Below are positions 1 to 57,371 of a DNA stretch of 57,371 nt, in pieces. The stretch lies in NCBI GenBank assembly GCA_015488325.1, contig WFOA01000025.1, positions 1 to 57,371 of the forward strand, in the 5' to 3' direction. Position 1 is the first letter of the stretch, and every line of letters begins with the position of its first letter. Position numbers and translations under genes: made by a program. This stretch comes from Acidimicrobiia bacterium. Lineage in GTDB: Bacteria > Actinomycetota > Acidimicrobiia > Spongiisociales > ZC4RG35. The notes under the pieces are model-generated. The model was not told the DNA's origin. It saw nothing but the letters and a program-made list of their open reading frames with translations, and made no database searches.

Positions 1-228
1 CGGGGCCTGCGGGTGCCCGAAGACGTCTCTCTGGTCGGGTACGACAACACCGCCGTCGCCCGGCTCCGCCACATCGACCTCACCACCGTCGACCAGCCGA
101 AACAGGAGATGGCCGACCACGCCGTCCGGCTCCTCGTCGAACGTCTCGACGGTGGCCGCACCTCCACCGAGCACATCGTCGTCGACCCCACCCTGGTGGT
201 GCGCGGCAGCACCGGCCCGGTGCGCTGA
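1..228 (+). CDS. LacI-family transcriptional regulator, C-terminal fragment
   Basis: The gene begins before the window; the open frame runs from base 1 to the TGA at 226-228, giving 75 residues. The visible part, with VPEDVSLVGYDN near the start and LTTVDQP followed by EMADHAVRLL, matches the end of the periplasmic-binding-protein-like effector domain of LacI/GalR regulators. The DNA-binding helix-turn-helix lies outside the window, so effector and targets cannot be judged. Twelve bases separate its stop from the stop of the convergent acs gene. Confidence 0.9.
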   Translation, partial: RGLRVPEDVSLVGYDNTAVARLRHIDLTTVDQPKQEMADHAVRLLVERLDGGRTSTEHIVVDPTLVVRGSTGPVR

Positions 229-240
229 GCGGGTGCCCCT

Positions 241-2193
<1,953 letters not shown>

Positions 2194-2223
2194 ATCTCCT
2201 CCGGGTACACGACAACGGGCCTG

Positions 2224-2229
2224 AACCTA
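2224..2229 (-). promoter_or_regulatory. Probable -10 box of acs
   Basis: TAGGTT on the minus strand. A start about 7 nt downstream would leave a leader of about 24 nt that contains the GGAGGAG ribosome site. No convincing -35 is seen. Confidence 0.45.
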
Positions 2230-2271
2230 CCAACCCGGGCCCGGCCGCGCCCCGCCGAACAGGGTCGACCT

Positions 2272-3027
2272 TCAGTTCGAATAGGCGACCGACATGGCGT
2301 GGCTCCACCGCTCCACCACCGTCGTGTAGGCCTCGCCGGCCCGCATCCAGTCGCCCTCCTCGAGGGCTTCCAGCGCCTCCCACACCTCACCCACCGAGTT
2401 CTCCAGTACGAGCTCTTCGGGACCGAGCATCCTCCCGGCGCTGCCGAAGTCCAGCTCCACCATCGACCCTGCGGGGAAGGCGGCCAGCCATCCGAGGACG
2501 TCGCCGACCTCGCCTTCCGCCACCTCCACCAGCTCGACCTCCGACAGGATGCGGATCGCCCGCCGGAGCCGCTCCAAGGCGGTCTCCAGACCGGTTCGGT
2601 ACCTCACCTCGGGGAAGGACGTCCCGGAGAGATGCCGCTCCTCGGACGAGAACGGGACGAACCATCGAAGGGGGACATGCCAGGCCGACGTGAGGATGTG
2701 GCTGCGGTCGCCGGGACGTCGCCGACGGAGCTGTTCGAGCTCGGTCGACGCCCGGCCTGCCACCGCTTCGGGAACGAGGCTTCCTCCTGCCGGGTGTCGG
2801 TAGGCGTTGTGCATCGCCACGATCCCCTCCAGCATCCGGAGCCGGGGCAGCCGCGGACAGGCGAACCGGCGGCCGTTCCATTCCGCCACCAGGGCGTCGT
2901 CGGTGAGGGATTCGGCGACGATCCCGTAGGTGCCGAGCCGCCGGACCGGCAGCCCTGCGCGGTGGGGGACGACCGACCCGAAGGTTTCGATCGGCCGGTA
3001 GACCCGGAGATGGGAGGTGGGGATCAC
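2272..3027 (-). CDS. Conserved actinobacterial protein of unknown function
   Basis: A 251-residue soluble protein without signal peptide or membrane segment. Its start, V-IPTSHLRVYRPIETF, resembles a group of uncharacterised actinobacterial proteins that open with a TSHLRVYxPxEAF-like segment (recalled, not searched). The C-terminal third is rich in Glu/Leu helices. The GTG at 3027 is chosen because a TAGGAT -10-like box (3035-3040, minus strand) ends 7 nt upstream, implying a leaderless transcript; the alternative start at 3063 would lie upstream of that box. It is divergent from the amino-acid dehydrogenase, and its stop is 78 bp from the acs start. No function can be assigned. Confidence 0.75.
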   Translation of the reverse strand: MIPTSHLRVYRPIETFGSVVPHRAGLPVRRLGTYGIVAESLTDDALVAEWNGRRFACPRLPRLRMLEGIVAMHNAYRHPAGGSLVPEAVAGRASTELEQLRRRRPGDRSHILTSAWHVPLRWFVPFSSEERHLSGTSFPEVRYRTGLETALERLRRAIRILSEVELVEVAEGEVGDVLGWLAAFPAGSMVELDFGSAGRMLGPEELVLENSVGEVWEALEALEEGDWMRAGEAYTTVVERWSHAMSVAYSN

Positions 3028-3034
3028 GGGCGGA

Positions 3035-3081
3035 ATCCTATCGTTCGGCCCGGACCCGCACACACCCGCCTCCGGTAGACT
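3035..3081. promoter_or_regulatory. Divergent promoter pair, unknown gene and amino-acid dehydrogenase
   Basis: TAGGAT on the minus strand (3035-3040) serves the gene starting at 3027. TAGACT on the plus strand (3076-3081) serves the dehydrogenase. Each sits where RNA synthesis would begin at or just before the coding region. No clear -35 elements are seen. Confidence 0.5.
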
Positions 3082-3110
3082 CGGCGGTGACGCAACCGGA
3101 GGATCGCGAG

Positions 3111-4193
3111 TTGGGAGTATTCGAGTCGATCGCCGGAGAGGGACATGAGCAGGTCCTCTTCGGTTTCGACCCCGTATCGGGGTTGAAAACGATCATCGCC
3201 ATCCACTCCACCGACCTCGGTCCCGCCCTCGGCGGGACTCGTTTTTTTCCGTACGAATCCGAAGACGACGCCCTCACCGACGTCCTGCGCCTGGCCAAAG
3301 GGATGACCTACAAGGCGGCGGCTGCCGGCCTCGATCTGGGCGGCGGCAAGGCGGTCATCATCGGCGACCCCCACACCGACAAGTCGGAACGTCTGTTCCG
3401 GGCCTACGGCCGCATCGTCGACTCCCTCCAGGGCCGCTACATCACCGCCGAGGACGTCGGCACCGACGTCGCCGACATGGAGCTGGTCCGCCGCGAGACC
3501 CGATGGGCGGTGGGGATCCCCGTCCCCGAAGGGGGCTCCGGCGACCCGTCTCCGGCCACCGCCCGGGGGCTGTTCGCCGCCCTCAAGACGGTGTCCGAAC
3601 GGCTCTGGGGGACCGACGACCTGGCCGGGCGACGTGTCGCCGTCCAGGGGGTCGGCAAGGTCGGCCACGCCTTCGTCCGCCTCCTCGTCGAAGCCCGCGC
3701 CGAAGTCGTCGCCACCGACGCCTACGAGCCCTCCCTCCGCCGGGCGATGGACGACTTCGGGGTGAAGGGCGTCGAACCGGACGCCATCTACGAGATCGAC
3801 TGCGACGTCTTCTCGCCCTGCGCGCTCGGGGCCATCCTCAACGAAGACACCATCCCCCGCCTGAGCTGTCAGGCGGTGGTGGGAAGCGCCAACAACCAGC
3901 TCGCCACCGAGGCCGACGCCGACCGTCTGGCCGACCGCGGCATCCTGTACGCCCCCGATTTCGTCGTCAACGCCGGCGGCCTCATCAACGTCTACGAGGA
4001 GATGCGGGGCTATTCGCGGACCCGGGCGATGCACCGGGTGGATTCGATCGGTGAGGCGACCCGCCGCATCCTCGAGACGGCCGAACGGGAATCGATCAAC
4101 CCTCACCAGGCGGCGGTCCGGGTGGCCGAACGTCGCATCCACGAGATCGGAGACCTCCGCCGGTTCCGTCGGAGCGGCGACGACCGAAACTGA
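3111..4193 (+). CDS. Leucine/valine/phenylalanine dehydrogenase family protein
   Basis: A 360-residue NAD-dependent amino-acid dehydrogenase that would deaminate branched-chain amino acids to 2-oxo acids. The N-terminal domain has LGPALGGTRF and the glycine-rich lysine motif GLDLGGGKAVI with the catalytic Lys. The C-terminal Rossmann domain begins near VAVQGVGKVGHAFV, followed by the conserved VVGSANNQL and VVNAGGLINVYEE segments. TTG at 3111 is preferred: GGAGG lies 8 nt upstream, and the N-terminus then matches leucine dehydrogenases (VFESIAGEGHEQ). A GTG at 3087, 5 nt after the -10 box, is the alternative. The next gene encodes the E1 of the oxo-acid dehydrogenase, which supports a role in Val/Leu/Ile breakdown. 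Substrate preference is not resolved. Confidence 0.9.
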   Translation: MGVFESIAGEGHEQVLFGFDPVSGLKTIIAIHSTDLGPALGGTRFFPYESEDDALTDVLRLAKGMTYKAAAAGLDLGGGKAVIIGDPHTDKSERLFRAYGRIVDSLQGRYITAEDVGTDVADMELVRRETRWAVGIPVPEGGSGDPSPATARGLFAALKTVSERLWGTDDLAGRRVAVQGVGKVGHAFVRLLVEARAEVVATDAYEPSLRRAMDDFGVKGVEPDAIYEIDCDVFSPCALGAILNEDTIPRLSCQAVVGSANNQLATEADADRLADRGILYAPDFVVNAGGLINVYEEMRGYSRTRAMHRVDSIGEATRRILETAERESINPHQAAVRVAERRIHEIGDLRRFRRSGDDRN

Positions 4194-4211
4194 GCGCGAA
4201 AGGAGACCCCC

Positions 4212-6239
4212 TTGGAGTGGATGAAGCGTGAGCTCCATCACCGGGATCTGGGCCTGACCGACGAGCAGGTCCTCGACATGTACCGGGTGATGCTCACCGC
4301 CCGCAAGATCGACGACCGGATGTTCGCCCTCAACCGCCAGGGTCGAGCACCCTTCGTCGTCGGCTCGTCGGGCCACGAGGCCATCCAGGTGGCATCCGCC
4401 TTCGCCCTGGACCGCCAGGTCGACTGGGTCCTGCCCTACTACCGGGACATGGGGGTGGCGCTCGCCTGGGGGGTGACCCCCCTGGAGGTCTTCCTGGCGG
4501 TCTTCGCCCGGGGCGCCGACCCGGCGTCGGGCGGACGTCAGCTCCCCAACCACTGGTCGTACCCGGAGCTTCGGATCTTCACCCAGAGCTCACCGATCGG
4601 AACCCAATATCCCCACGCCGTGGGGATCGCCCACGCCCTCCGCTCCCAGGGACGTCCCGGAATCGTCGTCGTGTACGGCGGCGAAGGCTCGACGTCGGAG
4701 GGCGACTGGCATGAGGCGATGAACTGGGCAGGGATCCACCGGCTGGGAGTGATCTTCGTCATCGAGAACAACCAGTACGCCATCTCGGTACCCAGCCAGG
4801 AGGAGGTGGCCGGATGCATCGCCGACCGGGCCGCCGGCTACGGGATGGTGGGATTCCGCATCGACGGCAACGACCCGATGCTGGTCTACAAGACGGTGCG
4901 GGAGGCGGCCGAGCGGGCCCGACGCGGGGAGGGGCCGACCCTGATCGAAGCCGAGACCTACCGCTACTACGCCCACACCTCCGACGACGACGACCGCCTG
5001 TACCGGAGCCGTGAAGAGGTGTTGGAGTGGCGCCGCCACGACCCGGTCGTCAACATGCGGCAGTACCTGATCGAAGAGCGGCTGCTGTCCGAGGCGGACG
5101 AACGAGACCTGGTCGCCTCCATCGAACGCACCCTGGCAGCCGCCGTCGAGGAGGCGGAAGCGTCGCCGCCTCCCACCGACCCCGCCACCAAGGTGTACGC
5201 CCGGGTGATCGAACCGTCCGAGCCGGTGCGACGGGTGGAACCGGCCGTGGACGGCCCCGAGGTGAACCTCATCACCGCCGTCAACCGGGCCCTCCACGAC
5301 GTGATGGAAGCCCACCCCGACACCCTCGTCTTCGGTGAGGACGTGGCCGGGGAGAAAGGCGGGGTGTTCAAGGCGACCCAGGGGCTGACGGCCACGTTCG
5401 GCCGGGAACGATGCTTCAACACCCCCCTCGCCGAGTCGGTGATCATCGGGGCGGCGATCGGAATGACCGCCCTGGGGAAACGGCCCATCCCCGAGATCCA
5501 GTTCGCCGACTACATCCACCCTTCGTTCGATCAGATCGTCAACGAGGCCGCCCGGATCCACTACCGGTCCGACGGCGCCTGGAGCTGCCCGATCGTGATC
5601 CGGACACCCTTCGGCGCCGGCATCCACGGGGCGCTGTACCACTCGCAGTCGGTGGAGGCCTTCTTCGCCCACGTCCCCGGGCTGAAGGTGGTGGTGCCTT
5701 CCACCCCGGCCGACGTGAAAGGTCTCCTGTGGGAGGCGGTGGAAGACCCCGACCCGGTGCTGTTCCTCGAACCGAAGAAGCTGTACCGGCTGGCGAAAGG
5801 GCCTTACCCCGAAGGCGAATACCGGGTACCCCTGGGCCGGGCCGCCATCCGCCACGAAGGAACCGACCTCACCATCCTCACCTACGGGGCGATGGCCCAT
5901 TTCGCCCTGGAGGCGGTCCCCCTCCTCGAAGAGTTGGGAATCTCCCCCGAGGTGATCGACCTCCGGAGCCTGAAGCCCCTCGACTGGCCGACGGTGGAGG
6001 CGTCGGTGCAGAAGACGTCACGGGTGCTGATCGTCCACGAAGACAACGAGTTCGTCGGCTACGGGGCGGAACTGGCCGCCCAGATCGCCGACAAGGCGTT
6101 CGAATGGTTGGACGCGCCGATCCGTCGTTACGCCCTCGGCGACCTTCCGGCGATGCCCTACGCCTCCGAGCTCGAAGAGATGGTGTATCCGAACCCCGAG
6201 GGGATCGTCGCCCACGCCCAGGACCTCATCAAGTACTGA
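4212..6239 (+). CDS. Branched-chain 2-oxoacid dehydrogenase E1, fused alpha and beta subunits
   Basis: A 675-residue fusion of the thiamine-diphosphate E1. Residues 1-340 match E1-alpha, with the ThDP motif starting at GEG (157-159) and ending at ENN (185-187). Residues 350-675 match E1-beta (VNLITAVNRAL, FGEDVAGEKGGVF, then the C-terminal transketolase domain). It would decarboxylate branched-chain 2-oxo acids and transfer the acyl group to a lipoyl E2. Neither E2 nor E3 is encoded nearby, so they must come from elsewhere. TTG at 4212 follows AAAGGAG by 6 nt; ATG at 4221 is possible. It lies 18 bp after the amino-acid dehydrogenase, probably in one operon. Confidence 0.92.
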   Translation: MEWMKRELHHRDLGLTDEQVLDMYRVMLTARKIDDRMFALNRQGRAPFVVGSSGHEAIQVASAFALDRQVDWVLPYYRDMGVALAWGVTPLEVFLAVFARGADPASGGRQLPNHWSYPELRIFTQSSPIGTQYPHAVGIAHALRSQGRPGIVVVYGGEGSTSEGDWHEAMNWAGIHRLGVIFVIENNQYAISVPSQEEVAGCIADRAAGYGMVGFRIDGNDPMLVYKTVREAAERARRGEGPTLIEAETYRYYAHTSDDDDRLYRSREEVLEWRRHDPVVNMRQYLIEERLLSEADERDLVASIERTLAAAVEEAEASPPPTDPATKVYARVIEPSEPVRRVEPAVDGPEVNLITAVNRALHDVMEAHPDTLVFGEDVAGEKGGVFKATQGLTATFGRERCFNTPLAESVIIGAAIGMTALGKRPIPEIQFADYIHPSFDQIVNEAARIHYRSDGAWSCPIVIRTPFGAGIHGALYHSQSVEAFFAHVPGLKVVVPSTPADVKGLLWEAVEDPDPVLFLEPKKLYRLAKGPYPEGEYRVPLGRAAIRHEGTDLTILTYGAMAHFALEAVPLLEELGISPEVIDLRSLKPLDWPTVEASVQKTSRVLIVHEDNEFVGYGAELAAQIADKAFEWLDAPIRRYALGDLPAMPYASELEEMVYPNPEGIVAHAQDLIKY

Positions 6240-6245
6240 CGGCGC

Positions 6246-6593
6246 TCAATCGTCGTCGTCGTGCGGTGGCGTCGCCGTGGTGGTGGTCTGCTCCAAACAG
6301 ATCTGCTCGCCGGCATGCGCCGGGTTCTCGCAGTAGTCGGGGTCGCCCGGCACCGGCCCGCCGCCACCCACGTTCTGACCGCCGCCTCCGCCGCCACCCT
6401 GCTCGACGACGGTGGTGACGGTCACGCCCGGCTGGAAGGCCGGCGGTGCCTCCTCCAAGAGGTTATTCACCCGCCCACCGAAGAACGCCACCGCCGTGAA
6501 CGCGAAGAGCGCGATCAGCAGCAACAACAAAGCGGTCTCGGTGGCCGTGACGCCCGATTCACGACCTCGGCACGTTCTCCCCGCCCGATCCAT
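6246..6593 (-). CDS. Flp/Fap-type (type IVb) pilin-like protein
   Basis: A 115-residue protein with a short basic leader, then ESG|VTATE (prepilin-peptidase-like site, Glu at +5) and a hydrophobic helix ALLLLLIALFAFTAVAFF (about residues 20-38). This is the Flp pilin layout for surface filaments. Unusually, the tail continues for about 70 residues with a valine/threonine stretch, a run of eight glycines, two cysteines (DPDYCENPAHAGEQIC) and an acidic end, PPHDDDD. The ATG at 6593 has GGGAGG 8 nt upstream, inside a duplicated 10-bp unit. No tad assembly genes are in the window. The stop is 6 bp from the stop of the convergent E1 gene. Confidence 0.75.
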   Translation of the reverse strand: MDRAGRTCRGRESGVTATETALLLLLIALFAFTAVAFFGGRVNNLLEEAPPAFQPGVTVTTVVEQGGGGGGGQNVGGGGPVPGDPDYCENPAHAGEQICLEQTTTTATPPHDDDD

Positions 6594-6600
6594 GTCGTAA

Positions 6601-6620
6601 GCCTCCCTGAGCCTCCCTGA
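6601..6620 (-). repeat. Tandem 10-bp repeat doubling the ribosome site of the pilin gene
   Basis: On the minus strand TCAGGGAGGC occurs twice in direct tandem just before the pilin start. The copy nearest the gene is correctly spaced from the ATG. Confidence 0.7.
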
Positions 6621-6733
6621 TTCCCCACTTACCACGATACCCGCCATGAGGGGATTCGTACAGGGGTTGGGAGACCCATCCGGCGGAGACGGAGATCCGC
6701 CCACCACAGAACGTCCCGACGGGGCTTCGCCGT

Positions 6734-7117
6734 CTACCCGACGGTCTCCACTCCGGCGCGACGCAGGACACCCCGCACCCGCAGCATCAGCTCCCGGGGG
6801 CTGAAGGGCTTGGTGACGTAGTCGGTGGCCCCGACGGTGAGTCCCCGCTCCACGTCGGATTCCTGCGCCCGGGCGGTGAGCATGATGACCGGCAGGTCGG
6901 CGTTGCGTTCACGGATCCGCCGGCACACCTCGATCCCGTCGATGCCCGGCATCATCAGGTCCAAGACGACCAGATCGAAGGGCTGCATCGACAGCATGGC
7001 CAGCGCCTCCTCCCCGGTCTCGGCAGTGACCACCTCGAGGCCTTCGAGCCGAAGCTTCAGCTCGACGAGGGCCCGCACGTCCGGGTCGTCGTCGACCACG
7101 AGCACCCTGGCCATCAT
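6734..7117 (-). CDS. Stand-alone response-regulator receiver protein
   Basis: A 127-residue CheY-like receiver with no output domain. The acidic pair is D10-D11 after VLVVD, the phospho-acceptor is D53 in [10 protein letters not shown]81 lies in MLTARA and K103 in TKPFSP. It overlaps the histidine kinase by 4 bp (ATGA), so the two are translationally coupled and form a two-component pair. The start is ATG 7117, or ATG 7114, which is better spaced from GGAGG. The output is probably protein-protein interaction. The pilin gene lies 140 bp downstream in the same direction. Confidence 0.92.
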
Positions 7118-9144
7118 GTACCTCCTTCGGAGGTCTGGTCGGCACCCGACAACGCCAAGGTAAGGGTTACCGTCGTCCCCGCACCGGGGACGGAGGCGAT
7201 CTCGACGGTGCCGCCGTGGTTCTGGACGATGGCGTCGACGATCGCCAAACCGAGGCCCGTCCCCTGAATCTGACGTGACCGAGCGTTGGCGGCACGGAAG
7301 AACCGGTCGAACACCCGGTCGAGGTCTTCGGGGGGGATCCCGATGCCGGTGTCGGCGACCTCCACCACCGCGTGGTCGCCCCGCCGGTAGGTACGGATCG
7401 TCACCCGTCCCCCGGCCGGAGTGAACTTGACGCCGTTGCTCGCCAGATTGGAAATCGCCATCTCCAGTTGTTGGGGGTCGCCGGACACCACCAGCACCTC
7501 GTCGCCGTGTTCCACCACCAGCTCCACGTCGGCGTCGGCGGCACGCACCGCCACCGCCTCACGAACCTGGTCGACCACCTCGGCGAGGACGACCGGGAGA
7601 CGCAGATCCTCCTTGCCCCGTTCCAGCCGGGCGAGCTGGAGGATCTCGTTGATCAGCTCCAACAGGCGGTCCCCGTTCCGCAGCACGATGTCGAGGGCTT
7701 CCGCCTGCTCTTCGGTGACCGGCCCGAACGACCCTTCGATCATCAGCTCCAGATAGCCGATGATCGACGTGAGGGGGGTACGCAGCTCGTGGGAGACGTT
7801 GGAGATGAGGGCATCTTTCATCTCCTCCACCGCCAGCCGGTCGGTCAGGTCCCGGGCGACCACCGCCAGGAACGGCCGGCGTCCGTCCCCCGAGATCGTG
7901 AACGCCGCCAGCGACACCGGCACCTCTTCGCCGTCCCGACCCGTCACCGCCGACTCCCCCGCCCACGTCCCCTCTTCGGCGACGGCAGGCAGGACGACTT
8001 CGCGCACCTGACGGGCGGCCCACGGCGGGCACAGATCCGCCAGCTCCCGACCGTCGACGGAATCGAACCGTCCGATCCCCACCATGCGCCGCCCGCCCCG
8101 GTTCAGGTATCTGAGACGCCCGTCGATGGTCCCCCAGGCGATCAGGTCGGGGGCGGCGTCGAGGATCTCGGCGGCCCGGGCGACGGCCCGTTGTGCCTCG
8201 ATCCGTTCGGTGACGTCACGGAACACGGCGATGAGGTGGTGGCTGTCGCCCATCGCGACCGGCGCCACCGAGGCCTCCACCGGGAAGGTGTGCCCGTCGA
8301 CCCGTACCGCCTCGACCATCAGCGGTTCGTCGAGGGGGTCGCCGTGGCGGACGATCCGTGACAGCCGGGTCGCCGTCCCCCTCCGCTGACGTTCCGCCAC
8401 GAAATCGACGATGGGGCGGCCCACCGGTTCGGTGCCCAACAGGTCACGGGCGGCCGGGTTGGAACGGACGATCCGCCCCTCGTCGTCGACGACGAGGAGA
8501 CCGTCGGGGGTCGAGTCGAACAAAGCGGTGAGGAACGCAGCGGTGTCTTCGAGGGCGGCGACCGCCCGGTCCCGGGCGCGGGTGGACTGGATCGCCTCGA
8601 CGATCGACGCGCACGCCGACAGCAGCGGCTGGAGGGCGTCGGCCAGCTCCCGACGGTAGGGACGGGCCGGGGCCGTCACCCCCATCACCCCGACCAGCCG
8701 GTCCGAGGAGGTGAGGGGGAGACCCAAGAAGCCGTCGATCGGTCCGAACCTGGCGGCCTCGACCGCACCGCCGCCGAGACGGACGGTGGCCGGCAGCACC
8801 AGGGGTTCCCCGGTGGCGATCACCTGGGAGATGAGCAGCCCAATGTCGGGATGGGGGGCGACGGGGTCCCCGTCGCCGCCCAGCCACTGCATCGCCCTGG
8901 TCTCGAAGCTGGGGAAGCCCCGGTCGGTGAGGTCGACCTCCCCGATGAACCCGTAGGACGACTCGGTGGTACGCAGGACGGCATCCAGAAGCAGCCGCCA
9001 CATGGTGGCGGGGTCGCCGTGGCTGACGTACTCACGCTGCACCGCCACGATCTCCCGGAGGATGACCGCGTCGAACCCGGGCGGCAGGGAGTCGACGGCG
9101 TCGCCACCCGCTCCGGCGCGCGACTGCTCATGGACTTGCTCCAC
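7114..9144 (-). CDS. Hybrid-sensor histidine kinase with GAF and two PAS domains
   Basis: A 676-residue, apparently soluble sensor kinase. A GAF-like domain (about 35-190) is followed by two PAS domains (about 200-310, containing [16 protein letters not shown], and 320-435). Then come HisKA with H452 in [18 protein letters not shown] and the HATPase with DTGIGIP (about 598) and GTGLGLAIV (about 628). No membrane segment is visible, so the signal is likely cytoplasmic. GTG 9144 is preferred because longer starts (up to 9255) would overlap the divergent argS promoter; the exact start is uncertain. It is coupled to the receiver gene downstream. Confidence 0.88.
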
Positions 9145-9240
9145 GATGCCCCCGTCGGCACGGTGTCGCCCCGCTTGCGCGTACCCCGGCGACGGCTCGG
9201 CGGAACGCCGCGGCCGGTCTCCGGCCCCACGGGGCACCCC

Positions 9241-9246
9241 TATGCT
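9241..9246 (+). promoter_or_regulatory. -10 box of argS
   Basis: TATGCT ends 9 nt before the argS ATG, and no ribosome site lies between, so the transcript would have a leader of only 2-3 nt. Confidence 0.5.
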
Positions 9247-9255
9247 TGCCCGCAC

Positions 9256-11022
9256 ATGCCGCTACGTGCACACCTTTCGGACATCGTCGGTGACGCCTTC
9301 GCCTCCCTCGGGCTGGACCGCCGGTTCGGTGAGGTCGTCCCTGCCTCCCGACCCCAGTTCGGCGACTTCCAATGCAACGGGGCGATGGCCGCTGCCAGAG
9401 AGGCAGGCCGCCCACCCCGGGAGATCGCCGCCGACGTCGCCGGGATCGTCGCCCGTGCCCCCGAGGTGGCCGGCGTCGACGTCGCCGGGCCGGGCTTCAT
9501 CAACATCACCGTCGCCGACGACACCCTCGGCAACCTGCTCGACGGGCTCTGTGCCGACGCTCGCCTCGGGGTACCGACCGTGGACCGGCCACAGGTGGTG
9601 GTGGTCGACTACGGCGGACCGAACGTCGCCAAGCCGATGCACGTCGGCCATCTCCGCTCCACCATCATCGGCGACTCGGTCGCCCGCATCTTCGGCTTCG
9701 TCGGCCACCGGGTGATCCGGGACCCGCATTTCGGCGACTGGGGGCTGCAGATGGGGATGCTCATCGTCGAACTGGAGCGGAGACGTCCCGACCTGCCCTA
9801 CTTCGACCCCGACTACACCGGCCCCTACCCACAGGAGCCTCCGGTGACCCTCGACGACCTCCAGGAGATGTACCCGGAGGTCGCCGCCCGCTGCGCCGAC
9901 GACCCCGAATGGGCGGCGAAGGCCCGGCGGGCCACCGTCGAGCTCCAGCAGGGACGGCCCGGATACCGGGCCCTGTGGGAGCACATGGTGAAGGTCTCCC
10001 AGGAGAGCCAACGCCGGGACTTCGCCGACCTCGGTGTCACGTTCGACGTCTGGTACAGCGAATCCACCGTCCACGACCGGGTCGGACCGATGATCGAACG
10101 TCTCCGCCGGGGCGGGTTCGTGGAGGAGAGCGACGGGGCGTTGATCGTCAGGGTCGACCTCCCCGACGACACCCGGGAACTGCCACCGCTGATCCTCGTC
10201 ACCTCCGACGGTGGGTACCTGTACGGGACGACGGATCTCGCCACCATCGAGATGCGGGTCGAAGACATGGGAGCCGAGCTCGTCCTGTACGTGGTGGACG
10301 CCCGCCAGTCGGACCATTTCGAACAGGTCTTCCGGGCGGCCCGCAAGACCGGCATCGCCCCGCCCGACGTCGGGCTCGAACACATCGCCTTCGGGACGAT
10401 GAACGGCCCCGACGGCAAACCCTTCAAGACCCGCGAAGGCGGGGTGGTGCGGCTGCGAGACCTCATCGAGATGGTGACCGCCGCCGCCGACAAACGCCTC
10501 ACCGAAGCCGAGATCGCCCGCGACTACCCCCCGGAGGAACGGGAGCGGATCGCCCAGCAGGTGGGTCTGGCGGCACTCAAGTTCGGGGACCTCATCAACA
10601 ACCGGGTCTCCGACTACGTCTTCGACCTGGAACGGTTCACCAGCTTCGAAGGCAAGACCGGGCCCTACCTCCAATACGGGGCGGTCCGGATCAAGTCGAT
10701 CCTCCGCAACGCCGCCGACCGGGGATTCGAGCCCGGTCCCATCGTCGCACCGACCGTCGACGCCGAACGGACCCTGATGCTGTGGCTCACCCGTCTCCCC
10801 GACGTGGTGACCCGGGCCCTCGAGCTGCGGGCACCCAACGGCATCGCCGAGTTCGCCTACGAACTCACCTCGGTGTTCAACCGGTTCTACGAACGATGCC
10901 ACATCATCGGCGAAACCGATCCGGGGCGCCGGGCGTCGTGGCTGTCGCTGGTCCGTCTCACCCTCGACGAGATCTCCCTCTTGTTGGGCCTCCTCGGGAT
11001 CGACGTCCCCGACCGGATGTGA
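9256..11022 (+). CDS. argS: Arginyl-tRNA synthetase
   Basis: A 588-residue class I aminoacyl-tRNA synthetase, the normal length. It charges tRNA-Arg with arginine. The N-terminal Add1 domain (FGDFQCNGAMAAAREAG) precedes the catalytic core with GGPNVAKPMHVGHLRSTIIGD, where HVGH (129-132) is the HIGH-type signature. The C-terminal DALR anticodon-binding domain ends LLGLLGIDVPDRM. ATG 9256 is preferred because it begins exactly at the conserved N-terminus and follows the TATGCT box closely. It is divergent from the sensor kinase. An essential housekeeping gene. Confidence 0.97.
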   Translation: MPLRAHLSDIVGDAFASLGLDRRFGEVVPASRPQFGDFQCNGAMAAAREAGRPPREIAADVAGIVARAPEVAGVDVAGPGFINITVADDTLGNLLDGLCADARLGVPTVDRPQVVVVDYGGPNVAKPMHVGHLRSTIIGDSVARIFGFVGHRVIRDPHFGDWGLQMGMLIVELERRRPDLPYFDPDYTGPYPQEPPVTLDDLQEMYPEVAARCADDPEWAAKARRATVELQQGRPGYRALWEHMVKVSQESQRRDFADLGVTFDVWYSESTVHDRVGPMIERLRRGGFVEESDGALIVRVDLPDDTRELPPLILVTSDGGYLYGTTDLATIEMRVEDMGAELVLYVVDARQSDHFEQVFRAARKTGIAPPDVGLEHIAFGTMNGPDGKPFKTREGGVVRLRDLIEMVTAAADKRLTEAEIARDYPPEERERIAQQVGLAALKFGDLINNRVSDYVFDLERFTSFEGKTGPYLQYGAVRIKSILRNAADRGFEPGPIVAPTVDAERTLMLWLTRLPDVVTRALELRAPNGIAEFAYELTSVFNRFYERCHIIGETDPGRRASWLSLVRLTLDEISLLLGLLGIDVPDRM

Positions 11023-11048
11023 CCGGCACCCTCCGTCGCCTCCGTCTC

Positions 11049-11054
11049 TAGGCT
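11049..11054 (+). promoter_or_regulatory. -10 box of the GNAT gene at 11061
   Basis: TAGGCT ends 6 nt before the GTG start with no ribosome site between. A leaderless transcript is expected. Confidence 0.5.
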
Positions 11055-11060
11055 GAGCCG

Positions 11061-11933
11061 GTGGACATCCGTGTACGACCGGGACGTCCCGACGACGTCG
11101 AACCGATCCGCTCGTTCACCGCGGCCACCTTCGAATGGGGCGACTACGTCGCCGACCGCTACGGCGACTGGCTCGACGACGACCGCTCCTTCGTCGTCGT
11201 CGCCGCCGGCCCCGACGACCGGCCCGTCGCCGTGGCGCGGGCGGTGCTTGTGTCGGACGCCGAGGCGTGGTTCCACGCCGCCCGGGTCGCCCCCGACTGG
11301 CGGAGGCGGGGCATCGGCTCGATGCTGGGAGACCATCTCGTCTCCTGGGCCCGTGGCCGAGGCGCCCGGATCGCCCGGCTGCTGGTGGAGGACTGGAACG
11401 TCGCCGCCATCGCCCAGGTGACGAAACACGGGTGGAGACCCGTCGCCCGGTTCGCCCATCTGACCCAGGAGTTGGGGTCGGAGCCCCAGCCGACCTCCAA
11501 CGGCGGCCGCCGGGTTCCCGGACCCGAACGGCTCGTCCCGGCCCCCGCCGCCGAGGCCGAACCGGCGTGGATGGTGTGGTCGACGTCCGGGGCGGCGGCG
11601 GCCGCCCATCAGCTCTACCCGGTCGACTGGGTGTTCCGGACGATGCGGGTCGACCATGTCCGGGCCGCCGCGACCCGCCACGAACTGTGGCAGGCCCCTT
11701 CGGGATGGGTGATCGGAACGTCCGCCGAAGACCGCTGGCACATCTCGTGGATCGCCACCACCGAAGTCGACGCCCGCCGCCTGGTCCGGGCGGTGATCGA
11801 CCGGGCCACCGACCTCGACGCTCAGCGAATCACCATGCTGCTCCCCCGCTGGGAGCCGCTCATGGACGCCGCCGCCGAGCTCGGCTTCGCCGCCACTCCC
11901 TCCACTGTGTATGCCCTGGGCCTCACGGAGTGA
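11061..11933 (+). CDS. GNAT-family N-acetyltransferase
   Basis: A 290-residue protein. The N-terminal GNAT fold (1-150) has the acetyl-CoA motif A, VAPDWRRRGIGSML, and the later VEDWNVAAIAQVTKHGW segment. The C-terminal half (about 165-290), with WMVWSTSGAAAA and WHISWIATTEVDARRLVRAVIDRA, could be a second, degenerate GNAT fold. The acceptor substrate is unknown. GTG start, placed directly after a -10 box. Its 3' end overlaps the stop of the convergent membrane-protein gene by 11 bp. Confidence 0.85.
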   Translation: MDIRVRPGRPDDVEPIRSFTAATFEWGDYVADRYGDWLDDDRSFVVVAAGPDDRPVAVARAVLVSDAEAWFHAARVAPDWRRRGIGSMLGDHLVSWARGRGARIARLLVEDWNVAAIAQVTKHGWRPVARFAHLTQELGSEPQPTSNGGRRVPGPERLVPAPAAEAEPAWMVWSTSGAAAAAHQLYPVDWVFRTMRVDHVRAAATRHELWQAPSGWVIGTSAEDRWHISWIATTEVDARRLVRAVIDRATDLDAQRITMLLPRWEPLMDAAAELGFAATPSTVYALGLTE

Positions 11934-12495
11934 ACAGCAGCATCGTGGCGATCACCCACACCACGAACACCGGCACGGTCTCCAACCCGGGCCAGCGCCG
12001 GGACCATCCGCGCCAGTCGATCAGCCAGGCCGCCGGCGCCCCGACGAAGGCGGTGACCAACCCGGCCTGTCCGACCGCCCGAACCACCTCCAGCGCCTCC
12101 CGGAGGGGCATCGTCAACTCGGCGACCAGCGGCTCGGCCCGCCCGGCGCCGATCACGAGGAACAGCCCGACGACGATGGCGCCGCCGACCCGGGCGACCA
12201 GCGCCTCCACCGGCTCGAACGCCACCAGCCGATAGGCGGCCCGCATCGAACCCTCCGACGTGATCCCCAGACCGAACGCACCGACGACGGCGATGACGAG
12301 TCCCGACCCGAGGGTCGCCGCCGTCGACAGGTTCAGTTCGCGGTCGATGATCCCGAGGCCACCCAGCACCACGGTGGCGGCGAGCCCGACCAGGGCGACC
12401 CCGACCACCATCATCGCCACGTCGAGCATCGCTCGGAGTCCCGCCAGGGCGAGCTCCAGATACCGCCTCCACCCGACCACCGTCGGCGCCGTCAT
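11923..12495 (-). CDS. Putative integral membrane protein, last gene of the glc operon
   Basis: A 190-residue protein with about four hydrophobic segments (near 24-48, 58-80, 98-117 and 140-160) and a further one at the C-terminus (VPVFVVWVIATMLLF). No named family is recognised. ATG 12495 lies 5 bp after the glcF stop, so it is in the glcDEF operon; a membrane partner or an unrelated passenger are both possible. The final 11 bases overlap the convergent GNAT gene. Confidence 0.7.
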   Translation of the reverse strand: MTAPTVVGWRRYLELALAGLRAMLDVAMMVVGVALVGLAATVVLGGLGIIDRELNLSTAATLGSGLVIAVVGAFGLGITSEGSMRAAYRLVAFEPVEALVARVGGAIVVGLFLVIGAGRAEPLVAELTMPLREALEVVRAVGQAGLVTAFVGAPAAWLIDWRGWSRRWPGLETVPVFVVWVIATMLLFTP

Positions 12496-12500
12496 CGTCC

Positions 12501-13754
12501 TCACCTGTCGACCTCCGCCGGGACCCGACCCGCCATCTCCACCACGGCCTCCCAGTACAGCTCCACCGGATGGGCCACCCGGTACGCTGGCCCGAGCAGG
12601 GAGCGGAGCTGCATCTCGCACCCGGGATTCGCCGAGGCGACGACCGTCGAACCCGCAGCCCTGACCTGATCGGCCTTGCGTCGTCCCAACTCGAGGGACG
12701 TGTCGGGACGCAGGATGGCATACGTGCCCGCCGCGCCGCAGCACATCGCGTCCTGGTCGATCTCGACGGGTTCGTACCCGGCCGCCCGGAGGATGGTGCG
12801 TGGAGCCTCGACGACCCGTTGGGCGTGCCGGAGATGGCAGGGATCCTGCACCGCCACCGGCCCCCGAGGAAGCTCCGACCGGGGCAACCGTCCGTCGGCG
12901 ATGAGCTCGGCGACGACTTCGGTGACGTCGCGTACCCGTTCGGCCATCGCCCCGCCCACGTCGCCCGCCCAATGGCCGTACTCCTTGAGATGGGCGGAGC
13001 ATCCGGCGGCGTCGGCGACGATCAGGTCGAAGCCGGCGAAAGCCGCCACGTTGCGCCGAGCCATGCGACGGGCTTCGGAGGCGTGGCCGTCGTGGGCGGC
13101 GAGCGCCCCACAGCAGGTCTGGGCCTCGGGGACCACCACCCGGTAGCCGGCACGCCGCAGCAGACCCACCGTGGCTTCGTGCACGGACGAGAACCAGGGA
13201 TCCATGACGCAGCCGGCGAGCAGCGCCGCCGTCCCCAACGGATCGGCGACCGGTTCGGCGCTCCGGCCGATCCACCGTTCCCGGCCGGCGAGGGGGCGCA
13301 GCCCCGTGAACGACCGCCGCACCGCAGCAGGCAGGATCCATGTCGCCCCCAGCCGCTGGACGACGGCCGCCACCGCAGTGGCCGCCGACACGAAGCCGCG
13401 GGTTGCGAGGGCTCGGCCCAGCACCCATCTTCGGAGCCGCCGCGACGGTGTCGGATGTTGGGTGGCGATCTCCGCGCGGGCACCTTCGAGGACCCGGCCG
13501 TAGGGTGTCAGACCCGGACAGACCGCCTCACAGGCTCGGCAGCCGAGACAGAAGTCGATGATCTCGACGAAGACGTCGTCCACCTCGGCGAACCCTTCCA
13601 GGACGGCCGACATCGCCATCAGCCGCCCCCGGGGCGACGCCGTCTCCAGGCCGGTGAGGCGGAAGGTGGGACAGTGGGGGAGGCAGAGGCCGCACTGCAC
13701 ACAGGTCGCCAGCTCGACACGGGTGGGGGCTTCGGCGGTGACGTATCCCATCAT
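12501..13754 (-). CDS. glcF: Glycolate oxidase iron-sulfur subunit
   Basis: A 417-residue protein. Two 4Fe-4S motifs near the N-terminus, CVQCGLCLPHCP and CLGCRACEAVCP, are followed by two CCG domains containing CCGALAAHDG and CCGAAGTY. This is the GlcF layout: it passes electrons from the FAD subunits to the respiratory chain when glycolate (or D-lactate) is oxidised. ATG 13754 or 13751 follows GGGAGG and overlaps the glcE stop (ATGA). The context D-E-F makes glycolate oxidase most likely, though D-lactate dehydrogenase complexes share the design. Confidence 0.93.
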   Translation of the reverse strand: MMGYVTAEAPTRVELATCVQCGLCLPHCPTFRLTGLETASPRGRLMAMSAVLEGFAEVDDVFVEIIDFCLGCRACEAVCPGLTPYGRVLEGARAEIATQHPTPSRRLRRWVLGRALATRGFVSAATAVAAVVQRLGATWILPAAVRRSFTGLRPLAGRERWIGRSAEPVADPLGTAALLAGCVMDPWFSSVHEATVGLLRRAGYRVVVPEAQTCCGALAAHDGHASEARRMARRNVAAFAGFDLIVADAAGCSAHLKEYGHWAGDVGGAMAERVRDVTEVVAELIADGRLPRSELPRGPVAVQDPCHLRHAQRVVEAPRTILRAAGYEPVEIDQDAMCCGAAGTYAILRPDTSLELGRRKADQVRAAGSTVVASANPGCEMQLRSLLGPAYRVAHPVELYWEAVVEMAGRVPAEVDR

Positions 13755-14869
13755 CGACCTCCCGGCAGGCGACCCGGGACGAGCACATGGGCGGGATCGA
13801 AGGCGGCCATCAGACGTCGCTGCAACGTCAGGCCCGTCGGCGGAGTTCCCCACGGGTCGACCGTCTCGTAGATGCGGTCGTCGTCGGCGTCCTCCAAGAC
13901 GAAGGCACCTCCCATCTCCTCCGCCCAGCCTCGCAGCTCCGCCACCGCCTCGGGATCGAACCTCCCGGCACAGCGGATGTGGCCGACGCCGTGTTCGGCG
14001 ACGAACGACCAGCCCGCCGGGAGCCGCCCGATCCCGTCGGGCACGAGCGCCGGCGGCACCCTCAAGGACCACACCGTCTCGCCGGAAGGGGGGTCGGGCC
14101 AGACGAAACCCTCGGTGACCGCCCCGCCGACACGCTCGGCTTCGGACCGCACCTCCGCTTCGGTCCCGGCCAGGTAGGCGTAGGCACCGTCGGGGGTCTC
14201 CAGCAACGCCACCGGTCGGAACAGCGTCTCGGCGGCACGGACCGGGTCGTCGACGGCCACCGTGGCGGACCCTCCGGACAGAGGCCACAGTTTGAAGCAC
14301 ACCGAGACGACGACGCCGAGGGAACCGAACGACCCGGCGACGAGACGGGGCAGGTCGTAGCCAGTGACGTTCTTCACGACCCGGCCACCGCCCCGGACCA
14401 CCCGCCCGTCACCGGTGACGATCGTCACCTCCAACAGCCGGTCCCGGGTGGGACCGTACCGGAGCCGCCGGTACCCGGAGATGGCCGCCGCCACGATCCC
14501 GCCGACCGTCGCCGGACCTCCCCACTCGGGGAGGGCGGCGGTCTGGCCCCGGTCGGCGAGCATCGCCTCGACGGTGTCCACCTTGGCGCCGGCCTCGACG
14601 ACCAGGGTCAGATCGTCGGGTTCCCAGGCGACGACACGGTCGAACGCCGAGGTGGACACGACGATGTCGGGGGCGACCCGGTGCCCGATCCCCTGGTGGG
14701 TTCCCCCGCCCCAGACGAGCACCCGGGCCCGCACGTCGCTGGCCGCCTGCATCACGGCCGCCAACTCGTCGACCCCGGACGGGGCGAGGACCGTCTCGGC
14801 GGGGGGGACGACAGCGGCCAGCTCGGCGGAGGCACGGGTGAACGACCGGAAGGCGTCGGCGACGCTCAC
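13751..14869 (-). CDS. glcE: Glycolate oxidase FAD-binding subunit
   Basis: A 372-residue protein with a VAO-type FAD-binding domain (ARVLVWGGGTHQGIGH, EAGAKVDTVEAMLADRGQ, WGGPATVGGIVAAAISGYRRLRYG) and the signature KNVTGYDLPRLVAGSFGSLGVV, typical of GlcE. The GTG at 14869 follows AGGTGG and lies 10 bp after the glcD stop. It works with GlcD and GlcF in membrane-associated glycolate oxidation. Confidence 0.92.
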   Translation of the reverse strand: MSVADAFRSFTRASAELAAVVPPAETVLAPSGVDELAAVMQAASDVRARVLVWGGGTHQGIGHRVAPDIVVSTSAFDRVVAWEPDDLTLVVEAGAKVDTVEAMLADRGQTAALPEWGGPATVGGIVAAAISGYRRLRYGPTRDRLLEVTIVTGDGRVVRGGGRVVKNVTGYDLPRLVAGSFGSLGVVVSVCFKLWPLSGGSATVAVDDPVRAAETLFRPVALLETPDGAYAYLAGTEAEVRSEAERVGGAVTEGFVWPDPPSGETVWSLRVPPALVPDGIGRLPAGWSFVAEHGVGHIRCAGRFDPEAVAELRGWAEEMGGAFVLEDADDDRIYETVDPWGTPPTGLTLQRRLMAAFDPAHVLVPGRLPGGR

Positions 14870-14879
14870 AGGACCCACC

Positions 14880-16298
14880 TCAAATCCATGCCCCTTCGGG
14901 GATGGGCCGACCGAAGTCGAAGCACCGGGACCCGGCCGGGAGGACCTTCTCGGGGTTGAACCGTCCTTCCGGGTCGAAGGCCTCTTTGATGCGGGCCTGG
15001 GCGTCGAGGTCCACCGGAGTGAACATGAGGTGCATGAGGTCGCGCTTTTCCTTGCCGATCCCATGCTCGCCGGACAGGACCCCTCCGTTGCGGACGCACA
15101 GTTCGACCAGTTCGTCGGCGGCGGCGTGGACCCGTTCGAGCGCCCCCGGTTCCGACGCGTCGAACATCATGAGAGGGTGGAGGTTTCCGTCCCCGGCGTG
15201 GAACACGTTCATCATCGTCAGCCCGTACCGTTCACCGATCTCATACACCTCCCGCATCGTCTCCACCAGCTTGGTGCGGGGCACCACCGTGTCGTGCAGG
15301 TAGTAGTCGGGAGCCGCCTGGGCGACGGCGCCGAACGCCGACTTGCGCCCTTTCCACAACAGCGCCCGCTCGGCTTCGTCCCGGGCGAGGCGGATCTCCC
15401 GGGCTCGGTGCTCGGTGGCCACCGCCCGGATCACGTCGGCTTCCGCTTCGACCGCCGGGGTGTCGCCGGTCACCTCGGCGAGGAGGATGGCGGCGGCGTC
15501 GGTGGGGAGCCCCGCCCCCAACCAGTTCTCGACGGCCTGGGTCATCCGCTGATCCATCATCTCCAGGGCGGCGGGGACGAGTCCGGCGGCGATGACGCCG
15601 GAGACGGTGGCGGCGGCGTCCTCCACCGAGTCGAAGGTGATCAACAGGGTGCGGACGTCCGGCGGGTTGGGGGTGAGGCGGACCAGCGCCTTGGTGACGA
15701 TCCCCAGGGTGCCTTCGGAACCGACGAGGATTCCCCGAAGGTCGAGGCCGATCGGGTCGGGCGCCTTGCCGCCGACGACGAGAACGTCGCCGTCGGCGAG
15801 GACCACCTCCAGCCCGAGGACGTGGTTCACCGTGGAGCCCTCCGCCAGGCAGTGGGGTCCGCCGGAGTTGTTGGCGACGTTGCCGCCGATGGTGCAGGCC
15901 GACTGCGACGACGGGTCGGGGGCGAAATGCAGACCGTACGGCTCGGCGGCGCGTGACAGGTCGAGGTTGATCACTCCGGGACCCACCCAGGCGCAGCGGT
16001 TGGCGGCGTCGATCTCGAAGATCTGGTTCATCCTGGTGGTGGCGACGACGACGCCGCCACCCAGGGGGACCGCCCCGCCGGCGAGCCCGGTTCCCGCCCC
16101 ACGAGGGACGACGGGGACCCCGTGACGGGCGGCGATGCGGACGATCTCGGCGACCTCTTCGGTCGTCTCGGGGAGGGCAACGACCGTGACCTCCCCCCGG
16201 TACACGCCGGCGTCTTTGCCGTAGAGGTAGCGATCCAGTCCCGAGGCGAGCACCCGATCCGTTCCGAGCAGCCCGATGAGGTCGGTCTGGAGGCTCAT
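14880..16298 (-). CDS. glcD: Glycolate oxidase subunit GlcD (FAD-linked)
   Basis: A 472-residue FAD-linked oxidase. The N-terminal FAD_binding_4 domain includes PRGAGTGLAGGAVPLGGG, IGGNVANNSGGPHCL and GLDLRGILVGSEGTLGIV. The C-terminal FAD-oxidase domain includes HAGDGNLHPL and GVLSGEHGIGKEK. It oxidises glycolate to glyoxylate in the GlcDEF complex. ATG 16298 follows a TAGGCT -10 box by 7 nt without a ribosome site, so it is the leaderless first gene of the operon. Confidence 0.95.
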   Translation of the reverse strand: MSLQTDLIGLLGTDRVLASGLDRYLYGKDAGVYRGEVTVVALPETTEEVAEIVRIAARHGVPVVPRGAGTGLAGGAVPLGGGVVVATTRMNQIFEIDAANRCAWVGPGVINLDLSRAAEPYGLHFAPDPSSQSACTIGGNVANNSGGPHCLAEGSTVNHVLGLEVVLADGDVLVVGGKAPDPIGLDLRGILVGSEGTLGIVTKALVRLTPNPPDVRTLLITFDSVEDAAATVSGVIAAGLVPAALEMMDQRMTQAVENWLGAGLPTDAAAILLAEVTGDTPAVEAEADVIRAVATEHRAREIRLARDEAERALLWKGRKSAFGAVAQAAPDYYLHDTVVPRTKLVETMREVYEIGERYGLTMMNVFHAGDGNLHPLMMFDASEPGALERVHAAADELVELCVRNGGVLSGEHGIGKEKRDLMHLMFTPVDLDAQARIKEAFDPEGRFNPEKVLPAGSRCFDFGRPIPEGAWI

Positions 16299-16305
16299 CC
16301 CCGGC

Positions 16306-16311
16306 AGCCTA
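16306..16311 (-). promoter_or_regulatory. -10 box of the glcDEF operon
   Basis: TAGGCT on the minus strand ends 7 nt before the glcD ATG. A leaderless start is predicted; no -35 is obvious. Confidence 0.5.
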
Positions 16312-16655
16312 CCGCGACGCCCAACACCCGTATCACTCCGTCGTCTCCACCGCTGACGGGACGGCGACGAGCTCGGCCACGCGGACTCGGCAGGTGATCC
16401 CCCACTCGATCACCTCGGGTCGGACGGCTTCCCTTCGATCCCCCGACCCTTCGTCGGGCAAACGAGATAGGACTGCTGGTGCTGTCCGACGCCGACATCG
16501 GCGCCCTGATGCCCCTCCCCTCACGCTTCCTCGGCCGCCGGACTCCCGTGGTGGCCGGCACCGTCACCGCGGTCCTCATCGCGGTCGGGACCTCCGTGGG
16601 TGGCTTCTATCGCCATCCCCAGCTTGTACCTCATAGGCAGTTCCGCCTGATCTCA
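16312..16655. other. Gene-poor stretch between glcD and the amine cassette
   Basis: No convincing gene. A minus-strand frame ends at 16333 after about 28 codons with coding-like composition (VIEWGITCRVRVAELVAVPSAVETTE), but it lacks a good start and a recognisable family. A plus-strand frame from 16479 has one hydrophobic stretch but then runs on through the aminotransferase in another frame. One or both may be remnants of decayed genes. The stretch marks the left edge of the accessory cassette. Confidence 0.4.
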
Positions 16656-16693
16656 CGAATCGCTTGCTGTGAGCAATGGCAACAAGCGAATCG
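16656..16693. promoter_or_regulatory. Inverted operator-like motif upstream of the aminotransferase-lrp pair
   Basis: CGAATCGCTTG (16656-16666) faces CAAGCGAATCG (16683-16693), with half-site centres 27 bp apart. The arms match at 10 of 11 positions. A related pair precedes the importer genes at 18595. The adjacent Lrp/AsnC gene makes a local binding site plausible. Confidence 0.55.
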
Positions 16694-16699
16694 CTCCTT

Positions 16700-16705
16700 T
16701 AGGAT
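16700..16705 (+). promoter_or_regulatory. Probable -10 box of the aminotransferase-lrp operon
   Basis: TAGGAT, just downstream of the inverted motif. A start near 16712 would give a leader of about 26 nt with GGAGAG before the ATG at 16738. Confidence 0.4.
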
Positions 16706-16737
16706 CCCCAGGAACGACCGGTCCGCGCGGAGAGAGC

Positions 16738-18099
16738 ATGGAGCTACGACCCGAGATCATCACCCCGCCACCTGGGCCCAAGAGCCTCGACATCCTCGCC
16801 CGAGCCTCGAAGCTGGCCCACCGTCGCCTCGGACCCCAGCAGTCGGTCCCCTTCGTCCTGGACCGAAAAGACGGGTGGTTCCTCTACGACGTAGACGGCA
16901 ACAGCTTCGTGGACATGGTCACCGGATGGGGTAGCACGGTACTCGGCGCCAACCACCCCGAGGTTGCCGAGGCGGTCCTTGCGGGGCTGCGACGGTACTC
17001 GCTGGAAAACACCGACTACGTCTACGCCGAACCGCTACTCACCCTGGCTGAGCGACTGATCGGCCTCGCCCCCGCCTCGTTGTCCCGGGTGGCCTACGAA
17101 GTCAGCGGCACCGAAGCGGTGGAGACCGCCGTCAAGCTCATGCGCGAAGCCACAGGACGGCCTTTCGTCATCGCCTTCTTCGGCCAGTACCACGGCGAGA
17201 GCTACACGGGACAGGCACTGTCGGCACAACGTTCCGACTTCTCCCCGCGGATGCGCCACCTCACCCCCGGCTACCTCCACGTTCCGTTCCCCCACCCGTT
17301 CCGCTGTCCTTTCCACCGAGAGACGGCGACCTGTGACGGCACCTGCGTGGTCGATTACATCGAACATCACCTCACCTTCCACCTCGTCTCACCCGACGAG
17401 ATCGCCGGCGTGCTGCTCGAGCCGATCCTCGGCGAAGGCGGGGTCCTCGTCCCCCCGGACCCGTTTTGGGATGCACTCACCGACCTCTGCCGGCGCAACG
17501 GGTGGCTCCTCTGCCTCGACGAGGTGGAAACGGGGTTTGGGCGTACCGGGCAGATGTTCGCTGCCGAGCACTGGGGGGTGGAACCCGATCTCATGTGTCT
17601 CGCCAAAGGGTTGTCGGGGGGTGGCCTACCTCTCGGGGCAGTGCTCATGAGCGACGCCGTGGCCGAGGCGGCCCAGGCCGTGAACACCGGCGGAACCTGG
17701 GCGGGTCAGCCCGCCGCCTGTCTCGGCGCGCTCGCTGCCCTCGACGTGTTCGAGCGCGACGACGTCCTGGGGAACGTTCGACGACTCGAGACGATCGCCG
17801 AACGGTGTCTCGGACCCCTGGGAGATCTCGAGGCTGTGGGTGAAGTTCGCATCAAGGGCCTCTACATCGCCATCGACATGGTCACCGATCCCATCACCAA
17901 GACCAGGGCTCCGCACCTGGCGAGGGCCATTCACGACCGCATGGTGCAACGCGGGATCGTCGGGATCGAGGACGGGGTCTCCCACTACCGGGTTCTCCCC
18001 GCCCTCAACATGGATCCCGAACTCTTCGAGTGGTCGATGCATACTCTCGCCGACACCGTGCGAGAAGTCGGCGCCGAAGGTGATGGGCCGCACAGATAG
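16738..18099 (+). CDS. Class III PLP aminotransferase, first gene of the amine cassette
   Basis: A 453-residue aspartate-aminotransferase-superfamily class III enzyme, of the GABA/ornithine/putrescine aminotransferase kind. Markers are YEVSGTEAVETAVKLMREATGR, the PLP-contacting CLDEVETGFGRTG, and the PLP lysine in CLAKGLSGGGLPLGAV. A Cys-rich stretch (RCPFHRETATCDGTC) lies mid-protein, as in several members of this family. It would move an amino group from an amine or omega-amino acid to a keto acid. ATG 16738 follows GGAGAG; in-frame GTG 16669 would put the operator-like motif inside the gene. The Lrp gene starts 9 bp downstream. Substrate unknown. Confidence 0.9.
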   Translation: MELRPEIITPPPGPKSLDILARASKLAHRRLGPQQSVPFVLDRKDGWFLYDVDGNSFVDMVTGWGSTVLGANHPEVAEAVLAGLRRYSLENTDYVYAEPLLTLAERLIGLAPASLSRVAYEVSGTEAVETAVKLMREATGRPFVIAFFGQYHGESYTGQALSAQRSDFSPRMRHLTPGYLHVPFPHPFRCPFHRETATCDGTCVVDYIEHHLTFHLVSPDEIAGVLLEPILGEGGVLVPPDPFWDALTDLCRRNGWLLCLDEVETGFGRTGQMFAAEHWGVEPDLMCLAKGLSGGGLPLGAVLMSDAVAEAAQAVNTGGTWAGQPAACLGALAALDVFERDDVLGNVRRLETIAERCLGPLGDLEAVGEVRIKGLYIAIDMVTDPITKTRAPHLARAIHDRMVQRGIVGIEDGVSHYRVLPALNMDPELFEWSMHTLADTVREVGAEGDGPHR

Positions 18100-18108
18100 G
18101 AGGCAGCC

Positions 18109-18594
18109 GTGACGACCAATCCCACTCCCTCCTCCGCTCCCCCGGCGGCGGCCCTCGACGAGATCGACAAGATCCTGATCCGGGAACTGCAACAGGACGG
18201 CCGCGCTTCCTACGCGGCCCTCGGCCGAGCCGTGGGCCTGTCACCGGCGGCCTCACGTGTACGGGTCCAGCGTCTCCTGCGCGAGCGCATCATCGAGATC
18301 GTGGCCGTCACCAACCCCCTAGCCCTCGGGTTCGAAACGATGGCGATGCTCGGGATCGAAGTCGACGGCGACGTCCGCGAGGTAGCCCGATCCATCGACC
18401 CCCTCCCTGAAGTCTCCTACGTCGTGATCGCTGCAGGACGGTACGACCTGCTGGTAGAGATCGTCTGCGATCGAGCCGACGACCTCTTCCCCTTCGTCAA
18501 CGAACGCATCCGTAGCCTCCCGGGCGTCCGGCGCGCCGAGATCTTCACCTATCTCGAGGTCGAGAAAGAGACCCACACCTGGGGAGCTCGCTGA
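18109..18594 (+). CDS. Lrp/AsnC-family transcriptional regulator
   Basis: A 161-residue regulator. The N-terminal winged helix-turn-helix (about 16-77: LDEIDKILIRELQQDGRASYAALGRAVGLSPAASRVRVQRL) is followed by the alphabeta-barrel RAM effector domain (about 85-158), which usually binds an amino acid. GTG 18109 follows GGAGG by 5 nt. It shares an operon with the preceding aminotransferase and lies immediately before the importer promoter. Similar inverted motifs at 16656-16693 and 18595-18633 suggest it controls both transcription units and itself. Confidence 0.93.
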   Translation: MTTNPTPSSAPPAAALDEIDKILIRELQQDGRASYAALGRAVGLSPAASRVRVQRLLRERIIEIVAVTNPLALGFETMAMLGIEVDGDVREVARSIDPLPEVSYVVIAAGRYDLLVEIVCDRADDLFPFVNERIRSLPGVRRAEIFTYLEVEKETHTWGAR

Positions 18595-18633
18595 CGGTTC
18601 GCTTGTGCTTATCGCAGATTCTTGAGCGAATCG
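18595..18633. promoter_or_regulatory. Inverted operator-like motif upstream of the importer operon
   Basis: CGGTTCGCTTG (18595-18605) faces GAGCGAATCG (18624-18633), centres about 29 bp apart. It shares TTCGCT/AGCGAA cores with the motif at 16656-16693. The right arm ends 1 bp before the -35 element of the importer promoter, a position suited to regulation. Confidence 0.5.
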
Positions 18634-18634
18634 G

Positions 18635-18663
18635 TTGCGAGCATAGGGAACCTACACCATAAT
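18635..18663 (+). promoter_or_regulatory. Sigma70-type promoter of the ABC importer operon
   Basis: TTGCGA (18635-18640), a 17-bp spacer, and CATAAT (18658-18663). Transcription would begin near 18670, giving a leader of about 29 nt that contains GAGGTG before GTG 18699. Confidence 0.6.
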
Positions 18664-18698
18664 CGACGGCCCATCGGTGTGAGAGAGAGGTGAGCACC

Positions 18699-19832
18699 GT
18701 GAGACGCATGACAACGCTCGCAGCCCTGGTCGGCCTGGTCGCGGCGGCCTGCGGAACGCCGACGACGACCACCACGACCCCACCGTCGACTCAGCCCGCG
18801 GCGCCCCAACAGACGACGACCACTCCACCACCCTCCACCTCCCCTCAGGAGTCTGAAGCCCCCGGCAGCGTGGTGTTCTTCGGGTATGAAGACTCTTTCC
18901 TGCCCGACGTCCTCCAGCCGTTCGAGGCCCGAACCGGCATCCAGGTGGAGACTCCCGCCTTCGCCGACGAAGACGAGACCGAAGCCAAACTCCGGGCCGG
19001 TTTCCAAGCCGACGTCGTCGAACTGTGTTCGGGAGAAGCAGGCTCGATGATCGAAGCCGGCCTGCTCCAACCGATAGACACCTCACGTATCGAAGCCTGG
19101 GACCAGATCTTTTCGAGCTTCAAAGAGGGGGAAGACGTCATCGACGACCAGGGCAACGTCTGGATCGTTCCCCTCCAAGGTGGCCCCTTCGGCATCGTCT
19201 ACCTGGCCGACGAAGTCGAACCCATCACCTCGTACCAGCAGCTCTTCTTCGGCGATTACGAAGGTGACATCGCCGTTTCCGAAGAACCGGTGAGCACGAT
19301 CTGGGACATGGCGATGGCGCTCGGCTACGGCCCGCAAGTCGACGACATCACCGACGATCAGGTCGTGGAGGCGGTGGACGCCCTCATCGCGACGGACCGT
19401 ATCCGCACCACATGGTCAGAAGACGGCGACCTCATCCAGCTCCTCGCCACCGGAGAGGTCGTCGCGGCGGCACACGCCACCCCCGACATCGCCGAGGCGC
19501 TCCAGGAAGAAGGCATCAACGCCGTCTATGTGGCGCCGAGCGAAGGCCAGATTCTCTGGAAGTGCGGCCACGGGATCTCCGCCAACGCCAAGAACCTGGA
19601 CGCAGCCTACGCCCTGATCAACCACTACCTGGATCCCGAGATGCAGCTCGTGTTCGCCGAGGAGTACGGATACATGGCTTCGAACTCGGCGATCCTCGAC
19701 GTCGCTCCCCCTGAGCTCGTGGAAGAGCTCCGACTCGACGACCCCGGGGCCATCGACCAGGTGACCATCCCCGAAGGCTTGCCCGAAAACGAGGAATTCT
19801 GGGACGACCAATGGCAGCGCTTCGCCGGCTGA
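18699..19832 (+). CDS. PotD-like ABC transporter substrate-binding lipoprotein
   Basis: A 377-residue extracytoplasmic binding protein. The signal sequence MRRMTTLAALVGLVAAAC ends in a lipobox cysteine, followed by a Thr/Pro-rich linker (about 20-50). The mature part resembles spermidine/putrescine-binding proteins (GSVVFFGYEDSFLPDVLQPFEARTGIQVET, WKCGHGISANAKNLDAAYALINHYLDPE). GTG 18699 is chosen because GAGGTG lies 6 nt upstream; GTG 18690 would overlap that site. It is the first gene of the importer operon. A polyamine or related amine ligand is inferred from family only. Confidence 0.88.
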   Translation: MRRMTTLAALVGLVAAACGTPTTTTTTPPSTQPAAPQQTTTTPPPSTSPQESEAPGSVVFFGYEDSFLPDVLQPFEARTGIQVETPAFADEDETEAKLRAGFQADVVELCSGEAGSMIEAGLLQPIDTSRIEAWDQIFSSFKEGEDVIDDQGNVWIVPLQGGPFGIVYLADEVEPITSYQQLFFGDYEGDIAVSEEPVSTIWDMAMALGYGPQVDDITDDQVVEAVDALIATDRIRTTWSEDGDLIQLLATGEVVAAAHATPDIAEALQEEGINAVYVAPSEGQILWKCGHGISANAKNLDAAYALINHYLDPEMQLVFAEEYGYMASNSAILDVAPPELVEELRLDDPGAIDQVTIPEGLPENEEFWDDQWQRFAG

Positions 19833-19850
19833 CCTGAATCGGGACAACAA

Positions 19851-20747
19851 ATGGCCTCGATTTCGACGATCCACGCGGGGACCGGAACTCCCGGTCCCCG
19901 CGTGTTCCACCTGGGCTCCACGCTCCGACGCCGCCTCGCCACGACGCTGCGATCAGCGTTCCTTCTCTTCGTCGGTTTCGTGCTGTTCGGGCCGGTCATC
20001 ATCCTCGCGGCCTTCAGTCTCAACGACTCGATCATCCTCGGCTTTCCATTCAAAGGGGTGACGCTGTCCTGGTACGTCGAAGCCGTCAACGAGCCCGACA
20101 TCTGGTCGTCGTTGCGGGCTTCCCTTCAAGTAGCGGTGATCGTCACCCCGATCTGCCTCCTGCTCGGACTGACATCCGCGATCGCCCTGACCCGCTTTCG
20201 TTTCCGGCTACGGGGCCCCGTCACCGCGTTCGTGGCACTTCCCCTCGTCATCCCCTGGCTCATCATCGGCGTCGGCAGCCTGCTGTTCTTCTCGGCAACC
20301 GGTATGAAACTCAGCCTCCTCACGGTCGGCATCAGTCACGTGGTCATCGCCTTCCCCCTCGTGACGGTGCTGCTGTCTGCTCAGTTGTACCGGCTCGATC
20401 CCCATCTCCATGAGGCAGCGCTCGACCTCGGCGCCACCGAGCCAGAAACCATCCGTCTCGTCGTCCTTCCCCTCCTTGTTCCCACCCTCGCCGCCTCGGC
20501 GATCTTCGTGTTCAGCTGGTCGTTCAACAATTTCATCGTGTCGTTCTTCACCGCTGGTTTCGAGAACACCTTCCCCATCTGGGTGTTCTCGACCCTGCGG
20601 CGTGCCCGGGACCTCCCGATGGTCAACGCCATCTCCACCCTCATCTCCGCCGTTCAAGTGACCGTCGTGATGGCAGCGTGGCAGGTCCTTCGGCGGGCGA
20701 TGGACAAACGAGGCCAGGACATCCGCGAGATCGTGGCGGGATCATGA
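19851..20747 (+). CDS. ABC transporter permease, PotC type
   Basis: A 298-residue inner-membrane protein with about six hydrophobic helices. The EAA loop that contacts the ATPase reads EAALDLGATEPETIRLVVLP. FSLNDSIILGFPFKGVTLSWYVEAVNEPDIWSSL is typical of PotC-type permeases of polyamine importers. It lies 18 bp after the binding-protein gene and overlaps the next permease by 4 bp (ATGA). Confidence 0.92.
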   Translation: MASISTIHAGTGTPGPRVFHLGSTLRRRLATTLRSAFLLFVGFVLFGPVIILAAFSLNDSIILGFPFKGVTLSWYVEAVNEPDIWSSLRASLQVAVIVTPICLLLGLTSAIALTRFRFRLRGPVTAFVALPLVIPWLIIGVGSLLFFSATGMKLSLLTVGISHVVIAFPLVTVLLSAQLYRLDPHLHEAALDLGATEPETIRLVVLPLLVPTLAASAIFVFSWSFNNFIVSFFTAGFENTFPIWVFSTLRRARDLPMVNAISTLISAVQVTVVMAAWQVLRRAMDKRGQDIREIVAGS

Positions 20748-21670
20748 ACGGCAGCGTCACTCCCCCCGGCATCGACGAAGAGCCTCTGGCACTGGAGACC
20801 ACCTACGCCGGCAAGCCCCGTCGCCAGCGACGACTCGCACCCCTCCTCTACCTGGCCGGCCCCGTCGGGGTCCTGGCGGTGTTCTTCGCCGGCCCGCTGG
20901 GCATCCTCGCCGTGTACTCCTTCCAAGAGCGCTCCCGCACCGGAGATGGCTCCTGGACCCTGCTCAACTACATGGCGGCCCTCCAGCCTCGCTACGTGGA
21001 GACAGCACTCGATACCCTGATCATCGCCGTCATCTCCATGGCTGTGCTGCTGGCCATCGCCTACCCCCTCGCCTACCTCATCGCCTTCAAGGTCGGCCGA
21101 TGGGAGGTCCCGCTCCTCCTGGCCCTGGCCCTTTCCGACGAGCTCAACCCGCTCATCCGCATCTACGCATGGCGGACCATCCTCGGCCGCAACGGTGTCG
21201 TCAACACGATCCTCCAACAACTCAACCTGATCGATGAGCCCCTCGACTGGCTTATCTTCACCAAGTTCTCCGTCGTCGTGGTGCTCACCGCATCATGGCT
21301 GCCCTATGCCGTCATCCCCCTCTACGCGGCGATGAAAACGATCGACAGGCGTGTCCTCGAGGCGGCACGGGATCTCGGTGCAGGGTGGTGGACGACGTTC
21401 CAGAAGGTGGTGTTCCCCCTCACCGCCGCCGGCTTCTTGGCGACCATCGTGATCGTGTTCATCCCGATCATCTCCGATTTCGCTGCTCCCGCCCTCGTCG
21501 GCGGGAAGAGTGGCCGCATGCTGGCGTCGGTGATCGAAGACCTGTTCCTCGGGCGCGGGCAATGGGGTATCGGGTCGGCCCTCACCTTCGTCCTGCTCGC
21601 CGCCTCTGGATTCGTTGTCTGGCTTTCCTACAAGATCACCGACATCTCCAAACTGGACACCAGTCGATGA
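20744..21670 (+). CDS. ABC transporter permease, PotB type
   Basis: A 308-residue inner-membrane protein with about six helices. The EAA-type loop reads EAARDLGAGWWTTFQKVVFP, and SDELNPLIRIYAWRTILGRNGVVNTIL is typical of PotB-type permeases. ATG 20744 overlaps the upstream stop and the 3' end overlaps the ATPase start, so the four transport genes are translationally coupled. Confidence 0.92.
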   Translation: MNGSVTPPGIDEEPLALETTYAGKPRRQRRLAPLLYLAGPVGVLAVFFAGPLGILAVYSFQERSRTGDGSWTLLNYMAALQPRYVETALDTLIIAVISMAVLLAIAYPLAYLIAFKVGRWEVPLLLALALSDELNPLIRIYAWRTILGRNGVVNTILQQLNLIDEPLDWLIFTKFSVVVVLTASWLPYAVIPLYAAMKTIDRRVLEAARDLGAGWWTTFQKVVFPLTAAGFLATIVIVFIPIISDFAAPALVGGKSGRMLASVIEDLFLGRGQWGIGSALTFVLLAASGFVVWLSYKITDISKLDTSR

Positions 21671-22767
21671 ACGACGCCCCCTACGCGCTCGAACTGAGAA
21701 AGGTCACGAAGCGATTCGGCGACATCGTCGCCGTCGACGGCATCGACCTCCAGGTTCCTCAGGGCGAGTTCTTCTCCCTCCTCGGACCGTCCGGGTGCGG
21801 GAAGACCACCACACTACGAATGATCGCGGGTTTCGAGGAGCCCACCGAAGGGACGTTGCTCTTGGCCGGCAAGGAGGGCAACGAGATCCCGCCCTTCCGA
21901 CGGAACACGAATCTCGTGTTCCAGTCGTACGCGCTGTTTCCCCACATGACGGTGTTCGAGAACGTCGCCTTCGGGCCTCGAAGAGCCCGACTCCCCGAGC
22001 CAGAGGTTCGTGAGCGGGTGATGGCCGCGCTGGAAACGGTCAGAATGGCCGGGCTTGCGGAGCGCCTTCCCCGGTCGTTGAGCGGTGGGCAACGGCAACG
22101 GGTCGCGCTCGCCAGGGCACTCGTCAACCGGCCCGCGGTGTTGCTCCTGGACGAACCTCTCGGAGCCCTCGACCTGAAGCTACGAAAGGAGATGCAGCTC
22201 GAGCTCAAACGGATCCAGCGGGAGGTCGGGATCTGCTTCGTCTACGTCACCCACGACCAGGAGGAGGCGATGACGATGTCGGATCGCCTGGCCGTGATGA
22301 ACGAGGGCCGTATCGAACAGATCGGTACGCCGGAGGAGGTGTATCACCGCCCTGCCACCCGCTTCGTGGCCGAGTTCATCGGCGAGGCGAACATTCTCGA
22401 AGCCACCGTGGATCGGGTCGAGGACGGATCTCCGGTCCAGGTGTCGATCGAGGACGGGACCACGACGACGGTCGCTTCATGCAACGAGGCCGATTGCGAG
22501 GTGGGCAGCCGCGTGCTCGTGGTGCTCCGCCCCGAGCATCTTCAACTCCATCGCAGCCGACCCGAAGACCTACCGGCGACCGAAGGGAGGGTTGCCGAGG
22601 TGATCTTCCAGGGTTCGGTGATCAGGTTCGTAGTCGAACGGCTCGCCGGTGGGACGCTCACCGTGCTCGACACCACCGCCACTCCCCACCGGGCGGCGCC
22701 TGGTGACGGCGTGTGGGTGAGCTGGCTCCCCGAGTGGGCACATGTCGTGTCGAGTTCCGATCTATGA
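21667..22767 (+). CDS. ABC transporter ATP-binding protein, PotA type
   Basis: A 366-residue ATPase. Walker A is GPSGCGKTT (40-48), the signature is LSGGQRQR, and Walker B is LLLDEPLGALD. The C-terminal TOBE_2 region (about 280-360) is typical of PotA/CysA-like importers. It energises uptake through the two permeases. The start overlaps the permease stop (ATGA). The stop at 22765-22767 touches the palindrome that controls the following oxidase gene. Confidence 0.94.
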   Translation: MNDAPYALELRKVTKRFGDIVAVDGIDLQVPQGEFFSLLGPSGCGKTTTLRMIAGFEEPTEGTLLLAGKEGNEIPPFRRNTNLVFQSYALFPHMTVFENVAFGPRRARLPEPEVRERVMAALETVRMAGLAERLPRSLSGGQRQRVALARALVNRPAVLLLDEPLGALDLKLRKEMQLELKRIQREVGICFVYVTHDQEEAMTMSDRLAVMNEGRIEQIGTPEEVYHRPATRFVAEFIGEANILEATVDRVEDGSPVQVSIEDGTTTTVASCNEADCEVGSRVLVVLRPEHLQLHRSRPEDLPATEGRVAEVIFQGSVIRFVVERLAGGTLTVLDTTATPHRAAPGDGVWVSWLPEWAHVVSSSDL

Positions 22768-22804
22768 TATGACGCCGTTGTATGACGGTGTTATATTAAC
22801 TCTA
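22767..22804 (+). promoter_or_regulatory. Promoter with overlapping palindromic operator, oxidase operon
   Basis: ATGACG (22769-22774), a 17-bp spacer and TATATT (22792-22797) place the transcription start at the ATG of 22804, so the mRNA is leaderless. An imperfect inverted repeat, ATATGACGCCGT (22767-22778) against ACGGTGTTATAT (22785-22796), matches at 10 of 12 positions and covers the -35, spacer and most of the -10. A repressor bound there would block RNA polymerase. The TetR gene at 25882 is a candidate regulator. Confidence 0.65.
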
Positions 22805-24171
22805 TGACCGCTTGCTCCACGCCCCTCTGGTGGGATGCCGTCACCGGCTACACCCCCCGTACACGGCTCGAAGGAGACGTCGACGCCGACGTGGCTATCG
22901 TCGGGGCGGGCTACACGGGTCTGTGGACGGCCCACTACCTCCTCGAAGAGGATCCGGCACTCCGCATCGTCGTGGTGGAGCGCGACCACGTGGGATACGG
23001 AGCGTCGGGCCGCAACGGAGGATGGTGCTACGACGGCTTCGCCGCCTCCCTCGAGCGCATCGAACGGGAGTCGGATCTGCAAACCGCCCGGCGCTTCGCA
23101 GCCGCCCTGCGCGCCTCGGTGGATGAGGTCGGTCGGGTGGCAGACCAGCTCGGCCTCGACATCCACTACCGCAAGGGCGGGAGCATCGAATTCCTCCGTA
23201 ACAGGGGCCAGCTCGCGCGCGCCGAAGCCGACGTCGCCGCCGCCCGGCGCTACGGATGGACCGACGATGAGCTCCGGGTGGTGGGCCCCGACGAGGCGCT
23301 GGACATCGCCCGGGCATCCGGCGTGCTGGGTGGGCTCGTGTCCGCCCACGCTGCTGCCATCCAGCCGGCGCTGCTGGTCCACGGACTGGCGGACGTGTTG
23401 GAGCGCAGGGGGGTCCGGATCTTCGAGAACACCCCGGCGACAAGTCTCCAGCGGGAACGGGTCGACACGCCGACAGGGACGGTACGGGCCCCGATGATCG
23501 TCCAGGCGACCGAAGGCTACACAGCCCGGATGCCCGGGCTCAAGAGACGTCTCGTACCCCTCTACTCACTCATGATCGCCACCGAACCCCTCTCGGACGC
23601 CCTGTGGAGCGACATCGGCCTCGCCGACCATCAGCTCTTCTCCGACTATCGGCACCTCGTCATCTACGGCCAGCGCACCATGGACGGACGGATCGCCTTC
23701 GGAGGCCGAGGAGCTCCCTATGACTACGGCTCCCGGATACGAGACGGCAACTCCTTCCAGGCATCCGATTTCGAATACGTGCGCCTCGCATTGGTCGACC
23801 TGTTCCCTCAGCTCGAAGGGGTCACCATCACACACCGTTGGAGCGGCGTGCTGGGTGTGAGCCGCGACTGGTACCCGAGGGTCGTCATCGACCGCCGGGC
23901 CGGTATCGCCTGGGCGGGCGGATACGTCGGCTCGGGAGTCGCCGTATCCAACCTGGCCGGACGGACCCTGGCTCAGCTCGTGGTCGGACACGATGGCGAA
24001 CTCACCTGCTTCCCCTGGGTCAACCGATCCATGCGGGAATGGGAACCGGAGCCGTTCAGATGGCTCGGCATCAACGGGGCTCTCGCCGTGATGAAGAGCG
24101 CGGACCGGGTCGAGGCGAGGACAGGGAAGCCAGCCCATCGGGCTGAACTCCTGTGGCGGCTCGTTGGATGA
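22804..24171 (+). CDS. FAD-dependent amine oxidoreductase (DAO family, PuuB-like)
   Basis: A 455-residue flavoprotein. The N-terminal Rossmann motif DVAIVGAGYTGLWTAHYL (about 29-46) is followed by GYGASGRNGGWCYDGF, the typical segment of gamma-glutamylputrescine-oxidase-like enzymes, and a C-terminal WAGGYVGSGVAVSNLAGRTLAQLV. It would oxidise an amine carbon-nitrogen bond in the cytoplasm, giving an aldehyde or imine. No aldehyde dehydrogenase is in the cassette. ATG 22804 is leaderless. The next gene overlaps by 4 bp. The exact amine is unknown. Confidence 0.88.
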   Translation: MTACSTPLWWDAVTGYTPRTRLEGDVDADVAIVGAGYTGLWTAHYLLEEDPALRIVVVERDHVGYGASGRNGGWCYDGFAASLERIERESDLQTARRFAAALRASVDEVGRVADQLGLDIHYRKGGSIEFLRNRGQLARAEADVAAARRYGWTDDELRVVGPDEALDIARASGVLGGLVSAHAAAIQPALLVHGLADVLERRGVRIFENTPATSLQRERVDTPTGTVRAPMIVQATEGYTARMPGLKRRLVPLYSLMIATEPLSDALWSDIGLADHQLFSDYRHLVIYGQRTMDGRIAFGGRGAPYDYGSRIRDGNSFQASDFEYVRLALVDLFPQLEGVTITHRWSGVLGVSRDWYPRVVIDRRAGIAWAGGYVGSGVAVSNLAGRTLAQLVVGHDGELTCFPWVNRSMREWEPEPFRWLGINGALAVMKSADRVEARTGKPAHRAELLWRLVG

Positions 24172-24566
24172 ACACCGAGGAGATGGATCAGACGGATATG
24201 CAATCCCCCACCCCCACCTTCGCAACGATCGAAACCCTCTCGCGCCAACTCCGATCCCTCGGGATTCGCGAGGGCTCAGATCGGGGATCGCCGCACACCA
24301 GCTACGCGCCGGTCCTCGAAACCAGCGACCTCGAAGTCGGGTTGTGGACCTCCACCGAGGGTGGGTGGCCGATCACGAACCGCGAAGACACCGAGATCGT
24401 GTACATCCTCTCCGGGCGCGCCCGGATCACCACCGAGGGTGCAGGCTCGCGAGACGTCGGGCCAGGAGACCTGTTCGTACTCCCCGCGGGATGGACGGGT
24501 CGATGGGACATCCTCGAACCAGTCGAGAAGCTGTACGTGACGATCCCTCGAGGACAGGAGAACTGA
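24168..24566 (+). CDS. Cupin_3-type protein
   Basis: A 132-residue protein with one cupin barrel (about 50-130): VGLWTSTEGGWPITN, EIVYILSGRARITTEGAGS, VGPGDLFVLPAGWTGRWDILEPVEKLYVTI. The Trp-rich ends match the Cupin_3/DUF861 group, found in ureidoglycine aminohydrolase and EutQ-like proteins. The usual metal-binding histidines are not evident in the first motif, so it may be non-catalytic. ATG 24168 overlaps the oxidase stop (ATGA). Its function is unknown, but it is coupled to the amine oxidase and second aminotransferase. Confidence 0.82.
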   Translation: MNTEEMDQTDMQSPTPTFATIETLSRQLRSLGIREGSDRGSPHTSYAPVLETSDLEVGLWTSTEGGWPITNREDTEIVYILSGRARITTEGAGSRDVGPGDLFVLPAGWTGRWDILEPVEKLYVTIPRGQEN

Positions 24567-24567
24567 C

Positions 24568-25881
24568 ATGGGTCTGCAAGGACCGAAAACTGCTGAATGG
24601 TTCGAGCGGGCGAAACACGCCCTCGTCAACGGCGTGTCCAGCGGATGGCGCCACTGGGGAGACGACGACACCCTCGTCCTGGCCCGGGGAGACGGCGCCT
24701 ACGTCTACGACTCGGACGGTAAGCAGTACATCGACTACCACAACGGGTTCGGGCCGGTGATCCTCGGGCACGGACACCCGGCAGTCGTCGAAGCCGTGAC
24801 GAAGGCGGTCGCCGCCGGCACCACCTTCGCCTTCACCCAGGAACGGGAAGTGAGCGCGGCTGAGACCGTGAAGGCGGCAGTGCCGTGGATCGAACAGCTC
24901 CGCTTCACCAACACCGGGACCGAGGCGACCATGCACGCGTTGAGACTGGCCCGGGGATACACCGGCCGTGACATCATCGTCAAGTTCGAAGGCAACTACC
25001 ACGGCGCCCACGACTACGTCCTCTACTCCACACCGAGCTCACCGGTGGAAGCCCTCGGGTCACGGTTCCGACCCGTTCCCGCCCCCACCACGTCGGGAAT
25101 CCCAGACGGAGTCGTGACGGTGGTCCGCACCCTCCCTTACAACGACCTCGAGGCTGCCGAGCGTCTGTTCGCCGACGAGGGTCGACGAATCGCCGGGGTG
25201 ATCGTGGAGCCGATGTTGGGCAACGTCATGGGCATCCAACCCCGGGAAGGCTTCCTGGAGGGACTGCGCCGACTGTGCGACACCTACGGTTCGATCCTCA
25301 TCTTCGACGAGGTCAAGACCGGGTTCCGGATCGCGGTGGGTGGTGCCGCCGAGGCCTACGGTGTCATCCCCGACGTCGCTTGCTTCGCCAAGGCGCTCGG
25401 CAACGGGGTCCCCGTGGCAGCCATCGGCGGCCGGGGACCCGTCCTCGACGGCTGGCGGGACGGCGGCATCGCCCAGATGGGCACCTACTGCGGTAACGGC
25501 GTCGCCGTCGCCGCCGCCGAGGCCACGGTCGGGGAGCTGCTCACCGGCAAACCGCTCGCTCGTCTCGAACGGGTCGGTCGCGCCCTCATGGAAGGGACAG
25601 CGAAGATCCTCGCCGACCGCGGTGTGGACGCCTTCGTCCTGGGGAAGCCGGGAATGTTCGGCTTCTATTTCGGCGAGTCGGCTCCCCACGACTACCGGGG
25701 GACGGCCGACCACGACGCGGACCTCTACGAGAAGCTCACCATGGCGATGATCCGCCGGGGGGTGCTCCCCCATCCCGACGCCCTTGAACCGTGGTTCCCG
25801 AACGCGGCGCTGTCCGACGAGGACGTGGCGACGACCCTCATGGTGTTCGAAGAGTCCCTCGACGAAGCCCTCGGTCGGTAG
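24568..25881 (+). CDS. Glutamate-1-semialdehyde 2,1-aminomutase-like class III aminotransferase
   Basis: A 437-residue PLP enzyme close to the HemL group: GDDDTLVLARGDGAYVYDSDGKQYIDYHNGFGPVILGH, FTNTGTEATMHALRLARGYTGR, FDEVKTGFR, and the PLP lysine in CFAKALGNGVPVAAIGG. Because it sits in an amine-uptake operon without haem genes, a catabolic aminotransferase acting on an imported amine is more likely than haem synthesis. The start lies 1 bp after the cupin stop, with AGGAG upstream. The TetR gene follows with no gap. Confidence 0.88.
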   Translation: MGLQGPKTAEWFERAKHALVNGVSSGWRHWGDDDTLVLARGDGAYVYDSDGKQYIDYHNGFGPVILGHGHPAVVEAVTKAVAAGTTFAFTQEREVSAAETVKAAVPWIEQLRFTNTGTEATMHALRLARGYTGRDIIVKFEGNYHGAHDYVLYSTPSSPVEALGSRFRPVPAPTTSGIPDGVVTVVRTLPYNDLEAAERLFADEGRRIAGVIVEPMLGNVMGIQPREGFLEGLRRLCDTYGSILIFDEVKTGFRIAVGGAAEAYGVIPDVACFAKALGNGVPVAAIGGRGPVLDGWRDGGIAQMGTYCGNGVAVAAAEATVGELLTGKPLARLERVGRALMEGTAKILADRGVDAFVLGKPGMFGFYFGESAPHDYRGTADHDADLYEKLTMAMIRRGVLPHPDALEPWFPNAALSDEDVATTLMVFEESLDEALGR

Positions 25882-26457
25882 ATGCCGATTCGGATCGACG
25901 TCGAGCGGCGGCGACAGGAGATCGCCGAGGCGACCTTCGCCGTTGCCGCCCGGGAAGGAATCCAGGCGGTGACCCTCCGCTCGGTCGCCGCGGAGCTGGG
26001 GGCGTCGACCACCGCCATCACCAACTACCTGCCGACCCGGGCCGAGCTGCTGGTCAACGCCGTCGACCAGATGGGTCGTGAATGGCTGGAGGAGCTGGAA
26101 GAGATCAGGGCGGGGACCCGTGGCCCCGACGCTCTGCGCCGGTTGATGACCGCGGCCGTCACCTGGGATGCCGACGAGTATCTCCGGTGCGCGTTCTGGG
26201 TGACGTTGCTCGCCGAGAAGGGCCGCGACGAGCGCATCGACGCGCAGTTGACCGAAACGTCGAACCAGGTGAGGGCGGTCATCGAGGAGGTCGTGGCCGA
26301 ATGCGGCCATCCCCGACCCGGAACCGCCGCCGACATGCTGTTTTTGGTTGCCCAGGGTGTGTTCGTGTCGATCGTCGAGGCTCCCACAGAGTGGACCCCC
26401 GACCGGGTCGTGGCAGCCGCTGGCCTGGCGGTGGACGCCGTCCTCGGGCCAACCTGA
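25882..26457 (+). CDS. TetR-family transcriptional regulator
   Basis: A 191-residue regulator. The N-terminal helix-turn-helix (about 8-55: RRQEIAEATFAVAAREGIQAVTLRSVAAELGASTTAITNYLPTRAELL) precedes a helical C-terminal ligand domain (70-190). The ATG immediately follows the aminotransferase TAG, so it is co-transcribed with the oxidase genes. It may bind the 30-bp palindrome at 22767-22796 and so control its own operon; this is inference. Confidence 0.93.
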   Translation: MPIRIDVERRRQEIAEATFAVAAREGIQAVTLRSVAAELGASTTAITNYLPTRAELLVNAVDQMGREWLEELEEIRAGTRGPDALRRLMTAAVTWDADEYLRCAFWVTLLAEKGRDERIDAQLTETSNQVRAVIEEVVAECGHPRPGTAADMLFLVAQGVFVSIVEAPTEWTPDRVVAAAGLAVDAVLGPT

Positions 26458-26532
26458 CCCCACCAGGTGCAGGAGCACGGGGAGACCGCGAGATCGTGCG
26501 CACGACCGGGCCAAGCGGTACACGCCGTGTGC

Positions 26533-26591
26533 ACAACGCGCGTATCTCCCCGGACAACAACGCGCAAAAGTGCCCGGTCCGTACAACGCGC
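26533..26591 (+). repeat. Three direct copies of ACAACGCGC
   Basis: Copies lie at 26533-26541, 26557-26565 and 26583-26591, with starts 24 and 26 bp apart. They are in the 164-bp gap between the convergent tetR and hyuB genes, at the right edge of the amine cassette. No gene is seen in the gap. Confidence 0.75.
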
Positions 26592-26621
26592 AACCCGCCA
26601 ACTCATGCACCCGGAAGGGGG

Positions 26622-28160
26622 TCAGTCCGGACGGCCCCAACCGCCGCCGCCGGGGGTGCGCACCAAAAGCCGATCCCCGGGACGCACCTCCAGGGTCACC
26701 TTGCCGGGCAGGCGCTCCGGCGGGCGGCCGGGCCGGATCAGCCAATCCTCGCCGCAGGCGCCCGGCTCACCTCCGTGGAGACCCCACGGGGCGTGGCGGC
26801 GACGCTCCCCGAGCAGCGACACCACCGCCGGCTCCCCGAATTCGATCTCACGCTCGATCCCGTCGCCGCCCCGGAACCTCCCCGCGCCGCCCGAACCACG
26901 GCGGATCGTGTAACGGGTCACCCGGAACGGATAGTGGACCTCCAGGGACTCGATCGGTGTGTTCTTCGTGTTGGTCATCCCCGTGTGGATGCCGGACTGC
27001 CCCGGTTTCGTCGGCCGCCCTCCCTGACCGCCGCCGACGGTCTCGTAGTAGGCGAACCGGTCGTTGCCGACCAGCACGTTGTTCATCGTCCCCTGCGACG
27101 CCGCCGGGACCCGGTCCGGAGCCGCCTGGGCGAGGGCCCCCAACAGGACGTCGGCGATCCGCTGACTCGTCTCCACGTTCCCGGCGGCGACGGCCGCCGG
27201 AGGGCGGGCGTTCACGATGGTCCCTTCGGGAGCGATCAGGCGCACCCGTCGGTAGCACCCGCCGTTGGTGGGGATCGTCGGATCGGTGGCGACCCGGACC
27301 GCGTAGTAGAGACACGACCGGGTCACCGCTTCGACGGCGTTGAAGTTCGCCGGGATCTGGGGGTCGCTGCCGGTGAAGTCGGCGGTGAGGGTGTCACCGT
27401 CGATCGTCACCGCCACCCGGATGCGTACGTCCCGATCCCCCCACTCCATGACGTCCTCGAACCCGAACGTCCCATCGACCAGTTCGGCGAGGGCCGCCGC
27501 CATCCGCCGCTCGCCGTACGAAAGCAGCGCCGACGCGAGCCGATGGAACCCCTCCACGCCCTCCCGTCGAGCCATCTCGGCGAGGCGTCGAGCGCCCACC
27601 TCGTTCGCTCCGAGCTGCGCCGAGAGGTCCCCGAGACGTTCCGCCGGTGTCCGGGTCGCCTCCAGGAACGGCTCGAGGAACTCGGGCAGCCAGGCGCCGT
27701 CACGCACCGCCGGCATGGGGGACACCCGGATCCCCTCCTGGTCGACGGTCGTCGCGTGCACCGGCATCGAACCGGGTGCCTCACCCCCGACGTCGGCATG
27801 GTGGGCCCGGTTGGCCGCCCAGCCGACGAGCTGTGACCCCAAGAACACCGGGCGGACCAACGTCAGGTCGTTCAGGTGGGTGCCGCCGGCATAGGGGTCG
27901 TTCACGGCGTACTGGACGCCCGGCTCGGCCCCGAACCGTTCCAGCACCGCCGCCACCGAAGCCGGCATCGACCCCAGGTGGACGGGGATGTGCTCGGCCT
28001 GGGCGAGCATCTCACCGTCGGCCACGAACACCGCCGCCGAGCAGTCCATTCGCTCCTTGATGTTGGGCGAATAGGCGGTCCGACGCAGGACCGCACCCAT
28101 CTCGTCGGCGATCCCGGCCAGGCGGTTCCGAGCCACCTCCAAGGCGATCGGGTCGATCAC
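26622..28160 (-). CDS. hyuB: Hydantoinase B/oxoprolinase family protein
   Basis: A 512-residue HyuB-type subunit: LVIDPIALEVARNRLAGIADEMGAVLRRTAYSPNIKERMDCSAAVF, then NDPYAGGTHLNDL and HHADVGG, and a C-terminal glycine-rich RTPGGGGWG. With HyuA it forms ATP-dependent hydantoinases, 5-oxoprolinases or acetone/acetophenone-type carboxylases. GTG 28160 overlaps the hyuA stop (GTGA) and follows GGAGGTG. Substrate is not defined by the sequence. Confidence 0.92.
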   Translation of the reverse strand: MIDPIALEVARNRLAGIADEMGAVLRRTAYSPNIKERMDCSAAVFVADGEMLAQAEHIPVHLGSMPASVAAVLERFGAEPGVQYAVNDPYAGGTHLNDLTLVRPVFLGSQLVGWAANRAHHADVGGEAPGSMPVHATTVDQEGIRVSPMPAVRDGAWLPEFLEPFLEATRTPAERLGDLSAQLGANEVGARRLAEMARREGVEGFHRLASALLSYGERRMAAALAELVDGTFGFEDVMEWGDRDVRIRVAVTIDGDTLTADFTGSDPQIPANFNAVEAVTRSCLYYAVRVATDPTIPTNGGCYRRVRLIAPEGTIVNARPPAAVAAGNVETSQRIADVLLGALAQAAPDRVPAASQGTMNNVLVGNDRFAYYETVGGGQGGRPTKPGQSGIHTGMTNTKNTPIESLEVHYPFRVTRYTIRRGSGGAGRFRGGDGIEREIEFGEPAVVSLLGERRRHAPWGLHGGEPGACGEDWLIRPGRPPERLPGKVTLEVRPGDRLLVRTPGGGGWGRPD

Positions 28161-30091
28161 CAGGTCACCTCCAAAGCCCCGGACGGATGCAGCAGTCCCC
28201 GTTCCCCGGGAGCCAGGTAGATCGTGGCTTCCCCTTCGGTGACGACACACGGCCCGACCACCTCGTCACCGGGCCTCATCCCCGGCCGCCACCACACCTG
28301 GGCGGTCGTCGTCCCCTCGGAGGTGACCACCGTCCGCTCGGGGAGCCGGGCGTCACCCTCCGGCCGATGTTCGGGGAGACGCTCCCAGGAGAGGGCCGCC
28401 TGCCCGACGGCGGCCGCCCGCACCGTCACCGCCTCGATGGGGTCGTCGGGACGGGAGAAGCCGTTGCGAGCGGCGTGGGCCCGGTGGAACCGTTCCGCCA
28501 GCACCTCCCAGCCTTCCCCGGCCCGGTACGGGACGGTGGTCTCGTGGGACTGGCCCAGATACCGGACATCCACCGACGTCTCCACCCGCACCGGCGGGCT
28601 TCCCGACCGCTCCGTCAACCGTCCGACGACCTCTGCGGCGACATCTGAGACCGCGCGGTCCAGGAGGTCGGCCTGGGCGGGGGTGAGGAGCACACTGCGG
28701 GCGGCGTCTTGACGGGGTGGGCTCAGCAGCAACCCGAGGGCCGAGAACACCCCCGCGTACGGTGGCACCACCACCCCCGCCATCTCGAGACGACGGGCCA
28801 AGGCGGAGGCGTGGAGTCCGCCGGCCCCGCCGAACGCCACCAACACGGCGGAGCGTGGATCGGCACCCTCCTCCACCGACACCGCCCGGATGGCCCGTTC
28901 CATGTGGGCTTCGACGACCTCCACCATCCCGAGGGCCGTCTCCACCGGGTCGAGACCCAAGCGCCCACCCAGCCGAGCCAGGGCGGCGACGGCGGCGTCG
29001 GGGCGGACCTGCAGGGACCCGGCGAGGCTCTCGGTGATCCTCCCCAGCGCCAGGTTCGCGTCGGTGACGGTCGGGTCGACCCCACCTCGCCCGTAGCAGG
29101 CCGGACCGGGGTCGGCCCCGGCGGATCGAGGACCCACCCGGAGGGCGTTCCCCGGGTCGGCCCAGCCGATGCTTCCCCCTCCGGCACCGACCGTGTGGAT
29201 CGCCACCGACGGGAGCCGGACCACCTGACCTTCCACCGTCCGTTCGTACACGATCTCGGGCCGACCGTGTTCGACCCGGCAGACGTCCGTCGACGTGCCT
29301 CCCATGTCGAAGGAGACGATCCGGTGGTACCCGAGGGCCTGGCCCAAGGCGGCGGCGGCCACCACTCCCCCCGCCGGGCCCGACAGCAGGATCGCCGCCG
29401 CCAGCTCGGCGGCGTCGTCGGGGGTCATGAGACCGCCGCTCGAGCGCATGACGAGCAGACGTTCCGCCGGGTCGGGGACGACCCGGCGGCTCAGATGACG
29501 GAGATAGGCCTCCACCTTGGGACGGAGGTAGGCGTTCACCACCGTGGTGGAGGTCCGCTCGTACTCCCGGAATTCGGGTACGACCAGATGGGACGGGGCC
29601 ACCGGCACCTCCCCCAGGGCCGACCGCACCCATTCGACGACCTGTGCCTCCCGGTCGGTGTCCCGGAACCCGTACAGCAGCGACACCGCCACCGCCTCGG
29701 GTCCCCGTCGCCGGATCTCGTCGGTGAGGTCGTCCACCCGGGCCGGATCCCATCCCAGCCGGGAGCGGCGGTCGACCAGCGGCGCCGGACGGTCGGCCAG
29801 CGGGTCGTACAGAGAAGGTCGGGCCTGGCGTCCGATCTCGATCAGGTCTTCGAAGCCGGCGTCGACGATCAGGACCGTGTCGGCGCCGTCCCGTTCCAAC
29901 AGGGCGTTGGTCGCCACGGTGGTGCCGTGCACCAGCAGCGGCACCCGGGCGTCTCCGACCAGCAGCCGAGCTCCGGACTCGACCCCTACGCTCTGGTCGA
30001 CCGTGGTGGAGGTCTTGGCGGCATGCAGCCTCGAACCGTCCCACCATGCCAGGTCGGTGAAGGTCCCGCCGACGTCCACCCCGAGGGTCAT
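28157..30091 (-). CDS. hyuA: Hydantoinase A/oxoprolinase family protein
   Basis: A 644-residue ATP-binding subunit with the actin-like phosphate motifs GVDVGGTFTD (4-13) and FDMGGTSTDV, preceded by LLSGPAGGVVAAA. The Hydant_A_N and hydantoinase A domains are followed by a C-terminal domain with YLGQSHETTVPY. It cleaves cyclic amides at the cost of ATP together with HyuB. It is slightly short compared with typical 680-700-residue members. It is divergent from the Nfu-domain gene across only 33 bp. Confidence 0.92.
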   Translation of the reverse strand: MTLGVDVGGTFTDLAWWDGSRLHAAKTSTTVDQSVGVESGARLLVGDARVPLLVHGTTVATNALLERDGADTVLIVDAGFEDLIEIGRQARPSLYDPLADRPAPLVDRRSRLGWDPARVDDLTDEIRRRGPEAVAVSLLYGFRDTDREAQVVEWVRSALGEVPVAPSHLVVPEFREYERTSTTVVNAYLRPKVEAYLRHLSRRVVPDPAERLLVMRSSGGLMTPDDAAELAAAILLSGPAGGVVAAAALGQALGYHRIVSFDMGGTSTDVCRVEHGRPEIVYERTVEGQVVRLPSVAIHTVGAGGGSIGWADPGNALRVGPRSAGADPGPACYGRGGVDPTVTDANLALGRITESLAGSLQVRPDAAVAALARLGGRLGLDPVETALGMVEVVEAHMERAIRAVSVEEGADPRSAVLVAFGGAGGLHASALARRLEMAGVVVPPYAGVFSALGLLLSPPRQDAARSVLLTPAQADLLDRAVSDVAAEVVGRLTERSGSPPVRVETSVDVRYLGQSHETTVPYRAGEGWEVLAERFHRAHAARNGFSRPDDPIEAVTVRAAAVGQAALSWERLPEHRPEGDARLPERTVVTSEGTTTAQVWWRPGMRPGDEVVGPCVVTEGEATIYLAPGERGLLHPSGALEVTW

Positions 30092-30124
30092 CGGCGGCGG
30101 CTACCCTCGACGTGGAGGTGCACC

Positions 30125-30382
30125 ATGCCCGTACGAGTCGACGTCACCCCCAACCCCAACGCCCTCAAGTTCACGGTAGGCACCCCCGTCGGGGGCCCCA
30201 AGACCTTCGTGGCCGGCCAAGAGACCGACGACCCTCTGGCCGCCGAGCTCCTCGCCATCGATGGTGTGACCAGCATCTTCATGACCGCCGACTTCGTCAC
30301 GCTCTCCAAGACCCCCGAGGCCGGCTGGGACACCATCACCCCGAAAGCCACCGAGATCCTAGAGAGGCACTTCGCCGGGTGA
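30125..30382 (+). CDS. Nfu N-terminal-domain protein (NifU_N/Scaffold)
   Basis: An 85-residue protein matching only the N-terminal domain of Nfu Fe-S scaffold proteins: TPNPNALKFTVG, LAAELLAIDGVTSIFMTADFVTLSK, W...I.P...EIL. The C-terminal CxxC cluster-binding domain of full Nfu is absent, so it cannot hold a cluster by the usual residues. GGAGGTG precedes the ATG, and TACCCT at 30102-30107 could be its -10. It may act as an adaptor in Fe-S assembly. Confidence 0.82.
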   Translation: MPVRVDVTPNPNALKFTVGTPVGGPKTFVAGQETDDPLAAELLAIDGVTSIFMTADFVTLSKTPEAGWDTITPKATEILERHFAG

Positions 30383-30385
30383 CCG

Positions 30386-31258
30386 TCACGGCCCTCGGGG
30401 AGGCGGATCGACCTCGTTGCCGTCGCCGTCGAGCCACACCACCAGCGGCCAGGTGACCCCACCCGGGTCGACGACGCCGCCCACCACCCGCCAGCGTCCA
30501 CCCACGGCGAACGTCTGGACGGTCCCGACCTCTCCGAAACGGGCGAACACCTCCGTCGCCGCGGCGACGACGTCGTCGGGGGCCTGGGCCGGTTCGCCGA
30601 CACCGGCCGGGACCGACGGCGGAGTGAACGCAGACGGGGCAGGCAGGTCGAGGAGGGTGGGCGGATCGGTGGAGAGGTCGAACAGGAGGCGGAACGCCTG
30701 CGGGGGGATTCGACGGTATTCCTCGCCGGGGGCCGCCACCAGGCGGCCGACCACCGCCTGCACCGAGTACCGTCCGGCGCCGACGTCGCGTACCGACGAG
30801 ACCGACACCCATTCGACGAAGGAACGGGTACCCGGCTGGGGACCGGGCAGGTCGGGGTCGACCAACACCGCAGAGCGGTCACCGCCACCGTCCGCCGTGA
30901 AGAGCTCCCGAAGCACCCATTCCGCGGCGCCGGCGGCGGCCCGTTCGAGGTCCTTCGACTCCACGGCCCGCAGGTCGGCTTCGGCCCACACCGGCGGGGG
31001 TGCGGTCGTCACCGTCGGAGGCGTCTCCGGCGCCAGCGTCGTCACCGTCGTCACCGTCGCAGCCGGAGCCTCCGTCGCCGGACCGCTCGGCGGCGACGGT
31101 CGCCCCGGCCAGGCGACGGCGGCGACCACCGCCAGCACCCCGACGATCCCCGCCCCCCAACGCAGGGTCGTCCGGCGCCGGGACTCCACCTCCGCCATCA
31201 GCTCGTCCCAGGGAATGTGCTCGAAGTATTCGTCGGGAGGGGGCTGTCGGTCGGTCAC
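30386..31258 (-). CDS. Single-pass membrane protein with extracytoplasmic domain, unknown function
   Basis: A 290-residue protein. A 30-residue cytoplasmic start is followed by one transmembrane helix (LRWGAGIVGVLAVVAAVAW, about 32-50), a Pro/Thr-rich linker (about 52-90), and an outside domain of about 200 residues with FVEWVSVSSVRDVGAGRYSVQAVV and a conserved-looking VGGRWRVVGGVV. The overall plan resembles TcpC- or Mce-associated-type anchored proteins, without a firm match. GTG 31258 follows TAGGTT by 6 nt, so it is leaderless. Divergent from the next gene. Confidence 0.78.
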   Translation of the reverse strand: MTDRQPPPDEYFEHIPWDELMAEVESRRRTTLRWGAGIVGVLAVVAAVAWPGRPSPPSGPATEAPAATVTTVTTLAPETPPTVTTAPPPVWAEADLRAVESKDLERAAAGAAEWVLRELFTADGGGDRSAVLVDPDLPGPQPGTRSFVEWVSVSSVRDVGAGRYSVQAVVGRLVAAPGEEYRRIPPQAFRLLFDLSTDPPTLLDLPAPSAFTPPSVPAGVGEPAQAPDDVVAAATEVFARFGEVGTVQTFAVGGRWRVVGGVVDPGGVTWPLVVWLDGDGNEVDPPPRGP

Positions 31259-31264
31259 GGTTCG

Positions 31265-31335
31265 AACCTACGGAACCGGTGGCCGGGCGACAAGGGGGTC
31301 GAAGGTGCGGGAACCATCCGGGCTACGACTAACGT
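31265..31335. promoter_or_regulatory. Divergent leaderless promoters at 31258 and 31346
   Basis: TAGGTT on the minus strand (31265-31270) ends 6 nt before GTG 31258. TAACGT on the plus strand (31330-31335) ends 10 nt before ATG 31346. Neither gene has a ribosome site. Confidence 0.5.
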
Positions 31336-31345
31336 TCCCCTGCCG

Positions 31346-31960
31346 ATGGCGATGAACCCAGACCCCCGACCCGGACGCTGGATCCTCCCCCTGGTGATCT
31401 TGGGGATGATCGCGTTCACCTACTTCTTCGTCCGGTCCCTGCCCGGCGACGACACTCCACCCCAGGCGATCGCCGCCGACAGCTCGGTCGCCACCACCAC
31501 CTCGTCGACCCTCGCCACCACCTCCACCACGTCGACCACGCTCCCCCTCGACCCCGAAGTGAAGGCCTACCTGGACACCCTCGACACCCTGGTCGAACAG
31601 CTCACCGGGTTCCAGACGGAGATGGCCGCGGTCAACTCCGGGTTCGATGCCAAACCGCGCACGATCCCCTACCGGGAAGCGGAAGACCGCCTCTCCGCCC
31701 TCGCCGACAACCTCGAGACGTGGCGTGACGCCGTCGCCGCCCTCACCGCACCGCCGGCTCTGGAAGCCAACCAGGCCGTGATCCTCTCCGCCGCCGAAGA
31801 AGCCAACACCCAGGCCCACGAGGCGCTTCGCGGCCTGCGTCTGCCCCCACCCGACACCGGCGACATCCGCCGTGCCGCCGTCGCGGCCTTCGACGACGCA
31901 GTGGCGGAGTTCGAGCGGGCCGTCGGCCAAGCGAAGGTCGCCGCAGGGGCCGAAGCCTGA
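31346..31960 (+). CDS. Membrane-anchored protein with Ser/Thr-rich linker, unknown function
   Basis: A 204-residue protein. A transmembrane helix (WILPLVILGMIAFTYFFV, about 12-29) is followed by a Thr/Ser-rich linker (about 45-66) and a helical, probably coiled-coil outside region (LDTLDTLVEQLTGFQTEMAAVN, REAEDRLSALADNLETWRDAVAAL). No family is recognised. The Eis-like gene begins 1 bp after its stop, so the two are in one operon. Confidence 0.75.
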   Translation: MAMNPDPRPGRWILPLVILGMIAFTYFFVRSLPGDDTPPQAIAADSSVATTTSSTLATTSTTSTTLPLDPEVKAYLDTLDTLVEQLTGFQTEMAAVNSGFDAKPRTIPYREAEDRLSALADNLETWRDAVAALTAPPALEANQAVILSAAEEANTQAHEALRGLRLPPPDTGDIRRAAVAAFDDAVAEFERAVGQAKVAAGAEA

Positions 31961-31961
31961 C

Positions 31962-33185
31962 GTGGACGTCGACGTTCGGCGACCCGACCCCGACCAGCTC
32001 CACACCTTCCGGCACCTCCTCGGACTCGCCTTCGGGTTCGATCCCGACCCCGACGAAGAGAAACGGTTCCTCGAGCTCATCGAAGCGGAACGAACCCGGT
32101 GTGCCTTCGACGGCGACGAAATGGTCGGCACCGCCACCGCCTTCAGTCTCGACCTGACGGTCCCCGGCGGGACGGTGCCCTGCGCCGGCACGACGATGGT
32201 GACGACGAAACCCACCCATCGACGCCGTGGCATCCTCCGGGCGTTGATGGCCGCCCACTTCGACGAGGTCGTCGAGCGGGGAGAACCGGTCGCCGCGCTG
32301 TGGGCTTCCGATTCCGCCATCTACGGACGGTTCGGCTTCGGCCAGGCCAGCGAAGGGGTGGAGGTCACCGTCGCACGGTCCGAAGATCCGCTGCACCGCC
32401 TGGCCCCCGAACCCTCCCCCGTCGAGCTGGTGGACGTCGACACGGCCCGGAAGGTGTTCCCCGAGGTGTTCGAACAGGTGCGGGTCCGCCGGCCCGGCTG
32501 TTACGCCCGCAGTGCCGTCTGGTGGGAACACCGCCACTTCCACGACCCACGACAGCGCCGCGACGGCGGGACGCAGCAGCGTCTCTGCGTCACCCGCTCG
32601 AACGACGGCGAACCCACCGGGTATGTCCGCTACCGGGTCGAGGCGAAATGGGAGGAGCATCACGGCGCCGGTGTGCTCACGGTGCTCGAGCTCCAGGCGA
32701 CCACCCCCGAGGCCGCGGCCGGGCTGTGGCGGTTCCTCCTCACCCACGACCTGATCGCCAAGGTCGTCGCCCATGACCGTCCGGTGGACGACCCGCTGTT
32801 CGAGCTCCTCGCCGCCCCTCGCCGCGCCCGGAGGGTGACGACCGACGCCCTGTGGCTTCGGATCTTCGACGTCCCCGCCGCTCTGGAGGCTCGCCGCTAC
32901 CGAGGACCCGCATCGTTCGTGTTCGACGTCTCCGACCCGACCGGACGCAGCGGAGGGACGTTCCGGCTGGAGATCGACGAGGCGGGCCACGCCCGCTGCC
33001 GCCCCTCCCGGGGGCCGGTCGACCTCCGCCTCGACATCGAGGACCTCGGCTCGGCCTATCTGGGAGCGCCCCGCTTCGCCCGCTCCCTCCGTGCGGGTCG
33101 GCTCGACGGCGACCCGGCGACCGCCGTCCGGGCCGACATCGCCTTCACCTGGGATCCTCCGCCCTGGTGCCCGGAGGTGTTCTGA
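31962..33185 (+). CDS. Eis-like GNAT-family acetyltransferase
   Basis: A 407-residue enzyme with the Eis plan. The N-terminal GNAT domain carries MVTTKPTHRRRGILRALM and AIYGRFGFGQAS, a second degenerate GNAT fold spans about 170-290, and a C-terminal sterol-carrier-like domain (FDVSDPTGRSGGTFRLEIDEAGHARC, about 300-400) ends near the C-terminal carboxylate used in Eis catalysis. Such proteins acetylate amines on small molecules, including aminoglycosides, or on peptides. GTG 31962 is translationally coupled to the upstream gene; no ribosome site is visible. Natural substrate unknown. Confidence 0.88.
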   Translation: MDVDVRRPDPDQLHTFRHLLGLAFGFDPDPDEEKRFLELIEAERTRCAFDGDEMVGTATAFSLDLTVPGGTVPCAGTTMVTTKPTHRRRGILRALMAAHFDEVVERGEPVAALWASDSAIYGRFGFGQASEGVEVTVARSEDPLHRLAPEPSPVELVDVDTARKVFPEVFEQVRVRRPGCYARSAVWWEHRHFHDPRQRRDGGTQQRLCVTRSNDGEPTGYVRYRVEAKWEEHHGAGVLTVLELQATTPEAAAGLWRFLLTHDLIAKVVAHDRPVDDPLFELLAAPRRARRVTTDALWLRIFDVPAALEARRYRGPASFVFDVSDPTGRSGGTFRLEIDEAGHARCRPSRGPVDLRLDIEDLGSAYLGAPRFARSLRAGRLDGDPATAVRADIAFTWDPPPWCPEVF

Positions 33186-33240
33186 TCCAACGAGCCTGGC
33201 GGGCCACTAGCGTTTCGGGCACAGTCTCGCCGAGCCGACC

Positions 33241-34563
33241 ATGACGAAACAGTCCGAATACGTCCTCCGCACCGTCCGGGACCGGGGCATCCGGTTCGTC
33301 CGTCTCTGGTTCACCGACGTCCAGGGGTTCCTCAAGTCGGTGTCGATCAGCCCCCAGGAGCTGGAGACCGCCCTGGAGGAAGGCATGACCTTCGACGGGT
33401 CGGCCATCGACGGCTACGCCCGGGTGCAGGAGGCGGACATGCTCGCCATCCCCGACCCGTCCACCTTCCAGATCCTCCCGTGGCGCACCGAAGAGCCGGT
33501 GGGGCGGATGTTCTGTGACATCGTCACCCCGGACGGCCAGCCCTTCGAAGGCGACCCCCGCACCGTGCTGAAACGCAACCTGGAACGAGCCGCCGCCGCC
33601 GGATACACCTTCTACGTGGCCCCCGAGCTCGAATACTTCTACTTCGCCGACTCCGGACCCGAACCCAAGGTCCTCGACCACGGCGGCTACTTCGACCTCA
33701 CCCCCCTCGACGTCGCCCACGAATACCGGCGCAAGACCATCAACGCCCTCGAGGAGATCGGGATCCCCGTGGAGCACTCCCACCACGAGGTGGCCCCCAG
33801 CCAGCACGAGATCATCGTCCGCTACACCGACGCCCTCACCATGGCGGACAACATCATGACGTTCCGCCTGGCGGTGAAGGAGGTGGCGTTGGAGCACGGG
33901 GTGTACGCCACCTTCATGCCCAAACCGTTGGAGCAACACGACGGTTCCGGGATGCACCTCCACATGTCCCTGTTCCGGGGCGAACGGAACGTGTTCGCCG
34001 GAGACGAAGCGGGAGAGCTGTCCGAGACGGCCCGCCGGTTCATCGCCGGGCTCCTCCGCCACGCCCGAGAGATGACCGCCGTCACCAACCAGTGGGTGAA
34101 CTCTTACAAGCGCCTCGTCCCCGGCTTCGAAGCCCCCATCTACGTCTCGTGGGCCCGCAACAACCAGTCCGCCCTCGTCCGGGTCCCGACGGTGAAAGCG
34201 GGCAAGGCCGAGAGCGTCCGGGTCGAATACCGCTCCCCCGACGCAGCCTGCAATCCCTACCTGGTCCTCGCCGTGCTCCTCACCGCCGGGTTGGAAGGGA
34301 TCGAACAGGGATACGAGCTGCCACCGGAAGTGACCCTGAACCTGCACGAACTCGACCGGGAAGACCGGGAGAAGATGGGCATCGAACGACTCCCCGAGAC
34401 CCTGGCAGAGGCGCTCGACACGATGGAACGCTCCGACCTGGTCCGCAAAGCCCTCGGCGACCACGTCGTCGACTGGTTCGTCCGTAACCGCCGCAAAGAA
34501 TGGGACCGCTATCAGCAGCACGTCTCCCGATACGAGCTCGAGACCTACCTGCCGATCCTGTGA
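33241..34563 (+). CDS. Glutamine synthetase, type I, GlnA2-like
   Basis: A 440-residue type I enzyme (short alpha-like form) with FDGSAIDG (52-59), the ATP/glutamate-site segments VAPELEYFYF, HHEVAPSQHEI and GSGMHLHMSL, NQSALVRVP, and the C-terminal EYRSPDAACNPYL. The adenylylation-type NLYxLPPEE segment is replaced, so GlnE control is unlikely. The start (YVLRTVRDRGIRFVRLWFTDVQGFLKS) is closest to mycobacterial GlnA2 as remembered. Streptomyces GlnA2 makes gamma-glutamylpolyamines, so ammonia or polyamine glutamylation are both possible. No clear ribosome site; TAGCGT at 33208-33213 is a candidate -10. The GlnR-like gene follows 7 bp later. Confidence 0.92.
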   Translation: MTKQSEYVLRTVRDRGIRFVRLWFTDVQGFLKSVSISPQELETALEEGMTFDGSAIDGYARVQEADMLAIPDPSTFQILPWRTEEPVGRMFCDIVTPDGQPFEGDPRTVLKRNLERAAAAGYTFYVAPELEYFYFADSGPEPKVLDHGGYFDLTPLDVAHEYRRKTINALEEIGIPVEHSHHEVAPSQHEIIVRYTDALTMADNIMTFRLAVKEVALEHGVYATFMPKPLEQHDGSGMHLHMSLFRGERNVFAGDEAGELSETARRFIAGLLRHAREMTAVTNQWVNSYKRLVPGFEAPIYVSWARNNQSALVRVPTVKAGKAESVRVEYRSPDAACNPYLVLAVLLTAGLEGIEQGYELPPEVTLNLHELDREDREKMGIERLPETLAEALDTMERSDLVRKALGDHVVDWFVRNRRKEWDRYQQHVSRYELETYLPIL

Positions 34564-34570
34564 CCCTTCG

Positions 34571-35206
34571 ATGGACGTCGCCCTCTACCCCGCCGACTGC
34601 TCCGACACCCTCGCTTCGGCGTTGACCGTCGCCGGGTTCGAGCCGAAACCGGTGGAGGACCTCGGCGACATCGACCCGACCCTCGCCGAACATTGGGGGG
34701 TCCTCGTGGTCGAGTTGGGCGACGAACCCCTCCGCCGCCTCCGCCAGATCACCCATCTCGCCGAAGGGTCTGGGGTTCCGATCCTCGTCGCCGTCGAACG
34801 GGACCAGCTCGCCCTCGTCGAGAACACCGACCAGATCGACGACCTCATCGTCGGGGTCCCCGACCCGACCGAGTTGGGGGTCCGGATCCGCCGCCTCCTC
34901 CGACACGCCGCCGACGACGAAGTCCTGACGTACGAGGACCTCGTGCTCGACACCAGGACCTACCAGGCGACCCTCGCCGGGCGCGGGATCGACCTCACCT
35001 ACATGGAGTACGAGCTGTTGCGGTTCTTCGTCGCCAACCGCGGCAGGGTCTGGACCCGTGAACAGCTCCTGTCGAAGGTCTGGGGGTACGACTACTTCGG
35101 AGGTTCCCGCACCGTCGACGTCCACGTTCGCCGACTGCGGGCGAAACTCGGGGAGGAACGGGCGTGGATCACCACGGTGCGGTCGGTCGGGTACCGGTTC
35201 GGCTGA
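34571..35206 (+). CDS. GlnR-like orphan OmpR-family regulator
   Basis: A 211-residue regulator. The C-terminal winged helix (about 115-210: LDLTYMEYELLRFFVANRGRVWTREQLLSKVWGYDYFGGSRTVDVHVRRLRAKLG in outline) is strongly GlnR-like. The receiver-like N-terminus is degenerate: the phospho-acceptor position in GVLVVELG is Glu48, and the acidic pocket is missing. GlnR proteins of actinobacteria also work without a partner kinase and control nitrogen genes. Co-transcription with the glutamine synthetase gene supports a nitrogen role. Its last 38 bp overlap the convergent flavoprotein gene. Confidence 0.88.
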   Translation: MDVALYPADCSDTLASALTVAGFEPKPVEDLGDIDPTLAEHWGVLVVELGDEPLRRLRQITHLAEGSGVPILVAVERDQLALVENTDQIDDLIVGVPDPTELGVRIRRLLRHAADDEVLTYEDLVLDTRTYQATLAGRGIDLTYMEYELLRFFVANRGRVWTREQLLSKVWGYDYFGGSRTVDVHVRRLRAKLGEERAWITTVRSVGYRFG

Positions 35207-36404
35207 CCCGGAAGCGACGCCCGGCCGTGGCGACCAACAGGCGGTAGATCCCCCGACCGACCCGGCCGTTCACGGGCGGCCCCAACGTCAGTTCGAACAG
35301 CCACCGCGCCACCGGCCCCGACCCGACCACGGCCGGGGCGGCACGGTGGAGCCAGGGCCGGCGGAGGGCCGACACGAAGATCCGCCCCACCCGATAGTGG
35401 TCCCCGAACCGTTCCTCGAGCAGGGACGGGTACCGCCGGAGAAGCGAAGGGTCCCCGTGGTGGAGGGCAGCGTCGATCGTCTCCGCCGCCAACCGGCCCG
35501 ACCCGAGGGCGGCGGCGATCCCCTCCCCGGTGAAGGGGTTGACGGTCCCCCCGGCGTCGCCCACCGCCAACCAGTTGGGTCCGGCCTCGGGGGTGATGCC
35601 CAACCCCGCCGGGAGGATGCCGCCCCGGGGACGTTCCCGGGGTTCGGGGCGCAGGCCCCAGTCGTCTGCCGCCGAGAGGACGAAACGACGGTAGAGAGGC
35701 ATCGTCTTCACACCCCGCCACCGGCCGGCCGTCGTCAGGGCGATCACGCCCACGTTGGCAGTCCCGTCCCCGACGGGGAACACCCATCCGTACCCGGGGA
35801 CGGGTCGACCGTCGTCGTCTGTCAGCCCGAGCCGGCACTCCAGGAACCGGTCGCCGGAACGAGAACTCACGTGGTAGGCACGGACGGCCACGCCGAGGGG
35901 GAAACGGCGGTCCCGGACGGTGCCCGCCGCCCGCCCGAAGGGGGAGGAAGCTCCGTCGGCGATCACCACGTACCGGGGTGTCCGCAGCTCACCCCCCACG
36001 TCCACGGCCAGGCGCCCGTCCCGCCACACCGGACGGGCGGCCACCCCTTCCACCACTTCGACGCCGCGTCTGCGGGCCTCGGCGACGAGGCCGGCGTCGA
36101 GACGGAACCGGGGGACGACGACGCCGCGTCGGGGGAGGCCGGGCCGGTGTGGCCACCGCATCTCCTGGCTGCGGCCCCGGTGGACGAGACGGAGACCGTC
36201 CACCGGGTGGCCGTCCGACGTCGTCTCCTCCACCCCGATCCGCTCCAGCTCCGCCAGGGCGGCCGGGGTGAGGCCGTCGCCGCAGGCTTTGTCGCGAGGG
36301 AACCGGGACCGGTCGACGATGGTGACGTCGTATCCGGCGTCGGCGAGGACGATCCCGGCGGCCGAACCGGCCGGTCCGGCACCTACGACGAGCACCGTGC
36401 TCAT
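35169..36404 (-). CDS. Geranylgeranyl-reductase-family FAD flavoprotein
   Basis: A 411-residue flavoprotein. The N-terminal GAGPAGSAAGIVLADAGYDV motif (about 8-27) and FPRDKACGDGLTPAAL, with the later NWLAVGDAGGTVNPFTGEGIAAALGSGRLAAE, are the hallmarks of the geranylgeranyl reductase/menaquinone-saturating group. In actinobacteria such enzymes (MenJ type) reduce isoprenoid chains of menaquinone or membrane lipids. The 3' end overlaps the glnR-like gene by 38 bp on the opposite strand. Substrate is inferred from family only. Confidence 0.88.
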   Translation of the reverse strand: MSTVLVVGAGPAGSAAGIVLADAGYDVTIVDRSRFPRDKACGDGLTPAALAELERIGVEETTSDGHPVDGLRLVHRGRSQEMRWPHRPGLPRRGVVVPRFRLDAGLVAEARRRGVEVVEGVAARPVWRDGRLAVDVGGELRTPRYVVIADGASSPFGRAAGTVRDRRFPLGVAVRAYHVSSRSGDRFLECRLGLTDDDGRPVPGYGWVFPVGDGTANVGVIALTTAGRWRGVKTMPLYRRFVLSAADDWGLRPEPRERPRGGILPAGLGITPEAGPNWLAVGDAGGTVNPFTGEGIAAALGSGRLAAETIDAALHHGDPSLLRRYPSLLEERFGDHYRVGRIFVSALRRPWLHRAAPAVVGSGPVARWLFELTLGPPVNGRVGRGIYRLLVATAGRRFRVSRTGTRPTAPW

Positions 36405-36428
36405 CGACCTGCCCGCCGCCGGGTGCCG

Positions 36429-37025
36429 TCAGGGACGTCGTGCACGGACCAGGGTGTCGATCGCCTCGCGGACCCCTTCGTCGGTCTCCACGGCCCGGAC
36501 CACCCTCTCCGCCTTGACGATCGTCAACGGCTCCAACTCGAAGGCGATCTCGTCCGGTGTGTAGTGGACCTCGGGGTCGGGCGGGCCTCCCCATCCCCGC
36601 TCCAGGTTCTCGAGGTCGTGGCCGATGACCAGCATCGTTCCGCCGGGCGCCACCGCCTCCCGGGCCCGGGCGATCACGTCTCGACGCTGCTCCGGGGGGA
36701 GATGCAGGTAGAGGATGACGACGAGGTCGTAGGCGTCCGGCTCGGGCCGGTATCGGGTGACGTCGGCCACCGTGAAGTTCACTTCGACGCCTCGCTGCCG
36801 TGCCAGCTCCCGTGCCCGTTCGATCGCCACCTGCGAGAAGTCCACGGCGTCGACCTGCCACCCCCGTTCGGCGAGCCACACCGCGTTACGGCCTTCCCCG
36901 CAGGCGACGTCGAGGGCCCGGCCGGGTGTCATCTCCCCGACCTCGGAGACGAGGAACACGTTCGGCTCGACACGCCACAGCCAGGGTTTCTCTTCGTATC
37001 TGCGATCCCATTCTTCGGCGCGCAT
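36429..37025 (-). CDS. Class I SAM-dependent methyltransferase
   Basis: A 198-residue Rossmann methyltransferase of the TehB/thiopurine-like group: WDRRYEEKPWLWRVEPN, motif I ALDVACGEGRNAVWLA (about 37-52), VDAVDFSQVAIERAR, and YDLVVILYLHLP. ATG 37025 follows GAGGAGG by 5 nt. It lies 24 bp before the flavoprotein start, so one operon is likely. Substrate unknown; a role in detoxifying small inorganic or thiol compounds is common for this group. Confidence 0.88.
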   Translation of the reverse strand: MRAEEWDRRYEEKPWLWRVEPNVFLVSEVGEMTPGRALDVACGEGRNAVWLAERGWQVDAVDFSQVAIERARELARQRGVEVNFTVADVTRYRPEPDAYDLVVILYLHLPPEQRRDVIARAREAVAPGGTMLVIGHDLENLERGWGGPPDPEVHYTPDEIAFELEPLTIVKAERVVRAVETDEGVREAIDTLVRARRP

Positions 37026-37127
37026 CGTTGCCTCCTCGTCTCGCACCCTACCGCCTCGGCGAAGGTCGCCCCGCCGCGTGCAGGCTCCCCCCACCGAGGC
37101 GGGGGGACCAGGCACACACCCGGAGGA

Positions 37128-37637
37128 TCAGATGAAGATGATCTGGGCGCCGTCGGTCAGCTCGATGAACTCGGTGGCGGACAGGATGCCTTCGACCCCG
37201 TCGAAGAGGTCGTCCTCACCGAGGCCCATCATGTCGGCCGACATCTTGCACGCCCACAGGTGGCCGCCGGCGTCGACGATCATCTGGAGGAACTCGGGCA
37301 CTTCGGGCACGCCGAGCTCGGCGATCTGCTTCTTCATCATGTGGGTGGCCATCGCCGTCATCCCCGGGAGGCCGCCGAGCCCCTGGGGCATGTGGGTGGC
37401 CGGATTGCCCAGCGGCGTGAACTTGAGGTCGTGCATCGTCTTCTTGTTGATCATGTCGAGACCCCAGAACGTGAAGAAGATGTGGGCCTCGATGCCTTCG
37501 CCGAGGGCGGCGTTGGCCATGATCAGCGCCGGGTAGGCCATGTCGAGGGTGCCCTTCGAGGCGATGAACGCCATCTTGCGGTCGGTGTCCTCACCGAAGT
37601 CGGGGATCAGCCTCGGTTCCTGCTCGGTCGTCGTCAT
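37128..37637 (-). CDS. DsrE/DsrF-like sulfur-relay family protein
   Basis: A 169-residue protein of the DsrE2/peroxiredoxin-like DsrE group: KMAFIASKGTLDMAYPALIMANAALGEGIEAHIFFTFWGLDMINKK, and Cys130 in LWACKMSADMMG, the expected sulfur carrier residue. It probably passes sulfane sulfur to or from the TusE/DsrC-like protein next door. ATG 37637 is preferred because AAAGGAG is 7 nt upstream; ATG 37643 is too close to it. Last gene of the four-gene sulfur operon. Confidence 0.9.
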   Translation of the reverse strand: MTTTEQEPRLIPDFGEDTDRKMAFIASKGTLDMAYPALIMANAALGEGIEAHIFFTFWGLDMINKKTMHDLKFTPLGNPATHMPQGLGGLPGMTAMATHMMKKQIAELGVPEVPEFLQMIVDAGGHLWACKMSADMMGLGEDDLFDGVEGILSATEFIELTDGAQIIFI

Positions 37638-37654
37638 CTCCATGCTCCTTTCGG

Positions 37655-37969
37655 TCAGACGCATCCCTTGGGCTTCGGCAGTCCGGCGATGTACGCCATC
37701 TTCTTGGCGGGTTTCTTCGGGAAGAGCTGGAACAGCTCCTTGGTGGGGAACCCGCCGACCGCCGAGACCCGGCGCAGGGTCGGGGTCTCCCCGTTCTCCC
37801 GGTAGTCGGCACGCAGGAAGCGGATGATCTCCCAGTGACGGTCGGTGAGGTCGATCCCGATGTTTTGGGCGAGCTGTTTCGCCAGCTCTTCGTCCCATTC
37901 GTCGTATTCGGTGAGGAACCCTTCGGCGTCGACGTGGATCTCACGTCCGGCGATGGTGGCAGTCGTCAT
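37655..37969 (-). CDS. TusE/DsrC-like sulfur carrier protein
   Basis: A 104-residue protein of the DsrC/TusE/gamma-subunit family: DAEGFLTEYDEWDEELAKQLAQNIGI, LTDRHWEIIRFLRADYRENGETPTLR. The flexible C-terminus ends PKPKGCV with the penultimate Cys103 (CysA). The second cysteine (CysB) found 11 residues earlier in true DsrC is Ala here, so it is of the TusE-like single-cysteine type. ATG overlaps the DUF1641 stop (ATGA). Confidence 0.92.
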   Translation of the reverse strand: MTTATIAGREIHVDAEGFLTEYDEWDEELAKQLAQNIGIDLTDRHWEIIRFLRADYRENGETPTLRRVSAVGGFPTKELFQLFPKKPAKKMAYIAGLPKPKGCV

Positions 37970-38688
37970 GTCGGCATCTCCTCTCGGTGGTCGTCGGTGG
38001 TGTTCTCGGGGTCGGTCGGCGGTGCCGCCGACCGCAGCATGTCGAGGACCCGGGCCAGGCCGCGCCGCACCTGGGGGTCACGCATCTCTCGGAGGAGGGA
38101 TAGGAGCGACGGTGGAGGTGCGGACGCGGCCTGGTCCTCCCGTACGGTGTGAACGGTGCGGCGCAGCATCGTCATGACCTCGGGTTGGGTCATCTCTTTG
38201 ATCGTCTCGAGGATGAGGACGACGTTGTCGCCCAAGGCCCGCACGTCGTCCTCCGAGAAGCTGGTGACCACCCGGTCCACCACCCCCACCCCCGCCTTGG
38301 CGAACTCGAAATAGCCTTTGTCGTCGAGCTCACCGAGGTGACGGACGAGGCTCTCCGTCATCGGCCCGGCCAGGTCCGTCACCTCCTCCGCCAGTTCGGC
38401 GAGGGCCTGGAGACGGCCGATCCCGGCCCGGAGGGCGGGAAGGGCCCGTGCCAGCTCCTCGAGGAACGCCACGGCGTCGGCGACGTCGACGTCGTCGCCG
38501 AGCCGGTCGAGTTCGCGGCTCACCGCCTCCAGCGCGGCGACGCCGACCGGCACGAGATCCTGCGACAGCTCCCTCCACCGTTCCCGTTCTTCCCGTTGGC
38601 GACGGAGCTCGTCGGCGATCTCGGCGACCTGATCGGCCAGCCGTTCGAGACGGTCGTCGATGTCGGGCCGCCGGTCGACGGTGGTCAT
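37966..38688 (-). CDS. DUF1641 protein
   Basis: A 240-residue, mostly helical protein. An N-terminal coiled coil (LERLADQVAEIADELRRQREERERWREL) precedes the DUF1641 core, LGELDDKGYFEFAKAGVGVVDRVVTSFSEDDVRALGDNVVLILETIKEMTQPEV. DUF1641 genes often sit beside sulfide:quinone-reductase-like or formate dehydrogenase genes; the role is unknown. It overlaps both neighbours by 4 bp. Confidence 0.88.
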   Translation of the reverse strand: MTTVDRRPDIDDRLERLADQVAEIADELRRQREERERWRELSQDLVPVGVAALEAVSRELDRLGDDVDVADAVAFLEELARALPALRAGIGRLQALAELAEEVTDLAGPMTESLVRHLGELDDKGYFEFAKAGVGVVDRVVTSFSEDDVRALGDNVVLILETIKEMTQPEVMTMLRRTVHTVREDQAASAPPPSLLSLLREMRDPQVRRGLARVLDMLRSAAPPTDPENTTDDHREEMPT

Positions 38689-39929
38689 GCGCCGACCTCC
38701 TCGGTCTTCTTGCCCAGCAGCGACATCGCCGACGGCAGCGGCACGTCCTTTCCGGGCAGCAGCACGTTCCAGTAGAACCAGCGGAACAGCAACTTCCCCC
38801 AGTGGTTCATCTCCGTCTCCTCGAGCAGGCTGAACGGCCCGATCCCGGGGAGCGGGTACTTGCCGGGGAGGGGTTCGACCTCGTAGTTGAAGTCGATGAG
38901 CAGCGCCTTGCCGTTGCCCGTTTCGATGAAGCAGTTGGCGTGCCCGTCGAACCTCTCCACCATGTCGAGGCCTTCGACGTGCCGGATGAAGTTCTCGACG
39001 AACACCTCCCCTTGGAAGTGGGCGACGGATCCGGCCTTGGAGGTCGGCAGGTCGGCGGCGTCACCGAGGACGAAGATGTCGTCGTCGTGGGTCGACACGA
39101 GGGTGTGGTGGTCGACGGGGATGTAGTTCAGCTCGTTCCCCAGCCCCGACCGGGCGACGAAGTCTGCGCCCATGTTGAGGGGGACGGTGACCAACAGGTC
39201 GAAGGGGATCTCCCGTTCGTCGTAGCTGATGAGGGTCTTCGTCTCCGGGTCGACCTGCTCGACGTAGAAGTCGGTCTCGACGCCGATCTTGCGTTCTTCG
39301 AGCAGCCCGCCGAGGTGGCGGGAGGCGACGGGTTTGGTGAACGCCCCGTCGAGCGGAGTCACGTAGACGAGCTCCACCCGGTCCCGCATGCCCCGCCGCG
39401 TAAAGTAGGCGTCGGCGAGGAAGGCGAACTCGAGGGGCGCCACCGGGCACTTGAAGGGGTAGTCGACGATGTGGACGACGAGCCGCCCACCGTCGAACCG
39501 CTCCAAGGCCCGACGGAGGGCGGTGGCGCCTTCCAGCGTGTAGAAGGTGTGGATGCTCCTGCCCCATTCGTCGGAGTCGAACCCGGGTGTCTCCTCGGGC
39601 CGTGGGGACGTCCCGGTGGCGAGCACCAGCTTGTCGTAGCCGAGTTCGGCACCGTCGGTGAGGACCACCCGGTGCCGTTCGGGCTCGACCCGGTCGATCT
39701 CGCCGAGGACCAGGTCCACGCCATTGGTGATGAACCGCCTGCGTGGTCTGGTCGTCTCGTCGGGGCGGTACTCACCGAAGGGGACGAACAGGTATCCCGG
39801 CTGGTAGTGGTGGACGTCGTCCCGGTCGACGATGGTGATCGTCCATTCGTCCTCCGCCAGGCGGGGACGCAGCTTGTTGACGACCATCGTCCCGGCGGTG
39901 CCCGCTCCGAGCACCAACAGTTTCTTCAT
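38685..39929 (-). CDS. Sulfide:quinone-oxidoreductase-like FAD protein
   Basis: A 414-residue flavoprotein with GAGTAGTMVVNKL near the start, the VLATGTSPRPEETPG segment, the cysteine motif FKCPVAPLE (Cys161), DIFVLGDAADLP, and NCFIETGNGKALLIDFNY (Cys333). Two cysteines suit the redox-active pair of sulfide:quinone reductases; the third cysteine of classic type I enzymes is not seen. It would oxidise sulfide or a persulfide and reduce quinone at the membrane. ATG 39929 follows GAGGAG. First gene of the operon with DUF1641, TusE-like and DsrE-like genes. Confidence 0.88.
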   Translation of the reverse strand: MKKLLVLGAGTAGTMVVNKLRPRLAEDEWTITIVDRDDVHHYQPGYLFVPFGEYRPDETTRPRRRFITNGVDLVLGEIDRVEPERHRVVLTDGAELGYDKLVLATGTSPRPEETPGFDSDEWGRSIHTFYTLEGATALRRALERFDGGRLVVHIVDYPFKCPVAPLEFAFLADAYFTRRGMRDRVELVYVTPLDGAFTKPVASRHLGGLLEERKIGVETDFYVEQVDPETKTLISYDEREIPFDLLVTVPLNMGADFVARSGLGNELNYIPVDHHTLVSTHDDDIFVLGDAADLPTSKAGSVAHFQGEVFVENFIRHVEGLDMVERFDGHANCFIETGNGKALLIDFNYEVEPLPGKYPLPGIGPFSLLEETEMNHWGKLLFRWFYWNVLLPGKDVPLPSAMSLLGKKTEEVGA

Positions 39930-39949
39930 CGTTCGCTCCTCAGATGCGT

Positions 39950-39972
39950 ACGGGACCCACCGTGGGTCCCGT
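39950..39972. promoter_or_regulatory. 10-bp palindrome/hairpin in the leader of the sulfur operon
   Basis: ACGGGACCCA (39950-39959) pairs perfectly with TGGGTCCCGT (39963-39972) around a 3-nt loop. It lies 20 bp before the sqr-like ATG, between the ribosome site and the inferred promoter. It could be an operator with G/C tracts, like CsoR/CstR sites, or an RNA hairpin. Confidence 0.6.
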
Positions 39973-40062
39973 CTGTGGTCGGGGTCGTCCAGAGCCGTCC
40001 TGGGTAGTGCTGCGATGTGACGGTCTGGTTCATGGTGTCCCGTCTCGCTTTCCTCACCCCCG

Positions 40063-40068
40063 AACATA
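40063..40068 (-). promoter_or_regulatory. Candidate -10 box of the sulfur operon
   Basis: TATGTT on the minus strand within a locally AT-rich stretch. It predicts a start near 40056 and a leader of about 127 nt containing the hairpin. The -35 is weak. Confidence 0.35.
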
Positions 40069-40121
40069 TGCAGGTTTTCGAATGTCTGACAGGGGGAGGA
40101 ATGCCCTACCTCCCAGGACCT

Positions 40122-40137
40122 TGTGCACTACTTCACA
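40122..40137. promoter_or_regulatory. CRP/FNR-like 16-bp site upstream of the sulfur operon
   Basis: TGTGC-N6-TCACA, one mismatch from TGTGA-N6-TCACA. It is centred about 73 bp before the inferred start of the sulfur operon, a usual distance for activators of this family. The 304-bp gap 39930-40233 holds this site, the -10 box and the palindrome, and no supported gene. Confidence 0.4.
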
Positions 40138-40233
40138 TGCCGTGGATGCAGGGCGCCGCCCGAGGACGGGGGCGGAACAGGTCGGACGCGAGCGGAGGAG
40201 GCGACCCGTCGGCCGGAGCTCGACGCAGGCCCC

Positions 40234-41751
40234 TCAGCCGAACTCGATCCCCTGGGCCAGCGGCAGGTCGTCCCCCCAGTTGATCGTGGTGGTCTGACGA
40301 CGCATGTAGGCCTTCCACGCGTCCGATCCGGCCTCCCGGCCGCCGCCCGTCTCCTTCTCGCCGCCGAACGCCCCACCGATCTCCGCACCGGAGGTGCCGA
40401 TGTTGACGTTGGCGATCCCGCAGTCCGAACCCTCGTGGGAGAGGAACCGTTCCGCGTGCTTGAGGGACTCGGTGAAGATCGCCGACGACAGGCCCTGGCG
40501 AACCCCGTTCTGGATGGCGATCGCCTCGTCGAGGGTGTCGAATTCGACCAGGTAGAGGATCGGGGCGAAGGTCTCCTCCTGGAGGATCGGAGCCGAAGCC
40601 GGGATGCGGATGATCGTCGGCTCCACGAAGGTGGGGCCGAGGTCGTCACGCCGGTTCCCGCCGGTGAGCAGCTCGCCTCCCTGGGAGAGGGCCGCCTCGA
40701 TGGCCGCCATCATCGTGTGGACCGCCGCCTCGTCGACCAAGGGGCCCATCAAGACGCCGGGCTGGAGGGGATCGCCGATCGTCACCTGCTCGTAGGCCGC
40801 CACCATCCGTTTCGCCATCTCGTCGGCGACGCCACGCTGGACGAGCAGCCGCCGCAACGTGGTGCATCGCTGCCCAGCCGTGCCGACCGCGGCGAACAGG
40901 GCGGCCCGGACGGCCAGGTCGAGGTTGGCGTCGTCCATCACGATCACGGCGTTGTTGCCGCCCAGCTCCAAGATCGAACGGCCCATCCGTCTCGCCACTT
41001 CGGTCCCGACCTTGTAGCCCATGTCGCAGGAGCCGGTCGCCGAGATGAGGGGGATCCGCCGGTCCTTCACGAGGGTGTCGCCGATGTCGGCGCCGCCTCC
41101 GACGACGAGGTTGAACACCCCTTCGAACCCGGAGCCCTCCATGACCTCGGCCGCGATGTTGGTGACCGCCACCGCCGTGAGCGGAGTAATGCTCGACGGC
41201 TTCCAGATGTTCGTGTCCCCACACACCGCCGCGACGAGGGCGTTCCACGACCACACCGCGGTGGGGAAGTTGAACGACGTGATGATCCCGACCGGCCCCA
41301 GGGGATGCCACTGCTCGTACATCCGGTGCCGTGGCCGCTCCGACATCATCGTCAACCCGTAGAGCTGGCGGGACAACCCCACGGCGAAGTCGGCGATGTC
41401 GATCATCTCCTGGACCTCGCCCAGGCCCTCGGGGAGGATCTTGCCCATCTCGATGGTGACGAGGGCACCGAGGGCCTCTTTGTGTTCGCGGAGGGCGTCG
41501 CCGATCCGGCGGACGTATCGACCCCGCTCGGGGGCGGGGAGCATCCGCCATCGGGTGAAGGTCTCGACCGAGTTCTCCACCACCGCCTCGTAGTCCTCGA
41601 GGGACGCCCTGCGGACGGTGGCGATCACCTCACCGGTGGCCGGGTTGACGCTCTCGAGGTCGGCACCGTGGGCTTCCCGCCATCCACCGGCGTAGACCCC
41701 CGAGTTGTGTTCCCCGAGCCCGAGTTCTGCCAGCACCCCTGCGGTGTCCAT
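40234..41751 (-). CDS. ALDH7-type aldehyde dehydrogenase (aminoadipate-semialdehyde dehydrogenase-like)
   Basis: A 505-residue NAD(P)-dependent dehydrogenase. The catalytic Cys296 lies in GTAGQRCTTLRRL and Glu262 in LELGGNN. The C-terminal GSDCGIANVNIGTSGAEIGGAFGGEKETGGGREAGSDAWKAYMRRQ segment (positions about 425-470) is the mark of ALDH7/antiquitin. Family members oxidise alpha-aminoadipate semialdehyde in lysine breakdown. ATG 41751 is chosen because GGAGG lies 7 nt upstream; 41769 would overlap ridA. It lies 14 bp after ridA, in one operon. Confidence 0.93.
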   Translation of the reverse strand: MDTAGVLAELGLGEHNSGVYAGGWREAHGADLESVNPATGEVIATVRRASLEDYEAVVENSVETFTRWRMLPAPERGRYVRRIGDALREHKEALGALVTIEMGKILPEGLGEVQEMIDIADFAVGLSRQLYGLTMMSERPRHRMYEQWHPLGPVGIITSFNFPTAVWSWNALVAAVCGDTNIWKPSSITPLTAVAVTNIAAEVMEGSGFEGVFNLVVGGGADIGDTLVKDRRIPLISATGSCDMGYKVGTEVARRMGRSILELGGNNAVIVMDDANLDLAVRAALFAAVGTAGQRCTTLRRLLVQRGVADEMAKRMVAAYEQVTIGDPLQPGVLMGPLVDEAAVHTMMAAIEAALSQGGELLTGGNRRDDLGPTFVEPTIIRIPASAPILQEETFAPILYLVEFDTLDEAIAIQNGVRQGLSSAIFTESLKHAERFLSHEGSDCGIANVNIGTSGAEIGGAFGGEKETGGGREAGSDAWKAYMRRQTTTINWGDDLPLAQGIEFG

Positions 41752-41765
41752 CTTCCGACCTCCCG

Positions 41766-42146
41766 TCACCGGGCAGCCACGACTTCGATCTCCACCAGGA
41801 ACCCTCCGGGGAGGGCTCCCGCCTGCACCGTCGACCGGGCCGGCGGCTCATCCTCGAAGAACGAGCCGTACACCTCGTTGACCGTCGGGAAGTCGGCGAT
41901 GTCGGCCAGGAAGATCGTCGTCTTGACGATGTCGCCGTAGCCGAGCCCGACGTCGGTGAGGATCGCCCCGATGTTGCGCATCACCTGTTCGGCCTGGGCG
42001 CGCACGTCGTCGGGTGCCCGCTCGCCGGAGGCAGGGTCGATCGCCACCTGGCCGGATACGAACACGAGGTCTCCGGCTTCGACGGCCACCGAATAGGGGC
42101 CGAGGGCGCCGGGGGCACTGGGCGTGGACAGGACCTTCTTCGTCAC
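41766..42146 (-). CDS. ridA: RidA-family reactive intermediate deaminase
   Basis: A 126-residue YjgF/YER057c/UK114 protein: STPSAPGALGPYSVAVEAGDLVFVSGQVAIDP, VMRNIGAILTDVGLGYGDIVKTTIFLADIADFPTVNEVYGSFF, PARSTVQAGALPGGFLVEIEVVA. The Arg in PARST is the conserved active-site residue. It hydrolyses reactive enamines/imines made by PLP enzymes. GTG 42146 follows AGGAGC by 6 nt; TACTCT (42174-42179, minus strand) gives a leader of about 20 nt. Pairing with ALDH7 suggests amino-acid semialdehyde metabolism. Confidence 0.93.
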   Translation of the reverse strand: MTKKVLSTPSAPGALGPYSVAVEAGDLVFVSGQVAIDPASGERAPDDVRAQAEQVMRNIGAILTDVGLGYGDIVKTTIFLADIADFPTVNEVYGSFFEDEPPARSTVQAGALPGGFLVEIEVVAAR

Positions 42147-42220
42147 CGGTTCGCTCCTGGGTCGGTCCATCCCAGAGTACCGGCGACCGACTACGCCCGG
42201 GCGCCACGGACGGGAGGTGC

Positions 42221-42583
42221 TCAGGCGAAGCTGTTGCCGCAGCCGCAGGTGCGGGTGACGTTCGGGTTGTCGATGGCGAACCCCGCACCCATGAGACCGT
42301 CGCGGTAGTCGAGGGTGCTCCCCTGGATCTTCTCGGCGCTCTGCGGGTCGACCACGACCTTGACGCCTCCGAACTCGACCACCCGGTCGTCCTCTTCGAT
42401 CTCCGAATCGAAGAACATCTCGTAGGAGAACCCCGAACATCCGCCCGGACGCACCGCCATCCGCAGCGCCAACGTCGGGTCCCCTTCCGCCTCGAGCAGC
42501 TCCCGGAGCTTGTTGACGGCGGCGTCGGTGACGGTGACCACCGGTCGGGCCTTGGAGGGTTTGATCGAGACGATCTGGGACAT
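42221..42583 (-). CDS. erpA: A-type iron-sulfur carrier/insertion protein (ErpA/IscA family)
   Basis: A 120-residue HesB/IscA-like protein with the three cluster ligands Cys49 (VRPGGCSGFSY), Cys113 and Cys115 (TCGCGNSF). It hands 4Fe-4S or 2Fe-2S clusters to apo-enzymes. It is divergent from the Mrp gene, also an Fe-S carrier. Only a weak ribosome site is seen. The symbol erpA is by similarity; IscA/SufA cannot be excluded. Confidence 0.9.
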   Translation of the reverse strand: MSQIVSIKPSKARPVVTVTDAAVNKLRELLEAEGDPTLALRMAVRPGGCSGFSYEMFFDSEIEEDDRVVEFGGVKVVVDPQSAEKIQGSTLDYRDGLMGAGFAIDNPNVTRTCGCGNSFA

Positions 42584-42616
42584 GTTCGCTCTTGGCTTTC
42601 GCTCTCGGTCCGCTTT

Positions 42617-42634
42617 GTCCGGATCTATCCGGAC
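42617..42634. promoter_or_regulatory. 18-bp palindrome at the inferred start of the erpA transcript
   Basis: GTCCGGAT (42617-42624) and ATCCGGAC (42627-42634) are perfect inverted arms around CT. TTGTCT and TATCAT (42641-42646) on the minus strand, 16 bp apart, form a promoter whose start would be near 42634, exactly at this palindrome. An operator or 5' hairpin is likely. Confidence 0.6.
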
Positions 42635-42668
42635 GTCCGCATGATACCCGCCGCACCGCCGAAGACAA

Positions 42669-42699
42669 TTGACACTATGGGAATAGTGGAAATTAGAGT
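42669..42699 (+). promoter_or_regulatory. mrp promoter with palindrome between -35 and -10
   Basis: TTGACA (42669-42674) and TAGAGT (42694-42699) are 19 bp apart, and the start falls at ATG 42706, leaderless. CACTAT (42673-42678) and ATAGTG (42683-42688) form a perfect inverted repeat with a 4-nt spacer inside the promoter. The AT-rich surroundings contrast with the rest of the window. A repressor site is likely. Confidence 0.6.
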
Positions 42700-42705
42700 C
42701 GTGGC

Positions 42706-43845
42706 ATGGCCACCCGTGACGACGTCCTCGCCGCCCTCCGCGGCGTCCGCGACCCCGAACTCGGCGCCGACGTCGTCGAGCTGGGCATGGTGAAACACGT
42801 CGAGGTCGCGCCCAACGGCCGCGTCGAGATCGGACTCGCGCTCACCATCGCCGAATGCCCCCTCCGGGGCCAGATCACCGACGACGTGAAGCGACGGGTC
42901 CGCGCCCTGCCCGGGGTGACCGACGTGGCGATCACCACCTCTGCCATGAGCGCCGACGAACGAGCCAACCTCATGTCGGTCGCCCGGCGACGGGCACGCG
43001 AACACGCCCGCCCGACCCAGGTCTCGCCCACCACCAGGGTGGCGGCGATCGCCTCCGGCAAAGGCGGCGTCGGCAAGTCGTCGATCAGCGCCAACCTGGC
43101 GGTCGCCCTCGCCCGACGGAGCTTCCGGGTCGGGCTCCTCGACGCCGACATCTGGGGGTTCTCCCTCCCCAGGATCCTGGGGGTGTCCGACCGGCTGCAC
43201 GCCGACGACGAGACCCGACTCATCGTCCCCGCACAGGTCCACGACCTGAAGCTCGTCTCCACCGGACTCATCGCCGAGAGCGAAGACACCGCGCTGATGT
43301 GGCGGGGGCTCATGCTGTCCAAAGCCCTCGAGCAGTTCCTCACCCAGGTGGACTGGGGCGACCTCGACTATCTCGTGATCGACATGCCGCCGGGCACCGG
43401 CGATGTCCAGATGGCGCTTTCTCGGATGCTCCCCCAGGCGGAGATGGTGGTCGTCACCACCCCCCAGGTGGCCGCCCAGAAGGTGGCGATGCGGGTCGCC
43501 GACATGGCCCGGCGTTCCCACATGCCGGTGATCGGGGTCATCGAGAACATGAGCTGGTTCGAATGCAGCCACGGCGAACGGTTCACTCTCTTCGGTGAAG
43601 GGGGCGGAGAGGCGCTGGCGGAGGAGCTAGCGGTGCCCCTGATCGGACGGATCCCCATCGACCCCGCCGTCGTCGCCTCGGGAGATCACGGCCGCCCCGT
43701 CGTCCTCGGCGCAGGACCCGCCGCCGAAGCCCTCTCCGCCGCCGCCGAACGGCTCGTCGAGCTCCTGCCTCCCGCCGCCGAAGAGACCTGCACGGGGCGG
43801 CTCGCCCGACTCTTCGACCACCTGGAGCAGACGAGCGCTGGGTAA
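42706..43845 (+). CDS. mrp: Mrp/ApbC/NBP35-family Fe-S carrier ATPase
   Basis: A 379-residue protein. The N-terminal MIP18/DUF59 domain (1-85: VLAALRGVRDPELGADVVELGMV, with Cys51) is followed by the ParA/MinD-like ATPase with the deviant P-loop IASGKGGVGKSS (115-126), DADIWG, and DYLVIDMPPGTGD. It loads or transfers Fe-S clusters in the cytoplasm. It is divergent from the A-type carrier, with a leaderless promoter carrying a palindrome. Confidence 0.93.
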   Translation: MATRDDVLAALRGVRDPELGADVVELGMVKHVEVAPNGRVEIGLALTIAECPLRGQITDDVKRRVRALPGVTDVAITTSAMSADERANLMSVARRRAREHARPTQVSPTTRVAAIASGKGGVGKSSISANLAVALARRSFRVGLLDADIWGFSLPRILGVSDRLHADDETRLIVPAQVHDLKLVSTGLIAESEDTALMWRGLMLSKALEQFLTQVDWGDLDYLVIDMPPGTGDVQMALSRMLPQAEMVVVTTPQVAAQKVAMRVADMARRSHMPVIGVIENMSWFECSHGERFTLFGEGGGEALAEELAVPLIGRIPIDPAVVASGDHGRPVVLGAGPAAEALSAAAERLVELLPPAAEETCTGRLARLFDHLEQTSAG

Positions 43846-43953
43846 CTAGTCACTTGGGGGGAAAAGAAATCAGCCCATGCCTTCTGGGCCCGATCGGCCG
43901 AAGATAGAAGGGAACGTGCCTCGACGAAGTGGCTGGGAGGCTATCTTTCGAAG

Positions 43954-44037
43954 GGCTTCGGGGTGCCGGAATCCCCCTTGACGGACCCCGATTCGCACGA
44001 GGGCCTGAATCCCCCGCAGGCCCTCGTGCTTCGTTTC
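43954..44037 (+). ncRNA. Candidate 6C-like small RNA
   Basis: Two adjacent hairpins present C-rich loops. Hairpin 1 spans 43959-43990: stem CGGGGT/ACCCCG with a CCG/CGG inner stem, and loop GAATCCCCCTTGA. Hairpin 2 spans 43995-44029: a perfect 13-bp stem, loop AATCCCCCG. Both loops contain AATCCCCC. A T-rich tail (TTCGTTTC) follows, as in an intrinsic terminator. Paired hairpins with C-run loops define the actinobacterial 6C RNA; here the runs are five C rather than six, so it is divergent or only similar. TATCTT at 43942-43947 may be its -10, giving a start near 43954. It lies in the 190-bp gap between convergent mrp and MBL genes. Confidence 0.6.
43995..44037 (+). terminator. Intrinsic terminator, second hairpin of the 6C-like RNA
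   Basis: 13-bp GC-rich stem (43995-44007 with 44017-44029), 9-nt loop, then TTCGTTTC. The tail reaches 2 nt into the stop codon of the convergent MBL-fold gene. It may also end the mrp transcript. Confidence 0.75.
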
Positions 44038-44821
44038 AGGGTGCCGCCGGAGAGACGGCGGCGTCCCAGTCTCCGTCCCCACCGCCGCCGAAGCGCACCC
44101 GGCCGTCGGCCGCCAACTTCCGGAGGTGGGCGCAGACCGAACGGGCGGCCAAGGGCCACAACGCCCGGTCGACGTCGGCGTAGACGACCTCGACCACCTG
44201 GCCCACCGTCCGGGCCCCCGACTCCACCGCCGCCAGGATCTCCTGCTCACGCTGACGCCGATGCGCCAGATACCACGAGATCACCTCCCGGGGACGGTCG
44301 ATCTCCGGACCGTGGCCCGGATACAGACGGCGCAACTCCATGCCCCGAAGCCGCTCCAGAGAACGGAGGTAGGCGGCGACGTCGTCCACCATCACCGACG
44401 AACCCCCCATGATGTGGTCGCCGGTGAACAGAACGTCCCCGAGGCGAAGACACAGGTGGTCGTCGGCATGGCCCGGCGTGTGGACGGCCTCCAACTCCCC
44501 GGCCCCGACCCGAACGGTCGAACCGTCGGCCAACACGACGTCGGGGTCGAACTCCGGCCCGGGTGCGTACCCGAACGCTGGACAGCCAAGCTCCCGGGCG
44601 AGGGGATTGGCGAGGGGCGCATGGTCGGGGTGGGTGTGGGTGACCACCACCGCCGCCGCCCGACGGTCGCCCAACGCGTCGACGATGGCCCGGCGATGAC
44701 CCGCATCGACCGGCCCCGGGTCGATCACCGCGACCTCGCCGTCGACCTCCAACAGGTAGGTGTTGGTGCCGGGCCCGGTGAACGGCCCTGGGTTGGGGGC
44801 GAGAATCCGCTCGACCCTCAC
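44036..44821 (-). CDS. MBL-fold metallo-hydrolase (LACTB2-like)
   Basis: A 261-residue metallo-beta-lactamase-fold protein with THTHPDH metal motif, GPGTNTYLLEVDGEVAVIDPGPV, HTPGHADDHLC, FTGDHIMGGSS and YPGHGPEI. A C-terminal winged-helix-like segment (AHLRKLAADGRVRF) is typical of the LACTB2/RNase-like group. GTG 44821 overlaps the Nudix stop (GTGA) and follows GGAGG. It may be a nuclease or a thioester hydrolase; the substrate is not determined. Confidence 0.9.
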   Translation of the reverse strand: MRVERILAPNPGPFTGPGTNTYLLEVDGEVAVIDPGPVDAGHRRAIVDALGDRRAAAVVVTHTHPDHAPLANPLARELGCPAFGYAPGPEFDPDVVLADGSTVRVGAGELEAVHTPGHADDHLCLRLGDVLFTGDHIMGGSSVMVDDVAAYLRSLERLRGMELRRLYPGHGPEIDRPREVISWYLAHRRQREQEILAAVESGARTVGQVVEVVYADVDRALWPLAARSVCAHLRKLAADGRVRFGGGGDGDWDAAVSPAAP

Positions 44822-45516
44822 TCCGCCTCCTCGTAGTCGGGATCCCCGGGGAGGACCGCCCGCACCTCCGATCCGGACCGCACCAGCCGGGGGATGGTCT
44901 GGTCGCGGCTGGCAGCGGCGACCATGCCCCGGACCGCATCGCCCGCGTCGTCGAAGGCGGCGAGACGCTCCAGATGCACCCGTGTCGGCAGCACGATCCC
45001 CCAATGAGAAGCCTGTGCACGGGCCAGCGCATCGCCCGGGCGGATCCAGACCGGGTCGGCCAGCTCACCGGTCAAGGCCTTCGGGGGAGGGAGGTCGTCG
45101 CCCCGGGCGACGAAGAAACGGGTGTCGAACCTCCGAGGTGCCCCCTCCGGGGTGACCCAGTTCGAGACGAAGGAGATCCGATCGAGGTCGAAGGCCGCTC
45201 CGGCATCGGCGAGCGCCTCGAACAGCTCCCATCCGGTCGCGCCCACCGCCGCCTCCGGCACCTCGCCGACGGCCAGGAACAACCCCACCTCCTCGGCGGT
45301 CTCCCGCACCGCGGCGAGCTGGAAGGGACGGTCGAGCTCGGAGCCGCCCACCGCCGGAACGTCGGGCCGGCGGTCGAGGTCCTCCACCAACCCGCCGGGG
45401 AAGACATGGACACCCCCGAACGCCGCCCGGTTGGACCGGCGCCCCAGCAGCACCTCGGGGCCTCGACGTCCGTCCCGCACCAGGATGAGGGTGGCCGCCG
45501 GTACCGGAACCGTCAC
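44818..45516 (-). CDS. Nudix hydrolase with interrupted Nudix box
   Basis: A 232-residue protein. GGVHVFPGGLVEDLD begins the Nudix region and the RETAEEVGL signature follows about 20 residues later than in the compact box, so an insert is present, as in the NUDT19/RP2p group. Hydrolysis of a nucleoside diphosphate derivative such as CoA is plausible. GTG 45516 overlaps the fxsA stop (GTGA). In a three-gene operon fxsA-nudix-MBL. Confidence 0.88.
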   Translation of the reverse strand: MTVPVPAATLILVRDGRRGPEVLLGRRSNRAAFGGVHVFPGGLVEDLDRRPDVPAVGGSELDRPFQLAAVRETAEEVGLFLAVGEVPEAAVGATGWELFEALADAGAAFDLDRISFVSNWVTPEGAPRRFDTRFFVARGDDLPPPKALTGELADPVWIRPGDALARAQASHWGIVLPTRVHLERLAAFDDAGDAVRGMVAAASRDQTIPRLVRSGSEVRAVLPGDPDYEEAE

Positions 45517-45872
45517 CAGACCACCACCCGGAACACCCCACCCAGGCGGAGACGGACCAGCTCCCTGACCACCGGCACCATCAACAGCAGGCCGACCAGA
45601 TCGGTGAGGATCCCCGGGGTGATCAGCAACACACCGCCGACGAGGATGAGCACCCCGTGGGCGATCTCGGCGGAGGGCACCTTCCCTTCGGCGAGGGAGA
45701 CCTGGATGGCCCTCCAGGCCCGCGCGCCCTGGCGCCGCACCGCCGACGCCCCGAGGATCCCCGTGCCGACCACCATCAGCAGCGTCGGGCCGAGACCCAG
45801 GCGGTCTTCCACCTCGGCCAGGAGGTAGAGCTCGACCAGCGGGATCCCCACGAACAACAACAGTCGAATCAC
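45513..45872 (-). CDS. fxsA: FxsA family membrane protein
   Basis: A 119-residue protein matching FxsA: LLLFVGIPLVELYLLAEVEDRLGLGPTLLMVVGTGILGASAVRRQGARAWRAIQ and GVLILVGGVLLITPGILTDLVGLLLMVP. Two to three membrane helices. FxsA affects phage F exclusion in E. coli; the general role is unknown. GTG 45872 lies 6 nt after a TAACGT box, so it is leaderless. Confidence 0.92.
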   Translation of the reverse strand: MIRLLLFVGIPLVELYLLAEVEDRLGLGPTLLMVVGTGILGASAVRRQGARAWRAIQVSLAEGKVPSAEIAHGVLILVGGVLLITPGILTDLVGLLLMVPVVRELVRLRLGGVFRVVVW

Positions 45873-45878
45873 GCCCCC

Positions 45879-45939
45879 ACGTTAGGGGAGAACACCCCGA
45901 TCGAGGCCGCCGGGCGTCGATCCACGGCCTCGGTAGGCT
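45879..45939. promoter_or_regulatory. Divergent leaderless promoters of fxsA and selA
   Basis: TAACGT on the minus strand (45879-45884) ends 6 nt before GTG 45872. TAGGCT on the plus strand (45934-45939) ends 7 nt before ATG 45947. No ribosome sites are present. Confidence 0.5.
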
Positions 45940-45946
45940 GACATCG

Positions 45947-47293
45947 ATGCGTCTCCGCGACCTGCCGTCCGTAGACCGGCTCGCCCGCTCGGTATCCGAC
46001 CGCGGGCTGCCCCGAGGCCTCGTCGTCGACATCTGCCGGAACGCCGTCGACGAAGCCCGGGCCGCGCTGGCGGAGAGCGGGGAAGCACCCGACGCCCACC
46101 GCCTCGCCCAAGAAGCCATCGACCGTCTCTCCCGGTCCCGGCCGATCTCGGTGATCAACGCCACCGGCGTCCTCCTCCACACCAACCTGGGTCGTGCCCC
46201 CCTGGCCGCCGACGCCGCCGACGCCGCCACCGCCGTCGCCGTCCACTACACCAACCTGGAGCTCGACCTGACCGCCGGACGGAGAGGCGGTCGGGGCTCC
46301 TACCTCCAGGAGCTCCTCGTCCATCTGACGGGAGCCGAAGCCGCCCTGGCCGTCAACAACAACGCCGCCGGGCTGCTCCTCACCTTGGCGGCCCTCGCCT
46401 CGGGGCGTCCGGTCCCCGTCTCCCGTGGCGAACTCATCGAGATCGGCGGCTCCTACCGGCTCCCCGAGCTGATGCAGGCCTCGGGGGCACGGATGGTGGA
46501 GGTGGGCACCACCAACCGGACCCGGCTCGCCGACTACGAGGCGGTCGCCCCCGATGCCGCCTTCCTCCTGAAGGTACACCCCTCCAACTACCGGGTCGTC
46601 GGCTTCACCGAGGAGGCCGACCTCGCCGACCTCTCCGTCGTCGCCGCCGGAGCGGGCATCCCCCTCGTGTTCGACGCCGGGAGCGGCCTCCTCGACGCCG
46701 ACGTCCCATGGATCCCGGGCCCGGCACCGTCGTGGCTCTCCGGCGAACCGGGCATCGTCCAATCCCTCCGCCGAGGCGCCGACCTCGTCCTCTTCTCCGG
46801 TGACAAGCTCCTCGGCGGACCCCAGGCGGGGATCGTCGTCGGCCGGGCGGAACTGGTCGAGCGTCTCCGCCGCCACCCCCTCGCCCGGGCCCTGCGGATG
46901 GACGGACCGACCCTCGCCGCGTTGGAGTGCACCCTCGAGGCGTACGCCGACGGCCGCGCCCTGCACCTCCCCTTCTGGCAGATGGCCACCGCGGAAGCAG
47001 ACGAGCTCACCCGCCGGGCCGAACAGATCGTCGCCGCAGCGGGCATCGACGCCCGGGTGGTCCCGTCCGCCGCCACCGCCGGTGCGGGCTCGGTACCCGG
47101 CTCGGCCATCCCCGGTCCGGCGATCGAACCCTCCGGCGTCGACGCCGACCACCTGTACCGCGCCCTGCTCGACCACGACCCTCCGGTCGTCACCCGCCGG
47201 CTGCGGGGACGGCTCCTGGTGGAGGTCCGGTCGGTGCTCCCCACCCAAGACGAGGCCCTCGCCGCCGCCCTCGCCGCCACATGCCGGTCATAG
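45947..47293 (+). CDS. selA: L-seryl-tRNA(Sec) selenium transferase
   Basis: A 448-residue PLP enzyme that converts Ser-tRNA(Sec) to Sec-tRNA(Sec) using selenophosphate. VINATGVLLHTNLGRAPL, NNNAAGLLLTLAALA, GELIEIGGSYRLPELM, HPSNYRVVGFTE, and the PLP lysine K287 in LFSGDKLLGGPQAG identify it. Leaderless ATG 45947. The 3' end overlaps selB by 13 bp. selD and the tRNA gene selC are not in the window. Confidence 0.96.
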   Translation: MRLRDLPSVDRLARSVSDRGLPRGLVVDICRNAVDEARAALAESGEAPDAHRLAQEAIDRLSRSRPISVINATGVLLHTNLGRAPLAADAADAATAVAVHYTNLELDLTAGRRGGRGSYLQELLVHLTGAEAALAVNNNAAGLLLTLAALASGRPVPVSRGELIEIGGSYRLPELMQASGARMVEVGTTNRTRLADYEAVAPDAAFLLKVHPSNYRVVGFTEEADLADLSVVAAGAGIPLVFDAGSGLLDADVPWIPGPAPSWLSGEPGIVQSLRRGADLVLFSGDKLLGGPQAGIVVGRAELVERLRRHPLARALRMDGPTLAALECTLEAYADGRALHLPFWQMATAEADELTRRAEQIVAAAGIDARVVPSAATAGAGSVPGSAIPGPAIEPSGVDADHLYRALLDHDPPVVTRRLRGRLLVEVRSVLPTQDEALAAALAATCRS

Positions 47294-49059
47294 GTACCGC
47301 CGGACACGTCGACCACGGCAAGTCCACCCTGGTCCTGGCCCTCACCGGCAGGGACCCGGACCGCTGGCGGGAGGAGAAGGAACGGGGCCTCACCATCGAC
47401 CTGGGGTTTGCATGGACGACCCTGCCCGACGGCACCGAAGTCTCCTTCGTGGACGTGCCCGGCCACGAACGGTTCATGAAGAACATGTTGGCCGGGGTGG
47501 AGGCGGTGGACGTCGCCCTCCTCGTCGTCGCCGCCGACGAAGGCTGGATGCCCCAGTCGGAGGAGCACGCCGCCGTCCTCGACCTCCTCGACGTGGAACG
47601 GGGCGTGGTCGCCCTCACCAAGGTGGACCGGGTCGACGCCGAACTGGCCGAGCTCGCCGCCTTGGAGGTCGAAGAGCGCCTCGAAGGGCTGTCCCTCGCC
47701 GGGTCACCCATCGTCCCGGTCGCGGCGCCGACCGGTGCGGGCATCGAACGCCTCACCGAGGCCCTGGCCGCCAAGGTCGCCTCCCTGCCCCCGTCACCGG
47801 AGGGGCGCCCCCGTCTGTGGATCGACCGTGCCTTCTCCGTCGCCGGGGCCGGCACCGTCGTCACCGGCACGCTGCTCGACGGGTCCCTCCGCGTCGGCGA
47901 CCAGGTGACGTTGTGGCCGGGTGGCCATCCCGCCCGGATCCGGGGGCTGCACACCCACGAGCGTCCCGTCGAGGTCGCCGAACCTCGCCGACGGGTGGCG
48001 GTGAACCTCACCGGGATCAGCCGGTCGGACGTGGAACGGGGGTCGATGCTCGGCCTCGCCGACCACTGGGAGGTCACGGACCGGGTCCTCGTCTCGTTGC
48101 GGACCGCCCGGTACGTCACCGAACTCACCGCCCGGGGCGCCTACCATCTCCACGTCGGCAGTGGCGCCCACCCGGTCCGGCTGCGTCTCCTCGACGAACC
48201 GACCCCTCCGTTTCCCGCCCTCGTCGAGCTCCCCCGGCCGTTGCCGCTTCGCACCGGAGATCGTTTCGTGCTCCGCGAGGTAGGACGACGAACGGTGGTG
48301 GCCGGGGGACGGATCCTGGACCCCTCCCCACCCCGTCGAGGCCGTGACGCCCGGAGGGGAGTCCGCCCTCTCCTCGACGCCCTCGACCGACCCGACCGGG
48401 TGGCGGAGGTCCTCCTCGACCTGCGTGGGATCGACCGGCTGGAGCGACTCGAACGCCACTCGGGCGGGGGCCGACCTCCCGCGGGTACGGTGCTGGGTGC
48501 CACCGCCGTCGCTCCGGCCCGACGGCGGGAGGTCTCGGCCGCCCTGGTGGAACGTGTTCGGCGACACCACGAAGAGCACCCGCTCCGGCCTGGCATCTCC
48601 ACCGCCGAGCTGGCCGGGACGGTGGGACTCGACCCCGACCTCGTCGCCGAGCTCGTCGCCCGCTGCGAGGAACTCGTCGTCGACGGCGGGATCGTCGCCG
48701 CGGCCGACTTCGCCGGCGGGATGTCGGACGCGGACGAGGCCCGCTGGGAGGAGGCGGCGGCCCGTCTCCGTGAGGCGGGACGGACCCCCCCTCGCCTCTC
48801 CGAGCTGGGCCTCGACACGGAGCTGGTCCACGCCTTGGAGCGGCGGGGATCCCTGGTCAGGGTGGCACCCGACCTCGTCTACCTCCCCGAGGTCCTCGAC
48901 GAACTCGTCGACGTGATCCGCCGTCTGGACGGCCCGTTCACCGTCTCCGAGTTCCGCGAGGCCGCCTCGGTCTCCCGGAAGTACGCGGTGCCGCTTCTCG
49001 AATGGGCGGACCGCCACGGGATCACCGTGCGGATGGGGGACCGGCGACGGGTCCGCTGA
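47281..49059 (+). CDS. selB: Selenocysteine-specific elongation factor
   Basis: A 592-residue translational GTPase. G1 is GHVDHGKS (8-15), G3 is DVPGHERFMKNML and G4 is TKVD. EF-Tu-like domains 2-3 follow, and C-terminal winged-helix domains (about 420-592), ending in KYAVPLLEWADRHGITVRMGDRRRVR, bind the SECIS hairpin of selenoprotein mRNAs. ATG 47281 lies within the end of selA in another frame, so translation is coupled. The gene implies that at least one selenoprotein is encoded elsewhere. Confidence 0.96.
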   Translation: MPVIGTAGHVDHGKSTLVLALTGRDPDRWREEKERGLTIDLGFAWTTLPDGTEVSFVDVPGHERFMKNMLAGVEAVDVALLVVAADEGWMPQSEEHAAVLDLLDVERGVVALTKVDRVDAELAELAALEVEERLEGLSLAGSPIVPVAAPTGAGIERLTEALAAKVASLPPSPEGRPRLWIDRAFSVAGAGTVVTGTLLDGSLRVGDQVTLWPGGHPARIRGLHTHERPVEVAEPRRRVAVNLTGISRSDVERGSMLGLADHWEVTDRVLVSLRTARYVTELTARGAYHLHVGSGAHPVRLRLLDEPTPPFPALVELPRPLPLRTGDRFVLREVGRRTVVAGGRILDPSPPRRGRDARRGVRPLLDALDRPDRVAEVLLDLRGIDRLERLERHSGGGRPPAGTVLGATAVAPARRREVSAALVERVRRHHEEHPLRPGISTAELAGTVGLDPDLVAELVARCEELVVDGGIVAAADFAGGMSDADEARWEEAAARLREAGRTPPRLSELGLDTELVHALERRGSLVRVAPDLVYLPEVLDELVDVIRRLDGPFTVSEFREAASVSRKYAVPLLEWADRHGITVRMGDRRRVR

Positions 49060-49092
49060 ACCGGTCGGGTTTCGGAGTCTCGGACGTGGCGT

Positions 49093-49350
49093 TCAGCTGG
49101 CTGCGCCGGCGGCGAACCGTTCACGTCGGTCCGCTTCGGTCAGCCCGCCCCAGATGCCGTAGGGCTCGCGGATGGCGAGGGCGTATTCGGAGCACTCCTT
49201 CACCACCGGGCACACGTTGCAGATCGCCTTGGCCCGTGCCTCGCGCCGTTCTCGCTCGTCTTTGCGCTCGAAGGTGCTCGGCGGGAAGAAGAGGTGGGCG
49301 TGGTTGCCACGGCAGAGGGCACGTACCTGCCAGTCGTCCGAAAGCCTCAC
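49093..49350 (-). CDS. WhiB-family Fe-S transcriptional regulator
   Basis: An 85-residue Wbl protein with four cysteines, C13, C44, C47 and C53 (C-X30-C-X2-C-X5-C), that hold a 4Fe-4S cluster, followed by the turn REPYGIWGGLTEADR that contacts sigma factor. It lacks a WhiB7-type AT-hook tail. GTG 49350 is preferred because GGGAGG is 4 nt upstream; ATG 49371 is the alternative. TAGGGT (49388-49393, minus strand) is a possible -10. Confidence 0.92.
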   Translation of the reverse strand: MRLSDDWQVRALCRGNHAHLFFPPSTFERKDERERREARAKAICNVCPVVKECSEYALAIREPYGIWGGLTEADRRERFAAGAAS

Positions 49351-49494
49351 AGAACCTCCCTTCGCATCCATGTGGGGTCCCTGCGACCCTACTCACGAAC
49401 TCCCAGAATCCGCCAGGGAAAATCTGGAAGGTTCGAGGTCATTTTTCGCGACCTCGTCGAAGGGTGGGTTCCGGCCGGCCCCGCCCCGGCGCCC

Positions 49495-50769
49495 TCAGGC
49501 GTCCTCCGCCCGGTCGACCTCCAGCACCCAACCGTCGATCCCCGTCACCACCACCGGGTCGCCGGGGCCGATGCCGGCCTCGCGATGCGCCGACGCCTGC
49601 CATCGGGCACCGTCCACCTCCACCACCCCGTCGGGGTCGAGACGGTCGACGGCCACACCGGACCTGCCGATCAGGTCCTCCCGTCCGATCGTCGGTGTCG
49701 ACAACCTCGACCGGGCGACCGTTGGCATCGCCAACAGGAAGAAGAACCCGGCGGCGACCACCGTCAGCAGCACCCCCGCCGTCCCGGGGACGAGCTGGGG
49801 GGCGCCGTCGGTGAAGAAGAACCCGGCAACCGTCAACACCCCCAACGCCGACCAGGTCGACACCGCCGACCCTCCCCGCTGATAGGCGAAGATCAGCAAG
49901 GCCATCGCCCCCAACACCAACGCCACCACCCCCCAACGGACCGGCAGCACCGCCATGCCGTAGCCGGCCAGACCCAGCGACACCGCGGCCGTCGCCGCCG
50001 CCACGCCCGGACCGATCGCGTAGAACTCGAAGGCCGCCACCGCCAGTCCGGCGACGAGGAGGAACAGCGTCACCTCGGGCCGCAACGGCAGACGGAGCAG
50101 CTTGTCCAACGGATCCGGCTCACGGATCACCGTCGGCAGCACCGTCACCCCCTCCTGGCCGTCCGGCCCCACGAACGGGCGGACGGTGGACAACACGACG
50201 TCGCGTCCCCCGACCTCCATGCGCCGACCGTCGAGGGCTTGGAGGAGCTGGCGGAGCGAAGGAACCGTCTCGTCGACCAGCCCCGAGATGGGGCCGTCGA
50301 CCCGAACCACCCCCGTCCGGAGATCCTCCCCGAACCCCGACGCCAACACCGGGCCGTCCCCGCCGGCCAGGGTCGGCTCCACATATCCGATCTCCACCCC
50401 CGGGGCGGCGGCCCGCAGCGGCGCCAACGCCAGCAGCTGCGCCACGCCCCCGAAGGCACGGGCCGGTTCCGGACCGACCCAGAACACGAGGGGCACCGGC
50501 GGGTCCGCCACGACGGCGGCGAGCTCCTGCAGCCGGTCGGCCGACGCGACCACCCCGGGGGCGTCGACCTGGACGACGACCACCTCCACTGCACCGGACC
50601 GCCCGGCGTCCCGGATCGCGTCGAGGACGAAGCCGGCCGCCCGGTCGTCGAGTACCCCACGGAGGTCGACGACCTCGATCCGGCGCTCGGCCTCCTGGGC
50701 GGCGGCGGGCACGGCCGTGGCGACCAGCGCCACACCGAGGAAGAGGAGGGTCAGAACACGACGAAACAC
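49495..50769 (-). CDS. NfeD/ClpP-class membrane protein
   Basis: A 424-residue protein. A signal peptide (MFRRVLTLLFLGVALVATAVPAAAQ) is followed by a ClpP-like domain (about 30-225), four to five membrane helices (about 235-345), and a C-terminal NfeD OB-fold (GREDLIGRSGVAVDRLDPDGVVEVDGARWQASA). NfeD proteins are linked to membrane quality control with SPFH partners; no SPFH gene is seen here. The position of the catalytic Ser reads PARAFGGVAQ, without Ser, so protease activity is doubtful. GTG 50769 lies 8 nt after TAACAT, so it is near leaderless. Confidence 0.85.
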   Translation of the reverse strand: MFRRVLTLLFLGVALVATAVPAAAQEAERRIEVVDLRGVLDDRAAGFVLDAIRDAGRSGAVEVVVVQVDAPGVVASADRLQELAAVVADPPVPLVFWVGPEPARAFGGVAQLLALAPLRAAAPGVEIGYVEPTLAGGDGPVLASGFGEDLRTGVVRVDGPISGLVDETVPSLRQLLQALDGRRMEVGGRDVVLSTVRPFVGPDGQEGVTVLPTVIREPDPLDKLLRLPLRPEVTLFLLVAGLAVAAFEFYAIGPGVAAATAAVSLGLAGYGMAVLPVRWGVVALVLGAMALLIFAYQRGGSAVSTWSALGVLTVAGFFFTDGAPQLVPGTAGVLLTVVAAGFFFLLAMPTVARSRLSTPTIGREDLIGRSGVAVDRLDPDGVVEVDGARWQASAHREAGIGPGDPVVVTGIDGWVLEVDRAEDA

Positions 50770-50777
50770 CGGAGGCG

Positions 50778-50834
50778 ATGTTAGGGAGCTGCGAGAGCCC
50801 CGCCGCCGGACGGGCGCCGTCGGGCGACTACAGT
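50778..50834. promoter_or_regulatory. Divergent promoters of the NfeD-like and receiver genes
   Basis: TAACAT on the minus strand (50778-50783) ends 8 nt before GTG 50769. TACAGT on the plus strand (50829-50834) ends 8 nt before ATG 50843. No ribosome sites are seen. Confidence 0.48.
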
Positions 50835-50842
50835 CCCCGGCG

Positions 50843-51217
50843 ATGTCCACGCTCCTCCTCGTCGCCGACACGACCTGGGTCCGCAACGACGTCCTCGCCG
50901 CCGTCGCCGAACCCGACGTCCGGGTTGCGACCTGCGAAGATCCCCGCCGAGCGGTCGAAGCGGTCGCCGCCGAACAACCGGACGTCGTCCTCGTCGACAT
51001 GCAGGTCGGCAGCATGGGCGGCATGGCCGTCACCCGCGCCCTGCGTGACGCCGCCGCCGAAGGGGAGATCCCCGACGTACCGGTCGTCCTCCTCCTCGAC
51101 CGCCACGCCGACCAGTTCCTGGCCCGTCGGGCAGGGGCGGCAGCGGCGATCACCAAACCCTTCACCCCTCAAGATCTCCGGCTGGTGTTGACGGAGCTGC
51201 TCCCCGTTGGCCGCTGA
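50843..51217 (+). CDS. Atypical stand-alone receiver domain protein
   Basis: A 124-residue CheY-like protein. The phospho-acceptor D52 (VVLVDMQVG) and K105 (ITKPFTP) are kept, but the acidic pair is reduced to VADTT (one Asp) and the Thr/Ser switch position lies in VVLLLDRHAD, without Thr. Phosphorylation may therefore be altered. ATG 50843 is near leaderless. The CNNM/CorC gene follows 18 bp later. Confidence 0.85.
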   Translation: MSTLLLVADTTWVRNDVLAAVAEPDVRVATCEDPRRAVEAVAAEQPDVVLVDMQVGSMGGMAVTRALRDAAAEGEIPDVPVVLLLDRHADQFLARRAGAAAAITKPFTPQDLRLVLTELLPVGR

Positions 51218-51235
51218 CGAACCCGCTCCAACGCC

Positions 51236-52576
51236 ATGACCGCAGGCCAGATCGGCCTCCTCGTCATCCTGGGCGTCTGCATCCTCCTGTCCGGGTTCTT
51301 CTCGGGTTCGGAGACCGCCTTCGTCGGCATCCCCCGAGAGCGGGTCCGCAACCTCGCCGACCGGGACCCCCGGGGGCGCCGCCTCCGGGCGCTCGTCGAC
51401 GACATCGAGACGACCCTCGGCACCCTCCTCGTCGCCAACAACTTCGTCAACATCCTGGCGGCGTCGGTGGCCACCATCCTCGCCATCGACCTCGTCACCG
51501 CCGTCACCGACCAACGGCGTGGCGAAGCCCTCGGACCGTGGGTGGCGACCTTCGTCGTCACCGCCGTCATCCTCGTCGCGGGCGAGATCACCCCGAAGAC
51601 CCTCGCCGCCCGCCATCCCGACCGGTTCGCCCTGGTCGTCGCACCCACCATCTGGGCCCTCAGCAGAGTCCTCAACCCCGTCGCCAGGGTGTTCCTCGCC
51701 GTCAGCGGCCGGATCCTGCGTGCCGCCGGGATGCATCGGCTGCCCCGCAGCGGCGCCACCGAAGCGGACATCCTCGCCCTGGCGGTCCTCGGGGAGGAAG
51801 CCGGAGCGATCGAACGGGCAGAGCTCGACATCATCCGGTCCCTCTTCGAGCTGGCCGACCAGCCGATCCGCGACGTGATGACACCCCGAGTCGAAGTGAT
51901 CGCCCTGGAAGCAGGCACCACCGTCGCCGTCGCCGAAGAAGCGATGACCCGCCACCGCCACTCCCGCTTCCCCGTCGTCGCCCCCGGAGGCAGCCTCGAC
52001 GACATCGTCGGGATCCTGTACGTGAAAGACCTCATCGGCGACGTCGACCCGGACCGGCCCATCGAAGAGTTCGTCCGGGACGCCCACTACCTGCCCGAAA
52101 GCATGTCGGTGCTGGCGGCCCTCCAACAGATGCGCCGTCGACGGCTCGGGTTCGCCCTCGTCCTCGACGAACACGGGGGAATCGACGGGATCGTCACGAT
52201 CAAAGACCTCATCGCCGAGCTCGTCGGTGAGATCCAAGACGAATACGACCCGAAGGAACCGTCGACGGTGCGCCTCGGCCCCACCACCTGGATCGTCGAC
52301 GGCCGGGTCCCGGTGGAAGACCTGGCCGACGAGATCGGCGTCGAACTGCCCGAAGGCCCCTACGCCACCGTCGGGGGTCTCTACCTCGCCGTCACCGGCC
52401 GGGTTCCCGAAGTCGGCGACCATGCCGACGTGAACGGGATCGAGATGACCGTCCTCAAGATGGACCGGCGTCGCATCGACCGGCTCCGGGTGGAGCTGGT
52501 CGGCGACCACGCCGCGCACGGAGGGTCCGACGGCGAGGTTCCGTCCACCTGGAAGGATCCCCACCGTCGCCGGTAA
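51236..52576 (+). CDS. CNNM/CorC (hemolysin-related) transport-type membrane protein
   Basis: A 446-residue protein with the DUF21/CNNM membrane domain (1-185: VCILLSGFFSGSETAFVGI, VANNFVNILAASVATILAI, AGEITPKTLAARHPDRFAL), two CBS domains (about 205-325: DVMTPRVEVIALE, HSRFPV), and the C-terminal CorC_HlyC domain (about 340-425). Such proteins export or sense Mg2+/Co2+. Probably co-transcribed with the receiver gene. Its stop codon overlaps the -10 box of the tRNA-Pro gene. Confidence 0.93.
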   Translation: MTAGQIGLLVILGVCILLSGFFSGSETAFVGIPRERVRNLADRDPRGRRLRALVDDIETTLGTLLVANNFVNILAASVATILAIDLVTAVTDQRRGEALGPWVATFVVTAVILVAGEITPKTLAARHPDRFALVVAPTIWALSRVLNPVARVFLAVSGRILRAAGMHRLPRSGATEADILALAVLGEEAGAIERAELDIIRSLFELADQPIRDVMTPRVEVIALEAGTTVAVAEEAMTRHRHSRFPVVAPGGSLDDIVGILYVKDLIGDVDPDRPIEEFVRDAHYLPESMSVLAALQQMRRRRLGFALVLDEHGGIDGIVTIKDLIAELVGEIQDEYDPKEPSTVRLGPTTWIVDGRVPVEDLADEIGVELPEGPYATVGGLYLAVTGRVPEVGDHADVNGIEMTVLKMDRRRIDRLRVELVGDHAAHGGSDGEVPSTWKDPHRRR

Positions 52577-52579
52577 GAT
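52574..52579 (+). promoter_or_regulatory. -10 box of the tRNA-Pro gene
   Basis: TAAGAT begins with the TAA stop codon of the upstream gene and lies 12 nt before the mature tRNA. Confidence 0.45.
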
Positions 52580-52590
52580 GGCCTCCGTAT

Positions 52591-52664
52591 CGGGACGTGG
52601 CGCAGTTTGGTAGCGCGCAGCGTTCGGGACGCTGAGGTCGCCGGTTCAAATCCGGCCGTCCCGA
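52591..52664 (+). tRNA. tRNA-Pro (anticodon CGG)
   Basis: A 74-nt cloverleaf. Acceptor stem CGGGACG/CGTCCCG, D stem GCGC/GCGC, anticodon stem CAGCG/CGCTG with loop TTCGGGA (anticodon CGG, 52625-52627), T stem GCCGG/CCGGC with loop TTCAAAT, discriminator A52664. CCA is not encoded (CCC follows). It reads the proline codon CCG. Confidence 0.96.
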
Positions 52665-52679
52665 CCCGAGAACCATCAG

Positions 52680-52709
52680 GTCGGGGCCGTCCGTGAGGGC
52701 GGCCCCGAC
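52680..52709 (+). terminator. Hairpin terminator after tRNA-Pro
   Basis: GTCGGGGCCG (52680-52689) pairs perfectly with CGGCCCCGAC (52700-52709) around a 10-nt loop. No T-run follows, as is common for actinobacterial hairpin terminators. Confidence 0.65.
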
Positions 52710-52775
52710 CGTCGAAGGTGGGGACGCCCCGCCGGCCCGGACCCGATGGAGGCACGTACCGGCGCGGCCACGCGG

Positions 52776-52781
52776 TAGCGT
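52776..52781 (+). promoter_or_regulatory. -10 box of the SDR gene at 52790
   Basis: TAGCGT ends 8 nt before the ATG with no ribosome site. Near-leaderless transcription is expected. Confidence 0.45.
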
Positions 52782-52789
52782 CGATCTCC

Positions 52790-53521
52790 ATGGACCTCTC
52801 CTCGAAGACCATCGTCATCACCGGAGCGTCCGCCGGCCTCGGCGCCGGCATGGCCGACTGGTTCGCCTCCGCCGGCGCCGCCCTGGGCCTGTGTGCACGA
52901 CGCAGACCGGCGGCGCCCCACGACCGGACCGTCGCCCGGTCGGTCGACGTCACCGACTTCGCCGCCCTGCAACGGTTCGCCGCCGACGTCGTCGACGCCC
53001 TCGGCCCGATCGACCTGTGGATCAACAACGCCGCCGTGCTGGAACCGATCACCCCGGTGCGCCGACTCAGCTGGGACGAACTGGAACGGCATCTGGCCAC
53101 CAACGTCGGCGGCGTCCTCAACGGCACCCGGATCTTCCTCGAACGGCTGGCCGCCGACCGCCACCGTGGGACGCTCGTCAACGTCTCCTCCGGCCTCGCC
53201 CAGAAGGCTCGGGCCGGACTGGCCGCCTACTCGGCGGCGAAGGCCGCCGTGGACCGACTCACCGAAGCCGTCGCCGCCGAAGAAGCGGACCTGCTGGTCG
53301 CGGCCCTCGCCGTCTCCCCAGGCGTCGTCGAGACCGCCATGCAGCGGACCCTGCGGGAACAGGACCCGGCCGTCCTCCGCGACGTCGACCTGTTCCGCAG
53401 CTTCCACGACGAAGACAAGATGAACAGCCCCGCCTGGGTCGCCGACCACATCGCCCGGTGGGTGTTCGGGGACGCCGAACCCGGAGGTGTCATCGTCCGG
53501 GTCCCACCGGAGCCGAGATGA
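52790..53521 (+). CDS. Short-chain dehydrogenase/reductase (SDR)
   Basis: A 243-residue classical SDR with TGASAGLGAGMA (cofactor motif), NNAAV, the catalytic Ser in VNVSSG and the YSAAK motif (Tyr and Lys). It oxidises or reduces an alcohol/carbonyl with NAD(P); the substrate is unknown. ATG 52790 is chosen because it follows the -10 box. The stop lies 3 bp from the convergent asd stop. Confidence 0.92.
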   Translation: MDLSSKTIVITGASAGLGAGMADWFASAGAALGLCARRRPAAPHDRTVARSVDVTDFAALQRFAADVVDALGPIDLWINNAAVLEPITPVRRLSWDELERHLATNVGGVLNGTRIFLERLAADRHRGTLVNVSSGLAQKARAGLAAYSAAKAAVDRLTEAVAAEEADLLVAALAVSPGVVETAMQRTLREQDPAVLRDVDLFRSFHDEDKMNSPAWVADHIARWVFGDAEPGGVIVRVPPEPR

Positions 53522-53524
53522 CCC

Positions 53525-54544
53525 TCAGACCACCAGCTCGGCGATCTGGACGGCGTTCAAGGCGGCACCCTTACGGAGGTTGTCGCCGACCACCCACAGG
53601 TTGATCCCGCCGGGTTCACCCACCGTCTCCCGGACCCGCCCCACCAGCACGTCGTCGACCCCGGCCGAATCCAACGGCGTCGGGATCCGATCCTCCCAGA
53701 GCCGGACCCCCGGAGCGTCGGCCAGCACCTCCACGGCTTCCGCCCGGCTCACCGGGCGGTCGAACCGGAGGGTGGCGGCGATGCCGTGGCCGACCATCAC
53801 CGGCACCCGGACGCAGGTCGGCTCCACCGCCAGGTCGGGGATCTCCAGGATCTTGCGAGATTCGTTGACCAGTTTCCATTCCTCGTCGGTGTAGCCGAGG
53901 TCCGATTCGGAACCGGCGAACGGGATCACGTTGAACGCGATCGGCCGCGGATACACCTCCGACGGAGGCGCCTCCCAGCCACCCGTCTGCAGGGCCTGCA
54001 GGTCACCTGCGAGGAAGAAACGGACCTGCTCGGTCAGCTCCTGCATCCCCTTCTGACCCGAACCCGAAACCGACTGGTAGGAGGTGGCCACCATCGACCG
54101 CAGACCGGCGGCACGATGGAGCGGCCCCGCCGCCATCATCAGATCCATCGTCGTGCAGTTGGGGTTGGCGACGATGCCGCGGGGACGGGAGGCCACCGCG
54201 TGGTCGTTCACCTGGGCGACGACGAGCGGCACGTCGGGATCCATGCGGAACGCCGAGGAGTTGTCCACCACCACCGCACCGGCGGCGGCGAACCGGGGAG
54301 CGAACTCCCGGGACCGGGCGCCGCCTGCACTGAACAGGGCGATCTCGACACCCGACGGGTCGGCTTCGGCGAGGTCCTCCACCTCGACCTCCCCCCAGCG
54401 GGTGGCGACCTTCGTTCCCGCCGAACGGGCCGACGCCATCAACCGGAGTTCGGCGACGGGGAAGTCACGCTCCTCCAGGACCGCGAGCATCGTTCGACCT
54501 ACCGCCCCGGTGGCACCGACGACGGCGACCCGGACCCCGCTCAC
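53525..54544 (-). CDS. asd: Aspartate-semialdehyde dehydrogenase
   Basis: A 339-residue enzyme with [11 protein letters not shown] (NADP loop), the active-site Cys130 in [19 protein letters not shown], and the His in VMVGHGIAA. It reduces aspartyl phosphate to the semialdehyde for lysine, threonine and methionine. ATG 54544 overlaps the lysC stop by 4 bp (ATGA), forming the classic lysC-asd operon. Confidence 0.96.
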
Positions 54545-55773
54545 GCCCCCACCTCGGCTTCGACCATCGGCGGTTCGAAGGCGGCATGGAGGGCACGGAC
54601 CGCGTCCTCCACCTGGTCGCCGCTCACCACACAGCTGATCCGGATCGTCGACGTGGAGATCATCTCGATGTTGATCCCCGCCTCGGCGAGGGCGCGGAAC
54701 ACCCCGGCGGCCACACCGGGATGGGACTTCATCCCCGCCCCCACCAGCGACACCTTCGCCACGTCGGCGTCGACCTGCACCCCGGCCGCACCCAGCTCGC
54801 CCGCCACCCGTTCGGCGATCTGGCGCGCGGTCTCCACCGCCGCCTTCGGCACCGTGAAACTGATGTCGGTGGTTCCCTGCCGGGACACGTTCTGGACGAT
54901 CATGTCCACGTTGATGCCCGCCTCGGCCATCGGCTCGAAGAGACGGGCCGCCACGCCGGGACGATCCGGCACGGCCCAGACGGTCACCTTCGCCTCGGAG
55001 ACGTCGTGGGCGATACCGCTGATGATGGCCTGTTCCATGGTGTGTTCCTTCACCCAGGTTCCTTCCGAATCGTCGAACGAAGAGCGGACGTGGATCGGGA
55101 TGCCGTAGCGGCGGCCGAACTCGACCGACCGGGTCATCAACACCCCGGCCCCTCCGGCGGACAGCTCCAACATCTCGTCGAAGGAGAGTTCGTCCAGCTT
55201 ACGGGCATCGGGGACGATCCTCGGGTCGGCGGTGAACACCCCCTCCACGTCCGTGTAGATCTCGCAGACGTCGGCGTCCAAGGCCGCCGCCAGCGCCACC
55301 GCCGTCGCATCGGAACCGCCCCGCCCCAACGTCGTCACATCTCGGCTGTCCGGATTCACCCCCTGGAATCCGGCCACGATCGCCACCTTCCCCTCCGCCA
55401 GCGCCTCCCGCACCCTGGTCCCCCGGATCTCCTGGATCTTCGCCTGGCCGTGGGCGGCGTCGGTGATGATCCCGGCCTGAGAGCCGGTGAAGCTGACCGC
55501 CTCCACACCCCGGGCGGCGATCGCCATCGCCGTCAACGCCATCGAGATCCGCTCCCCGGCGCTGAGGAGCATGTCCATCTCCCGGGCCGGAGGGCGGGAG
55601 TTGACCGCTTCGGCGAGGGCCACCAGCTCGTCGGTGGTCGACCCCATCGCCGACACCACCACCACCACGTCGTTGCCGGCGGCGCGGGTGGCAACGATCC
55701 GGTCGGCGACACGGGAGATGCGGTCCGGGGACCCCACCGAGGTCCCCCCATATTTCTGAACGACGAGCGCCAT
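54541..55773 (-). CDS. lysC: Aspartate kinase
   Basis: A 410-residue kinase with [14 protein letters not shown] at the start, [47 protein letters not shown], and two C-terminal ACT domains (about 265-410) for feedback by lysine and threonine. It is the first step of the aspartate pathway. TACACT (55800-55805, minus strand) is a likely -10. An internal ATG at 55038 (Met246, [20 protein letters not shown]) with AAGGAA 6 nt upstream matches the start of the regulatory beta subunit made separately in Corynebacterium and Bacillus. Confidence 0.96.
55036..55050 (-). promoter_or_regulatory. Possible internal ribosome site and start for an aspartate kinase beta subunit
   Basis: AAGGAA, a 6-nt spacer and ATG 55038 lie within lysC, in frame. 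The following residues align with the known start of the beta subunit in other Gram-positive bacteria. Confidence 0.45.
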
Positions 55774-55847
55774 ACGGTTCCGGGATGGGCGAGGTCCGGA
55801 GTGTACCGACGCGCCGGGACCGAGTTTCCGAACGGGTCCCGGCCCGG

Positions 55848-55853
55848 TAGGTT
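55848..55853 (+). promoter_or_regulatory. -10 box of the cyclophilin gene at 55864
   Basis: TAGGTT ends 10 nt before the ATG, with no ribosome site. Confidence 0.45.
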
Positions 55854-55863
55854 CTCGCCCACC

Positions 55864-56643
55864 ATGTCTTCGGATCGACGCCAACGGAAAAAGGAGCACC
55901 GCGCCCAACGGCTGGAAGCGGAACGCAAGACCGCCGCCCGGCGGGAGCTGATCCGCAGGCTCACCACCGGCCTCGGTTTCGGCCTGGTGATCGCCGTCGC
56001 CCTCATCCTGGCCTCCCGGGGCGGATCCAGCCAGCTCCCCGACACCTACCGGGAGTTCAGGGACCGTCCCGTCGCCTGCGGGGCGACGGCACCCGACCCC
56101 TACGAACCGATGACCTTCGACGCGCCCGAACCTGGTCAGATCCCGGCCGGAGCCGCCGTCGCGGTGACGCTCCGCACCTCCTGTGGACCGATCACCATCG
56201 AGCTGGACCCTGCCCGCTACCCGGAGACCGCCAACAACTTCGTGTTCCTCGCTCGCCGAGGCTTCTACGACGCCACCGTCATCCATCGGGTGGTACAGGA
56301 CTTCGTCATCCAAGGGGGCGACCCGAGAGCCGACGGAACGGGCGGTCCCGGATACACCATCGAAGACGAGTTCCCCCCGGAAGGATTCACCTTCGAGCCG
56401 GGAGTGGTCGCCATGGCGAACGCCGGACCGGGCACCACCGGCTCCCAGTTCTTCATCGTCGTCGGATCCCAAGCCGACATCCTGCCGCCCCGCTTCAACA
56501 TCCTGGGACGGGTCGTCGACGGGTTCGACACGATCGAGAAGATCCTCGCCGTCCCCACCGCCCGCCAGCCGGGCACGGTGGAAGAGAGCCGCCCGCTGGA
56601 GGCGATCTACATCGAGGCCGTCGACGTCGACATCTCCTCCTGA
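55864..56643 (+). CDS. Membrane-anchored cyclophilin-type peptidyl-prolyl isomerase
   Basis: A 259-residue protein. A highly basic cytoplasmic start ([28 protein letters not shown]) precedes one transmembrane helix (about 36-51) and an outside cyclophilin domain (about 100-255): [65 protein letters not shown]. It would help fold exported proteins. It is divergent from lysC. Confidence 0.93.
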
Positions 56644-56721
56644 GCCACACCCGGCGGGACGCCCACCGGCGAGCCCGGTCTCACCCCCTTCCCGAAGACG
56701 GGGCGACCCGCCGGCGGCGAG

Positions 56722-56745
56722 GTGGAGGCCGGGTCTGGCCTCCAC
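56722..56745 (+). terminator. Hairpin terminator after the cyclophilin gene
   Basis: GTGGAGGCC (56722-56730) and GGCCTCCAC (56737-56745) pair perfectly around a 6-nt loop. No T-run follows. The 234-bp gap 56644-56877 holds this and the next promoter only. Confidence 0.6.
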
Positions 56746-56862
56746 GGCCCGCCCCGGGCCTCCGACGCCCCGTTCGCAGCCCCGAACCGGCAAGGGGCGG
56801 AGCGACGTCCGTCACACGGCAGGGATCGGGGGACGAGACGGGGCAGGAACGGGAGAGTCCGC

Positions 56863-56868
56863 TAGCCT
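56863..56868 (+). promoter_or_regulatory. -10 box of the PHP gene at 56878
   Basis: TAGCCT ends 9 nt before the ATG, with no ribosome site. Confidence 0.45.
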
Positions 56869-56877
56869 GCGGCGGCG

Positions 56878-57371
56878 ATGGCCGTGGACCTGCACACCCA
56901 CAGCACGGCCTCCGACGGCTCGGACACCCCTGCCGACCTGGTCCGCCGGGCCGCCCAGATCGGGCTCAGCGCCGTGGCCCTCACCGACCACGACACCCAG
57001 GAAGGGATCGCCGAAGCCCAAGAGGCGGCAGACCAGGTCGGGATCGAACTGATCCCCGGCGTCGAGCTGTCCCTCGACCATCACGGCATGCATCTGGTCG
57101 TCCTCTTCCTCCAGCCCGGACCCGGACCCCTCCAAGACCGCCTCGGTGAACTGCAACAGGGCCGCGAAGGACGCAACGCCCGGATCGCCCTCGCCCTGCA
57201 GGAGCTGGGGATGGACATCACCCTCGACGAGATCGAAGCCGAAGCGGGGGGAGGGAGCGTCGGACGGCCCCACATCGCAGCGGTGATGGTCCGTAAAGGG
57301 TACGTGCCCGACATCGCCACCGCCTTCGACGAGTACTTGGCCACCGGCCGCCCCGCCTACCAGCCCCGCCC
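56878..57371 (+). CDS. PHP-domain phosphoesterase, 5' part
   Basis: The first 164 codons; the gene is cut by the window end. DLHTHSTASDGSDTPADLVRRAAQIGLSAVALTDHDTQEGIAEA is the metal-binding start of PHP phosphoesterases of the YciV/RNase AM type, and IPGVELSL follows. These enzymes remove phosphates from short nucleotides such as pAp. Function is by family. Confidence 0.9.
   Translation, partial: MAVDLHTHSTASDGSDTPADLVRRAAQIGLSAVALTDHDTQEGIAEAQEAADQVGIELIPGVELSLDHHGMHLVVLFLQPGPGPLQDRLGELQQGREGRNARIALALQELGMDITLDEIEAEAGGGSVGRPHIAAVMVRKGYVPDIATAFDEYLATGRPAYQPR

Follow-up and report, generated by a model that had tools for sequence, protein, structure and literature searches.

Introduction

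Few actinobacterial small RNAs have a worked-out mode of action, and the C-loop RNAs of the 6C type belong to these; we know of no Hfq in the phylum. The loops of 6C RNAs typically have at least six C each (PMC4046766). In the mycobacterial representative, B11, G tracts at ribosome sites are the pairing partners of the loops, and an mRNA whose leader holds a G6 tract is repressed by either C loop, repression being lost only when both are mutated (PMC10470900).

The DNA analysed here, a stretch of 57,371 nucleotides (the window), comes from an uncultured member of the Acidimicrobiia, a class on which a literature search found no small-RNA work. An earlier note on this DNA had described a small RNA resembling the actinobacterial 6C RNA but with five C. 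Its two-hairpin architecture stands, whereas membership in 6C does not: the RNA, called C5 RNA below, is not a 6C member by the covariance-model test. The conserved structured small-RNA gene at this site is best described as that of a new C-loop small RNA, one that probably works like 6C. We describe below the locus, its conservation, and the readings that compete for it.

The locus and its C-loop hairpins

The hairpin region is intergenic, lying between the end of mrp (43845) and that of a convergent hydrolase gene (44036), whose stop codon adjoins the presumed 3' end of the small RNA and whose start codon is uncertain, positions up to 45004 being possible (open reading frame 44036..45004). 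The features are as follows.

42706..43845, plus strand: mrp, encoding an ApbC/NUBPL-type Fe-S cluster carrier ATPase (Pfam PF10609, E=9.5e-85; FeS_assembly_P, PF01883); upstream neighbour, same strand as the RNA
43842..43853, no strand: palindrome GTAACTAGTCAC (family consensus GTGACTAGTCAC; TGACTAGTCA-type), overlapping the mrp stop codon; likely regulator site, its centre 63 bases upstream of the 5' box
43903..43908, plus strand: GATAGA, putative -10 element, proposed from by-eye comparison with GATACT, GATAAT and GACAAT in relatives
43912..43920, plus strand: GAACGTGCC box, at the predicted 5' end of the RNA; invariant, conserved in ~30 genomes of the order
43929..43944, plus strand: small hairpin GTGGCT-GGGA-GGCTAT; its loop, GGGA, is of GNRA type and 100% open in the predicted fold
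43958-43991, plus strand: hairpin 1, TCGGGGTgCCG-GAATCCCCCTTGA-CGGACCCCGA; 10 bp with one bulge; loop GAATCCCCCTTGA; C run at 43973-43977
43995-44029, plus strand: hairpin 2, terminator-like, GCACGAGGGCCTG-AATCCCCCG-CAGGCCCTCGTGC; 13 bp without mismatch; loop AATCCCCCG; C run at 44011-44015
44030..44037, plus strand: TTCGTTTC, a T-rich tail where the RNA presumably ends; TTTT-type tails occur on the same strand in several relatives
44036..44953, minus strand: metallo-beta-lactamase-fold hydrolase with a BLACT_WH domain (PF00753, PF17778); convergent neighbour

In the window at 42221-43845, mrp and a HesB/IscA-type gene form a divergent pair of Fe-S genes whose adjacency is conserved across many genomes of the order, the HesB start lying ~120 bases from mrp.

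Two consecutive stable hairpins with five-C loops had been read from the letters alone, and both bear scrutiny: UCCCCC is exposed in the open loop of each, and the C runs are 98-100% unpaired in the predicted fold of 43912-44035. Folding z-scores are -2.2 for hairpin 1, -7.2 for hairpin 2 folded alone, an exceptional stability for its composition, and -4.05 for both together. Across 787 kb of the source genome (the window plus 20 stretches, both strands counted), single hairpins of at least 9 bp with C5-8 in the loop number 62, and exactly one adjacent pair of C-loop hairpins occurs, at 43958-44029. Other details of the earlier description need qualification. The proposed terminator tail, though rich in T, is short and went uncalled in a scan for consensus terminators. 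The matching octamer AATCCCCC is indeed present in both loops but is local to the genus, plus one loop of G005, and across nine species it is UCCCCC that is kept. The interval first taken for the whole RNA, 43954-44037, does contain the C-loop hairpins but is only its 3' half; the 5' half and the putative promoter, the most widely conserved parts, had been missed.

Conservation and covariation

A BLAST search of 60 genomes with 136 bases of the locus gave matches at E<=1e-5 in six further genomes of the family, downstream of mrp wherever mrp was located on the same contig. With mrp orthologs as a synteny anchor for comparing relatives, a larger unit emerges, arranged in the order palindrome GTGACTAGTCAC, -10-like GATAnT, GAACGTGCC, GGGA hairpin and terminator hairpin, and located near mrp in four families of the order, ~30 genomes in all. 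The stem that flanks GGGA differs in sequence in most relatives, and G005 and G025 are without a clear GGGA hairpin. The next gene after the unit varies, being a convergent M23 peptidase gene, a convergent hydrolase gene or a co-directional HesB gene. Since the same layout recurs in ~30 genomes with different downstream genes, the unit is not the leader of one operon.

C-loop hairpins are confined to nine genomes of one family (G000, G001, G004, G005, G009, G015, G016, G019 and G025), and many relatives keep the unit at the mrp locus without any C loops. Within the nine, stems and loop flanks vary. Hairpin 1 has a C loop in eight of them, each time with UCCCCC, whereas G005 lacks it and keeps a C loop in the terminator hairpin only; hairpin 2 has CCCCC in every one of the nine. 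Five C is the count in most members, six being found in two single loops (hairpin 1 of G009, hairpin 2 of G025). The stems covary in relatives, where a lack of such support was to count against the reading of the earlier note: both sides have changed at 8 of the 23 base pairs in the nine-sequence alignment (4 of 10 pairs in hairpin 1, 4 of 13 in hairpin 2), against shuffle means of 2.2-2.6 and with 0 of 500 shuffles as high. Two alignments were used, of which the second was fitted to the model and the first was not, and 87-92% of cells pair, versus less than 50% for slid versions of the structure. Run on 395 genomes of the class, a covariance model built solely from the nine C5 RNAs (R1) retrieves these nine and no others at E<1e-9; across the phylum it gives weak matches alone (E>=0.001), not recognised as orthologues. 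A tree of Mrp, made to date the gain of the C loops, neither supports nor rules out one origin.

Relation to 6C and to the C6 RNAs of the class

The C5 RNA might be a true diverged 6C orthologue (RF01066) whose C runs have shrunk from six to five, and it does have the same architecture of two consecutive C-loop hairpins, the second terminator-like by both folds and covariation. The Rfam 6C model, the comparison suggested at the outset, is nonetheless silent at the site (no match at E<=10) and in the eight C5 relatives (none at E<=1), and the loops at the site hold five C each rather than six or more. Elsewhere in the source genome no 6C match lies above the cut-off, those seen having E>=0.5 and the best three not being C-loop pairs. 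The gathering score of 47 bits is reached by none of 296 genomes of the class, which does contain several near-threshold two-hairpin C6 RNAs, one of 46.2 bits in G198. The best R1 matches beyond the family are likewise two-hairpin C6 RNAs, from other families of the class (L152-L155, E 7.8e-7 to 7.6e-4), and one of them scores 40.9 bits with the 6C model, which speaks for orthology. Against it, these C6 RNAs, judged 6C-like by eye, are at other loci without mrp, HesB or hydrolase genes nearby, no GAACGTGCC module was seen adjoining them, and many relatives have no C loops at the very mrp locus where the C5 RNA is found. The architecture is thus common to C5 RNA and the C6 RNAs of the class, and common ancestry is possible, while descent from 6C proper appears unlikely.

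Further C-loop elements came to light in these comparisons. L154 (~1440-1578) and L173 (~1467-1572) have three or four consecutive C6 hairpins, versus two in 6C, and stay under the Rfam 6C cut-off. At L156 1501-1586, in G249 (another family of the same order), lies a two-hairpin, RNA-like element whose loops are C6 in one case and C5 in the other; a search of the same 3 kb for mrp, HesB and the hydrolase gene found none of them. In family f75, elsewhere in the phylum, a conserved element like CCTGAGGTATCCCCTGAATCCCCATAGG...GGCCCCGTTCCCCCTGCGGGGCC, with no Rfam match over threshold, recurs near 1501-1580 in L217 and L219-L227 and is perhaps another C-loop small RNA.

Target search

Pairing of the loops with G-rich targets at ribosome sites, as first proposed, found no echo in the source genome: 0 of the 58 other GGGGGATT sites fall in predicted translation-initiation regions, gene starts having been called by a home-made predictor that may have missed some. 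All sites together comprise 28 antisense to predicted genes, 18 within them and 14 intergenic, two of the last being the RNA's own complement. GGGGGA is not enriched at starts relative to gene interiors (ratio 0.94), nor is GGGGGA(TT) at translation starts, which is still compatible with a handful of targets. Comparison of GGGGGA with G012, which has no C loops, is uninformative, GC content being unequal (0.685 versus 0.60). Since starts are not enriched, the targets may be few or bound through shorter pairing, or the loops may have another role.

One such other role would be the binding of a protein, by the C loops or the GGGA hairpin, so that a regulator is titrated as by a CsrB-type sponge. 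Besides the lack of start-codon enrichment, this reading draws on the pattern of conservation: it is GAACGUGCC and GGGA, rather than the C loops, that are most widely kept among the unpaired parts. No actinobacterial protein of such specificity is evident, however, and the precedent for actinobacterial C-loop RNAs is mRNA pairing (PMC10470900); we regard a sponge as distinctly unlikely.

Putative promoter region and relation to mrp

The hairpins follow immediately after mrp and share its strand, hairpin 2 resembles a terminator, and a promoter scan called no sigma70 consensus at the locus, all of which would suit a terminator region of mrp, that is, a 3' UTR with extra hairpins and no function of its own. 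Such a region would require neither hairpin 1 nor conserved UCCCCC loops to terminate transcription. Moreover, the unit has its own palindrome, -10-like element and 5' box at a fixed spacing, the distance from palindrome centre to GAACGTGCC being 62-68 bases, mostly 63-64, in 28 genomes. It is also separable from mrp, lying on the opposite strand in G019, where the 5' box has drifted, and several hundred bases away in G012, G013, G014 and G016. A role confined to ending mrp transcripts is, on this evidence, improbable. A leaderless micro-ORF starting at the GTG of GAACGTGCC, which opens a 21-codon frame in the source genome (MPRRSGWEAIFRRASGCRNPP), is highly improbable and was rejected, its frame not being conserved: it stops after three codons in G015, G025 and G004 (GTGCTCGGGTAA, GTGCTTGGGTAG, GTGCCCGGATAA), and the GCTGGGAG box shifts frame between species.

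A position ~63 bases upstream is that of a class I activator, and because the palindrome sits at about -63 and the -35 region is poor, the layout suggests an activator-dependent promoter. Elsewhere the TGACTAGTCA palindrome is rare, recurring at C97:4383 in G000 (L131), C6:34301 in G012 (L130), C19:27133 in G009 (L138) and C24:76 in G044 (L134); it stands upstream of secreted- or surface-protein genes, which in G000 and G012 code for homologous secreted proteins and begin ~60-85 bases from it, and in G009 of a flagellin-type gene. These recurrences could mark the shared regulon of a dimeric regulator and, as secreted-protein and flagellin-type genes are among those preceded, the RNA may be part of a surface or lifestyle regulon, a weak lead. 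The degenerate pattern GAACGTGC..GCTGGGA, sought class-wide, gives matches outside the mrp locus that are mostly chance.

Proposed mode of action and significance

The DNA layout, its conservation and the covarying hairpins are observed. Because the module recurs whatever gene follows, and C5 loops occur in nine genomes only, the reading we favour, with a probability of roughly 0.6, is an independent small-RNA gene of ~120 nt (~43912-44035, plus strand) between mrp and the convergent hydrolase gene, acting in trans via its C loops. Transcription would start near GAACGTGCC from a weak promoter, aided by a dimeric regulator bound to the TGACTAGTCA palindrome ~63 bases upstream, and would end at hairpin 2. 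Each UCCCCC loop would then pair with G-rich stretches in target mRNAs. As is reported for mycobacterial 6C/B11, the two loops would probably be redundant and need no Hfq-like chaperone. By analogy, such pairing is the most likely function of the loops, since paired open UCCCCC loops are kept through changes in the stems. The 5' module (GAACGUGCC and GGGA hairpin), being more widely shared, must on this reading have a role independent of the C loops, which many relatives lack.

In a broader reading, to which we give about even odds, this is an uncatalogued small-RNA family of one order of Acidimicrobiia, defined by the TGACTAGTCA site, the GAACGUGCC box and the GGGA hairpin near mrp, in which paired UCCCCC loops were gained by one lineage (or lost by the others), with the outcome that an unrelated RNA backbone acquired, or retained, a 6C-like function. 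If true, this would show the design to recur, in a separate RNA of another class whose backbone differs but whose paired C loops are the same. The C5 RNA adds a family absent from Rfam 15, and its natural variants, with or without C loops and with five or six C, could be used to assign functions to its parts.

Comparison with known C-loop RNAs

The families ar14 (RF02344) and CcsR1 (RF02791) resemble the C5 RNA in their C-rich single-stranded loops but are not among the matches of its hairpins: CcsR1 touches just the DNA immediately downstream of them (E=0.54), and both match the C6 RNA L152, from another family, at sub-threshold scores. The best Rfam match is to ar7 (RF02342), an Alphaproteobacteria family likewise with C-run loops on two hairpins, at 37.2 bits versus a gathering score of 60; it recurs in the relatives L035, L008 and L032 (36.5, 30.6 and 28.2 bits). 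The first two hairpins align, while the third of the model lands within the coding sequence of the convergent hydrolase. With every score below threshold, ar7 was rejected as the true family, and the likeness is likely one of convergent architecture.

The closest counterpart remains 6C (mycobacterial B11, C. glutamicum cgb_03605), an actinobacterial RNA of ~100 nt with two consecutive C-run-loop hairpins (PMC4046766), whose pairing of C loops with G tracts (PMC10470900) is the mode proposed for the C5 RNA. The C5 RNA differs in having five C versus six or more, in being unseen by the 6C covariance model, and in adding a 5' module of GAACGUGCC and GGGA hairpin, linkage to mrp and an upstream TGACTAGTCA palindrome; unlike 6C, it has relatives that keep the rest of the unit without the C loops.
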